Shown piece after piece: positions 1-64,000 of a stretch of 64,000 bases of DNA. The DNA lies in the NCBI GenBank assembly GCA_905250025.1, contig CAJNOJ010000065.1, positions 1-64,000 of the forward strand, in the 5' to 3' direction. The translations under genes were made by a program, and so were the position numbers. Under the pieces are notes generated by a model. It saw nothing but the letters and a program-made list of their open reading frames with translations. It did no database searches and had not been told where the DNA came from. Source of the DNA: Adineta ricciae (Eukaryota; Rotifera; Eurotatoria; Adinetida; Adinetidae). Position 1 is the stretch's first letter, and each line of letters opens with the position of its first letter.

Positions 1-165
1 CTAGTCGGTCATTCTGAACAAAGCTAAATTTTTCCTCTTCTCTTTCTCTTGCCTTCTCTCTTTCGTGTCCGATTCATTGTATTAGAAAGAAGAGCAAACA
101 ACGGTCGTCATTTCATTTCTTTCCTATTCATCTGAAATCATTCTTCTTTCTTGAAATATCAATCA
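1..165 (+). other. Presumed 5' leader of the first gene
   Basis: Pyrimidine-rich sequence with no open frame of note. It lies directly upstream of the first ATG at 166 and is probably 5' untranslated or promoter sequence of that gene. No TATA box was seen. Confidence 0.3.
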
Positions 166-804
166 ATGGCAGCACCAACTGCACGTACATTTTACACGAC
201 TACTGTTAATCGTATGTATTCTTCACCAACATTACAAATCGAAATCAACCATTCATTTTAGGAATGGGCTCCTCGGAAGTACCTGGCCAAGTTTTGGACA
301 CATCGAATCGATTCGGCACACCGTGTCCACCAGTTCATCCAGTATTCTTCTCACACTTCTATGGAGTTGGATGGAATGCTGTGGTATGTAACAATGAACT
401 CATTCTGAATTTCATTCTATGTCATCTTTCAATAGATTGTTGGCTTATTATCTTGCATTCTTGCATTGATCTTTCTGTTAACATGTCTTTATTATTTGGC
501 GTTTCGTCGTCGTTACAAGAAAGATGTTTTCGATAATTCTGCACCAGTTGTAGTCGTTGACAAAGCAGCAGCTGCTACAATTCCTGTAACATGTTCATCT
601 CAAACGGCATCAACAACAATCATGAATGAACCAGGTAAAGAAACTAAAATCAACACTTACTCGGAACAAGCAACAGGACCTATACCTGCTGGCGAATTCG
701 TCAATGGTATGTCCTCAGTTGGTAATGGACATACGAATGGTCTCTTAGCTAATGGTAACGGCGACGCAAGTGAACTTCGTTTACTCCAACACGAACATCA
801 TTAG
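166..804 (+). CDS. Small single-pass membrane protein, unknown function
   Basis: Three exons, 166-211, 262-383 and 436-804, give 178 residues in one frame through two introns of 50 and 52 bases with GT/AG ends. The chain has a short N-terminal part (about residues 1-55) with a CPPVHP stretch. One strongly hydrophobic segment follows at about 56-78 (begins IVGLLSCILALIF), then a basic stop-transfer RRRYKK. The cytosolic tail of about 95 residues is rich in Thr, Asn and Gly. There is no clear signal peptide, so the topology with N-terminus outside is inferred from the positive-inside rule. A poly(A) signal AATAAA lies at 1021. I do not recognise the family; the short ectodomain, single helix and polar tail would suit a receptor-associated or adaptor membrane protein, but that is only a guess. 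Confidence 0.75.
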
Positions 805-1526
805 ATAGTCAATCGAGTAAAAAAGTATTTACACATATAGGCAGTCTTTTTTTTGGTATTGTTATTGTTGTTTACGTCTTGTGTATTTGTTACTTTTTTG
901 TCCAAATAACGAATGAATACATAAAATAATATTCTCTTTATATGTACGTGTGTATCTGTATTCGAATATTTGTGAAATAATCCTTGTGCTTTTTTCGTTG
1001 TGTTCATCTTGTTGAGAAAAAATAAAAATGTCATCTATCACTATTTCAGAAATTAAATGACTGAATATTGAATTATTTGAAAGACAAATTAGAGAGAATG
1101 CACACAAAGTGGAATTGTAAGTGAGGTAATTCTCTTCTTATTGCGAGTAGAAAGCACAATTATCAGTTTATACACGAATAACCGTTCTCTTAACCTTACG
1201 TCGTAACACCGAAAGTAAAGTACGGGTAACAAAAAGAACATTACTGACATTCATAAAAGAATAAACATGTTTTTATTCTGTGATAGTGTTGATAATAAAT
1301 AAGAACGCGAAGGAAAAACAAAAATTACATCATACGACACCTGTGCGCACTTAAAGGCTTGAGAAGTACGATAAAGGTTATCGTTTCAGTTCATTGATTC
1401 TTTCCATGCATTTGAGAGGCCCTTGAAGTATGATAATTGAATTGGATATAATTATCGTTTCGTTTTTTCGATTTCATTTCGTTTGTTTTCGACACTCCAT
1501 AGAGGAAACACCCTTTGAAAACATAC
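805..1526. other. Intergenic, 3' UTR and spacer
   Basis: About 720 bases between two co-oriented genes. It holds an AATAAA at 1021-1026 that probably serves the upstream gene. Short open frames here have no coding character. Nothing else was recognised. Confidence 0.5.
1021..1026 (+). terminator. Polyadenylation signal AATAAA
   Basis: Canonical AATAAA 217 bases after the stop of the small membrane protein gene, in T-rich surroundings. Confidence 0.45.
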
Positions 1527-4500
1527 ATGGTAAGTGTGATAAGCTATAAACATTTTCCAATCAAACCGAATGTTCTTTTCCTATTAGGCTATGCAACAAA
1601 AGGTTCACAACAAAGGCCACTTTCGTAATCAGAATGTCAGCACTTTGGGAGACTACGTCCGACGAAATGTATGAAACGGTGTATTCTCTTCTCTTGTCCA
1701 ATTCTTACTTTGTATTTTATTTTATAGAACATGACATGGCGTGAACAGAGGTTTGCGAACAGACAACACGATCTTGCATGGTATCAGTATCTCCGACGTC
1801 AAGCCGATCTGCCTGCTCAACACGGTATTCCATATGGTAAACGACAGCCATCTACACCGGCGAATAGCGATGAAACTGGAATAAGTAAAATCGACTTCGC
1901 TTCACCACCAGTCACTCTCACATGGCTCGACCTAAAAGCTGAAGCACCACCGAAAGATAAAGGTATAAAACGAACACTAACCAAAGCATTCTGTCCCTGG
2001 AAAGAAGTTGGCCAGCCAAAGATGTTACTCAAAGGAGGTCAGTAATCAGAAAAGCGTGCCTTTTCTCTCAGAGAAGCTATTGTATTGTGTTTGCTATAGT
2101 TAGCGGTATTGCTAAGCCAGGACAGTTAATGGCAATTATGGGTGCTAGTGGTGCTGGAAAAACCACGTTACTAAATATTTTAACTCAACGCCGACCCGGT
2201 AATCTGGCAGTGACTGGTGATGTAAGAGTGAACGGGACAAAAATGGGTCGGCATATTAATCGAGTGTCAGGATACGTGCAGCAAGAAGAATTGTTCATAC
2301 CGTCAATGACACCTCGGGAACATTTGTATTTTCATGTAAGATTTTTATTTCAGCGAACTCTCTTTCTCTCTATTATTATCGTTATTCCTTGATTCTAGGC
2401 CATGTTACGATTGAATCGCGACGTTACCAAAGATCGCCGAGTTGCTCGTGTTAACGAACTACTTGATTTTGTAAGATCTTATCTAGATTAGAGCAAACTT
2501 TTGTTGTTAACTAGTTTTTCTATTGTTTTGCAGTTGAATTTGAAGAAAGTAGAAAAAACCGTAATTGGAGAGACGGGTCGTATCAAAGGTTTATCCGGTG
2601 GTGAGAAACGACGTCTATTATTTGCTTCCGAAGTAGGATAATCATATACGATACTGTTTGCCAAATATGACCAAACATTCATCTATCGGTATCTAGGTGA
2701 TGACTGATCCACCATTACTGTTTGCTGATGAAGTAAGTGTCGATTTGGTAGTAAAGGTAGATGATTACGAACGATCTGATTCGATTGTAGCCAACATCAG
2801 GTCTTGACGGAAGCATGGCGTTTGTGATTTGTGATGCAATGCGTAAGTTATGTAACCAGGGGAAAACCATAGTGTGCACCATTCATCAGCCATCAAGTGA
2901 AATTTTCGAATTGTTCGACACGTAAGTTCTCTTCACAACTGTTTCTTTTTCATCAAGCTGAACGAATATCTTGTTCAGATTGTATCTGTTAGCTGAAGGT
3001 CGTGTTGCTTATTTTGGATCAAGAAAGAAAGCTCAGGATTTCTTTGGCAGGTTAGTTGAAAAGATTCTCGATATCAGAATAGAAATTCTAACTGAATATT
3101 TGTATTTAGTTTGGGTTATAATGCTCCAGCCAACTATAATCTCTCAGATTTCTATATCCAAACACTTGCAATCTTACCTTTCGATAGAGAAGCATCACTT
3201 GAACGAGTTGAAGTAAGCGTGAGCGAGTTACTTTGATATATTGACTTGTTGTCTTCTTGATCAGCATATTTGTGATGAATATGAAAAAACTCCGCTATAT
3301 GCTCAACATGTGGGAGAAGCAGAGCAATATCATACTATTGATGATGATCAAACAAATACACTTAGTAGTGTGTTCAATCGCTCACCAAAGTTTGTAGCGA
3401 TAGAGAAAATCGAGAAACTTATTTCTAACAAAATATGTTTTTGCTTTTTAGATATAAAGCTGGCTTCTTTCGTCAGCTTACTTGGCTATTATGGCGCTCA
3501 ACGATTGATACATTTCGCAATCCATTTGAGTTACGCTTACGTTTGTTGATCTCGATTGTCCTTTCGATCCTTTTTGGTCTGGTCTTCTTACGTTTGGAAT
3601 ATAACCAACAAGCATTTCAAAATATCTCAGCTGTTATTATGGTATTAATTGTTAACATTGCATTTTCAACTGTTCAAAAAAACGCTGATGTAATTTCCGA
3701 ACTTGAAAATTCAATATCGTTTTCTGAATTCTTTTCTCTTGTAGGGTATCAATCGACAGCTACCACTAGTTTTGAAAGAACACGACGATGGAATCTACCG
3801 CACTCTGCCTTATTATATTGCGAGAATGGTTCTAGAACTACCTTCATGTGCACTGTCGATATTCATATTAGGAACTATTGTGTATTGGATGGCAAATTTA
3901 TATGATAATACACAACATTATTTCATATTGCAAGGTATTCTGATCTTATGTGGAATTGTTTCGGTTTCTGTGGGTAAGTGTGAATGCGAAAAGAAAGATA
4001 CATGCTTGGTATATTCTTTTCGTTATCAGGAACCCTCATTGGAGTTTCGATGCCAACGCCTGACGCAGCTGCAGCATTGATTGTACCCGTTGTTCTTCCG
4101 CTATTTGTTTTCGCTGGTTTTTTTATTAATGCAAAGTTTGTGCAGAGAATTATCCGTATTCAAACACATGATTCGTATTGTTTATTTAGAACAATACCTA
4201 ACTGGCTCATTTGGCTCAAGTATATCTCATGGTTATACTATGGAAATGAAATGGGTCTGATTAATCAGTGGAAAGATGTCACATCAATCGATTGTGGTAC
4301 TGCACCGGCTGATGCTTGTTTTAAAAATGGTACTGACGTTCTCAATTATTACGGTTTCAAAGAGGTTTGCTAAACGAAGAATAAACTTTCTGATTTCATA
4401 ATTCGTAAATGTTTTTTAGAGCAATTACAATCGCAATTTGGGTTTACTGTTTGCTATGTTCGGTGGATTACAGCTTATAAGTTTCATTGTTTTGCTACTA

Positions 4501-4530
4501 CGAATGAAATTCCAACGAACAGTTGGCTAA
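1527..4530 (+). CDS. ABCG-family (White-type) half-transporter
   Basis: Sixteen exons (1527-1529, 1588-1668, 1728-2037, 2100-2335, 2399-2470, 2534-2632, 2697-2732, 2791-2921, 2979-3050, 3110-3212, 3265-3389, 3452-3689, 3745-3973, 4030-4135, 4190-4364, 4420-4530) give 708 residues. The N-terminal ATPase domain has Walker [10 protein letters not shown], signature LSGGEKRR, Walker B LLFADEPTSGLD and switch motif [10 protein letters not shown]. About six membrane helices follow in the ABC2-membrane domain, including an extracellular stretch with two cysteines ([12 protein letters not shown]) before the last helix. This order (ATPase first, one membrane domain) and length are those of ABCG half-transporters, which work as dimers and export lipids, sterols or pigment precursors. 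The start is the ATG at 1527, alone on its exon before a strong GTAAGT donor; an in-frame ATG at 1591 is the alternative. The substrate cannot be told from sequence. Confidence 0.94.
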
Positions 4531-5052
4531 AAATAACGAACTCCTTTACTTTCATATACATATGCGTATTCTTTTGTATGTCATGTTCAAGTTTGATGAA
4601 GAATAAATTTCTTTGTATAGATTTCTTTCTTCTATGCATAGCGAGAAATATATGTCTCATATTTTGATCAAATGTGTATATGTCGTCTCAAGTCACTTTT
4701 TCGTTTTGTCTTTCTTTGACGTTATTTTCATTTTTATGAACATCGAAAATGTTTATATATGCAGATACGCATAAGCGAATCAGTCTTCATCTTTCACGTA
4801 ATAGTCTTCTTCTTTCTCTTCTCTCTGTCACATCGATTTGCATTATATCTCGCCTTGAGTTTGCCTATGTACGAAGATAATGATGATGGTGACCATCTCA
4901 CCGTTATATATATATATCTTATTCATCACGAAGGAGAAAGTAAATGCAAGCTTATTACGCGGGTAGTGTAGGTTTACGCGCTTGCTTGCTGTTCATCTAT
5001 TTTCTAAATCTGACTTGCGATTACATATTTCATATACGATAAAGTTCAGATC
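4531..5052. other. Intergenic between ABCG and HSP70 genes
   Basis: About 520 bases. It holds the ABCG poly(A) signal at 4602-4607 and presumably the HSP70 promoter. By eye I found no convincing array of alternating GAA/TTC units of the kind bound by heat-shock factor. Short TATATA runs near 4753 and 4908 could be TATA-like but are not well placed. Confidence 0.5.
4602..4607 (+). terminator. Polyadenylation signal AATAAA of the ABCG gene
   Basis: Canonical hexamer about 70 bases after the ABCG stop codon, followed by T-rich sequence. Confidence 0.6.
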
Positions 5053-7403
5053 ATGTCGCGTGGCGGATCGAGTAGACATAGCAAAGCAATTGGAATTGAC
5101 TTAGGCACAACGTATTCATGCGTGGGTGTATTTCAACATGGTAAAGTTGAAATCATCGCCAATGACCAAGGAAATCGTACAACACCATCCTATGTCGCAT
5201 TCACAGATACAGAACGTTTGATTGGCGATGGAGCGAAAAGTCAAGCAGCAATGAACCCATCGAATACAGTTTTCGATGCGAAACGTTTAATTGGACGACG
5301 TTTTGATGATGAAACTGTACAAAAAGATATCAAATTATGGCCATTTAAAGTGGTCCATGGAAAAGACCGTAAACCATTCATTGAAGTTCAATACAAGGGC
5401 GAAAGAAAAGTATAGGTCATCGCGTTTACCCACCAATATGTTGAGTTTCTGTTTGTTTCTTAAAGCTTTTTTCTCCCGAAGAAATCTCTTCGATGGTATT
5501 AACCAAAATGAAAGAAACAGCTGAAGCATTTCTTGGCATTCCTATTAAACAAGCCGTTGTCACTGTTCCTGCATACTTCAATGATTCGCAACGACAGGTA
5601 AGAGCTACATGGATACTTTCTAGTTACGGAAATCTTTCTCAGGCGACGAAGGATGCTGGTACAATAGCTGGTCTCGACGTTCTCCGTATTATAAATGAAC
5701 CAACAGCGGCGGCACTTGCTTATGGTCTTGAAAAGAAACTCCATCGTGATCAGAATATACTCATTTATGATCTGGGTGGCGGTACATTCGATGTGTCAGT
5801 TTTAACAATCAGTGGTGGTGATGTTGGCGGTTCGGTATTTGAAGTTAAAGCAACTGGTATGAGCGATCGTATTTGAAAAATTGATGACTAAACTATTTGT
5901 TTATTTTAGCTGGAGATACACATTTAGGTGGCGAAGATTTTGATAATCGGTTGGTGCAGCATTTTGTCGAAGAATTTCGTCGAAAACACGGTAAAGACGT
6001 CTCGAAACATACCAAAGCTGTTCGACGCTTACGCAGTGCATGCGAACGGGCGAAACGGACACTATCATCATCGACAACGGCGTCAATCGAAATAGATTCA
6101 CTTTTCGAAGGAATCGACTTTAATACACAAATAAGTCGTGCACGTTTCGAAGAACTCAATATGGTAAATTGTCTGTATAATAATAATAATCTGATTCTTT
6201 TTACAAATAGGATATGTTTCGTGGGACGATTGGCCCTGTTGAACAAGCACTTCGTGACGCCAAATTACAAAAACGTGATATTGAAGAAGTGGTTTTAGTT
6301 GGTGGTTCGACACGTATACCTAAAGTTCAACAACTTTTATCAGATTTTTTCAACGGAAAACCTTTAAATAAGAATATTAATCCTGATGAGGCTGTTGCCT
6401 ACGGAGCTGCCGTACAAGCTGCTATTCTAAGAGGTAAAATACACAGAAAGAACGATTCTTTTTTTTCGAAACTCCGATGTCTAAACTATTTTCAGGTGAT
6501 CAAAGTGAAATGATTCGAGATGTACTACTCATTGATGTTACACCATTATCAATGGGTATTGAAACAGCTGGTGGTGTGATGACAAGATTGATTGAACGTA
6601 ATCAACGCATACCGTACAAAAAGGGGCAGACGTTTACAACATTCGCAGACAATCAAGTAAGAGTTCGAGAATACATTTGTAATCGATTGAAGAAGTTGAA
6701 ATTGTTTTAGCCAGCAGTAACGATTCAAGTGTATGAAGGTGAACGATCTATGACAAGAGACAATCATCTATTAGGCAAATTCGATTTGGAAGGTATACCA
6801 CCGGCACCACGTGGCATACCGCAGATTGAAGTGACATTCGATTTAGATGCCAATGGTAATGTATAAGATGTCCAATTTCACTTTTTGCATATGTTTTCTT
6901 TCTCTTTCTTTGCTAAAGGTATTCTTCAAGTCACTGCTGAAGACAAAAGTACAGGACGAAATAAAAGAATTGAAATTAAAAATGATAAAGGTCGTTTAAC
7001 ACAAGCTGAGATAGAACGTATGATAAACGATGCTGAAAAATATCGTGAAGACGACGAACGTACACGCGATCGTGTTAATGCCCGTAATCATCTGGAAACG
7101 TATCTGTATTCATGTAAACTAGCAGTGGAGAATTATAATGGAACAGCGATAAGCGATGCCGAAAAGTCAACAGTGATCAGTAGTTGTGAAGAAGTGCAAA
7201 GATGGTTAGATAGAAACCTATTAGCTGACAAAGAAGAAATCGAGCATCAGTATGCGGATATTGAAAGAAAATGTCAACGTATTATGACCAAAATGCATAG
7301 CGGCGGCGCCGGTGGACAACAACAACAACAACAACAACAATACAGTCGAAGTCAAAGTACGAGCGCTGGACATTCCGGTCCACGAGTTGAAGAAGTTGAC
7401 TGA
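5053..7403 (+). CDS. hsp70: Cytosolic HSP70 molecular chaperone, intron-rich
   Basis: Eight exons (5053-5409, 5466-5597, 5643-5856, 5910-6163, 6211-6433, 6496-6656, 6711-6855, 6919-7403) give 656 residues. The ATPase domain carries the three HSP70 signatures: [13 protein letters not shown] near residue 14, [12 protein letters not shown] near 205, and [17 protein letters not shown] near 345. The substrate-binding domain follows ([14 protein letters not shown]). The C-terminus ends GPRVEEVD, the EEVD tail that docks TPR co-chaperones and marks the nucleo-cytosolic class. A Gly/Gln stretch with eight glutamines (from about 7317) precedes the tail. The protein folds clients in an ATP cycle with J-proteins and exchange factors. 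Seven introns, one of only 45 bases, suggest a constitutive or cognate-type copy, since strongly heat-induced animal HSP70 genes are usually intronless. It converges on RRP12 with 258 bases between stops. Confidence 0.97.
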
Positions 7404-7661
7404 AAAATCATCCCTCGTTTTTCTTTTTGTCTTTGTTTTTCCTATTGCTTTCTATTTGTCTATTAATCAGTGATATTCATTAAATTCGCTAGCAGGTTTT
7501 CTCATTCCATCAGAATTTGTTCTTGAGAATATGCACAGGAGAGCAAAAGAAAAAGAGAGAGAAAGTTCGGAGATGTTGGTAACGAATCTATTTTTTTCTT
7601 TCTAAACAAAACGTGATGTAACAATTAGAAAACAGAAAACAAACAACAACTGAAAGATCGG

Positions 7662-10600
7662 TTATTTCTTCAAACGCTTCACACTCTTCTTATGGTGTCG
7701 TTCTTTGGCGCCTAATTTAGCACCACGATTTGCACCGCGTTTAGCTGCGCCAACAATTTGTTCAAATTGACCTTTGAATTTACCTCGTTTTCTATGAACA
7801 GAAAAAAGGAATGAATACAAACATAGAAACATCATCGTCTTACCGCTTGTTTAGTGCGTTAAAATCGAGTTTAATATAAGCATATGGATCATGTTTATTA
7901 GCCAATTTACGATCACCACCCGCTCCACGCTATAAGACATAATTTACGATAGAAAACTCAAATATTCGATGTTTTCCATCTACCTTGGTTTTATAAGCTT
8001 CACCTGGTCGTTGCTTATTAGGTTGATTTAATGGCCGATGAATACCACCGCCACCAGCTAGTGAACCAAAGAAAGTGGAGTGAACTATATCGTTTACTTT
8101 TACGCTTTGACTAACCTCGATATTTTGAATGAACACTCTGACTTTTCTTGTCATTGAATTGGTAGTCTTCGTCGTCATCGTCGTCATCGTCTTCTTTCTG
8201 AGCACGTTTTCGTTTATTTTTTGCGCGTTGACTTAAAGACAATGTTTCCATTAAATCTTTGATATCCTCGCGATTCATATCGTCATCATCATCAAAGTCG
8301 GATTCTTGTTGTTGTCGTTGTTGATCGTCTTCATCGTCGATGTCAATGATAAGACGACCATCAGGTGCGCTACGGAATCTAGAGTTCTGTCGTTTAGCTC
8401 TGGAGGCTTGTTTCATTGCTTCAGTCTCACGTTCCGTCAACGGTTTTGTGGCTAAAACATAGCGCGATATGTGCAAAAAACAAGCCTAACGAGATAGCAC
8501 GAGTGCTAACATACCATAGATACTTCTTGCTGCTGTTGGCTCTGTTAAATCAAGAGGATCATCTTCGTTTGCTTCTTTAATCCATAGAGCCGACTTTTGT
8601 TGTCGTCGTTTTGTACTTGCTGTTGTTCGTGCTGTGGCAATCGTTCGAGTGTCATCGATTCTTCCAAGATGCTGATCATTGTCATCGTCGGAGTCGTCAA
8701 GTAACTGATCAATGGTAAGTTTCGGTCGAACAGTGAATGTTGTTTCGTTATCATCGACATATTCGTCATCATCATCAACTTTTGTGATGATGCTTTGACC
8801 GATAGTTGATGTTCCTTTACGGCGTCGTTCTTTGCGTGCATGCATCTTGTTTATATAAGACATTTGAGGATGAAAACTAGCTGGAAATAAATCACGTAAT
8901 GCATCAAATCTAAAAAGCAAGTCGGGTGGTATTCTTTCATGGAAAGAAACTAATGTTAACGTACCCAAATATTCGAACAAGTTTTTGTAAGATTAATTTG
9001 AGTTTTGAACGATAAGTAAAATTATTTTCTTCTCGCATGACTGTCAATGCATGGGCCTAGAGATACAACAAATAAAAATTTAATCGAAGACATCTCTTGA
9101 ATGAATATCTTACCAATTGATCAATATATTTTGACAGAATGGTTTCGTTGAGAATAATTAGTAATACTCGACAGAAACTTAGAGCTGCTTGAACGATTTG
9201 TCGTTCTTTCGACTGAAGTATTAATATCAATGTCGACACCAATTCATCGACGATCGAGCCAGCGATATTTTCTCGAAATTCCAAACATAAACGACTGATA
9301 GCAAGTACAGTAGCTGATGTCATCGACGGCGAATGAGGACTGACAAGACCAGCCATGAGAAAATGAAAGAAACCTGTCAGAGAATCTAGAACAAGAAATT
9401 ACACGAAGAATATGAATTACAATTTCAAACCAATCGATCTTACCGATAAACGAATGTTCACTTAATGTTGTCCAAAGTCGTGCACATTTGATAATGAGTA
9501 AATATGCGTCATGTCTCGTACGGCTGTTGATTTCATGAAGACATTGAACTGCCTGAAGTGAAAAGATGTTGAAAGGATCAAGGCGGGGAGTGGCATTGCT
9601 TACTTGTGGTACGATTTGTTTGATCTTTGCAACTGTTTGGTTAGTGGGCATGTCAAGTAAACTTGAGATACACCGAATTTGTGACTAAAATTTCAGAGTT
9701 AATCAGATGATCTGTTAAATCGATGAACATACGCCTTTCAAAGCTGATTGTGATTTGGTTAATGAAGCAAGAAGATGTTCGAGTAGAATGTTTGCGCGAG
9801 TTTCATTCAAAAACTGTTGAATAGTCAATGTCGAACGCGTACATAATTCTTCTAGAATTCGGTACGATTTTTTCATCACACTTCGCTTAACAGTTCCATC
9901 CTTCTAAACATATCCGTACAAACAAATGTCATCGTGTCTTCTTTCTACATACCACTGCGAACAATTGTTTCAATTTTTGTTCTAACAATTCCAAACGTTT
10001 CTCATCCAAGTAAGGTACCAAAGCCAATACAATATCGAGCAAATAAGTTCTAGAATAGAGAGACAAAAGAGCAGTGTATTGTTACCAATTATGAATGACA
10101 TACAATGTTATTTGATCAATATCAGCATTTTGAGTTTTTTCTAAACTTCGATCAAAGAATTGCTGACATAATACCGAATCCGTAATCATTAGATAACGTT
10201 TAATTGTTTCAAAGACACTCTGACGAACTGGATCGCGTGACATGTTCCATTTTTCACTTGTATACATGTTGAATAATAACGGGAGGTAATTTTTCGCGTA
10301 TTTAGCGACTTCCTGTTGATCATTTTCTAAATTGATCAAAGAAAATTACGTCACGAATTTCATGAGGAACTAGTCTTCAAAGTTTACCATCATTTGTTTT
10401 GGAAATCAGATTTCGTAGGCCAGCCAAGAGATGCAATCTCAAATCTGGCCGTTTAGTCAATGATGTGCCAATACCTTTGGCAACTAATTTCAAACTGGTG
10501 GAAATATCGGTTGCGTATGAACAATAGCCCGGAAATAACGACCAAATTTGATCTTGTAAGGTCGATAGAACAGTTGCATTCGTTGAATCGCCTTTTTCAC

Positions 10601-11792
10601 GAAGATTATCCGCTGAAAAAAAAGATACCAGATATCGTTCGCATCGCGACAGAAGAAAGAACTAACTCACCAGTTGTTTGTAATTGAAATGCAATCGGTA
10701 AAAAGTAAGACACAAAATGATTCAATTCCGTGTGTGCTATATTATCTCTGAGTAACGGGAGTAACCATGACTGTTCTAATTGAACATCATTGATTGTGCC
10801 AGTTAGATTCAGTGGGATAACTTGCAAGATATTTTTCGGACCAAATACACGGATTGCTTTACCAACCGTCGAGTCTAATTCGGGCAAAAATGAGAAATCT
10901 TTTGTTGCTCGCAAACCAGATAATGACGATAAACACTGAAAAAAGAACCAAGCAGAAATGAAATCAATGGTGAATGAAGTTTTTTAGGAATACTTTTTGG
11001 CAGAATTCGAAGTAATCTTTTCCCATTAGTTCAAACATGTCGCCAAGTAAGTTTAGAACATAATTCCATGACAATGTGTAAGCATAGGTTAATCCATGCT
11101 CCACAAGTTGAAATAATTGTTTTAATAATAGACTAGAACGTAATGCTTCAATTTGAGGCTTTAGAATAGTTTTGATAATTGTCTAGTTTCAGAAAAGAAA
11201 GAAATGAGAAGCGTTGTTTGGAACAGTTTACGCGAAATTACTTTGAGAACATTAGTTGCTTTGGTTTGTACGCGTTTGTAAACAGAGAGAAGACATTCAT
11301 TAATACAGATTTCAAATAATTTCGAAATAAAATTCAGACAGGCAGCAGAATCCGAACGATGAAAAGCACAGTATGCTCGACAGATACCATCCAACCAAAC
11401 AATCATCTGTTGTTGATCATTTTTAGCTGGTTGACGATCGAGCAATGTCTAAACACGAAAGGTAACATTCCATTGTTCATTTATGAAGAAACAGTTTAGA
11501 CACTCACCTGAATAACACGTGGATTGACTTGTATCATTGATGCATTGGTCATTGCTGTACCAACAGTTGTTTTTGAATATTGAGATATTCGGTCTATCTC
11601 ATGTTTGGCAGCTGCTAGTGTTGATGACGATGGAATGTCCATGGATGTTGATTTCGATGAAGGTAACGATGCTAATAATTGAAGTTTTGCAGCATCGCGG
11701 TGTTTCGTTCGAGATGGATTCGATGAACTTGCGCCGTGTTTTTTCCATTTCGGAGCAAGTTTATTATTTGTATTATGTAGTCGCACTCTCAT
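7662..11792 (-). CDS. RRP12: RRP12-like ribosome biogenesis HEAT-repeat protein
   Basis: Seventeen exons run from 11508-11792 down to 7662-7791; their lengths sum to 3237 bases, giving 1078 residues, a little short of typical RRP12 (about 1200-1300). Family landmarks are clear: the basic N-terminus (KWKKHGASSSNP), the segment SWLLPLLRDNI in the NUC173 region, LFPGYCSYATD, KSYRILEEL, and the long helical-repeat middle. The C-terminus is acidic then basic (runs of Asp near residues 745-970, ending KKSVKRLKK). RRP12 binds pre-40S and pre-60S particles in the nucleolus and helps their maturation and export. All introns are about 50-65 bases. It lies 88 bases downstream of the EXD3 stop on the same strand, with a strong splice acceptor 8 bases before its ATG, so it may be the second gene of an operon. 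Confidence 0.95.
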
Positions 11793-11799
11793 GTTTTAT

Positions 11800-11825
11800 C
11801 TTGAAAAAGAAAACAAAAAAAAACG
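11800..11825 (-). promoter_or_regulatory. Candidate splice acceptor just upstream of RRP12 start
   Basis: On the minus strand a long pyrimidine tract ends in CTTTTTCAAG, with the AG at 11800-11801, 8 bases before the RRP12 ATG. No matching donor is needed if a spliced leader is added in trans. The whole gap to the EXD3 stop is 88 bases and holds no canonical AATAAA. Spliced-leader trans-splicing is known in rotifers; its use here is inference. A cis intron from an unseen exon is the alternative. Confidence 0.45.
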
Positions 11826-11880
11826 AGTATAAATTGTTCCAGTATAAATAAACACAAAAATTTCGTTATTAGAAAAACTA

Positions 11881-14800
11881 TCACAAAGTACTTTCAGCAT
11901 CGTAGAAAACAATCCCATCATCACTATCGGAATCGTCTTTCTCGATCTGTTTCACTTCGACATTCGATTGAAGCTGAGGAAAACCAGCACGGCGCCGCCA
12001 ATGTGTTCCTTGCCAATAGACCTTACCGCATTGACGACATATATAAAATTCTTCATACGAACGGTAATTTCTCAGTGTTAAACCGTTCACAACCAACGGA
12101 ACGTTCTCATTCTTCAACGTCATACGGTCTATATCAATTTGTTCTGATTGATAATTAATCAATTCTGGTTCTAATTCTTCTATTGGATGATTGTGCACTT
12201 TGCACCAAAGAAGACGAATGTCACGGGCATTCACAATCGCATAATTACCACCATTACATGTCTGTAAAGCAAGATTTTTTAGTCAAATGTGCAAGAGGAG
12301 ACAAGCTAAACTTACGCTACATCGACTAAAGATATCTTCTAGTAAGACTTTCACATTGAAATGTCGTAGAACTGCTGCACATTGCTCTTTAGCTGAGACA
12401 TTCAATGGTGGTTGCCAACAACGACCTTCAACTGTGTGAGATCGTAACTAATCGAGGAGAACATACAAATTTGAACGTAAAATTCGATTTCTAATCACTT
12501 ACGAGATTATATGGTGCACCACGAGATAAAATAATACGATTTTCTGATCGAGCATACTAACATCAAGCGAATAATAAAATAATATTAAAGGGAGGTTCTT
12601 CTATTCTATCGACTTACTCGAATAGCTGCGGTATGCGGTTCTTCATTAGCTAAAATGACTGTATCACAGCCTGCTACACGTAATTCTCTTCCTAAACCGT
12701 ATAACATGTTATCGACAACAAATTTTATTTGAGAAGGACGGATGGTTTCGTGTGAAGTCTGCGAATGAAATGAAATTTAAATGAAAGAATCTTTCATCTC
12801 TCTTACTTGAATCGTATCGTTTGAGAGTTGAGGAGAAGAACTGTTATTATTATTATTACCGAGATCCGTTTCATGGAAATTTTCATCAATCTGACGCGCT
12901 ACAGCCGAAGCCAGATTTTTCGGTTTTTTCCCACGAAATGATTGCAAATAGTCCGAAGATCGAAAATGATTGGCAATAAAGTTGTAAACGTCAAGCAAAC
13001 AGTAAGCATCGGTCGCTAAAATAAACGCTGAATATGAGAATTTCTTGTAATACAATCAAATCTACCAGCATATAAAGTTTGAGCACGTCGCAATGGTCTT
13101 CGTTCCCAATTCGAGCATTGTTCCGATTTATTCAACGGTTTCCCGAAACATAGACGAACTAATTCACTAAGACCTTTGTCTTTCGATGCGCTCTTATTAT
13201 CCACAGCTACATAAGGAAATATATCACGTTGCATACTCAAAAGCTAAATAGATAAAATCAAAGTATGGGATAGAAAGGGAACGTCAAGTCAATATACCTC
13301 AGCTTGGACAACCGAGAGATCCACTAAAGTTTTGCCTGATGATAATGCTCGTTCGAAACTTGGGAAAGAAGCAATCAACATTGCAGCGTCGGTTTTAAAT
13401 CCGTAGCCTAGAAATGAATGATTTTATTTGTAAAAAATTCTCCATATTTCATGGTAATTTACTTAATAATGTTATGTGGTCATTATCAAATAAACGATTA
13501 GCTAATTGCTGTTGTACTGTTTCAGGATCACAGGTTCGGAAAAAATGAAGTAGATCGAGTAGATATATTTCATTTGAGGATGCCAGCTGCATTATACTAA
13601 TACGTTGTCTCGACGTTAGAGTATTGTTGAATACCGGTTTCCATTCACCTAAATAACACCGATGTAAGAGTCAGGAGAGATTCAGATGAAAACTTACAAT
13701 CAAATCCAATGCAAAACTCTTCATTATCAGCTTGGGATAATCGAGTCATTAAACGTTCAAAGGTCGGTATTGAATCGACGAAAATAATCTGTTCGTCTGC
13801 CAGCGGTATTTGATAATAATCGATTTTATTCGAAACCGTTTCAACCGGTTTTGTGCTTTTGACTTCATTATTTTGTTTGAGGTGAATATATTGTTGAACC
13901 TTTAGGAAGAATTCGAATTACGTGAACTTTTTACTTGTTTTGCCTACCCATGTCGGTAATGAATTATACGGTCGGTCAAGTTGAGCCACTAAATACAAAA
14001 TTGTTTATTAAATCACAAGAATCAAGTACTATTTACTCCAGTACTTCACAGCTGCGATATCATCTTTATCTGCAAGCATTTCAATCAAATATTCCGACAA
14101 ATCTGCATTATCTTGTACGATTTCCTTGAAAATAAAAATCTCAGAAATCTTATTCTTTCATTTCACTGATATTTACTCCAACTAATTCATTCCAGCATTC
14201 ATCACTCATCGTTTTTTCACCGTTGAGGCCATTATATCTTGTATTGAGAAGAAAGCTTAACGTTCGTTTTTGCTGTAAAATCTTCAAATTCGGATAATTT
14301 TCATCCTCATCATTCCCAAGCAAATTCCAATAGCGCACAGCTAGTTTTGATACATTCTTCTTACTAAATGGCACATCCTTCATTTGATATTCATTAGCTA
14401 AAATTTCCGAGAGTTGCTTGCCATTTTGCTCGTGTAAATGATTGAGCAATTTCAAAAGATAGACTTCATATTGACGAGTTTTGTTCAAGTATATATCGAT
14501 GTAGTGATCTTTCGACGTTAAAATCAATGGTAGAAGAATTTCATTGGGTTGAAATTCTAATTGGTAATCTAATGTAACGATCATGTTCAATGCACGTTTG
14601 TAAATTGAAGAATGAGATGGCGATTTTAATGAAGTTCGGATTAAACTCAATAGATGCTCTTTAGATATTTCAAATATTTGCAGAAAATCTTTCAGAAATG
14701 TTAATGGTAACGTTTGCAAAAGAAGATTGTTCACGACAGTGTTGTCGAACTGCGGTAGAGACGAAGATTTGTAGAATTGATTCTTCCATTGTGAGAATGA

Positions 14801-14986
14801 TCGAAGAAGATAAGCGATTAAATTGAAGTTTTTACTGCTCGAATCTGTATCTGCTAGTTGAGTAAGATATTCCAGAAGATCATCGAATGGCTTGGATGAT
14901 TGATTGAAATGTTCGATTCCCAACTGAGTGGTTTCACTGGGATTCGAAAGTATCTTTTCTGATAGAGTTGCTAAAAGAGTCGACAT
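11881..14986 (-). CDS. EXD3: EXD3 / Mut-7 homologue: 3'-5' exonuclease plus Mut7-C domain
   Basis: About twelve exons give roughly 850 residues; the first is 14177-14986. The N-terminal 300 residues are helical. The DEDDy exonuclease core follows: motif I GFDCEW (the Asp and Glu), motif II LSYGFKTD, motif III YAATDAYCLLDVY, with the family stretch CSNWERRPL just before it. The C-terminal Mut7-C domain begins VDNMLYGLGRELRVAGCDT and has the cysteine pairs CSTCN and CRQCGKVYWQGTHW of a zinc-binding fold. Human EXD3 shares this order and these motifs. In C. elegans MUT-7 acts in RNA interference and transposon silencing; in flies Nibbler trims small RNAs. Start is the ATG at 14986; the open frame upstream has no ATG. 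All catalytic residues I can judge are present. RRP12 follows 88 bases downstream. Confidence 0.94.
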
Positions 14987-15273
14987 GGTTTTTCTGTCGA
15001 AAATATCGAATGAACTTGTTGTGAAATTGCGCAAGCTAGTAAAGTACAGAAATTACTCTAGTCGAATGGAATCGAATCAGTTTTTCATTCGTAAAACGAA
15101 AATGACCAATCAAAAAAGGACGACCAACACAAAAGATGACACTAGATGTCTTTCACCGACGAAAGTATGCCATGCGCAAGAATTTTATTCGAAATAAAAA
15201 AAACTAACTAAAATGCTTAGCAATCGAATCAATCAACTAATAACTTTGAATCAAGATAACGAAATGTAAGAAT

Positions 15274-18200
15274 TCATGCTGATTGTAAAGGTCTGTAATT
15301 CACAGAGCTCTCTTGACCGAAACGATTTTCGATAAATTGTACAGGCGCTTGTCGTTTTCGCCAGACTTGACCGGCGTTGATTTCGGCATAGATAGTTTCC
15401 ACATCCTTTGCTTTCGTTTCTGGCACGAAGAAAAATGTTAAGAGGAAAAAGATTAATAAAAAACCTGTGAATAAAAAGAATGTGTATTCATGAAGAGCAT
15501 TCTAAAGAAAGAAAGAGAAAGAGGTGCCAATTATTGTCATAGAAGAGTGTACCGTAAACAGTGGTTTAAAACCGAGACCAACTGCAAAGTTAGCTGACCA
15601 GTTGACTAATACTGCAATGCTCGATGCCGGCACACGATATGTTTGATTGAACAACTCCGCTGTAATTAACCATGGAATTGAACCAGGTCCAACACCGAAA
15701 AATGCTACAAACAGAATAGTCATAATCAGCGAGACTTTATTCCAGAATGGAGTGGCTTGAACCAGCAGAGATATAACTAATATCAGACTTGTGAAAAACA
15801 TTCCTGTGATGCCAGTTAAATGAAGAATACGTCGACCAAGACGATCCATGAGGAAAACGCTGATTATAGTAACTACGCTATTGGTTGCACCTAAACCTAA
15901 ATTTGCGTATTCCGATTGTGACTTATCATAGCCAGCTGTTTTGAAAATAGCAGTTGAGTAGTAAATAACAGCATTAATACCAGATAATTGCTGAGATAAT
16001 TGAAGGAACACAGCTATAAACAGTGCCCAACGAACAGTAGGTGTTGTAAACAAATCAAGCATTCGTGCCTAAATATTGCAACTAAATTAACTTCGATCAG
16101 GACCTATCGATGAAAGCTGTACCGTTTGTTGATTTTGACTTTGTTCGACTTGCATAGCGGTGACTTCGTGATGAACATTCGGATGTCCGCGAAGCCATCG
16201 AAGTGCTAAACAGCAAGAATTCCACATTAAAAATGTTTTACCGTAGTCACGTGTTGTCGTACGTACTACTTAACATACTAAATAAAGTTCGTCCTCATCG
16301 AACTCTGTATTGATATATTTATTTTCGTCTTAAAAGTATAGTATTAAATAGAGTTCTGTTTTTCTACTATACAATATGGATTTACAATACCAACAAGATT
16401 TCCTTCTGCTTAGTACGATGTCAACATGTTGATAGTGAGCTTTGCACTACTCTACGCGACTATAAATATCAACAAGAACTAGTTATGATTATCATTCAAA
16501 AGTGTTTCTTAACCAAAAGAATGTATTCAACAACGGTTTTACTTCTCACTTTGGGCCTTTTCGCTACCATGGCTGTAGCACGTCCAGGACGCCGACCATG
16601 GTCAGGTGATCATAATCATCATCATGAAGATTCTGACAATGAAATGACGGGGGAACATGGTGCGCACAAATGGTCAACTTTTCGTGTACCAAGTAGTATT
16701 CGTATCCCACGTGTGTTAGCAGAAAAGTTAGGACGGCCATGGGTAACGTTTACTTCGAAGAAAATCTTCGATGGTAAATATCTGTTGATCAGTCCAGCTC
16801 TGATGTTCAGACTGAAGGATTCCCATAACGAAACCGACCCTGACAGGTCTACTACTCCATCAAGTTCAACAACGGAAGAGTCGATAGTGGATGAAACTAC
16901 ACCCTCAACCATTGATGAAGAATCCACGACAGCGAAACCAGAAGATTCGGGCGAAGAAGAAACAATGACAGCACGTCCACGTTTTTTCAGAAAACGACTC
17001 TTCGAAGACGAAGATGAACAATTACTTTTTCTTGATAGTAAATAAAAAGGGAAGTTATAATTTTTTAACGAAATAAACAAAAAGACAGTAAAGTCAAAAT
17101 AAAAATATTTAACGTCTCGAACATTTTAAACGTATACCCAAATGGACAACGTGCAATCGCTGGAACTTAACAGAACAGACGAACGAACACTATTCTATCG
17201 AGTATACCTTTTTCAGCATCTTCTGGACTGTTCTTTTTCAACAGCAAATATTTTGGACTTTCTGGAACGAACAAGAGTAGAACTACTTGTAGAACGCTGA
17301 AAACAATTGGTAAACCTAACAGATACACAGATGACATTCTATGTAAAATTCCGAAGCAGATAAATTATACTTAACGCATAATGCCATTTGTCTTGAGAAC
17401 CTAATACTTGTTCCAAACCCATCACTTGCGAAACAAATAGAAGGATAACAATTCCCAATTGAAACGAAGCTCCGAGTGTGCCACGTAAGCGAACAGGAGA
17501 AACTTCATTGATATAAGTTGGAGCAACCGATGACCCATAGCCTGTTATTATCATTATTACAACAAGTGCACGATAAAATTATTCTATTGCAATTACCACA
17601 AGCAAGTCCAAGAAAAAATCGTCCGATAATTAAAACTTCATACGAATGAATTGGTTTCGAAATGAACATGAGAACACAGGCAACAAATGACACGACTGTA
17701 TTCAAATACATTCCACCCTTTCTAGACAAAAGAGACGTTCGATGACATATTCTCACATAGAATGGTTACTTACCGTCCTAATCGATCGGTGATAAAGCCT
17801 CCGAACAGACCGCCCACCATTCCACCTAAAGCGAAGACCGAAACAGCTAACGAACTAGAACAGATTGATGATACAACCGGCAAAAATAGTGATCATTCCT
17901 TACAAGATTAATGTGACAGTTGATGCACTAACTTTTGTATCGGGATTTCGCCGATGATTCGTTTCGTTGATAAAACTCTCAATAAACTAAACAATTTTTG
18001 TGTACAGGTCAAATCTCACAATGATCTACTTACATCTTGCGGGGCATTTCTAATTGTCACAGAAAAAGAAATCTTGAAAGCTTAAGAGTATATATTTTCG
18101 TAAACGAAATTCTTACATCACACCCGATGCATAGCCAAAATGAAAAGAAGTGCCACTAATTGCTGCAAAAACAGCTAACAACAATGTACCAGTCATACCC

Positions 18201-18409
18201 TATCCAAAATAATCGAAGAAAACTTCTCTTTCCAGTTATTCAACTGAATTAACCTTGCCCGAAGTGGACACATGTTCAGGAGAAGGAGTGTTATCAGACT
18301 GAACGTCAGGGAGAACAGTTGAAACATCATTTGGGTCGCGAATGCCATCAGACAGCGTTGAATTATTGTTAGCTAATAGATTTGCCGAAGATGGAGAATC
18401 ACTCGTCAT
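15274..18409 (-). CDS. SLC2/GLUT-type sugar transporter, copy 1
   Basis: A multi-exon gene for a twelve-helix major facilitator of about 500 residues. Visible landmarks, in order: a Ser/Asn-rich N-terminus of about 50 residues (starts MTSDSPSSANLLANN); TM1 with HFGYASGV; the loop DRLGRK between TM2 and TM3; NEVSPVRLRGTLGA after TM4; PESPKYLL after TM6; QQLSGINAVIYYS in TM7; DRLGRR after TM8; GVGPGSIPWLITAELF in TM10; and FVPETKAKD after TM12. These are the sugar transporter signatures, and QLS in TM7 is typical of glucose-accepting class I GLUTs. The C-terminus ends NYRPLQSA. The intron at 16206-17207, 1002 bases against the usual 50-60, holds another gene on the opposite strand. Copy 2 lies upstream on the same strand, so the pair arose by tandem duplication. 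Confidence 0.93.
16461..16468 (+). promoter_or_regulatory. TATA box of the nested secreted-protein gene
   Basis: TATAAATA, 60 bases before the ATG at 16521. A start site about 30 bases downstream (near 16491) would lie after the ATG at 16485, which argues that translation starts at 16521. Confidence 0.5.
16521..17045 (+). CDS. Small secreted acidic protein nested in a transporter intron
   Basis: An intronless gene of 174 residues lying wholly inside a 1-kb intron of the GLUT-like gene, on the opposite strand. Residues 1-20 form a good signal peptide (MYSTTVLLLTLGLFATMAVA), probably cut before RPGRRPW. The mature chain starts with a His/Asp-rich part (DHNHHHEDSD). A conserved-looking middle follows (about residues 50-95), then a Thr/Ser/Glu-rich region that could carry O-glycans, then a dibasic and acidic C-terminus. 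An in-frame ATG at 16485 would add 12 residues but bury the signal peptide. A TATA box at 16461 and AATAAA at 17072 support an independent transcript. The His/Asp cluster could bind metal; function is unknown and I recognise no family. Confidence 0.75.
   Translation: MYSTTVLLLTLGLFATMAVARPGRRPWSGDHNHHHEDSDNEMTGEHGAHKWSTFRVPSSIRIPRVLAEKLGRPWVTFTSKKIFDGKYLLISPALMFRLKDSHNETDPDRSTTPSSSTTEESIVDETTPSTIDEESTTAKPEDSGEEETMTARPRFFRKRLFEDEDEQLLFLDSK
17072..17077 (+). terminator. Polyadenylation signal of the nested gene
   Basis: AATAAA 27 bases after the stop of the nested gene, still inside the host intron. Confidence 0.5.
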
Positions 18410-18970
18410 ATTTTATACTAGAACAAATCAATCATGGCATGATTAAACCAGTGGACTCGCTTTACACGTCGGTATATCTATTCACCATTTTTTTACGAGA
18501 AAAGAAACGCTTGTATGATATCTCTTATCTAAAACATGCGCTGTTGATGCAACAGTTTGAAGAAAAAAGATATGTGAATGTGCTTTCTTAGTAATAATTT
18601 TTTTCAAATTTATTCTACCACAAGAGAAAAGCGTACGTACGAAATCGTTTGCTCGACGATCAATGATTTTTCGCAAATCAATTGAATAACTATCGTTGAA
18701 CATTTTCACAAAACAAACGCAGCGAAAAAGAAGAATATAAATGCAATAAATTCAGAATAAAGAAGTATAATTACGACAAAACCAAAGAGAAAAAAACAAC
18801 TTCTCATATAGTATGCTGGAGTAAGAATGAGCTGAGATAGATAATGATTCATATGTATATATACAAGACATTGCGTTCGTTTGTCGAACAGATCAAAGAC
18901 CTATGACATGCCAACGGTTAAATAATTATTCAAGAGATGACTAGGCTTGTTTAACAGTATAAGAATAGGA
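18410..18970. other. Spacer between the two sugar transporter genes
   Basis: About 560 bases between the stop of copy 2 and the start of copy 1, both on the minus strand. It should hold the 3' end of copy 2 and the promoter of copy 1. No gene or clear motif was seen. Confidence 0.5.
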
Positions 18971-21412
18971 TTATTGTTGATGTTTTGCTTTATAGACAGT
19001 GCCTTTGGCAACAAGAATCTGCACACGTTCTGGAATTTTTCGACGGGTTTCCGGTACAAAAAGAAAAGTTAATAGCCAAAAGATACAACTCATGGCAGCG
19101 TACGCGAGAAACAGCAATGCACCGACAGCATACTGAAAGGTAAAGATCACATTAAATGTAAAAAGTCTAGAATGAACTTACGAAAAGTGGTACAAATGTC
19201 ATAATTACAGCAAACATTGATAGCCAATTGGCAATAATGGCAACACTTGATGCATAAACGCGTTCCGATTGAAAAAACATCTCTGTTGATAACATCCATG
19301 GTATAGCGCCTTTTCAAAAATGAATATTTAATAGGTTAGGAGAATGAATATATTACCAGGCCCCATTGCACAGAACCCAACATTTGCCATCATTGCAAAT
19401 ATTTCCAAAAATATCATATGAAACAATGGAATCTAAAGTAAAAGTTTATAGATTATATCTTTCCATACACGAGCTATAGATATGACTTCACATCGGAATC
19501 AACAAACAAGGTGACATACAATGGTTGTCAGCGTTTTAATAAGACTTACATTTTTTGATTTGAGAATAGTAACACCAATGACGCATGACGATGCTGCCAT
19601 ACCAATGAAACCATCTGTACGCAAACGATATGAAAAATCTCAATGCTTAACAAATAAAATCATGTCTGATAACTTACAGAGCAATAATGAGCGCCGTCCA
19701 ACTTTATCCAGAATAAAAACCAATGATATTGCCACTGCCAGATACGTAATTCCACAGGATAACATCGCGTATGACGTATAATCCATACGTAGACGTGCAT
19801 GGTAAAGTATAATGTCTCCGAAGAAGAAAATCTGTACAAGACAAGGAAAACAAAAGTTGCACTTGGTCACGTCATCGGTTGACTTACCGCAAAACAACCA
19901 GTGAACTGTTGAGCAACATGAGTCATGGCAGAAATGAGTAAACATTTACGTAGTAATGGTTTTGACCATAAATCACGAATGGATATCTAAAGAGAAGAGC
20001 GAAAAAGTTGTTTTGTTTTCGGTTGGGCTTGGTTTTCTTTTCTTACCGCGGTGGCACTAGTTTGAATATTATGAAAATCTGCTTCCATTTCATGAATTTC
20101 TGCTTTAATAACCTCCGGATCTGTCTCACAACGAAACCATTTCAAAGCTAAAGTTCATAGATTTATTTTTCGATGATAAACAACACAATCTTAGAAGTCC
20201 AACCTCGTTCAGCTGCTCGTCGACGTTTCTTCTGTAAGAGAAATTTCGGCGTTTCATGCGTAAATACTAATAATGCACATTGAAGGAAACTGAAGATAAT
20301 CGGCACGGCTAATTATTGACAAAAGAATAAGATCCAAAAAAAGAACACTTGAAAAATACGAACCAAAAAGATAGTGCCATAAGTGCTCACGACCAAGGAA
20401 CAGATCTAAACCAAGAACTTGAGCTAGCAGTACGGCAATGGCCACAAACAACTGGAAGCAAGCACCGAATGAACCACGTACACGTATCGGCGCTATTTCA
20501 TTGATGTAAATTGGTCCCACGGTTGCACCGAAACCTTTGCAAAACGAGTTCTAATTTTCATTACAAAAGAATTTTACGGTTACAACAAACCAGCAGAGAA
20601 ACCAATTAGAATTCGACCAATAATAAATGCTTCGAATGAAGCAATGAATTTACTAAGCACCATCAAAACAGAACCGAGTATTACTGGAATATTATTCAGC
20701 AATAAACCGGTTTTTCTATAAAATAAGAGACAGATCAACTACTATAAGAAATGTTGATATCGGTCCTTAAACTTACCGGCCAAATCGATCAGATAATAGT
20801 GTAGCTAAGAGACCACCTAAAACGCCTCCAAGTGCTATAACTGAAATAGCTGTCGAATAAAGAATATCTTGATAATAGTCACTAATCGTTGAATTGTAAC
20901 GTTTCAAATAGATTTCCTTGGTATAGTTTTTGATTATCTATGATAACAGAAGCAAATAGGATGAAATAACTGAAATGAATAATTACCTCTGATGGAGCAT
21001 TCATAACGCCTAATGCATACCCGAATTGAGCGCCTGTGCCAATCATAGCAGCAAACATAGCTAATAATAATGTTCGCGTAAAACCAAGATGTTTCGGTTT
21101 TAAATCTGCAGGTTGGACAATTTCAACTGTTGAGCCTTGTAAATCATCATGGTGATCATCAGGATTATCGGATTTCTTTTCTTTAATTTCGTCTTCGATT
21201 TTTTCTGATGTATCCGATCCGTCTTCTTCGGGTAATCCTTGCTCTTTCACTTTCTCATCTAGAGCTTTCTCAACCAGCTTTTCCGTATCACTCTTGCCGT
21301 CATTTGCATCATACGAATTCTTTTTGTCATCACCATTCGACGGATTCACTAGGCGTTCTTGAGATTTTGCTGTTTCTGCTTCATTTGTTTTACGAACTTC
21401 GTCTCTTAACAT
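18971..21412 (-). CDS. SLC2/GLUT-like transporter, copy 2, with acidic N-terminal extension
   Basis: A multi-exon major facilitator of roughly 550-580 residues. The first 110 or so residues are a hydrophilic, Asp/Glu/Lys-rich extension (starts MLRDEVRKTNEAETAK). TM1 follows with QFGYALGVMNAPSE, then SDRFGRK in loop 2-3, IGPIYINEIAPIRVRG-like sequence after TM4, ETPKFLLQKK after TM6, DKVGRRSLL after TM8, CAMGPGAIPWMLSTEMF in TM10 and FVPETRRK after TM12. The ends KAKHQQ are plain. The TM7 signature differs from copy 1: QQFTGCFAIFFFGD stands where QQLSGINAVIYYS is expected, so the substrate or coupling may differ. The same order and strand as copy 1 point to tandem duplication followed by divergence. 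Substrate unknown. Confidence 0.92.
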
Positions 21413-22101
21413 TTTGTTTTGATTATCTTTTCTAATTTACTGAAATACATTTAAAACAGAAAAGTTTTTCTCCACTGTCAACATTCCATCGATTGAAATT
21501 CTTACCAGATAAGCCAGTTCCGATAAGATTCCGTTACTCACTGCATACTATGTTCAAATTAATCAATAAGAAGAACAAAGGAAATATAAACAAGACCGCT
21601 GATTAGATAAATTGTACCAACAGAAGACGTTGTTTTGTTTTGGAAGGAAGGAACGCACCACATCATCAGAGCCAATCAGATTCATTGGATGGGGGGCGCT
21701 ACTAATCAAAACACCTTTTTCACTTCGAACTTTTCTCAATTTGAAACATAAGACGATTCAAACCAGATTGAAATACATGCATCATATTCTGGATCTGACT
21801 GAACCATAATATACGAGACGAAATTTAGATTTCGTTTATCTATTATTGTACATAGTCACAACCTTAGTTTCAGCATGAAAATTATTCAATGACGTTATAT
21901 GGTCGTGCCGTTCATTTCGATGATTTTAATTAGATAGAATGAACCTTTTTGTATTCGGATAATTAGTTCGACTAATCTTGTAGGTATTTATTTGAATAAA
22001 AAATGCATTTAATCGTTTTCGCATGCAATAAGCGACTAAACTGAAAGCATAAAGGTTAAAGTGTTCATTAAATTTTTTTATCATTTGTCCAACGCGTTGA
22101 C
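21413..22101. other. Spacer between GLUT copy 2 and the WrbA-like gene
   Basis: About 690 bases, AT-rich. It should contain the transporter promoter and the 3' end of the WrbA-like gene. No additional gene was supported. Confidence 0.5.
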
Positions 22102-23055
22102 TCATTGTTTGGCATCAGGTGGATTGGCATCTTTAGGTGGCAATGCTGCACGACCGATTTTGAGTGCAGTTGCAATTTGAGTAAAATGCGATCCTTGATG
22201 TTCAGCAATATTCAATTCTAATTCTGTTGGTTGACGAGAGCCGTCACTGCCAGCAAAGGTACCTTTGAAACGAAAGAACACCATACATTATCGTCCATCT
22301 TGTATCTATGAAGACAGATCGCTTACCTGCTCCATAGGCACTACCACCGTGAATAGCATCCATGTTACCAGAGAGTGGAGATGAATAACCAATTGGTACC
22401 TGATTTGAAGAAAAAAAAGTAGTTTTAAATGATAAATTTCAGTTCGATACATACGATTAACATTCCATGATGAATAAAGTTTGTTAATCCAGTTAAGACT
22501 GTTGTTTCTTGACTAGAGAATTATGTTTTTTTTCTTAGTACAGCATTTCTTGGGGCAGAAAGTATTTCCTTACCCGCCACCTTGTGTTGAAGTAGAAACA
22601 AAAACGCTGATTGGCTTTCCGACAAGTGCACCTTTCATCCATAAACCACCAGTTGCATCCCAAATGGCTTTGACTTGAGCAGGCATTCCACCGAAGCGCG
22701 TTGGATATCCAAATAAAATACCGTCGCAATTGACTAATGCGTCTTCGAGTGAAATAGTATTTTCCCCACCACCACCTATGGCAATAGTTGGTACACTTGA
22801 ATCTTTTTCGGGTGCATGCATTTTTGCTAATACTTCCTTGGGTAAAGTTTCGGGCACTTGAATTAATCGTGCTTCAGCGCCACTTGCTTCAACACCCTTT
22901 AATACTGATTTGGCCACTAGAAGAAAACGACGAAACTCATCAACTTTTTCAGTTCGATTTCATAAGATGACCTTACATTTAGCAATATGGCCGTACATAG
23001 AATAATAAATAATATGAATACGAGCTTTGTTACCAGAAGCAGCTTTTGAAGCCAT
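22102..23055 (-). CDS. wrbA: WrbA-type NAD(P)H:quinone oxidoreductase (flavodoxin fold)
   Basis: Five exons, starting with 22977-23055 and 22574-22916, give a protein of about 215 residues; E. coli WrbA has 198. The N-terminus has the FMN phosphate-binding strand-loop IHIIYYSMYGHIAKL. The middle has FGYPTRFGGMPAQVKAIWD and GLWMKGALVGKP, both WrbA hallmarks around the flavin ring. Later come SVFVSTSTQGGG, a loop with GYSSPLSGNM and GSAYGAGTFAG, and a family-typical end ELNIAEHQG. A short polar tail (PPKDANPPDAKQ) is extra. The enzyme makes two-electron reductions of quinones with NAD(P)H in the cytosol, limiting redox cycling. The family is common in bacteria, fungi and plants but rare in animals, so acquisition by transfer is possible. 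Four short host-like introns show it is a nuclear gene. Confidence 0.94.
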
Positions 23056-25210
23056 AGTTATAGATCAATATCAGTTATCTCTAGAAACAATTATGAAAAG
23101 AAATGTTTAAACACACGCACATAAAAACACAAAAATAAAGAATTCAAGTTTTTATGTGAATTTATATATCATCATTAGATGTCCTTATATCTCATATTAA
23201 GGTTTTCCTTATCAAACGAATTCACACTATTCTACACAGATTTCTATGATAACAAGACGATACTACGAAACTTTCAAGTGAAAAGACCAGTAGACGTCGT
23301 CCGACTGAATAAATGATTCGAACACAATCGAATTGTTCGTATTATCGGTCTATATCGTATATCTCAATAAATGCATCTACATACAAAACAATCCAGTCAA
23401 CGAATACACGACCACATCAAGATGACAAGGCAAAAAATCAAATGAAAAACAGATAAAAGTACTGGATAAAACGGTCATGATTAGTGTCGCATGTCGCTTC
23501 AAGTAGGTAAGCAAGATATCGAGATATATTAGCAATTGAACCAATGTTCTTACAATCAGTATAAAAATAAATATCTATAATGCGAAAATTCTATTCGTCC
23601 CAGTAATACATTTCATAATGAAAACATCAATAGAATTTATTATTCTACACGTAAGATGCCGCTACAAGACAATCTATAGATCAATTTCAGTTGTTATGAG
23701 AGAGATATCAATAGCTAATTCCGTATATTAGCAATTTACTTCCAAGAGTGCAATTGACGTTCGCACACTCAAACTAACTTTAGAACACAATAATCAACAG
23801 CCACGAGCTCAAACGAAGCGTACAAATCCAACACTCGAAGAAAATCAAAGTCTCTCATATAAAATAGATAAAGTTTTCGTGGACAGAATTTCATCTGAAA
23901 GTACCCTATTAGATTAATTATTTTCACATTATCAATACATGACAAGATTCTACAGGAACATCTGTTTCTAGATTGTCAATCTATCTAAGATAACTGATCT
24001 GATGTACCCATTGTCATAATTTTTAATTAGCGTTCTACATTGATGGTTTTAAATTCTGTGCGGCACCCAAAATCTCATGAAAACAAAGATATCTTATAGC
24101 GTTCTTTATTTCTCTTCTTCTGGTAACACATCTCATATGTCGAGATTGAGCATAAAAATAAAAAAAGCTAAAAAAAAGGTTCTCCGTCAGGTAAACTAAT
24201 ATACTGATAAGCACCTCGACAGTTCTTATTATACCCGTATGTCATGATTAATTGATAATAGATGTGCAAAGGAACACTTTTCTGACGACGATATCAAGTA
24301 TACATGCAGAGAAGTTATTAAAAGCTCGAGAAATAATTTTGTTCTTTCCCTAACTTTCCCATTAAGTCATCGAGTTACATCCAGTGAAACATTCATCTCT
24401 TTTATTTATTACAAAACAGAACTATGTAGGTGCTCGACAACGAGACGAAACCTATTTCCTTATTTTTCCCGTCATATAATATTTAATTTCTATATGGTAG
24501 TTTTTTCATGCAAAAAAAAGTGTTCTTAGTACTTTAGAAGTTATTTTTGAGATGAAAAGGCGAGATGCGTCACATTTCTATGGTGAATTTTCAAGTAGTT
24601 AACTATTTATTTTCATCTGACATTTCATTCTCCCTACTGAGAAATGTAGATTATGTATGTCACAAATACGTCGGAGAATTATGGCAAGATCGCGGTGATC
24701 AGTTATGAAAGAGTGCAAAGAAATCTTTTTTTTGCGCGGCGGCAAGTATGCGTTAAAGTTCAAGTATTACTTAGAGAATTTCAGATTTATAAATGAAATA
24801 GTTCATCCTAATATGGAGATAACACAACGACTCTCAAATACGTATTTTACCGTTTATCTGTGACAGCGTACACGTTCTGTTTATTATCAACATTCTCCAA
24901 GGGACATCATATTTCTTAACCTTATGCTGACGACAAGATCGTCAATAATGTAATCTCTTCGAGCACAATGTTGTTCTTTTATCCTCAAAAGTAGACTATA
25001 TTCTTTTGACTTATAATGCGTTCATTTTCTAATAGTACGAAACTACGCATTAAAAGTTATATTTAATGATAACATGTATATATGTACTAAACATAGTTTT
25101 ATTTGTTTAAACAGAAACTATTACCATATTTGACGACAAATGAGAATAGAAAGACACTGATGTGTATATATATGTATATTTTTTTTAGAAAATTTCGTCT
25201 TTTTCTCTTT
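23056..25210. other. Gene-free stretch
   Basis: About 2.15 kb of AT-rich sequence with only short random open frames on both strands. No exon-like pattern, tRNA or terminal-repeat element was recognised. It may hold regulatory sequence for the quinone reductase or the receptor gene. Confidence 0.5.
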
Positions 25211-26510
25211 TCAATTGAGCGAAAAGGTCATTAACATAGTATAGACAAGATTAGCAAACGGTTGTCGTTCGAGAAGAATTCGGTCGGCATCAGCGCCAAA
25301 GTTTTGATGTTCCATGACTTGACCAATTAGACTTATCAGTAGTTTTTGTCCTTCAAATTCTCCATAACGATAAACTAAATATGACCAGAGTAGATGAATA
25401 TATTGTTCTTGTGCTTGATTTATATGATAGATTGTTTTCTCAGATGGTTGGTAGTAAAAATCTGAATTATAATTTGTAACTAAGCAGGGACTGAGAAAAA
25501 GAATGATTTGGATGAGTTTACTAATAGCTGGATCGTGACCAATCAATTGATGTAGTTTTCGTATGAGTTGTTCTGCACGCGCAAGAATGTCTTGACCATA
25601 AACATGGGCGTACACAGCATGACATGCGAATTTTGGGTCGAAATGTACCAGATTATCATTTGAATTGAACAAATCCGATGAAGAGAATAGGAGAAGATAG
25701 TGTACATTGGTTCGAACTAACCATGCACGATCATTACTATTCATGTCCATTGAAAATGCTGGAATTGTTGCACGAAAATATGCAACTATTGACGATAGAC
25801 GAACAGTTAAGACACTAATGAATGTATGTTCTTTCAAACGGCATTTGATTGGTTGACCAGATAAGTATTCCTCGCGTTGCTCTTCAGCTTGCAAAATGGG
25901 TTGTAAACAGAAATGTTCGTATGCACTGCGAACATTTGTTATTTGAATCCAATCATTCGATGATAAAGGCGAAGAAAATTTGTCCACGGAGAGCAGATTC
26001 AATGCAGATAACTAAAAGGAATACATTTGAGATGATAGTCACAAACTCGAACTTGACTTACATCATGTAATACTCGACGCCCGTGTTTTTCACCGGATAC
26101 TGATGCGGGGCCTGTGAGAAGTTTTTCTTGTCGTTGTAAACGGTTAGCTTTAACAAGTTGTAGACGAGCTGCACGTTCTTCATCAGTGCGAATTAAATCT
26201 TTCTGCATACCAACAGCAAAACATTTTGCCAGACGGCATGTTGGACATTGTCGCCTTGTACGTTCATTAACTGGACAGTGCCCACCAAAACGGCAAGGTG
26301 GCAAAGCCTAGATGTAAACGAATTTTTTACGTGCAAAATGCGTGTTCTATCTGATAGAGTACTTACAGAGCCAGTTCGGCCATTTCTCCGGAAGAAAGCT
26401 TTGCATGTTGAACAAGTAATGACACCAAAATTTCGACCTGTGTTCTTGTCAAATCCACAGACGCGACACGGATCGCTTGCAGACATGCGATGAGATAGTT
26501 GAGATTGCAT
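25211..26510 (-). CDS. Nuclear hormone receptor, solitary copy
   Basis: Three exons in phase 0 (26367-26510, 26062-26307, 25211-26011) give 396 residues. The DNA-binding domain starts at about residue 15: CRVCGF opens finger one, the recognition helix is [10 protein letters not shown], and finger two runs [11 protein letters not shown] to [14 protein letters not shown]. Finger one has 14 residues between its cysteine pairs where 13 is the rule. The P-box (S, T, then A in CSTCKA) is unlike the usual EG..G or EG..A forms, so the response element may differ. The remaining 267 codons form a helical ligand-binding domain with the signature [17 protein letters not shown]. No clear activation helix 12 is seen at the C-terminus. 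The intron between the two fingers is in the same place as in the four receptors at 37.8-47.2 kb. Confidence 0.92.
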
Positions 26511-29500
26511 CTAATATACAAACAAGAACACGGATAAGTGTGAAGAAAGACATCATCTTCTTATCAACGTTTTCCCTTTTTTCAAAACACGATAGGCAGA
26601 GTCACCTCTGAAGTAAACCTTCCAATGGGGTATGTCTTATAGTTATTACAGACATGTGTATAATAAGTCGAGGGCTGATCACAATGTCACATTGCATGAG
26701 AAAGCAACGATGAAAAAATAATTTCACGATATTACAATACATTGGAAATAAGGATGACACTCAATGCTTTTGATCTGTTTTCTTCTTGTAATGCCGAGTT
26801 CATTCAGTCGAAATATTATTGAACCTCCCGATTTGTGACTCCGTCTATGTTTACTTGTACTACTTGCCTTGTAAATATAGATTTCTTTCCTCTCAGTCTC
26901 TTGTATCGAGTGACGCGCATTGATTACGCGCTTTCATGTGATTTATTCATATTGTGTTCCCGAGTTTCTCGTCTAACACGCGAATCAATCGCATTGAGGG
27001 TTAGTTTTAGACTTAAACAACTTCGAGCTCAAGTATTCTCTCGTACTTTGTCATTATCACTGATAAGAAATCGACTCTTTTTTTTCTATATTTGCTTTAC
27101 CTTTTTTGGGAACTGATTCAATAGTGCTGAACTGTGATGATAGTTTTCATTTTTTCCAAATCGATGATAGGCATCATCATGATCATATGTATCCATGATA
27201 TCCAACATGTTTTCACCGGGATATATCCAGAGAACTTCGCTTGATACTTGTGGTATAAGGCGTATATATATGTACGTCTGAAGGTAATCGTATGTGTGCT
27301 TGCACTTTGGTAATAGTTGCTTCGCGTTCTGTTTTTTCTCTTTCGTCTATAATAACAAGATGAATCGAGAAAGAAAGGCAAGAGAAAAAGGACTTGAAGC
27401 TTTCTTTTTTTTTCTATACATCCGTACTTCGTTCTTTTTTTTTCCTGTCAATAAGTACAAATTTTTTTTTTCTCGAAGGACATCTTCGCCTTACTTTCAG
27501 AAAAAAATTCGATCCTATCTGTTTATTTAATCGATAAGAAAAGACTAATTACGAATGAAAAAAATAACGACAATAAATAACGATAACTCACAGTTACGAT
27601 CATCGGTTGAATTTTCAATGCCGAGAACTATCATATCTGTGTCAAGGAATATCGCAAAATGTCGATTAGCGACATACGCGCACATAATTTGAAGACAAAA
27701 ATCAATAACAACCCCCGTGCTTTCTATTCTAGATGGGTATCTATGCAAAATTTCAACTAATCATGCGCGGATTGTTTATTATACTGACACTGTACGCCGG
27801 CTTAGGAGTGCACACCTGAAGAAAATATGATTAATCATGCATAGATGGTCAGCAGCTCATTGTGCGAAACAATTTCGAGTTAAGAAACTGCAATATATAC
27901 TTATCGAGATGTTTACGCATCCAAAGAATGCTCTTAATTATTCACAAACGTTTTTTGTTTGTTTAATAATAGAATTCTCTATTTAAAAACTTTGTCACTA
28001 AATAAAATATTTCTCAGTTCCATCGTCTAACACATTCGTGTTTTATCGGGGATATGTAATAAAGGTATTGGAAGTTTTTTACTCATCGTTAGGAGAAAAA
28101 CAATGAAACACTGAAAAAAAAAAGGTCGACTAAACGCGGGGTTGGTTTCGCAAGGAGAGAGATGTACGCAATTTATCTGTCGAATGTAAGACGGTGAAAA
28201 AATACATCTAGATACCTCCTCTTCAAACTGAGACGCTACTCGTATAATTCTCGATGGCCAAAATCGATAGAGAAATGCACTTGATGCCTTCTAATCTAGT
28301 TCTATATCGTCGCTGTATCCATTATTTTCCTTTCCAAGTACATTATTATTCTATATAAAGTACTACAAGCACTCACGTCCTTCGTCCTTTTTTCTCCGTC
28401 CCCTCCTATTAGCGAGTAGCGATAGTTGCGTTCGTCAGTGCGAAGCGGCAAGCAAGACGAGTAGAATTGGCTAGAGAAAATAGAAACAAAACGACGCAAA
28501 AAACAGCAAGATTTTTTTCTCGATGGAGAAAATAGGAGAACAGAAAAAATATTCCTCGTTTTCAGGTCGGCGTAGCCTCGTATCTGTAATACGAAGAGAA
28601 AAAAAACGTTCTCTCTAGATATAAATAAACCTCATATGTACCGAAGGACCTAACGGAACATATCATTGGAATTGAACGAAAATAAGTTCATTTGTTCGCA
28701 AAGTTCATATTTGTGGAACTTGATGAAAAATAATACATAGGCGAAAATAAAGCATAAGTATTCTGTTGATTGTTGATTTAATTTTGTTTTATAAAAAAAT
28801 TGCGACGTAGGTCATGTTTACTAACGGTGTCTAATCAGTCTCGTGTTCGTGACACGTGCAAGCATACGAATGTGCTTTACGGTGAAATCTTCTTTGTAGT
28901 TTACTGTGAACGTCGATGAAAATAGAATAAGGAGATTTGTCATGCATTTTACGTCGAAACGTCTCATCTTATTGAATGAAAATACAATCATTTAGATTTT
29001 AAAAGATCGTAACAGGCTAGCGTCTTGTAAAACCGTTGAAGATAGACTACTTTTAGGTTTCTCGGCGCCATGAGTTCTTTAATCAAATCCTTTTGAAGTT
29101 ATTTTAGTATTATGAAACGTCATTGTCGAACACAAATCGTACTCGATATAATTTCGCGCAACATAACATTGAGACCAGCATATTTCCTGCGATTTACAAA
29201 ATTCCATCACTCTTCTCACAAAGGTCATACATATTATCAAATAATTTGTATTCATAGTACATCATTCCTATCCTAGTGTCTATATGTTATACGAAATCTG
29301 CAAATTTTTCTCGCATGGTTCTTTGTTTTCATTAGAAAACATGATGACAGTTTGGGTAACTGTTATTAGTGACACTGCAATTTATTTCGCAAGTCGCACG
29401 TGCTCTCCACACCTGACGCATCGGTTTTTCTATGACATTTATGGTATAAATGCATCAAATGAGATTATAGTTTGCTGACAAACCTGGTCACAGTATTTTT

Positions 29501-30187
29501 CCGAGTACTATTAAATATAGATTGCAGTAATCATGGATTTGAGACAATACTAATAGGATAACAAAATACTTAGTTAGTGCCACATGTTATAAATTTATAT
29601 ACATGCAAATAATCGAGCGTAAAGGACAAAAACTGTTGAATAGTTATCAAAATATCATGAACGAGATGTCAGCGATGTACTGAATTTTATCTAACGAAAA
29701 AGAAACAGACTCATAATAGACAAAAGAATATGGGTGTATACAGCAACTTTTCTATACTGGTGCAATTTTTTATTGATATGTCTCGATAAAGGATGTATTG
29801 ACACTTCAAATATGTTAATAAATAAGCCCATACTGTTAATATTATACAATATCCATGACAACATGATCTGGAGATGCATGTATTTTCTATTTTTACTGTT
29901 TCAATCTTCAGTGAAATAAAAGTAACACATACCCTCGAAGAAAAATTACAAAAAAAGCATTACTTCAAACTAGTTTTGCATTATTGATTGTTGTACACGG
30001 CCGTTTGTTGTTTTCATTCGTTTAGCGGGTAAGTTTCTCGGTTCAACTACGGTGCTCTTCGAGTGCATTCAATATTAGTTCCAATCAAGAAAAGTATATC
30101 AATCACTTAAATGCACGCAACGGCTTGCGTTTTCCTTTTTAGTCTATAATGTTTAATCACGCAAAATCATTTTCTACATGAACTTTT
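26511..30187. other. Gene-free stretch
   Basis: About 3.7 kb with no supportable gene. Open frames at 26835-27116 (+) and 27118-27381 (-) have unnatural composition and no splice context. Several homopolymer A/T runs occur around 27400-27480 and 28100-28620. No RNA gene or mobile element was recognised. Confidence 0.5.
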
Positions 30188-31186
30188 CTAGAGAGAATTT
30201 CTTGAACGTGATGGAAATAGAGATCGACAGCGAACCATCTGTTTAACATTTCGTCGGAATTCGGGTGAAAAAAGCCATTTTACATAGAATTTATTCATGT
30301 ATGTGCTCGCTTCCAACATAATAAACAGTGCGTTGAGGAATTTCCATATTTCGGCTCGATGTCCAACATCTCTTCGACATTGATAATTAAGAGCATCACT
30401 TTCGAAGTCTTTCATTTTCAAATTGAACAATTGTAAGATTGTTATTGGTATAACAGCAAAGAGCGTATAAATACTGACGAAAACAAGCAACAACGAAGAC
30501 GTTTGTTGCTTCCGACGTGCTCGAGAGTCGTGTTTTTTTTGACAACGATTGCAGCAAATATACGAAGTGCATATAAAAATCATTAAGCATGGGATAAGAC
30601 GACAGAGCAAATTGATGTATGGCCAGACGGAATAGAACCAAACGTGTGCATAATCATGTACTTGGCAAGCTTGACCGAAGATAATAAATGCTTTTCCATA
30701 GTATTTCAACGAATATCGATAGTGAATAACGAAGAAGATCGCTATTGTGTACGTTAAGAAGATTTTGATAAGCACTCGTTTGTTTGTTATTTTGGAATGT
30801 GTCCGTTGTGGATACATGATCATATGTACGCGATCGATATTCAATAGGGCGATTAGAATAAGCGAAATCAATGCTGTACTACCAACGAATGGATAGAAAT
30901 AAGCGCAATTGAGGACTTTTCGTGGATCTGGAGCGAGATTCACTGCATCAAGCCAGTCCCAAAAGAAGAATATCAAATAGATAGTTTCGGAAATGGCAAT
31001 AAATATGTAATATAAGCAGGTTGGATGGAATCGTTGTCGATCTAAATTGCACATGGTTAATATCATTAAGATGTGACCAGGTATGCCGAATATAGGGAAT
31101 AGAAAGGCACCTATTTGCCAAACAAGCACATCGATTCCGAAATTCTCCACCAAACACATCGATGTCGTGTCACTAATGTTCGACAT
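30188..31186 (-). CDS. Rhodopsin-type G protein-coupled receptor, intronless
   Basis: One exon of 332 residues with seven hydrophobic helices. The N-terminus is short with a glycosylation site (NIS) and a cysteine. TM1 is rich in Gly/Ile (FPIFGIPGHILMI). The cysteine before TM3 (VLNCAYF) and one in the second outer loop (QACQVHD) can form the usual disulphide. At the end of TM3 the motif is NIDRVHMIMYP rather than DRY, and TM7 has MNKFYVKWLFSPEFR in place of NPxxY. The third inner loop has a basic cluster (KKHDSRARRKQQ). These traits match invertebrate peptide-receptor-like families that have expanded in some lineages, often as single-exon genes. The ligand cannot be inferred. The start is the first ATG of the frame and gives a sensible N-terminus. 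Confidence 0.87.
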   Translation of the reverse strand: MSNISDTTSMCLVENFGIDVLVWQIGAFLFPIFGIPGHILMILTMCNLDRQRFHPTCLYYIFIAISETIYLIFFFWDWLDAVNLAPDPRKVLNCAYFYPFVGSTALISLILIALLNIDRVHMIMYPQRTHSKITNKRVLIKIFLTYTIAIFFVIHYRYSLKYYGKAFIIFGQACQVHDYAHVWFYSVWPYINLLCRLIPCLMIFICTSYICCNRCQKKHDSRARRKQQTSSLLLVFVSIYTLFAVIPITILQLFNLKMKDFESDALNYQCRRDVGHRAEIWKFLNALFIMLEASTYMNKFYVKWLFSPEFRRNVKQMVRCRSLFPSRSRNSL

Positions 31187-32219
31187 TTGGATTGTATATT
31201 CTATTAGTCAGTATTCGAAGTTCTATGAAATATGAATAGCTAAAAGTAATTATGTAAATGCAAAACTGCATTGACCAATCTGATGGAATTTCTTGTTATG
31301 CGATCTAATAAACAATAATTTTCGAAGTATGTATATATCAACATTTAATTTCCAAGGATTTCAACGATACGCGAAAGGGTGATGAGAAAAAAAAACTTGA
31401 TCCACTTTTGAAAGATTTCTCGTCGTAGTTGTCAGTGCAAAGTTTGTCGTGCTTTCTAACACGATCCAATTATGGATGGATGCACGATGTTCAGTTTCGT
31501 TTACTTCTTTCGAGAAATTAAACTACTTAATCATTTAGAATGATGCATATATATCATTATGAGATTCTTCAGAATGTTTCAAGTGCAGTTATTTCATATG
31601 ACTTGTTTTGTTTATTGAAACCTTGTACGAAATGAGTCGATTTAAAGAGTATACATTCAATTCAAGATCTGATTTGAAAGCGAACAGATATGTCGGCGTC
31701 AGACATTGTTTAGTGTAATCATATCGTTGTTCAACATAGAAAAGATCAATATTTGTCTTCGAAATCAGTATGTATGTATGTAATACAATGATGAACTGAG
31801 AGGTTAGTTATTGATTAATTCACATTTCAAACCGTCTGAATCTTTAGACACAAATGTTTATTTTATTTTTCTTCTTCCATTTTCTTTTTCTCATTACCGA
31901 CATTACATACGGATCTCCACGTTGAATCTTCATGTTTCTCTTCTATTGACAGGACGTTCGCTACCATAGAGAGTTCTTATTTTATGTTTATTTAGTATGT
32001 TCGTTCTTGATGTGTTTAAACTAACTGATTGAAATATCCTCCCTTCTTTTTTTTCTCTTCGTTCTTCTTTTTACCTCATCTTGGTTTGATTTTACCACGG
32101 GCCGTTTTTTTTTCTTCTTCTTCTTCTTCTTCTTTTCTTATTAGAAGTGTTGACTTGTGGTTTGAACGTCATTTAAACAATTCAACGAGGAGAAGAAGAG
32201 AGAGAAAAAAAGACAAATT
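31187..32219. other. Divergent intergenic region
   Basis: About 1 kb between the GPCR gene and the gene at 32220, which point away from each other. Both promoters should lie here. A pyrimidine-rich block with (TTC) repeats lies at about 32045-32135. No gene was seen. Confidence 0.5.
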
Positions 32220-34389
32220 ATGAACGAGACCGATGAATACTCAAACGTCCAACGACGTCTTTGCGCGGTTATAGCCAAATCCGAATGGACATCTTCTCGT
32301 ATGCGCATGCAGAAAAGTGGCGAAGAATTACGAGAACGTCGCGCCAAGTCACACCGAACAGCAAACCAGTTTCTGCAAGAACTCCTAGAAAAACGCACTG
32401 ACAGTGATTTAATCGATGATCACGGCGCTGTCGATCGTTACCATCACTTCGTTAAATCGAAATCTACTCTTCATAATGATACAAACACGACATTAGATGA
32501 ATTTCATCGACGATTACGTGATCTCAATAATAACAATCACCACCAAAAAAGCCCGATAAAAAAGTTGCCCGATGTAAATTTCAGTTCAAAACAATCACAT
32601 GATAGACGGTCAACAACAAGTGAAATTCGCCACGATGAAGACGATGATGACGAACGAGTATGTCAATATTATAAATCGCTTATCATTTAGTTGTTCATAA
32701 AACAACCTTTGATGCGAAAGAGTCTTTCTATTGAGACTACTCTCCAAGTAAAATTTAACTAAAAGGTTTCTGTAGGCTAAATGGAAATTCTTTTTCGAAG
32801 AAAGCAATCAAGTTAAAATCAACCTTGATTTGAATTATTAAATCCACACATAAGAGAAGACTCTCATTCAAAAGTAATTAGGTTTGCTTTCTCTCTTCAG
32901 TTAGAACAATATTACGTAATCGGCAAAGATTGGTTTTGAGTAGCTTGTGAAACACTCGTTTATGAAGAAGATTATCTAACGACCATGTATCCTAAGATGT
33001 TCAATTCATCTGAAGACCTACCTACTTGCAAGTATTCGGATGGTTGAAGTATTATTTTTACTGTTCGAGATGTACATATCGATTTTTTAAAGATAATATT
33101 TATATTCTACCGAATCGTTCGATATCAATACAAACAGAATACATAGAAACGTTTCGAATCATTTTTTTTTGAATAGGTTTGTTTCGAATACGGAGATTTG
33201 AGATTTTGTTTTAGTCGAAACGATCACGAATATTTCCATCGATATCTATCCTACCGGCAACCTCGACTCCTAATGATACGACGCATGAATTAACAACATC
33301 AAGTTTTCATGTCGATGAAATTCAGAACCTATCCTACGTTCAATCACCAAATACTTCGTTTATTCACAGTTCAACTAATCCTGTTGAGTCATCACTTAAT
33401 GAGCATCATCAATCATCATTATTAGATAAATTCGAAGCATTGAATTCTTCGACGTTGTCATCAACTCATTCACAGACGCCAACTTTACATGTACCGAAAG
33501 CTCGCCGAGCAGATGGTACCGAACTCGGCCTTTTATCACCATCTTCATCTTCACGATCATCCTTGTCGTTTTCAAAAAGTCCAGTACTTACGAATATTTC
33601 ATTATTCAATCATTCGTATCTTCCACGTTCATTAACAACACGAGGAAAATTCAACGTAAATTCCACATTCAAACGTCAATTACCAACTGTTCCATCATCT
33701 GATCAAAAGCCTGTCTTACAGGAACATATTTCATCTGATCAACTATACGATTTACTTGACAATCTAGACACTCCTTCATCTCAAGATACATTTACGCATA
33801 AACTCGAACAAATAACTGTATCAACAAAAGTTTCAACCAATGAAGAATCTCACGCCAATCATTCTTCAGTCGAAAATCCACCAGTAATGAATAACGACAA
33901 AGAAAACATTCTCCCGAATCTGTTCAATCACTGTCAAACATCATCACGAGAAGAACAGTTCTATTCAACGTTTCAAATTAACATTGAAGACGTTAAAGAT
34001 CTCATTCTTTATACAATGACATTAAGTACAGTTCAATTGAGTGCATCTATATTACTGCCATATTCGATACTTAACGGTCGACGACCTCTCTTAACATGTT
34101 CGAATCAAACATGTTTTAAAAAGATTTCGTCCAAACAACCGAAGAATACTTATCAAGTAACAGCGATCGAAAAATCGTTAAATGCAACGGAATTTCAACC
34201 GAATGATATTATATTAAAAGTAAGAGAAGAAGTTGCTCACGGTTCGATCAAGTTCTTTGTTTTTAGGTTAATGACCAATCTGTATGGGGTATGACTACCG
34301 ATGAAATTAGTGAACTTTTGCGAACTTCGACTCAACGATCTAATCCTTGTTCGTTGACTTTTGCTCGACTTTGTCAGCCATTTATTTAA
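32220..34389 (+). CDS. Low-complexity protein with PDZ-like C-terminus
   Basis: Three exons (32220-32657, 33215-34219, 34267-34389) keep one frame and give about 521 residues. Residues 1-70 are helical and charged (from MNETDEYSNVQRRL), likely a coiled coil. The long middle is Ser/Thr/Asn/Pro-rich and probably disordered. The last 120 residues resemble a PDZ domain: FQPNDIILKVNDQSVWGM, then TTDEISELLR and CSLTFARL, matching the usual strand-helix-strand end of that fold; the GLGF-like loop is not obvious. The last short intron falls inside this motif, as is common in PDZ genes. Such a protein would act as a scaffold at membranes or the cytoskeleton. The first intron is 557 bases, long for this window, and might hide another exon. 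I do not recognise an orthologue. Confidence 0.78.
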
Positions 34390-34766
34390 ATTTGAGTATT
34401 TTTCAAAATAAAATTCATATGAGACTGCAACACATGTGAATGTCAGTTCGCTGAGAAAAAAAAAGACGCCTGCTGAAGTATGATGTAACACTCCGCATCT
34501 TATATAAGGTTTTATTACAACACAGTTTAGAGAAATATGAGAACTCGTTTGATATAACAAATGTTTTTCTAACTAAAATCAATCAGCCTGCTTAATTGAA
34601 AGACTAAACAACCTTCGAATGTTCGTTTCACTATTTTTTCTTTTAAAAAATGAAAGTCTATCAATCATTTTATTCATCGGAATGATATAAAAGGAAATTA
34701 AATAAGAAACAAAGTATATTCATTCGTATGATGAAAGACGAATTTTCGTGTCGGTTTTTTTCTTCT
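34390..34766. other. Convergent 3' spacer
   Basis: About 375 bases between the stop codons of two converging genes (PDZ-like protein and acyl-CoA oxidase). An AATAAA-like sequence (AAAATAAAATTC) lies just after the first stop. Nothing else was seen. Confidence 0.5.
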
Positions 34767-37384
34767 TCAAAGTTTAGATTTCGCGTTTTGTTTTATCGAT
34801 GTCCAAACTGGATGAACCTGCAGTATCACATGAAAAAGAAAAATAAGAATTATCAACGAGCTCCGAACGTTTTACTTTATAACGATTTGCTGGATTGAGA
34901 CGGGCTCGTTCCATCAATGCCTCGTAAGCTTGACCATCGTAACGACCAAGACATGAATCTAAACAACCTCGAAGTCGACGCGACTGAAAATGATAGAAAA
35001 AAACTTACTCAATTCATTATCATGGAAATCGAATGCATCAACTAGTGCGACTAGGTTTGGTCGAAGACGAGCATACATATCTGGTAAACCGTAGGTTTCC
35101 AATTGATAGATTTGATCAGGTGTGAGCAATTTTAGCTAGGTAATAAAACGAGCATTGAAATAGAGTCGAATGTTGATGACACAAGAAGATTTACTCGAAT
35201 GAAATCCGCTGCTGAGTTGCGTAAAGTATCGATAGCGAAAACATGGAAGAGTTGCTCGAAAACTAACGCCAGTCCTTTATGCTCGGAAGCCTTTCGTACA
35301 CCATCGTAGAATGCTCGCAAAACAAATGTTTCAACATAAGCCTAAAACAATCGCGAACTATAATGAAAGATACGGATTGATGATCGTTTACTTTTGCCAC
35401 ATGAACGAGCTCGATGGAATTTTTAGAAAATACACTATACGGTGTCGATGATGATGACGATAGTTCACTCAATCGAGTTGACATTGATTTCAACAATCTA
35501 AATGATGGAAGTGTTAGAGTACAGATAAGTCATTCGAGTTAATAAAACTTACAATTCTGATCGTGCTTCGAATAATCGGCAGTAATCGTCTAAATTAACA
35601 ACAGTAGCTGGTGCTACCCTGTTTGAGTATAGGAAAGCAATCGATGAGTCTGGATTAGTTTCCGTATTCTCATCCAATTGTTGTATTACTTTCAAAAGAA
35701 ATCTATTCATTAATATTTCGTTAGAAATGCATACAGATAATCGTTCAATTCGATATTACCTAGCTGTTTGTTGATACAAGACAGCGTTATCACCTTCGTA
35801 CGAGCAACCAGCATCTAACATATTGTTTATACCTTTAATGCCGCTGGCTACTAGAAATCCATGGCCACCACAAGCTACACGACATATTTGAGACCATCGC
35901 TCACCATGTGTCGATGTATACGCTTTCAAACCAGACGAAATAGCATGAAGCTAGATAAACAGAATAGAAAAACTTTTATCTATAACCAAAAATAGCAACG
36001 AATACCTCCGGTAAGAGCTCAAATAGAATTGTATCACCATCGAGAATAGATGCGCGGAAATGTTCGAGTTTTATAAACGAATAGAAGAATGCGTATGTAG
36101 CTGCAAGACATGGTACTAATTTTTCTTGCTGCAATGGATAGTCCAAAATGAGTGTTTCTTTGCTTCAATACAAAATACATAAATGAAAATTTCGGGAAGA
36201 CAGATGCAAAATGGTGTGCTTACCCATCGGGATTTTGTCCTTGACGTCGAACAGCTGAATATCGCATAGCAATCGTAACAGCGCGAGCAAGTAAGATCGA
36301 AAAGAATGCACATAGATTGACACGTGTTGCTAACATTGCACCATAGAGCAAACGAGGATCACCCAAACGATGAAAAGTGCCTTGCTCATCGACCTATACA
36401 AAGCACACGTCTTCTTTGGTGAAATATCATGACGCACATACGTAGGCTAATTTCATCAACATTTGATTTCGTGGAATGCGTACGTTCGTTAAGCGAAGGT
36501 ATCCATTATCGCCAACTTCATGCGCAAATCGTGTACTGATTTCGCCCACTTCCACTCCTACAGAAAAAGACAATAACCAATTCAATATCTTACACGCAAT
36601 ATTTCACCAGGTAATGGCTCGTGTGTATTCAAATCTCGAATTTGTACAAAAAACATCTGTAAACCACACGGATGATTTCGATCGGGTGTGTACAATTGCG
36701 CCATCAATAGAACATAATTTGTCGATCGGCCTAATGCACCAGGCCAGAACTTTGTCGCTGTTAATGTTGGTGTATTCAAGACAAATGTATCTGTTTTACC
36801 ATCGAAAACAGCTTCGGTTTCTAATCGTTGCACATTTGAACCGTGGCCCAATTCCGTTTGAGCATAAGTACCAATAATTTGAAAAGATCGAGCTAATGGT
36901 AAAAATTTCTCTTGCTGCTCATCGCTGGCCATGTTTTCTAACGTATGCAGAAACATACTGGTGTGCAGACCAAAAATAAATCGACCATTGGTAAAAACGC
37001 TTAAGAACCAGCCAAGAAATTTTCGATCGGTTATGTTCAGACGTTCAGCTTCCTTAATAGCAACGAAACTTTTACGTATAAGTAAGGCGTAGAATTCGTC
37101 AGCATCGAGATATTCCAATGGTAAATGAGTCTTATGAATCGGATGAGCATAGGCAAGACGAGCTGATGACAACAAATAGACGACTAAAGTGAATAGAATG
37201 TGTCCACTGATAACTTACTCAGTTGGCGGCGTTTGTTAATATTAAAGTAACTGTTTGGACCGCCAAACATGAATTGCGTTAACTGTTCAATATCGAATGT
37301 TGCTGATCGACGTTCACGCAGCAGGTCAGAATTTTTTGTGTCATTTATTTGATAATACGGGCCTTGATCTTGATTCTCAACCAT
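34767..37384 (-). CDS. ACOX1: Peroxisomal acyl-CoA oxidase
   Basis: A gene of many short-intron exons giving roughly 650-670 residues, like human ACOX1 (660). Landmarks in order: DLLRERRSATFDIEQLT at the N-terminus; IIGTYAQTELGHGSNVQRLETEA (flavin and substrate region); LTATKFWPGALGR; RIPRNQMLMK; AMRYSAVRRQGQ; CGGHGFLVASGI; and CSYEGDNAVLYQQTARFL with the catalytic glutamate. Near the end LGRYDGQAYEAL matches the family. It catalyses the first, H2O2-producing step of peroxisomal fatty acid beta-oxidation using FAD. A last 58-base intron (minus strand, after NRYK) shifts frame so the protein ends KSKL, a peroxisomal targeting signal; reading through gives KREI instead. The start is probably the ATG at 37384; an in-frame ATG at 37438 would add 18 hydrophobic residues. 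Confidence 0.95.
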
Positions 37385-37771
37385 TTTGATATTTTTATCT
37401 AACAACGATAAAACAAAGGACAACAGAATTTGATTCATTTCAGTTTTCTTTTATATAGCAGTTTTATCAGTTATCTCAGTTGTTTGATCGCCCTTTTTTA
37501 TCGGGTTACTGAAAACACACTGCATGTGTGATGAGCAGTGCCAAAAGTATTTAATCGAACAAAACCTTGTTTTTCAAATGTCAGTTCTTTACTGAAATCA
37601 TTCCTATTTTTTAGAAAAATTTATACACTAACGCTGTGAAAGTCGTAGATTTACATCGATAGAAACAGAAAAATATAATAAATTCAAACGTTAATAATCT
37701 ATAGTATAACACATATAACACTAATAGTTAATATGCACAACAGGAAAAAAACAAAAGTATTCAACGCGGCA
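37385..37771. other. Spacer between acyl-CoA oxidase and receptor A
   Basis: About 390 bases, AT-rich, between two minus-strand genes. It should contain the oxidase promoter and the 3' end of receptor A. No gene was seen. Confidence 0.5.
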
Positions 37772-39103
37772 CTAGAAAATAACATCTCCTTCAATCCTGT
37801 TGTCATTCATATCACTCGCTTCATGGTCTACTGGCCACATGTTTTGTGTTAATGGGTTCATTTGTTGAAGTTCTTCATGTAGACCACTGATATAATCATC
37901 GATATAAATATCAAGATTTTGAAGATAGAGTATGCACATGATTAACTTGTTCATAAATCTAACGGTATCTTTTACGCCATCACAACGCGATAGAACATAC
38001 CGCCATAATAATTCTATGTAAATATTCTGGGCTGCTAAGATCGATAACGGATCGGTATACAGTCCACTAAACGTAGAATTATCGAGAACTCGATAATTAT
38101 TACAGGATAATACGAGAACGATGAGAATGATTTTCAACAGTATAGGATCATGAATGTACTGTTCTAAGATTTGATTACGTTGTAAAAGACGTCGAGTTAT
38201 GTCAATACCAAAAACATTCAACCACGTGGCAACTAAATTCTTGTGTGGTGATGGCTGCATCAGAGGTTCATTAATATTGATCATCACACCGAAGTGATAT
38301 TTAACTAGACTGACTTTGTCATCAATATTTATTTGCTCGAATTCAGGAATATGTTTGAAATAGTTGATAAAGGCTGGAAAAAGAGCCGAGAATTCATTGA
38401 GAAATTCATGGATGGATGTGTGCTGAATGGATGGAAAGCATGAGAATTGAGGATTTTTAGTAGCTGTACATGTGCTTTCATATGCGTGGAATATATTCGA
38501 CAAAATGACTTGATCACACGGCGAAAGGCAGTTGACAGGTTTGGGCGACATAGAAAGTAATACTGGAGATTTCATCTATCAAGAGAAATGCAAATCAGAG
38601 TACATCTTTACTGTTTTCGAAATCTTGATGAAAAGTAGAATAAACATTTTCTGTGCTATCAACTAGAGATTACACGTCAGAAGTATTCAGTAGCTCGAAC
38701 ATCGTTCACATACCCATTTGGCGCACTGCTGTTTTGGAACCTTTCCCCGCTTTAGTCGATTGATTTCTACTAGTTGATTACGAGCATCTCGTTCTTCGTC
38801 CGATAGAATCATTCCCTTGTCCATTCCCACACGAAAACATTTCGCCAGTCGACAGCAATTACACGATCGACGAAACTTGTACGATATTATACAATCACCG
38901 TCATTATGACAAACATATTGTTGGACCTTTCGAAGGCAGGAAAGCAATTACAGGCATAGACAAAAACAATGTAAACATACACCGAGTTTGATGGCATTTC
39001 GACGGAAGAAAGCTTTACAAGGCATACATGTCGATACACCGAAGTTTAATCCAATTGCTGCATCACCACAAACCAAACATCGACCGTAGTCTTTGTTTGA
39101 CAT
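37772..39103 (-). CDS. Nuclear hormone receptor A of the tandem cluster
   Basis: Three exons in phase 0 (38981-39103, 38714-38926, 37772-38575) give 379 residues. Finger one is [18 protein letters not shown] with recognition helix [10 protein letters not shown]; finger two runs CHNDGDC to [18 protein letters not shown]. All eight zinc cysteines are present with normal spacing. The C-terminal extension has EINRLKRGK. The ligand-binding domain carries the family signature [22 protein letters not shown] (helices 3-5 region) and ends MWPVDHEAS and a short acidic tail without an evident AF-2 helix. The P-box (M, P, then A) is unusual. Finger two and the intron before it are almost identical in DNA to receptor B, though the ligand-binding exons are only about half identical in protein. 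Ligand unknown. Confidence 0.91.
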
Positions 39104-40593
39104 TTCATAGTACCAAGGACAAAGTTTAACCCGATCAATCTAGAAACGATTACAGAATAATATGAAAACGGGATATGTGTATGCCATGTAAATAGAATCT
39201 AATCCAAACTCGTCCACATCACCACACGCGTCTTATAGAATAATTACGACAAGTTTTGTTTGCTGTATAATATATCTCATAGTCTGACCAGATTCAGTAT
39301 TAATGAACATTTACTTATGTTTTACACTGCCAACGGCTGTCGTGCAAAGAATTTTGAATATTACATTGTCGTGGCTTTATTGTACAAAGGAGAACATTTC
39401 TTTCACGATAAGTTCTTTTGTCTGACTTATTTGATGATCCTTCGTTTATATATGAACCTCATGAATTGGTATAATTATGTGTTAGCAATGAGCCTCATAT
39501 CCCGATTATAACATCAATGAACGCTAATTGTATATCTAAAACATTTGAGACGTTTGAAGAAACTGCTATTTTCATTACACAAGAAAATGCTGAAAAAAAA
39601 TAGAAAACTTTGATACTGGGTTTTTTTCTCAACAATTCAGCGTAGAAATAGAAAAAAGTGATGCTTATATATATGGGTGTGTCCATTAGAAGTTGTCACG
39701 TCTAACCGGCAATCTAGTCTGATTTTAATAAAACTTTCAGGATTTGTAGACGTCTGATTGTTGGTAACTTCGGAGGTGAACATTTTTTTGGTAGAAAAAT
39801 CTCGAAATATTTAACTTTACGAACTACAGATGATATCAATGGAACCGCAGGTGATTTTAAAACGATGGAATTACTTTTTAGCGACAGTGTAGATGAAAAA
39901 TAAATAAGAAATACTAATTTATCACATCTGGAATGTTTGCTTCCCTTGATGTCAAAGTTAGGGAAACAACAAGCCAATGCATGTTATAAGGCATGAACTG
40001 ACCTACTAAACTGTCAATTCAGCATTTCTTGTTCATTTCACTTTTGATGAAAGCCCAGGAATCGCCTCAAAGTCATCTGCAGAACCAAACAGTTTTTCGA
40101 AAACTTCGAATATTCTGATGCCGATTATCATGAGGACTCAGGATATTATATTGGTTACTAGGTTTGATCCGGTTTTCATAGAGAAAAATCACGTTTTCTC
40201 TGAAAGAAGATCAGAACAGCTTAGTAGTGTTCTTATTATCTATCAGGGAAGACAAAGGTGAAATTCGAACTATTTACTGCCAAACTGATAAGCATCAAGA
40301 ACGTAATAAACGCCGAAAGTTTTATCAAAATCGGAGGAGGTCGTCAGATGGGCCGGTGATTTCCGGTAGATATACCCATGTATATGTAGATATATTAATG
40401 TGTTGAGTGTTTCACTATACAAAAATACTAAGACAACAGAAGGTGTTTTAACAAAACAAAATATGATGTTTCATGATTGTAAATTAAACACTAATGTATG
40501 TTCATACAAAGACTGCTAAAATTACTCAATCGCGATATTGAACAAACCAACCGGTCGATTGATTGGAATTGGCTGTTAATCATTCGCAGAACA
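39104..40593. other. Spacer between receptors A and B, with a candidate mobile element
   Basis: About 1.5 kb. Most of the right half is taken by a candidate element with inverted ends (listed separately). The left part, including an open frame at 39260-39511, looks non-coding. Confidence 0.5.
39666..40395. mobile_element. Candidate non-autonomous DNA element with imperfect inverted ends
   Basis: Left end, from about 39666, reads TATATATATGGGTGTGTCC, and an inner block GATTTTAATAAAACTTTC lies at 39721-39738. The right side carries both in reverse complement: GAAAGTTTTATCAAAATC at 40315-40332 (17 of 18 matching the left inner block) and a TATACCCATGTATAT stretch around 40371-40385. A CCGG-containing patch also sits between the two blocks on each side. 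Size is about 0.7 kb with no transposase frame, so it would be a MITE-like or decayed element. Target-site duplication is obscured by TA repeats, and the superfamily is not recognised. Confidence 0.45.
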
Positions 40594-41941
40594 TTAAAGA
40601 GCAATATCTTCTGCAACGTCCATATCTATTATTTCTTCAAATTGCGATGAATTTGGCCACATATTCTTCACTATTGGATCCATCTGTTCAATTTCCCATC
40701 GAAAATCGTTTATATGGTCGTCGATGTCCATGTCCAAATTCTTCATGTACAAAACACACATGATTAATTTGTTAAAGAATTGAACTGCATGCTTGTGACT
40801 TGCCGAACGCGAAAGAATGTATCTCCATAGTAATTCGACGTAAATATTTTGAGCAGAAAATATACCTAATGGATCGTCACAAATCTGGTCTATATCAATG
40901 TAATGAAGATTACGGCCATTACTACTGGAGAGGACCAGGATAACAATAAGAAGTTTCAAAATCATTGGGTCATTTAAATATGCTTGAAGCAGTGCACTGG
41001 ATTTTAGAAGACGCTGAGCAATTTTGACACCGAAAACATTTGTCCATGTTACAATTGCATTTTGCAAAGACATCAGATGCATCATCGGTCCACTCAAATT
41101 GGCTATAATACCGAAATGATTCTTCAACAAACGTACTTTATCATCGATAGTAAATCTAGCAAATTCTGGTATGTGGTTCAGAAATTGAATACAACTTCGA
41201 AATTCGAAGGATATTTCGTTGCAATATTCATGTAGAGATGTGTATTGGATGTTCGGAACACGTTGTAATTCAACATTTTTCGCTATTGTACAGTTGTTTT
41301 CATATGCACCAAAGATGTTGCCAAGAACAACCTGATCATTCGGACGAAGGCCATACAGAGGATTGGTTGAGATGATCAGTAAAGGTGATGGTTGCATCTA
41401 AAATTGACATTTCTCTCTTTTCTTATCATAGTCGATCACAATCTAAATTCACAAGCAGACGTGCCTTTCCTCACACTTATGAGATTCCTATGCACTCTCC
41501 TTGCTATTTATAGCATATCAAGTGTGTCTAAAGAAACATCTTCCACATACCCATTTGGCGCACTGCTGTTTTGGAACCTTTCCTCGTTTTAGTCGATTGA
41601 TTTCTACTAGTTGATTACGAGCATCTCGTTCTTCGTCCGATAGAATCATTCCCTTGTCCATTCCCACACGAAAACATTTCGCCAGTCGACAGCAATTACA
41701 CGATCGACGAAACTTGTACGATATTATACAATCACCGTCATTATGACAAACATATTGTTGGACCTTTCGAAGGCAGGAAAGCAATTACAGGCATAGACAA
41801 AAAACAATGTAAACATACACCGAGTTTGATGGCATTTCGACGGAAGAAAGCTTTGCAAGGCATACACGTCGGTATGCCGAAGTTTAATCCAATTGCTGCA
41901 TCATCACAAACCAAACATCGACCATGATCTTTCTTGGACAT
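40594..41941 (-). CDS. Nuclear hormone receptor B of the tandem cluster
   Basis: Three exons of the same lengths as receptor A (41819-41941, 41551-41763, 40594-41397) give 379 residues. Finger one is [18 protein letters not shown]; the Gly that normally follows the second cysteine is Asp here. The recognition helix is [10 protein letters not shown]. Finger two and its C-terminal extension are the same as in receptor A apart from at most a residue. The ligand-binding domain has HIPEFARFTIDDKVRLLKNHFG and ends MWPNSSQFEE and an acidic tail; it is about half identical to that of A. The ATG at 41941 matches the start of A; an upstream in-frame ATG at 42010 is possible. It probably arose by tandem duplication, with later conversion of the middle exon. 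Ligand unknown. Confidence 0.91.
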
Positions 41942-42643
41942 TATTGGAATATAAAATCTAGAGGGTACATGAGTTTGTAGGCTAACCTCTTCATTACGTA
42001 GTAATGACAATCAATTTATGGGTGAACATACGACAAAAAACGGTAATAATTTTCGCTACCGAAGATATGTCATGGACTTCATCTGAAAATAGAAGAAAAA
42101 GAAAGTAGATTATGGTTCGAAATGTATCGCGAACAAGGTAGTGGATTTATTTATGAAATAACTTTAGACAAGGAAGAGAAGCACAGAACATTCGAGACCA
42201 AAACCGTATTCTCTGACGCTGTATAAAAAGAAAACAGATCAAAACTCAACGACACTTATCATATTCACACATTTATTTTCGAAGCAAATACTTTTCATAA
42301 ACAAAAAATATGTAACAGAGGCGTGTGGTGAAGACATTTTCTAAGAAATACGTTAGAAGACTTCGGAAGGAAGTTGTTTTAACTAGAAAAGTAGCCAATC
42401 AAATGACACACGGAAAAAATGACTCTCATCCACCCGCAGGGAAAAAGTCGTGTTTGACATATGCTATTAAAAATTATTTACCGGTAAACACTAAACGCAT
42501 TTGGTATTTGACTGACATCAAACGGATAAGAAGAGATTGAGGAGACGAAATGACAAAAAAAGCTTCAATACATTACCAAGATAGATAATATGAAGTGTTG
42601 TACTGAACGTTCGCCGTCGTAAGAAGTGCAGCTGCTTCATATC
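41942..42643. other. Spacer between receptors B and C
   Basis: About 700 bases with no supportable gene. An open frame at 42325-42540 (+) is Lys/Arg-rich, lacks splice context and reads like random AT-rich sequence. Confidence 0.5.
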
Positions 42644-44364
42644 CTAAGAAGCATTCTTGTTTTCTGCACTTGGCCACATACTTTTCATGAGTGGGTCCAT
42701 TTGTTCGATCTCCTCGGTCATATTACTGATATAACCATCGACCATCAAATGTACATTTAATAAATACAAGGAAAATTGAACCAATCTATTGAAATATTTT
42801 ATTGCATCGGGGATCGTTGATGAACGTGACAGGATGTATTTCCATAGAAGTTCAATATACACACTCTGGGCGGCAAAGATCGATAGCGATGTGTTAGAAT
42901 CGTAATCGAGAATGAGATCACACCGTTTGCGAAGGTTCCCACTTGAAAAGGCAGTCACAGTAAGGAAAAGTTTTAATATCACAGGATCATACGAAAATTC
43001 TTGTATTCGTTCAATGCATCGTAAAAGTTGATCAGCTAAGCTAATACCGAAAATGTTTATAAACGATACAGCTAAATTCGTTGATACACCAGGATGAATG
43101 ATAGCTTCGTAAATATTGTTAACATTTCCGAAATGATTCCGTACCAAATAGATTTTGTCACGGAGGCGGAGGGAATCAAATTCAGGCAAGCGTTTGAAGT
43201 ATTCAATTAAAACTTTGTGTGATTTCGAGTATTCGTTTAAGAATGTATATAAATTCGTATGCACCACGCATGGAAACTCAGGGTACTGCGATTGTCGAGG
43301 CGCAATACATGTCAACTCGAATGTATTGTAGACATTTTGAATATTGGCTTGATCAGACGTGTAAATATGTGAATAATCTCGATGTGTCAAACGTTTTTCC
43401 GGTATAGCCACTGTCTAAAAAAACAATACAAACCATAATTTGTGTGTTCAGATTGACTTACTTGCGTCTATATATGCCGACTGACACAGCAACGCAATTT
43501 ATTTGACATATTAAAGTGCAATCCTTGTTTCGTTCTCGATTAGTCTATTCGTCGGGAAAAAAGCTACTCTCAAGATTTATGTTATGTTCTTAATATTGTA
43601 TGCCCTCGTAATTATACCGACAGAAAAGAAAACAAAGATGAAGTATCACATGTATAGACTGTTTTTTTCGTATATATTAATGAAAAAAAAAATGGCTCGA
43701 GCGGGGAATGGAGAAGAAAGGAAGAAAAACAGGGTAGCTTTTTCTTTTGTGTAGAATGTGAGAGAACGTTTAGAAGAAAGTAGAACATCGGCGAATGACG
43801 TAGATAAATGAGTCATAGTCCAAAGAGCAACTGTCATTATAAAAATGCACTAAAAGAGCACAGACGCGTCAGAAGACCTTCAGTTATTCCGAGAGAACAT
43901 CAATTTTCACGTCAATAAACGCATCGATTCCCTTTAATTACGAAGTACGAACATACCATATCTGATTTCTTTGGTGCTACTAATTTCTCTCGTTGTTGGC
44001 GATGTTGTGCAGCTCGTTCCTTTCGAGCTTGCTTTTCAGCTTCCGAAAGAATCAATTCTTTTTTCATTCCAACATGGAAACATTTGGCTAATCGGCAACA
44101 ATTGCATATCCGCCGATAAACATGATTTATTGGACAATCACCGTCATTTGGACATTTAAAATCGTAGTTCTAACGAAAACAACAGGCGAAAGCACCAAAT
44201 CATTACAAGCAAATGGTGATTTCACTTACACCAAGTTTAACTGCATTTCGTCTAAAGAATGCTTTACACGCCATGCAAGTTAACACACCGAAATTAAAAC
44301 CAATTGATTTATCACCGCAAACGAGGCATGGACTATTGATTCGCGATACTGACGTAGCCATCAT
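42644..44364 (-). CDS. Nuclear hormone receptor C of the tandem cluster
   Basis: Three exons (44230-44364, 43957-44169, 42644-43414) give 372 residues. Finger one is [18 protein letters not shown] with recognition helix [10 protein letters not shown]. Finger two runs CPNDGDC to [18 protein letters not shown], followed by a long basic extension rich in Gln, Arg and Lys. The ligand-binding domain has the signature [22 protein letters not shown] and ends [11 protein letters not shown]. The second intron is 542 bases, ten times the local norm, and may hold regulatory sequence. The first exon is nearly identical in DNA to that of receptor D, whereas finger two and the ligand-binding domain differ much more. 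Same gene structure as A, B and D. Ligand unknown. Confidence 0.91.
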
Positions 44365-45740
44365 AATCGGCGTTTGATTGTAAGAGAGGAGATATCTGTT
44401 ATCTAAAAAACGAGCAGATATCTGTGGCGATTAAGATAAACACAAACGCAGACGTAAAATTTCAGGAGGAATCTATCATCGACGCCGAGTTTCCCTTCCT
44501 ATCTATCTTTATTTCTCCCTTCGGTCAAATAAAAAAATACTCAAAATGATATATAGTTAGCATCAAATACTCTCGAAGGTAAATTATTTTACACGCACTT
44601 CCATATTCTAATAGATTTTTGTCAACTTCACTATCGACGGCTATTGAGACGCACAGAACGTGATGTACAGTTTGTTTTTTTGGTAACTGTTGAACGACTG
44701 CTGTACATAACGTTAAAATAGCGTAATTTATGCAGATAATATTGCCCAAGGAGAAGAAAATAGATTCTGAGTCGGATGTAGATTCTCATTGAATACTAGC
44801 TTCCGTTATAGATTTGTTGATGAATGTATGCTTGACGAAATCAAGCACCAACATCTGATCAACTAATTGAATTCATTAAATCATTACTGTAGAAAGAGAA
44901 AAAGAACGAGTTTTCTCGGATTTAAGTATCTAACGAGAATCCATTGAGAATACACGATCTGTTTATATACTCTCGATGATATCACTGCAAATATGGTTTC
45001 AAACAAATCGTTCTTGTACATGCTGGTTTTCGTCGCTCGGTACAGTAACATGGATAATAGTCAAGATCTCTTGACAGGTGTTTACTGACTGACGCAGTGA
45101 TTAATCTGAAATTCAATAGAAACAATGTTTTTCTTATACAGAAGTGTATCAAATTGCAAGAACTTGTACTGAAGAGAAAGATACTATTTGAAAGAAGACG
45201 ATGATAGTTCGATAGACGCATATTCAATGATGAGATTTCTTCTATCAGCGTGTAATTCGAGCTGCGTAGAATGTCTTTCATTAACTGTCAAAAAGTGAAG
45301 AATTTAACGCAAACATTTTCAGACTTGGTATCTACAAACTGAACGAGATATTCTATTTCTCGCAGTAACATCTTATTGTATAGTTGCAAACAGACCTTGT
45401 ATGGTCCAGACAAGAAAAGAAAACAATTCATTCGCCATGTTCTACAAAAAAAGATGCTGCTCGAGACATTTCCCATCTTTCATTAGTTTTTTATTCGGTG
45501 GCTGTCAACTAATTATTGCTAACTCTTTCTTCCATAGTCACTCTCAAGATAGAATGGGTATCAAAGAAAACCAGATCGGTATAAATTAAATCATCAAATC
45601 AAAAACAGACTAAGTTCAGCATTGTTCATCATATTTGAAAATACATAAATTAATTGTATCATAAGACCGAAACATTACATCATAAATGAAAACAGACATG
45701 TTCTACAGCGATATTTCAGATCCTAATATATGTACTTCAA
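44365..45740. other. Spacer between receptors C and D
   Basis: About 1.4 kb, AT-rich, with no supportable gene. Short open frames at 44525, 44982 and 45288 (-) show no splice context or family resemblance. Confidence 0.5.
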
Positions 45741-45863
45741 TTAACCTAATTCATCGGTTAATATCTCAGTGAGAATCGGATTCCATGCATATTCATCTTC
45801 TGTTTTGATGATGTCGTCATCGGTTGAACACGATTTGTCTTCGAATAATGCATTCTGCTTCAT
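45741..45863 (-). other. Short frame after receptor D with helix-12/AF-2-like motif
   Basis: On the minus strand an ATG overlaps the receptor D stop (TAATG) and opens a 40-residue frame in another phase. It is acidic and ends NPILTEILTDELG, where ILTEIL fits the nuclear receptor activation-helix pattern (two hydrophobics, any, Glu, two hydrophobics). A 50-base intron at 45858-45907 (GTTACA donor, GAAG acceptor) would join it in frame to the receptor, but both sites are weak. It could be a missed last exon, the relic of a frameshift, or chance. Confidence 0.4.
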
Positions 45864-47248
45864 TATTGTACGTTGGTCAGGTTCATATCACTGGTATCTT
45901 CTGTAACACGTAAGCTGTTTGGCGACGGACATATAATACATTGTAACAGTGGTACCATGTTTTTTACGTGAGTCTCCGACTTCAACATGAATCGATCGAC
46001 AGCGAGACAAGTTCGTTGTAACCAAAGTACGTTTAACACGAACGAGTTGAAAAACTTGATAGTATCTTCGGTGGAAGGCAACCTCGAACGGAGATATCGC
46101 CAGAGCAGCTCAACGTAGACGCTTTCACTGGCAAAGATAGCCAGAGTATCTTCATAGATTACGCTTGTGTCGATGTTGTAAGTGTATTTATTCATGCCAA
46201 GAGAGAAGCACCAGATAATCATGATGAGCTTGAGCAGGATGGGATCGTATAAATATTCACGTTCTCGCTCAAAAGATATGCGGATCTCATGAGCGCCAAT
46301 ATCTCCGAATGCAGCTTGTAGTGAAAATATGAAATTTTGATGACTTGATCGTTTCAGTATGGACTCGTTCATGTGAAATAACGGCCCAAAATTGGTTCGA
46401 ACTAGACGTGCTCTGTCCATGATTGGTAATTTGTTGAACTCAGGAATCAATTTGAAAAAGTCGAACAGTACTCGAACTCGTTGTTCAGAGTCATTGAAAA
46501 ACGTGTCTACGGCGGTAAGTTTCAATACAGGTGCATTTGTAAGTGGCTCGAAATCCTTTTGCGAATAGACTCGCTCGTAAGTATGGAAAATATTCGTAAG
46601 GATCACTTGATCGAACGAAGACAATGCTTTGGGGCATTTTTCTAATGAATATGCATTGAGATTGGATCGAATCTAAATATAAAGAACTTATTAGATTTCT
46701 CGTCGATGTACTAGCTTATAACTGTCATATATCAAAAGAATAGAATTTCATGTGAATTTTCTATGGTAACAATCCACGTATGTAGCACACCTTCGGTTAT
46801 AATTAATTGAGTTAGTTTTATCCCAAGTTTACCTTTCTTGTATGGCACATTAGTTTTCCTTCTTCTCGTTTTCTTCGATTTTGTTCCACTAAGTCTTTGC
46901 GTGCTTGCTTCTCGCTTTCTGATAATATGGAGGATCTTTGCATACCAACGCGAAAGCATTTCGCTAATCGACAGCAATTACACATTCGCCGATATTCGTG
47001 CGTTATTACGCAATCTCCATTTTGATAGCAGATGAATTCAATTTTCTAACAGATCACCAAGATAAAGAATCAAATAGAAAGAATTCCAATCAACTTACAC
47101 CAAGTTTAACTGCATTTCGTCTAAAGAACGCTTTACACGCCATGCAAGTTAACACACCGAAATTACAACCAATTGATTTAGCACCACAAACATAACATGG
47201 TTCCAGTTGCCGAGATTTACTGGTTCTTGTAGACGGGTCTTCTTCCAT
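45863..47248 (-). CDS. Nuclear hormone receptor D of the tandem cluster
   Basis: Three exons (47099-47248, 46833-47045, 45863-46672) give 390 residues. The N-terminus has a longer charged leader (MEEDPSTRTSKSRQ). Finger one is CYVCGAKSIGCNFGVLTC, with an extra cysteine before NFG, and recognition helix [10 protein letters not shown]. Finger two runs CYQNGDC to [18 protein letters not shown] with a basic extension (EQNRRKREEGK). The ligand-binding domain has LIPEFNKLPIMDRARLVRTNFG. The annotated end is TSDMNLTNVQ, but a peptide with an AF-2-like helix lies just beyond in another frame, so the true C-terminus may be longer. Exon one is nearly identical to that of receptor C. Ligand unknown. Confidence 0.9.
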
Positions 47249-49654
47249 TGTCGATGATTATTGTGGAATCTAGAACTAATTATGAAAATATGTAGAACAA
47301 TGTGGAACTGGTGACATGTACTTAGTTTGTTCGGGTTACATGAGTTCAGTTGACAATAGCAAGAAATGTGCTGGCTAAGTCTTTCAAACGATCATGTGTA
47401 TATAGTGTTACCAGAACTCTAACAGATGCTTTTACAATAGTCGCAGCAAGGAAACTCGTACGTCGAACTCTAATCAAAGAAGAAAATTTTATAGAACTTT
47501 TATATCTGTGTTAAGACATCACCGACTAGATAAAGTCATTAATATTAACGATCTGAAAAGGACACTCACAAAGTATCGTTTCAAGATAAATAATGTGAAG
47601 GAAAACATTAGCGAGTCTTAGTATATGTGCATCATTAAACGAGACTAGTTTAAAATTCATTAATTGACATTTCTAGGCGAGTCACGTGAGCCTTCATCGA
47701 TATTCACCAATGCGACAGCACGCTTGGAAAGAATAGAAAATCATGTTTTTTGTAACAAAAAAAAGGTTTTTATAGCGAATTTCGAAGACTGCGCTCATCG
47801 ACACTAATACATAGTCGTTGACTTAATTGAAGATAAAAAGCTTAACTGCGATGCTAAAACAAACTAATCTTTTCTAGAAAAGTTTTCTTTCACATTTATA
47901 ACTTCATAATGCAGAAAAAAAGAACCCAGAATACGTTTCTGTGCCAATTACAAAGCATACCAACGAACGAAGGCAGATGCTTTCTCTATGTAAATACATA
48001 CTATTATCCTTAGTCACATTCGTGCACAAATAAGTGAACAGTATTCGATCGGTGAGGTAGATTTCGTCTCGTGAAAGAGAACTGTGTGAATGCATCCTAT
48101 CCTTGGAAAAACGACAGGTTTGTTAAGAACTGTCATTGCTGTTGAAAATAACCGGAAAAGGCGAGCAGGCCCGGTTAATTATATTTACGACTAATTTGTC
48201 AGTGACACAATTTGTATCTTTGAAGGTAATGATAACAAACAGGTACATACCAGATCGGAAGCTATCGAAAATTGAAATATCAATGATTCGACCAAATAGA
48301 TATCTAGAAAAGTACAGAATATCTTTATTTATTTGTCAAATGTATCCTAAACCAACTGTCAGACAAAGATAATGAGTAAGATTTTATCTAGGTTATCGTA
48401 ATACGTAATAGTCAAGGAAAAAGTAGATGTCTTTTTTTTAATATCAAAATAACGTTTTTCTATTAGTACCTGCTCTTTTTCTTCCATTATACACTAGTTT
48501 GATATTCTATGAGCTAAGGGCGCTTTTCTCAAGTTCAATACTCCAAATGTAATTACTTTATTGGTACTTGAAGAAAGTAACGACATACAATCTAAAGGGA
48601 ATGACGCTATGCGGTGTCACCAGGTACATACGCACCTTTAAACAATATCAGTGCCATATATCTTGGAATATACCTTCAAACTCAATAACAACAACGTTTG
48701 ACTTTCTCGTTGTTCGAAAAAAAAATTAATTAGAAAAAAATTAATCTGCATAGACTGAAAAACAACAGCTACTCGGTCAATGAGTATGAAAAAAAGGAGA
48801 ACCAATAGAATACGTCGCGTACTGCAATAGTTTCTGTGATTCTGTGAAGAAAGGAGGCCGTAGAGTATGTTTCTAACCTGATTCTGCTGGGGTATTACAG
48901 GTTTTAGATCAGGAAAATGAATCGGTATATCATCGTTGTTTTTCTCTTCAGAATGTAAAGAAAAATGGCATTCCTTGATGTAGTTACGAATAATAAAAAT
49001 AGATTACCGAGTTAAAGAGACAAAACTTGTATGTATTCTGAAAGAAAGAAGAAAATGAACTTCAGGAAGGGGAAGAAATCCTTCGTCGACTCGGATCGTC
49101 ATTCTTTTCTATGTTAAAAGAGGATACAGACTTTCTTTCCATGTTTTATTATAAAAAAAAAGAACGAACCATGATACGACTTGAAGAAATGGGGTGAAAG
49201 GAACGAGAAAGTACAGCAAAAAAAGACAAATCAGGAGAAGTCTGTTTCAATGAAATCAAACGGCAATAGTATGAAACGTTGGTTTTCGGTGTTGTCATAT
49301 GTCTCATACAGAAAAGAGACAATGCACAAGGTGATGGCATCATAGAAGAGATATTGAAGAAAACAAAAAAACATTTTCAGTCAGACAAGGAAAGAAAAAA
49401 AGCAGTAGGGAACGACAAAGTTGAATACATTAATTCCGTGTGTTGCCGTCGAGTAGGCAATAAAAGGAAAACTAGTCAGTGCAGAAAGAAAATCAACGAG
49501 ATGCTGTTACGGAGAACACATACAAGCAGACATACACATTATTTGTAATTGCTCAATAGAAATCATACGTTTTATTTTGAAGAAAGAAATTCATCACCGG
49601 TTAGATATTTTCTCAAATATTCGTAAAATACAGGACATCTTTTAGCTTTTCATT
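47249..49654. other. Gene-free stretch
   Basis: About 2.4 kb, AT-rich, upstream of receptor D and downstream of the Ser/Asn-rich gene. Open frames such as 49279-49548 (+) are Lys-rich and look random. No RNA gene or repeat was recognised. Confidence 0.5.
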
Positions 49655-52600
49655 TCAAGGCGTTGTTCGGACTGCACCAGTCGGGCGCAGCATCGATGAT
49701 GTCGATAACGCTTTTTGTTGTTGAAGGCTTTGAAATTGAGCAATATTTAACGGTGTTGAGGATGTTTGAGATTGGATTTGTTGTTGACGTGATAATGTTT
49801 GGAAGATGTTCAATGTGGCGTACTGAAATGCAGCACGAGCCTTTTGTGTCCAATCACATAAATCGTGAATCGCATACGAGACATGATCAAACGCTAAATA
49901 GAAATCATTCTTAAGTATTCCAACAGTTAAAAAGTCTAGGCTCGGCGTGCTGAGAGAAAATTGAGAAGAGGTACATGTTATCGTATTGGTTGTTGTTAAT
50001 GTGCCGGAGGGTGAGGATGTGTAAACGAGGGGTATATGCCTCGCAAATAAAATATTATAAGTGATATATTTTACTGGGAAAAGAACACGGAAGTCAGGGG
50101 ATTTCTCGATAAAACTGTCAAAATCAACATACGATGTTCTTCAAAACATGAATATCTCATTACAATCCTGTCTCTCCTACTCATTGAATATTTTAATTAT
50201 GAATTAACGAACTAAATATAAACTTTTAATGCTTATATATCACAACAGAATGAACCAAACCTTCTGACCAAAGATTTTAAGAGCAAAAGATCTTTTCAGA
50301 TCGGGAGCGTCGATCAGTACAGATCATTAAAACAACAAGAATGAGCAATTCTCAAAAATTGAGTCTTAAAATAACAAGTTAGCGTTCATCATGCTTCAGA
50401 ATTGTCAGTATGGGAAAAGTACGCGAAGATACATTTAAGCACATAGACTTATCTCATTTCACTTCGTAGACAGGGACACAGTGGCAATTTACCTGCTTGT
50501 AAGACCGAGTCTGTCATGTAATACGATTGAGGATGTTCCATGCTTAAGCGTAGTTTGTTTTCCTCCTCTTGATGAATCATTTCGGCATTTGCAATTGACT
50601 CTTTCCATGATTTGAACACAAACATTAAATCTCGTAAGCGTAATTCCGCTCTCGCTAGAGCTAACAATTCGAAAACGTGACTTGCCTAAAGAGAAAGATT
50701 ATCGGGTTTGCTTCATTCTGTGTTAAAGAGCTTACCGTTATTTCAATCTTTTTGCATTTGAATATAAAATACTCAGAAACAATCAGAACACGGGAAGAAC
50801 AACAATTTGAACCATTTAGGTGCGTTACAAGAGAATTGGGCGATGGAGAGTTGATATTGACATAGTTTTGGACCTAGATTTCAACAAAATATAGCAGTTT
50901 CAAAAGATGTTAATGGCTCTTCATACCCATCGTTGTTCTTGTATAAGTGCATTAAGCTCATCAAAACCTTTGTAACAGAGTTCATTCAGACTTTGCATTA
51001 ATTCTTGAATATTTGCCGAATTCTTTCTTGACGAGAAGCTCACTTGTCGTTGGAGCATCGCTGGACGCATTTTATGTTGCGCATGTCCATTAGTATCGAA
51101 TGATGAGAGTAATGTTGGTTGTTGCCATGGAGCTCCCGATGTGACAGGAGATGACGCAGTTGCCATTGAGGCAAGGAAATGAATATTATCATGAATGGCT
51201 TGTTGCTCTTTATCAAGATTTGAATGGGTTGGTAATGATACCGATGACGAATGAAATATAGACAAAGGTTCATCATTGAAGAGTTTATTAACACTTGATA
51301 ATTGCTGTTGCTGTGTTAGTTGAATGAGTGCTTCATCAATTGATGACGATGTCGACGAAGCTGATGAAGTTGATGTGCGAGTTTTAATTGACGTTAGATA
51401 ATTGTGTGAAGGAACTTTATTGATTGTTGGTTTCGTTGGAATGAAGTCTAAATGAAGTTTTTGAAAGAAATAATTCTCTCGTTTGAAGTATGTACCTGTG
51501 TGACCATTAGTTAAAAATGAATGCGTTGGTGAAAAGATACGATTAGGTGTCATTTCTCCATCTGTTATTTTTTTATCATTTTCAATTGTTGTTATTGTTA
51601 TAGGACTGTCTCTTGTACTATTTGTAAGAAGAGATGCGGATAAGAAATGATTATTATTATTATTATTATTGTTATTATTGTTCAATGAAAGACTGGTGGG
51701 TATGTGCGGCTTTGCAGCGGATTTTGTTGTTGTTGTTGTTGATGATGATGCTGTCACAGATGACAGAGGTGTATTAGTAGAAAAAATCTGACTTGTTGGA
51801 TTAAGAATTGAAGATGATGACGATGACGATGATGATGAGTAGGGATGAGTTAACATTGGAAAAAACATCGATTGTTCTTCGGATGTAAATGACGAATGAG
51901 ATGATGACGATGAACGAACAGTTCCACTATTATTAGCAACTGGTTGCTGTTGTTGTGTATCTAATGAGAAGTGGACGTTTTGAAATGTTGAATGAAATGT
52001 GGATTTTGAAGAGAATTTCTCTGGATAAACTTACCGACGGCGGTCGATTGTAGTAACTGACTAAAATTGATTGTATCTGAAGAAGCGACTGGTGTTTGCA
52101 TTCCAACATTACTAATTGACGATAATGTAGAATTGTTATTCGTTGTTTGTGAAAGAAGTAAGTCTGTCGTCGTCGTTGTTGTCGATGATGAATCGTGACG
52201 AAAATTCTCAAAGCCAGGCGGCGGACCAATGGGTTGTTGTCGTTTATCAACAATCGATGGTGACGAACAGCAAGTTAAATCAGTTAGTTGACTTAGGAAA
52301 ACGTCATCGAGCGTATTATTGGGTGTTTCGTGATCAAGTGTGCTACTTAATAAAGCATTCGATGTGACTGATGGTGTAGTCGAAGTCATAGATGAAAGAA
52401 ATAAAGCAGCAAAATCGGCATCACTTAAATTATTATTCGAGTTATTCACTGTTGTCATATCAGATGAGTTCACTTCTAATGTAAATGAAGAAAAATAATT
52501 TGATAATGAATCATCGACTGTGGACGGATATTGATGATCAGATGCAGATGATAATAATAATAATGATGCACTATCAGTTACTAAAATAGTAAATCAAATT

Positions 52601-53737
52601 TGTTTATGTAAACCGAGCAAAGAATTTCTCAAGTCGTTGTGTGGAGTTTGAGATGATTTATAAAGTATTTAGGAATACGCTTACTTGCTCAAAATGTCTG
52701 TCTACGAAATTTCAAGGTTTACGACTATTAGATTTCACCTTGAAGAGAACGCAAGTGTTATATTAAAGGAAAGAAACGAAAATCGCTAATCTCACATGTG
52801 TGTATAGCTTCGAATGCGCGACGTCTGTCTCATTCAGTGGGGTTGGTGACGCGAAAATATTATTGACAAAAAGAATCTGATCAATCTGGAGAAAGCTAAC
52901 GAAAGGTAATGCGTCAGTGGGAAATTTATTTGAGATTATGTTGTATATCATTCGATTATGATGAAATTCTTTACTTTCTATCGGTCACAGTATACTTTGT
53001 AAAAGAGTTTCTGTCGTCCTTTCTCCTCAATCAATTCATTCAAGTATAAACGTATTCAAAAACAAAATCTGCCTCGAACAATTTTATTTGTTTTCATTAG
53101 TAAACCGAAAAAAATTCAGTTTCTATGATAATCATAACAACCAATAGGAGTAGCAAAGTAAACAGGGCAAATTAGCGACATCTAGCGTGCGTCGTCTACT
53201 ATTCTTACCATGATTTCCTGTTACAATTGCTGTTGAATTTTGTTCGCGTATGGGCATGAAATAATATTGATGTGTTTGATTACTGGCGAGACTAAACAAG
53301 AAAACAAGTATAGAAATTTCTATTCTGCGTCATTATGCCAAAGAAAACATTCGTCAATCAAACGAACACGCACGTGTAGTATTATACAACAGAAATCGAG
53401 AGAAGGAAACGAGTTAGCATGCAAGCGGAGGATGTTACGAGGGCGATTTCGTGGTTTTTTTTGTTGTACCTTGGTTGTTTTTTGTAGGAAAGTTTGCCTT
53501 TGGATTGTTCACTTAATGAATGGTTGTATTTTTTGTCCAAGATCAAGTTGACCTCGTTATCACAGTGAGCGTCTTCGTTCAAACTAATAGAAAGTTAAAT
53601 CGTTTTCGAACAGCCAAGTGATTTCCTTAGGAAACGAAAAAGCAGAAAAACGAGTTGAGCTTTACATACTGTGGAGAGAATGAATTCGATGGACGATGTA
53701 TCGTATTGCAATTGTATGTCGAGTATTGAAAGTTCAT
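49655..53737 (-). CDS. Ser/Asn/Gln-rich protein with conserved-looking helical C-terminus
   Basis: Six exons (53670-53737, 53209-53291, 52035-52580, 50927-51960, 50493-50685, 49655-49893) sum to 2163 bases, giving 720 residues in one continuous frame. Residues 1-530 are low in complexity with runs of Ser, Thr and Asn (one run of about eleven Asn) and a proline motif PIGPPPGFENF. From about residue 555 the sequence becomes rich and helical: IQELMQSLNELCYKGFDELN, then HVFELLALARAELRLRDLM, WKESIANAEMIHQEEENKL, and a last exon with DHVSYAIHDLCDWTQKARA before a Gln/Ser tail. This C-terminal block is likely the functional domain; I do not recognise it. A 48-base segment (about 51448-51495) has splice-like ends and could be an in-frame intron. 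Prion-like regions of this kind are common in RNA-binding and transcription cofactors, but that is inference. Confidence 0.78.
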
Positions 53738-56700
53738 TGGATCCGACAGTACGCGTCTAAAACGAAAAAATGAAATTGAAGAAAAAAATTGATTTTCATT
53801 CGTGGAATATGACACCTACATTGGTCACACTTATCTATCCGTGTGCATGACAAATGTTTGAGTTATCAAGAAGAAGAAGAAGAAGAAGTCAAACTAAAAT
53901 GTTTACCGTTTTTTATTTTCATGCAATTGCTTATCTCATTTAATCATAAATAGGCACATTTTGACAGCATCGTCGCGTAAAAAGTCGTCTAGAAGGCGTT
54001 ATCTGAATTGCTACAATGGAAATCGACATGAACGTAGCATTGGAAAGAGTGTAGAATAATTAAGTAAACTAACTTATGACGTCGTTTGACTTGCCCCTTT
54101 TGATGTTTGTTTTCTTTTCTGTTTTGTTGTTGTTTTTCTTACGATTAAAAGTAATCTGGCGACTTCTGCTGCTCTCTACCTAACGGATAAATCCAGGATA
54201 GATGATGATAACGAGAGATTTGTTGAGCAGCGACAACAACGCACGACACAAAAGAGGATCGAATGTAGAAAGTTGATGGCGCATCAACAAGCACAATTCA
54301 TGAGGAAAACAACACTCGTTGTCATATAGATGACGCTATCCGATGGTAGCACTCTTACTATTTTCATTGAGAGGCAAAGTCTAAACTAGACTTTTCAATC
54401 CGTGTATATCGATCAGAAATTTATACGATCAATTACTACTCGAGTCATGAGCAAATGTAATTATTTGCCGATCCAGCAAGAACATGGTATTCTACAGTCT
54501 ACGCAAATTTGTCCACACTTGGATTATTTTCGCTCGCGTCTGTGCTCTTTGACTCACTTGTATACATTGTTGAACACAGTTGTCACGAACTCTATTTCCT
54601 CTAGGTAATGACTATTTAATAGAGATTTCTGAGTGTCATAACCTTTTTCGATGTAATACCAAAATGCATTGTTCATACAAGTGTAATCAAGTCCGGGTCA
54701 ATAAACTGTTGACATGAATTCATATTTTAACCTAGATCCCGTTCGTGTAAATAGCCTCCATAATATTCATCGCACTGGTTAACATGTCAGATGTCTGAGA
54801 GAGAAATGTTGAGCTTGCAAGAAGCTTTATGTTAAAGAGGAATTTGAAAGGAATGATCAGTTGTCCATTGATCTACTAACATTCACCACAGGAGTTATTC
54901 TCAATTAATTTCATCAAGTCATCCTCTGTCGCGAACAAAGATGGTTGATTTGTTTTTGATGGATGGAACATTCTGTTCACTTGGTGATCAAGGTCATGCC
55001 GCTATTATTCTCTAATATGAATACATAAAGTTACATTTCGCTAACCAGAGTAGTTCTATGTTTTCCTTTATCTTTTACATTTCTTATCTTGTCTCACACT
55101 CGACTTGCCGCATCACATCATTAGAAATGAACAACTAATTACTTTGTAATAGTCAAAAAGAAAAGATGCAAAATGCGAGTTTCGTTCAGAAGAACAGTAA
55201 TAGTTCTCATGAGGTCAATCTGTTCATCATCATGATCATGATCATCGGATGACGTAGTCGTTTATCGATCTGCGTGCTGTTTTTGATTCTAATCAAATTT
55301 TGTTCTCTACCTCGTCTCAATGGAATTGCATGACCATTATCTTCTTTGCAGAACATTGATCGACGATAAGTATATATCGCCGTTGGGCACTAATGAACTG
55401 AACATAACGGCAATGTTTATATTTCTGACGAGAATCTTGCTAATTGCACAGCATGATTAGTTCACATGTGAATTTCGGTGACGAAAAGAACAATTTCATT
55501 TTTATTGCATTTGAGAAATATGTGATTGTAAAAGACGAACATTCTGTTTCGTAAATCGAGTGCGAAAAGTTTTATTGATTGATACCTATGGTATATGATG
55601 AATTAGTTATGTCGATAATGATTCATTTATTGTAAAAACAGTATGGTTATCTTCCTTAACGGAAGTCAATTCATTCATTGATTCGCATTGTTAAACAGCA
55701 TGATTAATCGACTTAATTTTAATCTATTCTCTCACTTGTACTTGATTTTTCTTTGAAAGAGAGGTATGTGGTTTTGACACATCTGTTTCACCCTCTCTCA
55801 CGGTTTTGTATTGGATTCATCCTTTATCTTATTTTGCTCTATTCATATAAGACAATAGACGTGTCAAGTCTAATGAACTGTTGGGTTTATTCTCATCGTC
55901 GTTGTCGATAGTTCATGTTCATCGAGGCGCATCAATTCTGTTGTGTTTAGGTGTCGAGAGAAGAAGATCAAACAAGAACAAAAAAAAGAGATAAATGCGA
56001 TTTTGTCACTCGATCATTCGCGTGTGTACACTATTAGGACTGATGCTAGCCCTAATGGTGTCGTGTTCAATTGCCTTCCGGTCAAAGTCGATTCTACAGA
56101 TGGTGTCGTGTTGTGTAGAAATTTATCTTCGAAACTAAAAAAGAAAGTTTGACGAGAGATGAAAGAGAAAATAGATAGTGATGAAAAACACACGTCGATG
56201 TCCTGTCGAGAGAAACAAGCGAGCCTCAGTGTTCAAAGTGAAATTGAAACGTGGACATGTTTGATCTCATCAAACGAAGAATAGAAAGAGGATCTTGAAA
56301 GAATAGCTGAATGTATAACTGTTCACAAACCTGGCAGTGTATCCTTGATGATCAGCATAGTTGATACGGATGAGAAAAAAAACTAGAAAGAATAGCATCG
56401 ATTAACGGTCTCGTCTTCTTCTTAATAATGACATTGTTGATACATTGAGATTACAAATCTGAGAAGATCTATCAAATACTGTCGGAAGAGTCAAAGTAGT
56501 TCTTAGATATATATTCGGCCAATGATTGGACATAGACGAAAATTTTGCTTTAAATTTTATTTAAATAGATACCAAGTTTTTCTCCATACATGTTCATATT
56601 TCGATTAGTTTGCCCGCCCTTGTCATGTCTTTTACATTTTGATACACTGTCACTAATGAACTCAACCATAACGGTGTCCATATGGTGATGTTTACTTAGG

Positions 56701-57171
56701 TGATTCAATGAAGAAAAAAAAAGTAATGTCGTTATAAGGAGGAGAAGACGAAGAAGATGGTATGTCCTCGGGCAACAAAAAATAGATAGATCGATCGATA
56801 GATATTTGTGTTACTAGTGATGATCGTTTAGCGGGTGTACATATGTAGAGAGAATGAGGCATGAAGTGTCCAACAGCTTGCATATTTAATGATCGTTATC
56901 ATTCTTCATGTTCTTATGCTGTCTCTGGAATCGAAATAATCGAGAGCTAGAGGCGAGATCTGTCGGTATTGTATTAAACGAAATAAGATCAAAAAATCGA
57001 ACGAAAGAAAGAATGAGAAACAAGATTTCGATATAAGTGAACAAACACAATATACAACATGCGCAGAAGAAAAAACTTTCTATAGAATAAGAAAAGTCAA
57101 AGAAAAAAAAATAAAAAAATAAGACAGAATTTTTTTTTCTTAAGGAATACTCGTCAAAACTAATCCCGATT
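53738..57171. other. Gene-free stretch
   Basis: About 3.4 kb between the Ser/Asn-rich gene and the GATA gene. It contains an (AAG) run at 53869-53888. Open frames at 54402 and 55943 (+) look random. Given its neighbours it may hold distal regulatory elements; none could be identified by eye. Confidence 0.5.
53869..53888. repeat. (AAG)n microsatellite
   Basis: Six to seven tandem AAG units in non-coding sequence. Confidence 0.8.
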
Positions 57172-59199
57172 TCAAAAGTACGGAGGATAAACACCAACAT
57201 GATGCTGTTGACTTGATATATACGATGATTTGATTGGAGATGAAGAATTTGATGATGAAGATGACGATGACATACCTGTTGCTGTTCCTGTGGTGGTTGT
57301 GGCTGTTCCGATCGATGAGAGCATGGACGAGGAAAACAACGGGTGAAGTGCGGCAGCAGCTGCATATGCTGCTTGTTGAGATTGATGATAAGCTGATGAT
57401 GATGGTGAAGATGATGTTGATGCACCGTTAACTGCCATGGCTGCAGCGGCTGCTTGAGCATGATAACCATTTAATGCTGGTTCATTCTTCATTAAAAGTC
57501 CATAAGAGAATGGATCTTTATCTTTCATACTGCATGATGAACTGCTAGCAAGTAAACTTCCATTACCACTGCGTTTCGTGTTTGGTTTGCGATTCCGTGT
57601 TTGAATGTTCTCTTTTTTCAGTGTTATTGGACGATTAACCTATCAAATGAAAAGATCTATTTTAGAAACGAAGAGTCAAGAATAACAAACATTTTGTTTA
57701 TCTATTAACGTCTAATTTTGTTATTACGTCAGATTAGAAAAACAGATACTTTTTTCAACACTTTCTTTCTCTCTCTCTCTCTCGGTCTCTCCCTCGACTA
57801 ACGGTTCATCATTTTCAATTGAAAATGATAATGAAGCTAATAATGATGATGATGATGTATGTGGACAATGTCTCGAATTGTGTTCTTTGTCTCTAATCGA
57901 ATTTGTCACGTATTTAATACAATGAATGAATTCAAACGCGTTTGTGCGATTGATCATGATAATTATGTATACGTTCATGGACATAGCACAACTCTATCCT
58001 TAAATCAGTTCATCATGTACATTTGACACATTTTTAACTTTAAGAATTTCACCCGTAAAACCGACTTGCTCTTCTTGTCACTTACCTTATGCAATTTATA
58101 GTATAAGCCACATGCATTACAAACACTTTCGCCATGGCCATTTCGTCGCCATAATGTCGTAGTACATGTATTGCAATTTGAACAATGAACACCTGTTTTC
58201 TTAACTGTTGACTAAAAAATAGAAGAAAAAAGACAATGAACAACAGAGAAAATCTAGTTTCTTACTAAACGCCGTTTAGGCTTAATCAATGGTCGATTGT
58301 GTCCATTCATTTTATGATAAAGACCACAAGCATTGCACAGATAATTACCATTACCATCACGTCTCCAAAGTGGTGTAGCTTTAGCACCACAGTTCACACA
58401 TTCGCGACCTTCAGCTAAAATATAGAAGATAGTGATGATAATCAACTGTTCTGGATGACACACATGAAGTTAACAAACCTTGACTAGGTTTCTTTTTTGA
58501 GTTCGAATTAGAAAGCTTTCCTGTTGAATCTGTTGGTGATTTCATAGTTGACCAAAACATCGATGGATCTTTCAGAACGTGACCCCAGTTATGATGATGA
58601 TGATAGGCTGCTGCCGCAGCAGCTGCACTTGATGTTGGTGATGTTGTATTCTGGAAAAGATTCTGATGTGGATGATGCTGTGAATGGTAAATTTTATTAT
58701 TGAGTAATTCTTGTTGTTGTTGCTGCTGCTGTTGTTGTTGTTGTTTACTGGATGCATCGAGTAATGTATCATGTGGAAGATCTTTCGGTGGTGTTGGAGG
58801 GTAGTATGGCTGACCGAACGTTGCCACAGCCACCGACGATGATGTTGCATTTGTTGATGATATGAAATTTGTATGAGCATGTGGTGGTTGGGGATGAGTA
58901 GACGAATAAGGAAACGTCGATGATGTTTGAGTTGGCCAATTACCGACTGAATATTTACTTGATTCCATCCAGGGAAGTGATGCAAGCGCTGAAAAAAGTA
59001 AGAATATTCTTCTTTAGATTTTTATACAATTTCTAAACTTACGCGCTCCTCCATACGATCGATAATAGTCCACACCTGTTGAATAACATTCAGAAGGATA
59101 GTTATTCCAAGCATTACGGTGTGCATTATTGTTATTGTTATTCGTATTGTTGCTATTAGATGATGAAGATGATGATGTTGGCGATTCAAATGTATCCAT
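57172..59199 (-). CDS. GATA: GATA transcription factor, GATA1/2/3 type
   Basis: Five exons, the last at 57172-57639, give roughly 500 residues. The N-terminal half is Ser/Asn-rich with a run of eleven Gln, an Ala run and several His runs. It contains [11 protein letters not shown], a motif shared with bilaterian GATA1/2/3 proteins. Finger one is [20 protein letters not shown] with [19 protein letters not shown]; finger two is [20 protein letters not shown] with [20 protein letters not shown] and the basic tail [11 protein letters not shown] that contacts the DNA minor groove. Each finger has its own exon. The C-terminal 120 residues are rich in Ala, Ser and Thr and end GVYPPYF. It should bind WGATAR sites in the nucleus and act in cell-fate control (blood, endoderm or ectoderm in other animals). 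All zinc ligands are intact. Confidence 0.96.
57766..57783. repeat. (CT)n microsatellite in a GATA intron
   Basis: About nine tandem CT units in the 58-kb intron between the second-finger exon and the last exon. Confidence 0.8.
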
Positions 59200-61689
59200 G
59201 ATATCTGCAAATTTCTATAAACAAATACGCATAAGCATCTAGTTTAATTGTCTAATCGAGTAAAGAATGTAGGAGTAAAGATGAAACGGATTTAGCGCAA
59301 TTTTTCATATAACCGCATATATCTATCTTATTTCTATTCTCGTCACTCGTATATCTTGTCTTCGATAGGATCTTTTGTTGAAACTACAAGTTACACGCGT
59401 CGACCGCTAGCACAGATAACAACAGCAGTTTTTCTTCGATGTAGAAGTAAAACGAGAAACGAAGAGAAATATGGCGAAAGAGCAAGATTCTTTTGACAAG
59501 ATATGCGTCTATCTAGATTTTTTTCTATTACCTATTCCTCTCTCTCTTTTCTAGCTTGACGTACAAGGCAATTTGTGTTTCGTTGTATATATGTATGAGT
59601 AGGTTTCCTTCTTTCTCTCTCTCTCCCTTTCTACTGTAATGTAATGGCTAATCAGATAAATGCATTCATGCGAGAGACACAGAGAGAGAGAGAGAGAGCG
59701 GGAGAGAAAAGAAGATGTTCGCGCTAGTCAAACGAACACTATTGACTTTTCTCTCTCTTTTTTTTCTCTTCTTTTCCTGTCTTGGATGCGTGTGAAGTGC
59801 TATATGATATTAGATTGGTTGACTGAGTGCAGATACATTTTTGTCCAATCGTAGAGAAGAAAGATGTTATCTGATTGGAAAAAAGAAAAGAAGAAAAACA
59901 ACGATAATTATTCTGACTGCTATTATTTCTTCACTGTATTCAATCAAGTGGATATTTGCGAAAAATGAATATTAATTAATATTCAATATTTCTAACAAGA
60001 TCATTTTGATGTAGATAAGAATACGAAAAAAATGTATCTTTATTGATTCATCAAAGTCATCTATTCACAAAGCGGCATTTTCATGTAGCAAATTCATATT
60101 TATTCAAAAGCATTCAGTTCGATGAATGATGCGACAGTTCATAGTTAAAAGACATTTTCTTTTTTGCACATATCTATCTGGGTGACCACCAGCCGAGAGC
60201 ATTTTTGCGAGTGAATAGATCGATATTGAACAACAGAGAACATTTCCCGATCTAAAAATTCTTTTCGAATGAATTTGCAGATCGAGCAAAATTGGAAATT
60301 ATTTCGTTGATATTCGATGTATTTTCTTTTTTGCTTGATGGCGACGTTAATGTTTATTTATCTACATATACGATCAATCATTCAATTAATCGAGAACGTA
60401 AAAAGGGAAGGAGAGACGAGTGTGACATACCATACAGGTAAACTATGAATATATCTACGTATATGTATAAATGAAATCATTTTTCGAGACGACGAATGAA
60501 AGTGCGAGTCCATTAGATGACAGTTAATCGACAGGCGAACGCAACTGTCACCCATGAACGAGTCCATAAATCCTACGCAATGATGATTCATTTGTCGTCA
60601 GAATGAAAAAAATCGCTTGTAGGAAAATTTCTCACTTCACGTACGGAGATTTTCTTTTTGTTTTTGACTTATTATTCGTCATGAATTCTTCTTCTCATCC
60701 AATAAAATGATAATTAGATCATTTGCAAAAGAAAGAAAATGGCTTCTCACAATACAAATGAAGCATAGAGGTATGCCCGAGGGTGGGCGTTACCGACTCT
60801 AACACATTTTTCTTGTCTGTGTTGGATACGTATTGATGGCGTACTAAAGAAATGAACTAAGGAAAAGAATGGCAGATAAATCGATACTTGTGGGTGTTAC
60901 ATCCATGCAGATAGATAGACACTTGGCGGAATAACAACAGCGACAACAAACCGTTCGCTCTTGCCAATTATATCTTCTTGTTATTCTACTTTGACGCAAA
61001 CTGAACAGATAATAAACTGACACGATGCAAATGAAACATCTGTGTTGATGAATAAAACAAATGTTTTATTTCTAGAAAAGACAACACAATCGTCCTCAAA
61101 TCTTCTTTTCAGTTCATCTATTCCACGCTTTCATCGATGAGATCGAGCCAAAGACAAGTAAGCCATTTATACACTCTCCGATCATTTCTCATATGAATTA
61201 ATCATCAAAACTGTTCATTTCTCTGACAAGATCCTCCCATCTATTTCTTAACTCCAAATGCATATTTGACATAAAGAGAGATCGATGAGTGTCTCTATCT
61301 CATTCGCTTGTAATTATGGTTAAACGAACGTGAAAGTATCGTTTTTTTTTGCCGACAAACATATCTCCTCCTCATCCTCCAACCAACAGCTGACTAACAT
61401 TTATCAGTCGACATTTCGATTCCTATCTTGATAGACTGATTGTCATAGAAACAGACTCAAGATACACGCATGCCGAAAAGAAGGAAACCCGCCGCGAGTA
61501 CATTTCATAATAATAGAGTCTCGCTTTCATCAGATTCGTTTCAATGAATTTATCATCGACTCCGCCTATTGAAAATATAATTATTCGATGGTAGTCATTA
61601 GACATGTATATATATATTCAAATGAATGATAATGTAGAGAGAAGGAAGAGATAATTATTTATTTAAGTTGAACACAAATCATTAGACAA
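59200..61689. other. Gene-free stretch upstream of the GATA gene
   Basis: About 2.5 kb containing the GATA promoter side and the 3' end of the next gene. It holds (CT)n near 59614-59626 and (AG)n at 59681-59698. No gene was supported. This is a natural place for GATA enhancers. Confidence 0.5.
59681..59698. repeat. (AG)n microsatellite
   Basis: About nine tandem AG units upstream of the GATA gene, in non-coding DNA. Confidence 0.8.
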
Positions 61690-63485
61690 TTATTTCTTCT
61701 TCTTTTTACTCTCTTTTCCACCCGATTTTTCCTTTTTACTATCTTTCTTGTGATGATCACCACCGCTAGAAGAAAACAAACAATAAATAACTGATGTCGC
61801 CAGACAAATTTGATCGCTCTACGTACTCTTTTTCTTCTTTCTTATCTTTTTTTCTAGAAAATCAAACATCAAACACATTCTTTCATAGATCAAATGATAA
61901 ACTTACGATTCATGTGTTTTCTCCTTTTTCTTCTTCTCTTCACTCTCCTTCGATTCAACATCTTTGGATGCTTTTGCTGCATGCGGTGGGTTCAATGTAG
62001 CCATAGGTTTAGCTGATTCGTCAAAAGATTTCTTCTCTTCAGTTGTTAAGTGATGATCGATTATTTGTGGTCTAATTGAACAAAAAGCATAAAACAAAGA
62101 GAATTTCAGTAGAAAACTACTTACGGTACTTTGATTTGTGGCGATGGAACTAGAACAGATCCTGATATAGAAGAAACAGTCCATCCGATACACGAAAAAC
62201 ATACCATATTCTGAATTTTGAAAAGGTTCCAGATGACCATTGGGAGCTGACGATGATTTGTGAGACACAGTTATTGCTGTTGTTGATGATGGCTGTAAAG
62301 GATATCATTATATGATTTGATTGAGAAGTTTTCGACTTACTTGCGGTTCATTTTGTGTGGGTGGGTGCGATTTGTCTGTTTGATATTGATTACCTTTCTG
62401 CAATAACATGACAAGTTGTCCTTCAGTTAGACCTTGCGGTAATTGCGATGGTGAATAAATATGACGACGAACGTTAATTGCATTAGAACGATCAATAGGT
62501 ATATTGTTTGGAAAGAATTGTCCTGATTGCGGAGCATCTCGAATGATTAGAACGAATTAACAAAGGAAAAATTCAGATCTTGCTCATTCTATTTACATGG
62601 CTGTCGATCTCGTTCGTTTCCGTAATAGTTAGGAAACGCTTGAGATAAATTATCAGTTGGATAGTTTTGTAATTGTCCGTCGTACGGATTTTGATACTGA
62701 GGACTATAATCATTATATTGATTTAAAGGTCGATAATTACTATAGTGTGAAGGAATATTCTATAATTAAATGACACTTGTAAAAAGTGAAAAAAACAACG
62801 ACGACGACGACGGAAATCATACTCGTGGTGAATGTCCATAAGGCGCTAGACCATTTTTTATATCACGCATCATTGATACATCCTCATAATCAATTAAAAC
62901 CATGTTATTATCTACTCGTTTGTCTGATATGCGATTCAGTGTGTTGGTTGGTACATAAACCTAAAACGATGTCATCGATTTGATCTGCCGTCAATATTAC
63001 TGACATACTTCATAGACTGATAGTTCATCATCGCTGTGCTGCATGATATGGTAATCGTTTTGATATTTCACAGGTCGGGGATATTGATAATTATCAATAG
63101 TATCATCTCGATAGTATCTCGAACGATCTGTTCTTGTTGAAGAATCTCTTTCTTGCTGATAACCTCTCCGCCGGTAGATGTTTTCATATTCTCTCTCTTG
63201 TCTCGAATTGAGATATTCGTCATTTTTGAGATCGTAGATTTGCTCGTCATTTCGATCGTCCAAGTAACTTCTCGATTGCTGCTGAGATTTGCTTTGAGTT
63301 TTATTGCATAATTCTCGCATGAGATTATTTTCCAATCGACGAATTTCTGGTATTTCAACATCATCATCATCGCGATTGATACATAATAGAAAACAATTGT
63401 CCAGGTAGCGATCACGATGATTCGGTGATCGAACAGGATCACTTGATGGTTGAGGTGAGAGACCTTGACGATCTCGAAACACCAT
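61690..63485 (-). CDS. Unrecognised charged protein with Tyr/Asp/Arg-rich N-terminus and Lys-rich C-terminus
   Basis: About seven exons with short introns; the first three are 63009-63485, 62823-62960 and 62597-62759, joining in frame. The protein is roughly 420 residues. Residues 1-160 are very polar with many Arg, Asp, Tyr and Gln, probably disordered or helical. Residues 160-205 look the most conserved (EVYVPTNTLNRISDKRVDNN, then MVLIDYEDVSMMRD). The middle is Tyr/Asn/Pro-rich (repeats like YNDYSPQYQNPYDG). Another ordered-looking patch is LPQGLTEGQLVMLLQKG. The C-terminus is Lys/Glu-rich and ends SKKKKK. The start is the ATG at 63485; the open frame upstream has no ATG. I do not recognise a family. 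The middle patches could be short binding motifs in a scaffold. Confidence 0.72.
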
Positions 63486-64000
63486 GGCAAAATGTCGGTC
63501 ACAGAAGGTCAAAAAATGAAAATTTGTATTACTACTATTCGATCGAATATTAAGTAAAACAAAAATAGGTAAAAGTTCGCGCGCGCGACTTCTGTGCAGA
63601 TTTCAATATAGTTTCTGGCTTTTGTCAAAACGAGCATTGGACCTATTTAAGTACAGATCTAATGAGATTTCTATCCAGTCAAAGAAGATGTTGTACATAT
63701 CGTCTGCGACATTGTTATGACACGTGATAGAGCGGAAGTAATGCTGCGACGCTTGGATGTGTTCTGTTAATAATAGATACAAGAGTTGGAAAATTGGATA
63801 ATTACTATCGGAGACTTTCACAGACAATTAAATCTTTCTCAATGGCTATTTTTAATAGAACTTTTACAATTGTAATTTGTCGGCGTATGCAATTATACGA
63901 TTTGATTATCTAAAGAAAAGTCTTCAATAAAGGAAGATCGACAGGTTTTTTGTACCCGTAAGTAACTTTTCTTCTTTAAAACTGAGTTATTAGGATTATC
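63486..64000. other. Window end, possible exon of a further minus-strand gene
   Basis: The stretch 63603-63827 on the minus strand is open for about 74 codons and reads like protein (FQLLYLLLTEHIQASQHYF, then DMYNIFFDWIEISLDLYL). It has no ATG start, so it would be a terminal exon of a gene entering from beyond 64000. Splice context is unclear, and no family is recognised. Confidence 0.25.

Follow-up and report, generated by a model that had tools for sequence, protein, structure and literature searches.

The receptor genes of the window

The stretch of DNA analysed here (the window) corresponds to positions 1-64000 of contig C65 in a 130.46 Mb assembly of 1033 contigs, and has a GC content of 36.05%. 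It harbours two genes, named receptors A and B, which are both encoded on the minus strand by three exons and arranged as direct repeats with a spacing of 2.8 kb (Table 1). In each of them, the first zinc finger is carried by exon 1, the second finger together with the C-terminal extension by exon 2, and the ligand-binding domain by exon 3. A C4-type double zinc finger DNA-binding domain is matched in both by Pfam zf-C4 (PF00105), at 70.7 bits for A and 67.8 bits for B with a cut-off of 21.1, and the best PDB match of the DNA-binding domain of A is the thyroid hormone receptor beta (E 1.4e-19). The Pfam motif Hormone_recep scores 29.6 bits in B, i.e. above the cut-off of 23.5, and 18.6 bits in A, i.e. 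below it. A and B are referred to here as nuclear-receptor-like (hormone-receptor-like) genes.

Table 1. Coordinates of receptor features and homogenised segments in the window
Feature	Position	Strand	Basis or remark
Receptor A exon 1 (first zinc finger)	38981..39103	-	reading frame, Pfam zf-C4 match, splice sites
Receptor A intron 1, 54 bases, within the homogenised tract	38927..38980	-	same as B intron 1 except for one T
Receptor A exon 2 (second zinc finger and C-terminal extension)	38714..38926	-	
Receptor A exon 3 (ligand-binding domain and stop)	37772..38575	-	267-aa ORF
Receptor B exon 1	41819..41941	-	
Receptor B intron 1, 55 bases, within the homogenised tract	41764..41818	-	
Receptor B exon 2	41551..41763	-	
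Receptor B exon 3 (ligand-binding domain and stop)	40594..41397	-	267-aa ORF
Homogenised (probably converted) tract in A	38707..39033	-	alignment columns 417-746; quartet sites change from allelic to neighbour pattern
Homogenised (probably converted) tract in B	41544..41871	-	quartet sites change from allelic to neighbour pattern
Receptor C first-finger stretch near-identical to D	44224..44322	-	4 differences in 99 bases; ends from alignment
Receptor D first-finger stretch near-identical to C	47093..47191	-	ends from alignment

Extent of the identity between the two neighbours

When A and B are aligned base by base, intron 1 exhibits no substitution over 54 positions and a single 1-base indel in a run of T, and exon 2 only two substitutions over 213 positions, both synonymous. 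The two substitutions and one indel counted by eye in the first-pass annotation for 38714-38980 in A and 41551-41818 in B are thus borne out (2/267 and one 1-base indel), and those coordinates are correct. The other by-eye estimates also hold, with 11/123 differences in exon 1 for about eleven announced, and 45% protein identity for the ligand-binding exons (468/804 bases identical, 58.2%) for about 50% announced. Regarding the limits of the shared segment, considered at the time as intron 1 plus exon 2 with a sharp end at the donor of the next intron, this segment is indeed shared but the homogenised tract begins earlier, inside exon 1; identity does end at the donor side, yet only after running 7 bases beyond it, from where the introns become unalignable (61/132 aligned columns identical for intron 2). 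The tract so defined covers about 330 bases, with 4/327 differences and an indel between A and B, its ends having been picked by eye from data that were also used in the tests. A GENECONV-like permutation of the coding polymorphisms gave p <= 1e-4, so that a chance origin of the pattern can be dismissed. As for a uniform synonymous divergence over the exons, which had been put forward as the outcome contrary to conversion, it was not found, since the A-B dS is 0.045 in exon 2 and saturated in the ligand-binding domain.

The homologous copy and the reversal of the tree

A genome search with the 267-base segment returned eight places. Besides A and B themselves, contig C6 contributed two at 93-94% identity, and the other four were weaker receptor matches at 68-78%. 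The region C6:865001-951000 is collinear with the window, with 93.6% identity over 63,547 aligned positions, and carries the same tandem pair, named A' and B'; N runs are present neither in the window nor in the matching stretch of C6. In PMC5916493, the homologues of A. ricciae are given a KS of about 0.14 and a median divergence of 4.6%.

Over intron 1 and exon 2, the neighbours differ at 2/267 (A-B) and 2/270 positions (A'-B'), as against 14/267 (A-A') and 17/268 (B-B') between homologues, and the four Fisher tests of neighbour vs homologue differences, computed on one column more, gave p from 0.0003 to 0.0018. Over the whole tract, A' and B' differ at 2/330 positions, and intron 1 alone shows 4/54 and 4/55 differences plus indels between homologues. 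The genes and their surroundings contain 444 informative quartet sites, of which 421 are allelic (A with A', B with B'), 21 group the neighbours and 2 are cross-wise; 17 of the 21 neighbour sites are consecutive, where the longest run in 20,000 shuffles was at most 4, and span late exon 1, intron 1 and exon 2 up to the seventh base of intron 2. In other words, A groups with A' and B with B' outside the tract of about 330 bases, and A with B and A' with B' inside. In IQ-TREE analyses of the four sequences, the allelic tree is rejected by the tract (330 columns; delta lnL 69.7, AU 7e-57) and the neighbour tree by the ligand-binding exon (delta lnL 637), intron 2 (112) and the upstream region (160), bearing in mind that the p-values of the tree tests and of the run are not strict because the tract ends were chosen by eye from the same data; the topology reversal is nonetheless large. 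At the 5' border, exon 1 taken alone is undecided between the two trees (AU 0.32 for neighbours, 0.70 for alleles); site 416, corresponding to S24P, sides with the gene and site 406, just before, with the chromosome.

Three features expected from interlocus conversion are found at this locus, as the paralogues are closer than the alleles inside the tract only and the order is reversed outside, as the topology changes significantly at the tract borders (exon 1 alone excepted), and as silent and intron sites are homogenised along with the others. Besides, the exon-2 dS between homologues, 0.17 for A and 0.26 for B, equals that of the ligand-binding domain (0.17 and 0.25), which indicates that the tract runs on a normal clock. 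The local gene conversion proposed in the first-pass annotation gains support once the homologous copies are included, since the tree flips within the tract only and the homologues show no particular conservation there.

On both homologues, the sequences cluster by chromosome inside the tract and by gene elsewhere, which indicates at least one conversion on each homologue after their split. Without exchange after the split, the A-B and A'-B' differences would be at least as large as that between A and A'; they are far smaller, which argues for exchange on both homologues. The exchanges on each homologue hence appear recent relative to the homologue split, with an exon-2 dS of 0.022 for A'-B' next to the value reported above for A-B, a timing that remains rough given the few synonymous changes between neighbours (2 for A-B and 1 for A'-B'). 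When nine neighbour-type sites were polarised with four outgroup receptors, five looked derived on C6, three on C65 and one was undecided, the outgroups being distant and single sites noisy.

Protein consequences in the DNA-binding region

Among the four genes, 10 of the 112 residues of the DNA-binding region vary. I38T, H48Q, D88G and V104I separate the homologues and are common to both receptors of each, N3K, Y6H and S24P separate A from B on both homologues, and the remaining three are private to single genes. H48 is the first of the five residues lying between the first two cysteines of finger 2, the stretch known as the D-box. Replacements in the DNA-binding domain have thus spread to both receptors of one chromosome. 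Within each homologue, the neighbours encode the same residues in exon 2, and three replacements separate the homologues there. The earlier suggestion that conversion keeps the DNA contacts uniform is thus supported only in part, by the exon-2 segment within a homologue, as N3K, Y6H and S24P persist between A and B.

Other tandem receptor loci

Genome-wide, at least 182 zf-C4 matches were recorded (150 of 359 candidates scored), together with 86 matches to the ligand-binding domain of A, many of them in tandem clusters. Out of 11 tandem receptor loci examined, two show a full homogenised tract and one a partial tract.

The second full case is located on contig C127, where a tandem pair (E1/E2) is accompanied by a second block (E1'/E2') 19 kb away. 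E1 and E2 are identical at 81/81 bases of finger 1 and 77/78 of finger 2, and 26 consecutive sites of the quartet alignment group the neighbours. Over the tract, E1-E2 differ at 4/359 positions and E1-E1' at 38/355, with 1/60 between the neighbours E1-E2 vs 19/56 between blocks for the finger intron; over the ligand-binding stretch compared, E1-E2 differ at 270/711 positions and E1-E1' at 25/711. In the second block, E1'-E2' differ at 17/355 positions in all (14/299 coding columns and 3/56 in the intron), and the coding columns between blocks at 15-19/299, which is much like E1'-E2'; recent, post-split exchange is therefore clear for one block only. In a genome search with E1, only the two C127 blocks matched at 94-100%, so these are probably two homologues joined in one contig. 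A first screen by BLAST pieces had concluded that there was no second case, a conclusion overturned at C127 by the finger-by-finger comparison and the quartet alignment, the locus having been missed because its high-identity cassette was averaged into a longer match at 74%. With C127, conversion of the DNA-binding cassette would be something that recurs in this genome, and not an isolated event.

The partial case lies in the window itself. The receptors C and D, whose ligand-binding domains are only 28% identical, share a homogenised first finger, with 88/96 identical bases in exon 1 and 25/28 identical silent third positions vs 138/289 in the pooled background (p 1.2e-5, for pairs that are not independent). 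Over codons 12-31, D is identical to C' at 60/60 positions but differs from its own homologue D' at 4/60, and the pair C'-D' on C6 is less alike (84/96 in exon 1).

No such tract was found at eight tandem receptor loci, namely C57 (homologue C88), C46, C94, C156, C14 (homologue C71), C12, C19 and C92. Both fingers of one pair were compared at C46 and C156 only; at C14, the comparison of finger 1 came from one homologue and that of finger 2 from the other. For the remaining negatives a single finger was compared, and some of these loci could therefore hold an overlooked first-finger tract of the C/D type. Two of the three genes were compared at C19, and two genes at C92, where finger 2 is of unequal length and was judged by eye.

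Several candidates were set aside. In the C445 pair, 96% identity over 651 bases gives way to nothing at a break that coincides with an N in the contig, and it was considered as an assembly break. The same-contig pairs on C38, C139, C237, C412, C448 and C484 (about 92-98% identity) were dropped before the count; genome searches with C412 and C237 retrieved only those two strong copies each, and these pairs thus probably represent homologues that ended up in a single contig. Also left out of the 11-locus count were C13, with a 335-base stretch at 84.8% between two of four pieces and no finger motif found in any of the four, C367, C382, C98 and C200, with no pair to compare, as well as C16 and C65:409-421 kb.

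Alternative explanations

The alternative that survives best, though a very unlikely one, is an assembly artefact, in which near-identical DNA-binding cassettes were collapsed or swapped and the sequence of one copy placed in both. According to PMC7943196, the A. ricciae assembly ARIC003 (135.6 Mb, 35.5% GC) was obtained from short reads after amplification. The present assembly resembles this Illumina-based, whole-genome-amplified one in GC and homologue divergence; moreover, homologous copies seem to have been linked head to tail in some other contigs, and an N marks the break on C445. However, the neighbours still differ at a few positions inside the tract on each homologue, and a collapse requires a true identity above that of the homologues, which were themselves assembled separately in spite of a divergence of only 5-6%. 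On the right side of the tract, the first gene-specific site is preceded by five neighbour-type sites at distances of 10-43 bases, so that one short read would cover them together (the read length being assumed), and A and A' are nowhere in the tract identical over more than 68 bases in a row. The pattern is also found on both homologues, in contig stretches of C65 and C6 devoid of N runs, and at a second locus.

Still less probable is a recent duplication or exon shuffle, by which the cassette of A was placed once before the ligand-binding exon of B and never exchanged again. The 3' end of the tract, close to an exon boundary, would fit such an event, but a single shuffle before the homologue split would leave an A-B difference at least equal to that between A and A' (about 5%), and after the split it must have occurred twice with the same ends. 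Nor is a foreign cassette needed, since A and B are sisters in the tree of the ligand-binding domain (98% support).

Strong purifying selection on the DNA-binding domain, intron included and without any conversion, has a practically negligible probability. The zf-C4 DNA-binding domains are conserved, and A and B both carry the full domain well above the Pfam cut-off, but the homologues are as diverged in the tract as elsewhere, which argues against any special constraint, and silent or intron changes peculiar to one homologue could not come to be shared by its two neighbours through selection. Equally negligible is cDNA-mediated (retro) conversion, refuted by the presence of intron 1 inside the A/B tract and contradicted by the homogenised finger intron of E1/E2.

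Proposed mechanism and implications

It is thus very probable, from the comparison of the four genes, that conversion took place between the neighbours A and B, overwriting the DNA-binding cassette by non-crossover recombination on the same chromosome, and this on both homologues. A and B would be old tandem duplicates of one nuclear-receptor gene, between which non-crossover homologous recombination of direct repeats on one chromosome, through intrachromatid or sister repair, would have repeatedly overwritten a cassette of about 330 bases that takes in late exon 1, intron 1 and the whole of exon 2. The inclusion of the intron in the tract indicates that the template was DNA, most likely in cis rather than in trans, and the most likely trigger would be double-strand breaks and their repair. 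Exchange is limited to the cassette because homology ends on either side, the 5' flank and intron 2 being unalignable and the ligand-binding exon too diverged. An older homogenisation may have kept intron 1 alignable; the fingers, being constrained, may have diverged slowly enough for exchange to remain possible, and exchange would in turn have preserved the intron. Such a scheme does not require selection for a shared DNA target.

Both receptors would presumably go on recognising much the same DNA while answering different ligands. A broader proposal, here put forward as a rather doubtful one, is a "shared reader, diversified sensor" mode of tandem receptor arrays, where recurrent conversion, favoured by selection, matches the linked DNA-binding cassettes as the ligand-binding domains diversify. 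If so, each homologue would have its own matched version, including H48Q in the D-box, and many ligands would come to act, through one receptor cluster, on a common set of target genes.

The two halves of the same receptor genes appear here under opposite regimes, for which the homologous copy present in this genome provides a direct control. If this genome is that of an asexual bdelloid, neighbours would exchange sequence faster than homologues do over these bases, a point of interest for the way such genomes repair breaks. On a practical level, trees based on receptor DNA-binding domains can give a wrong gene history in tandem arrays.

Comparison with known systems

Domain-limited concerted evolution is already known as a process; in the literature covered, which included extracts of PMC10497141, PMC5916493, PMC3464624 and PMC7943196 and few subscription journals, no report was found of its action on receptor DNA-binding cassettes. 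The mammalian Hsp70 genes (PMC5865164) are an example of tandem duplicates in concerted evolution by interlocus gene conversion. A and B are alike in that the paralogues of one genome are closer to each other than to their counterparts elsewhere, but unlike the Hsp70 type, a single protein domain is concerned and its partner domain is at silent saturation. More generally, concerted evolution is recognised by paralogues of the same genome being closer to each other than to their counterparts on the other homologue or in other species, silent and non-coding sites included. Domain-limited conversion next to divergent, selected exons is known for RHD/RHCE and for the red and green opsins, pairs that are young and near-identical overall. 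Like A/B, these gene pairs are mosaics, homogenised in some segments and diverged in others; in A/B, unlike in these systems, the diverged part has fallen to less than half identity in protein and exchange occurred on both homologues. In bdelloids, the conversion described in PMC5916493 and PMC3464624 operates between homologous (allelic) copies and is attributed to break repair; in A and B, by contrast, it is the neighbours that have been homogenised, and in the very same tract the homologues retain a divergence of 5-6%.

Nuclear-receptor repertoire and tandem genes

The nuclear-receptor family is greatly expanded in this genome, where many members are clustered, and at least 182 matches to zf-C4, the Pfam DNA-binding finger domain, were obtained with 150 of the 359 candidates scored. 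A further ligand-binding match, 31% identical to receptor A, lies in the window beyond the tandem array of receptors A to D. Despite a near-identical first-finger stretch, the ligand-binding domains of C and D share just 28% identity, and this stretch of D is closer to C', the counterpart of C on the homologous contig C6, than to D', its own homologue. C6 also carries two extra segments relative to the window; the larger has a repeat of about 178 bases at its flanks, suggesting an insertion.

Receptor features in the window and on other contigs (C plus number) of the assembly, with the extra DNA of C6
Feature	Position	Loci
Ligand-binding match	window 25304-25972	
First-finger stretch, C	window 44224-44322	
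First-finger stretch, D	window 47093-47191	
C6 extra, about 4.8 kb	window about 15143-15320	
C6 extra, about 2.6 kb	window about 18584	
Receptor block	C127:78301-82600	L046
Receptor block	C127:97201-101200	L047
Doubled genes	C38, C139, C237, C412, C448, C484	L048-L053, L044-L045, L056-L057, L067-L068
Paired fingers	C18:28606-29123	
Paired fingers	C21:49629-50157	
Paired fingers	C85:253392-253967	
Paired fingers	C196:32186-32681	
Paired fingers	C232:47414-47992	
Paired fingers	C320:91890-92394	

Doubled and paired receptors

On six contigs, receptor genes occur in two copies, in direct orientation, 8-20 kb apart and about 92-98% identical, which are probably homologues assembled head to tail; genome searches with the receptors of two of these contigs (C412 and C237) retrieved no further strong copies.

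On C127, the DNA-binding cassette is homogenised in another tandem receptor pair, as in A/B; the finger intron differs at 19 of 56 bases (a third) between the two blocks vs. 1 of 60 between neighbours in the first block.

Besides, the finger matches paired on six other contigs, spaced by about 350-440 bases, are candidate receptors with two DNA-binding domains, a type on record in rotifers according to PMC10497141.
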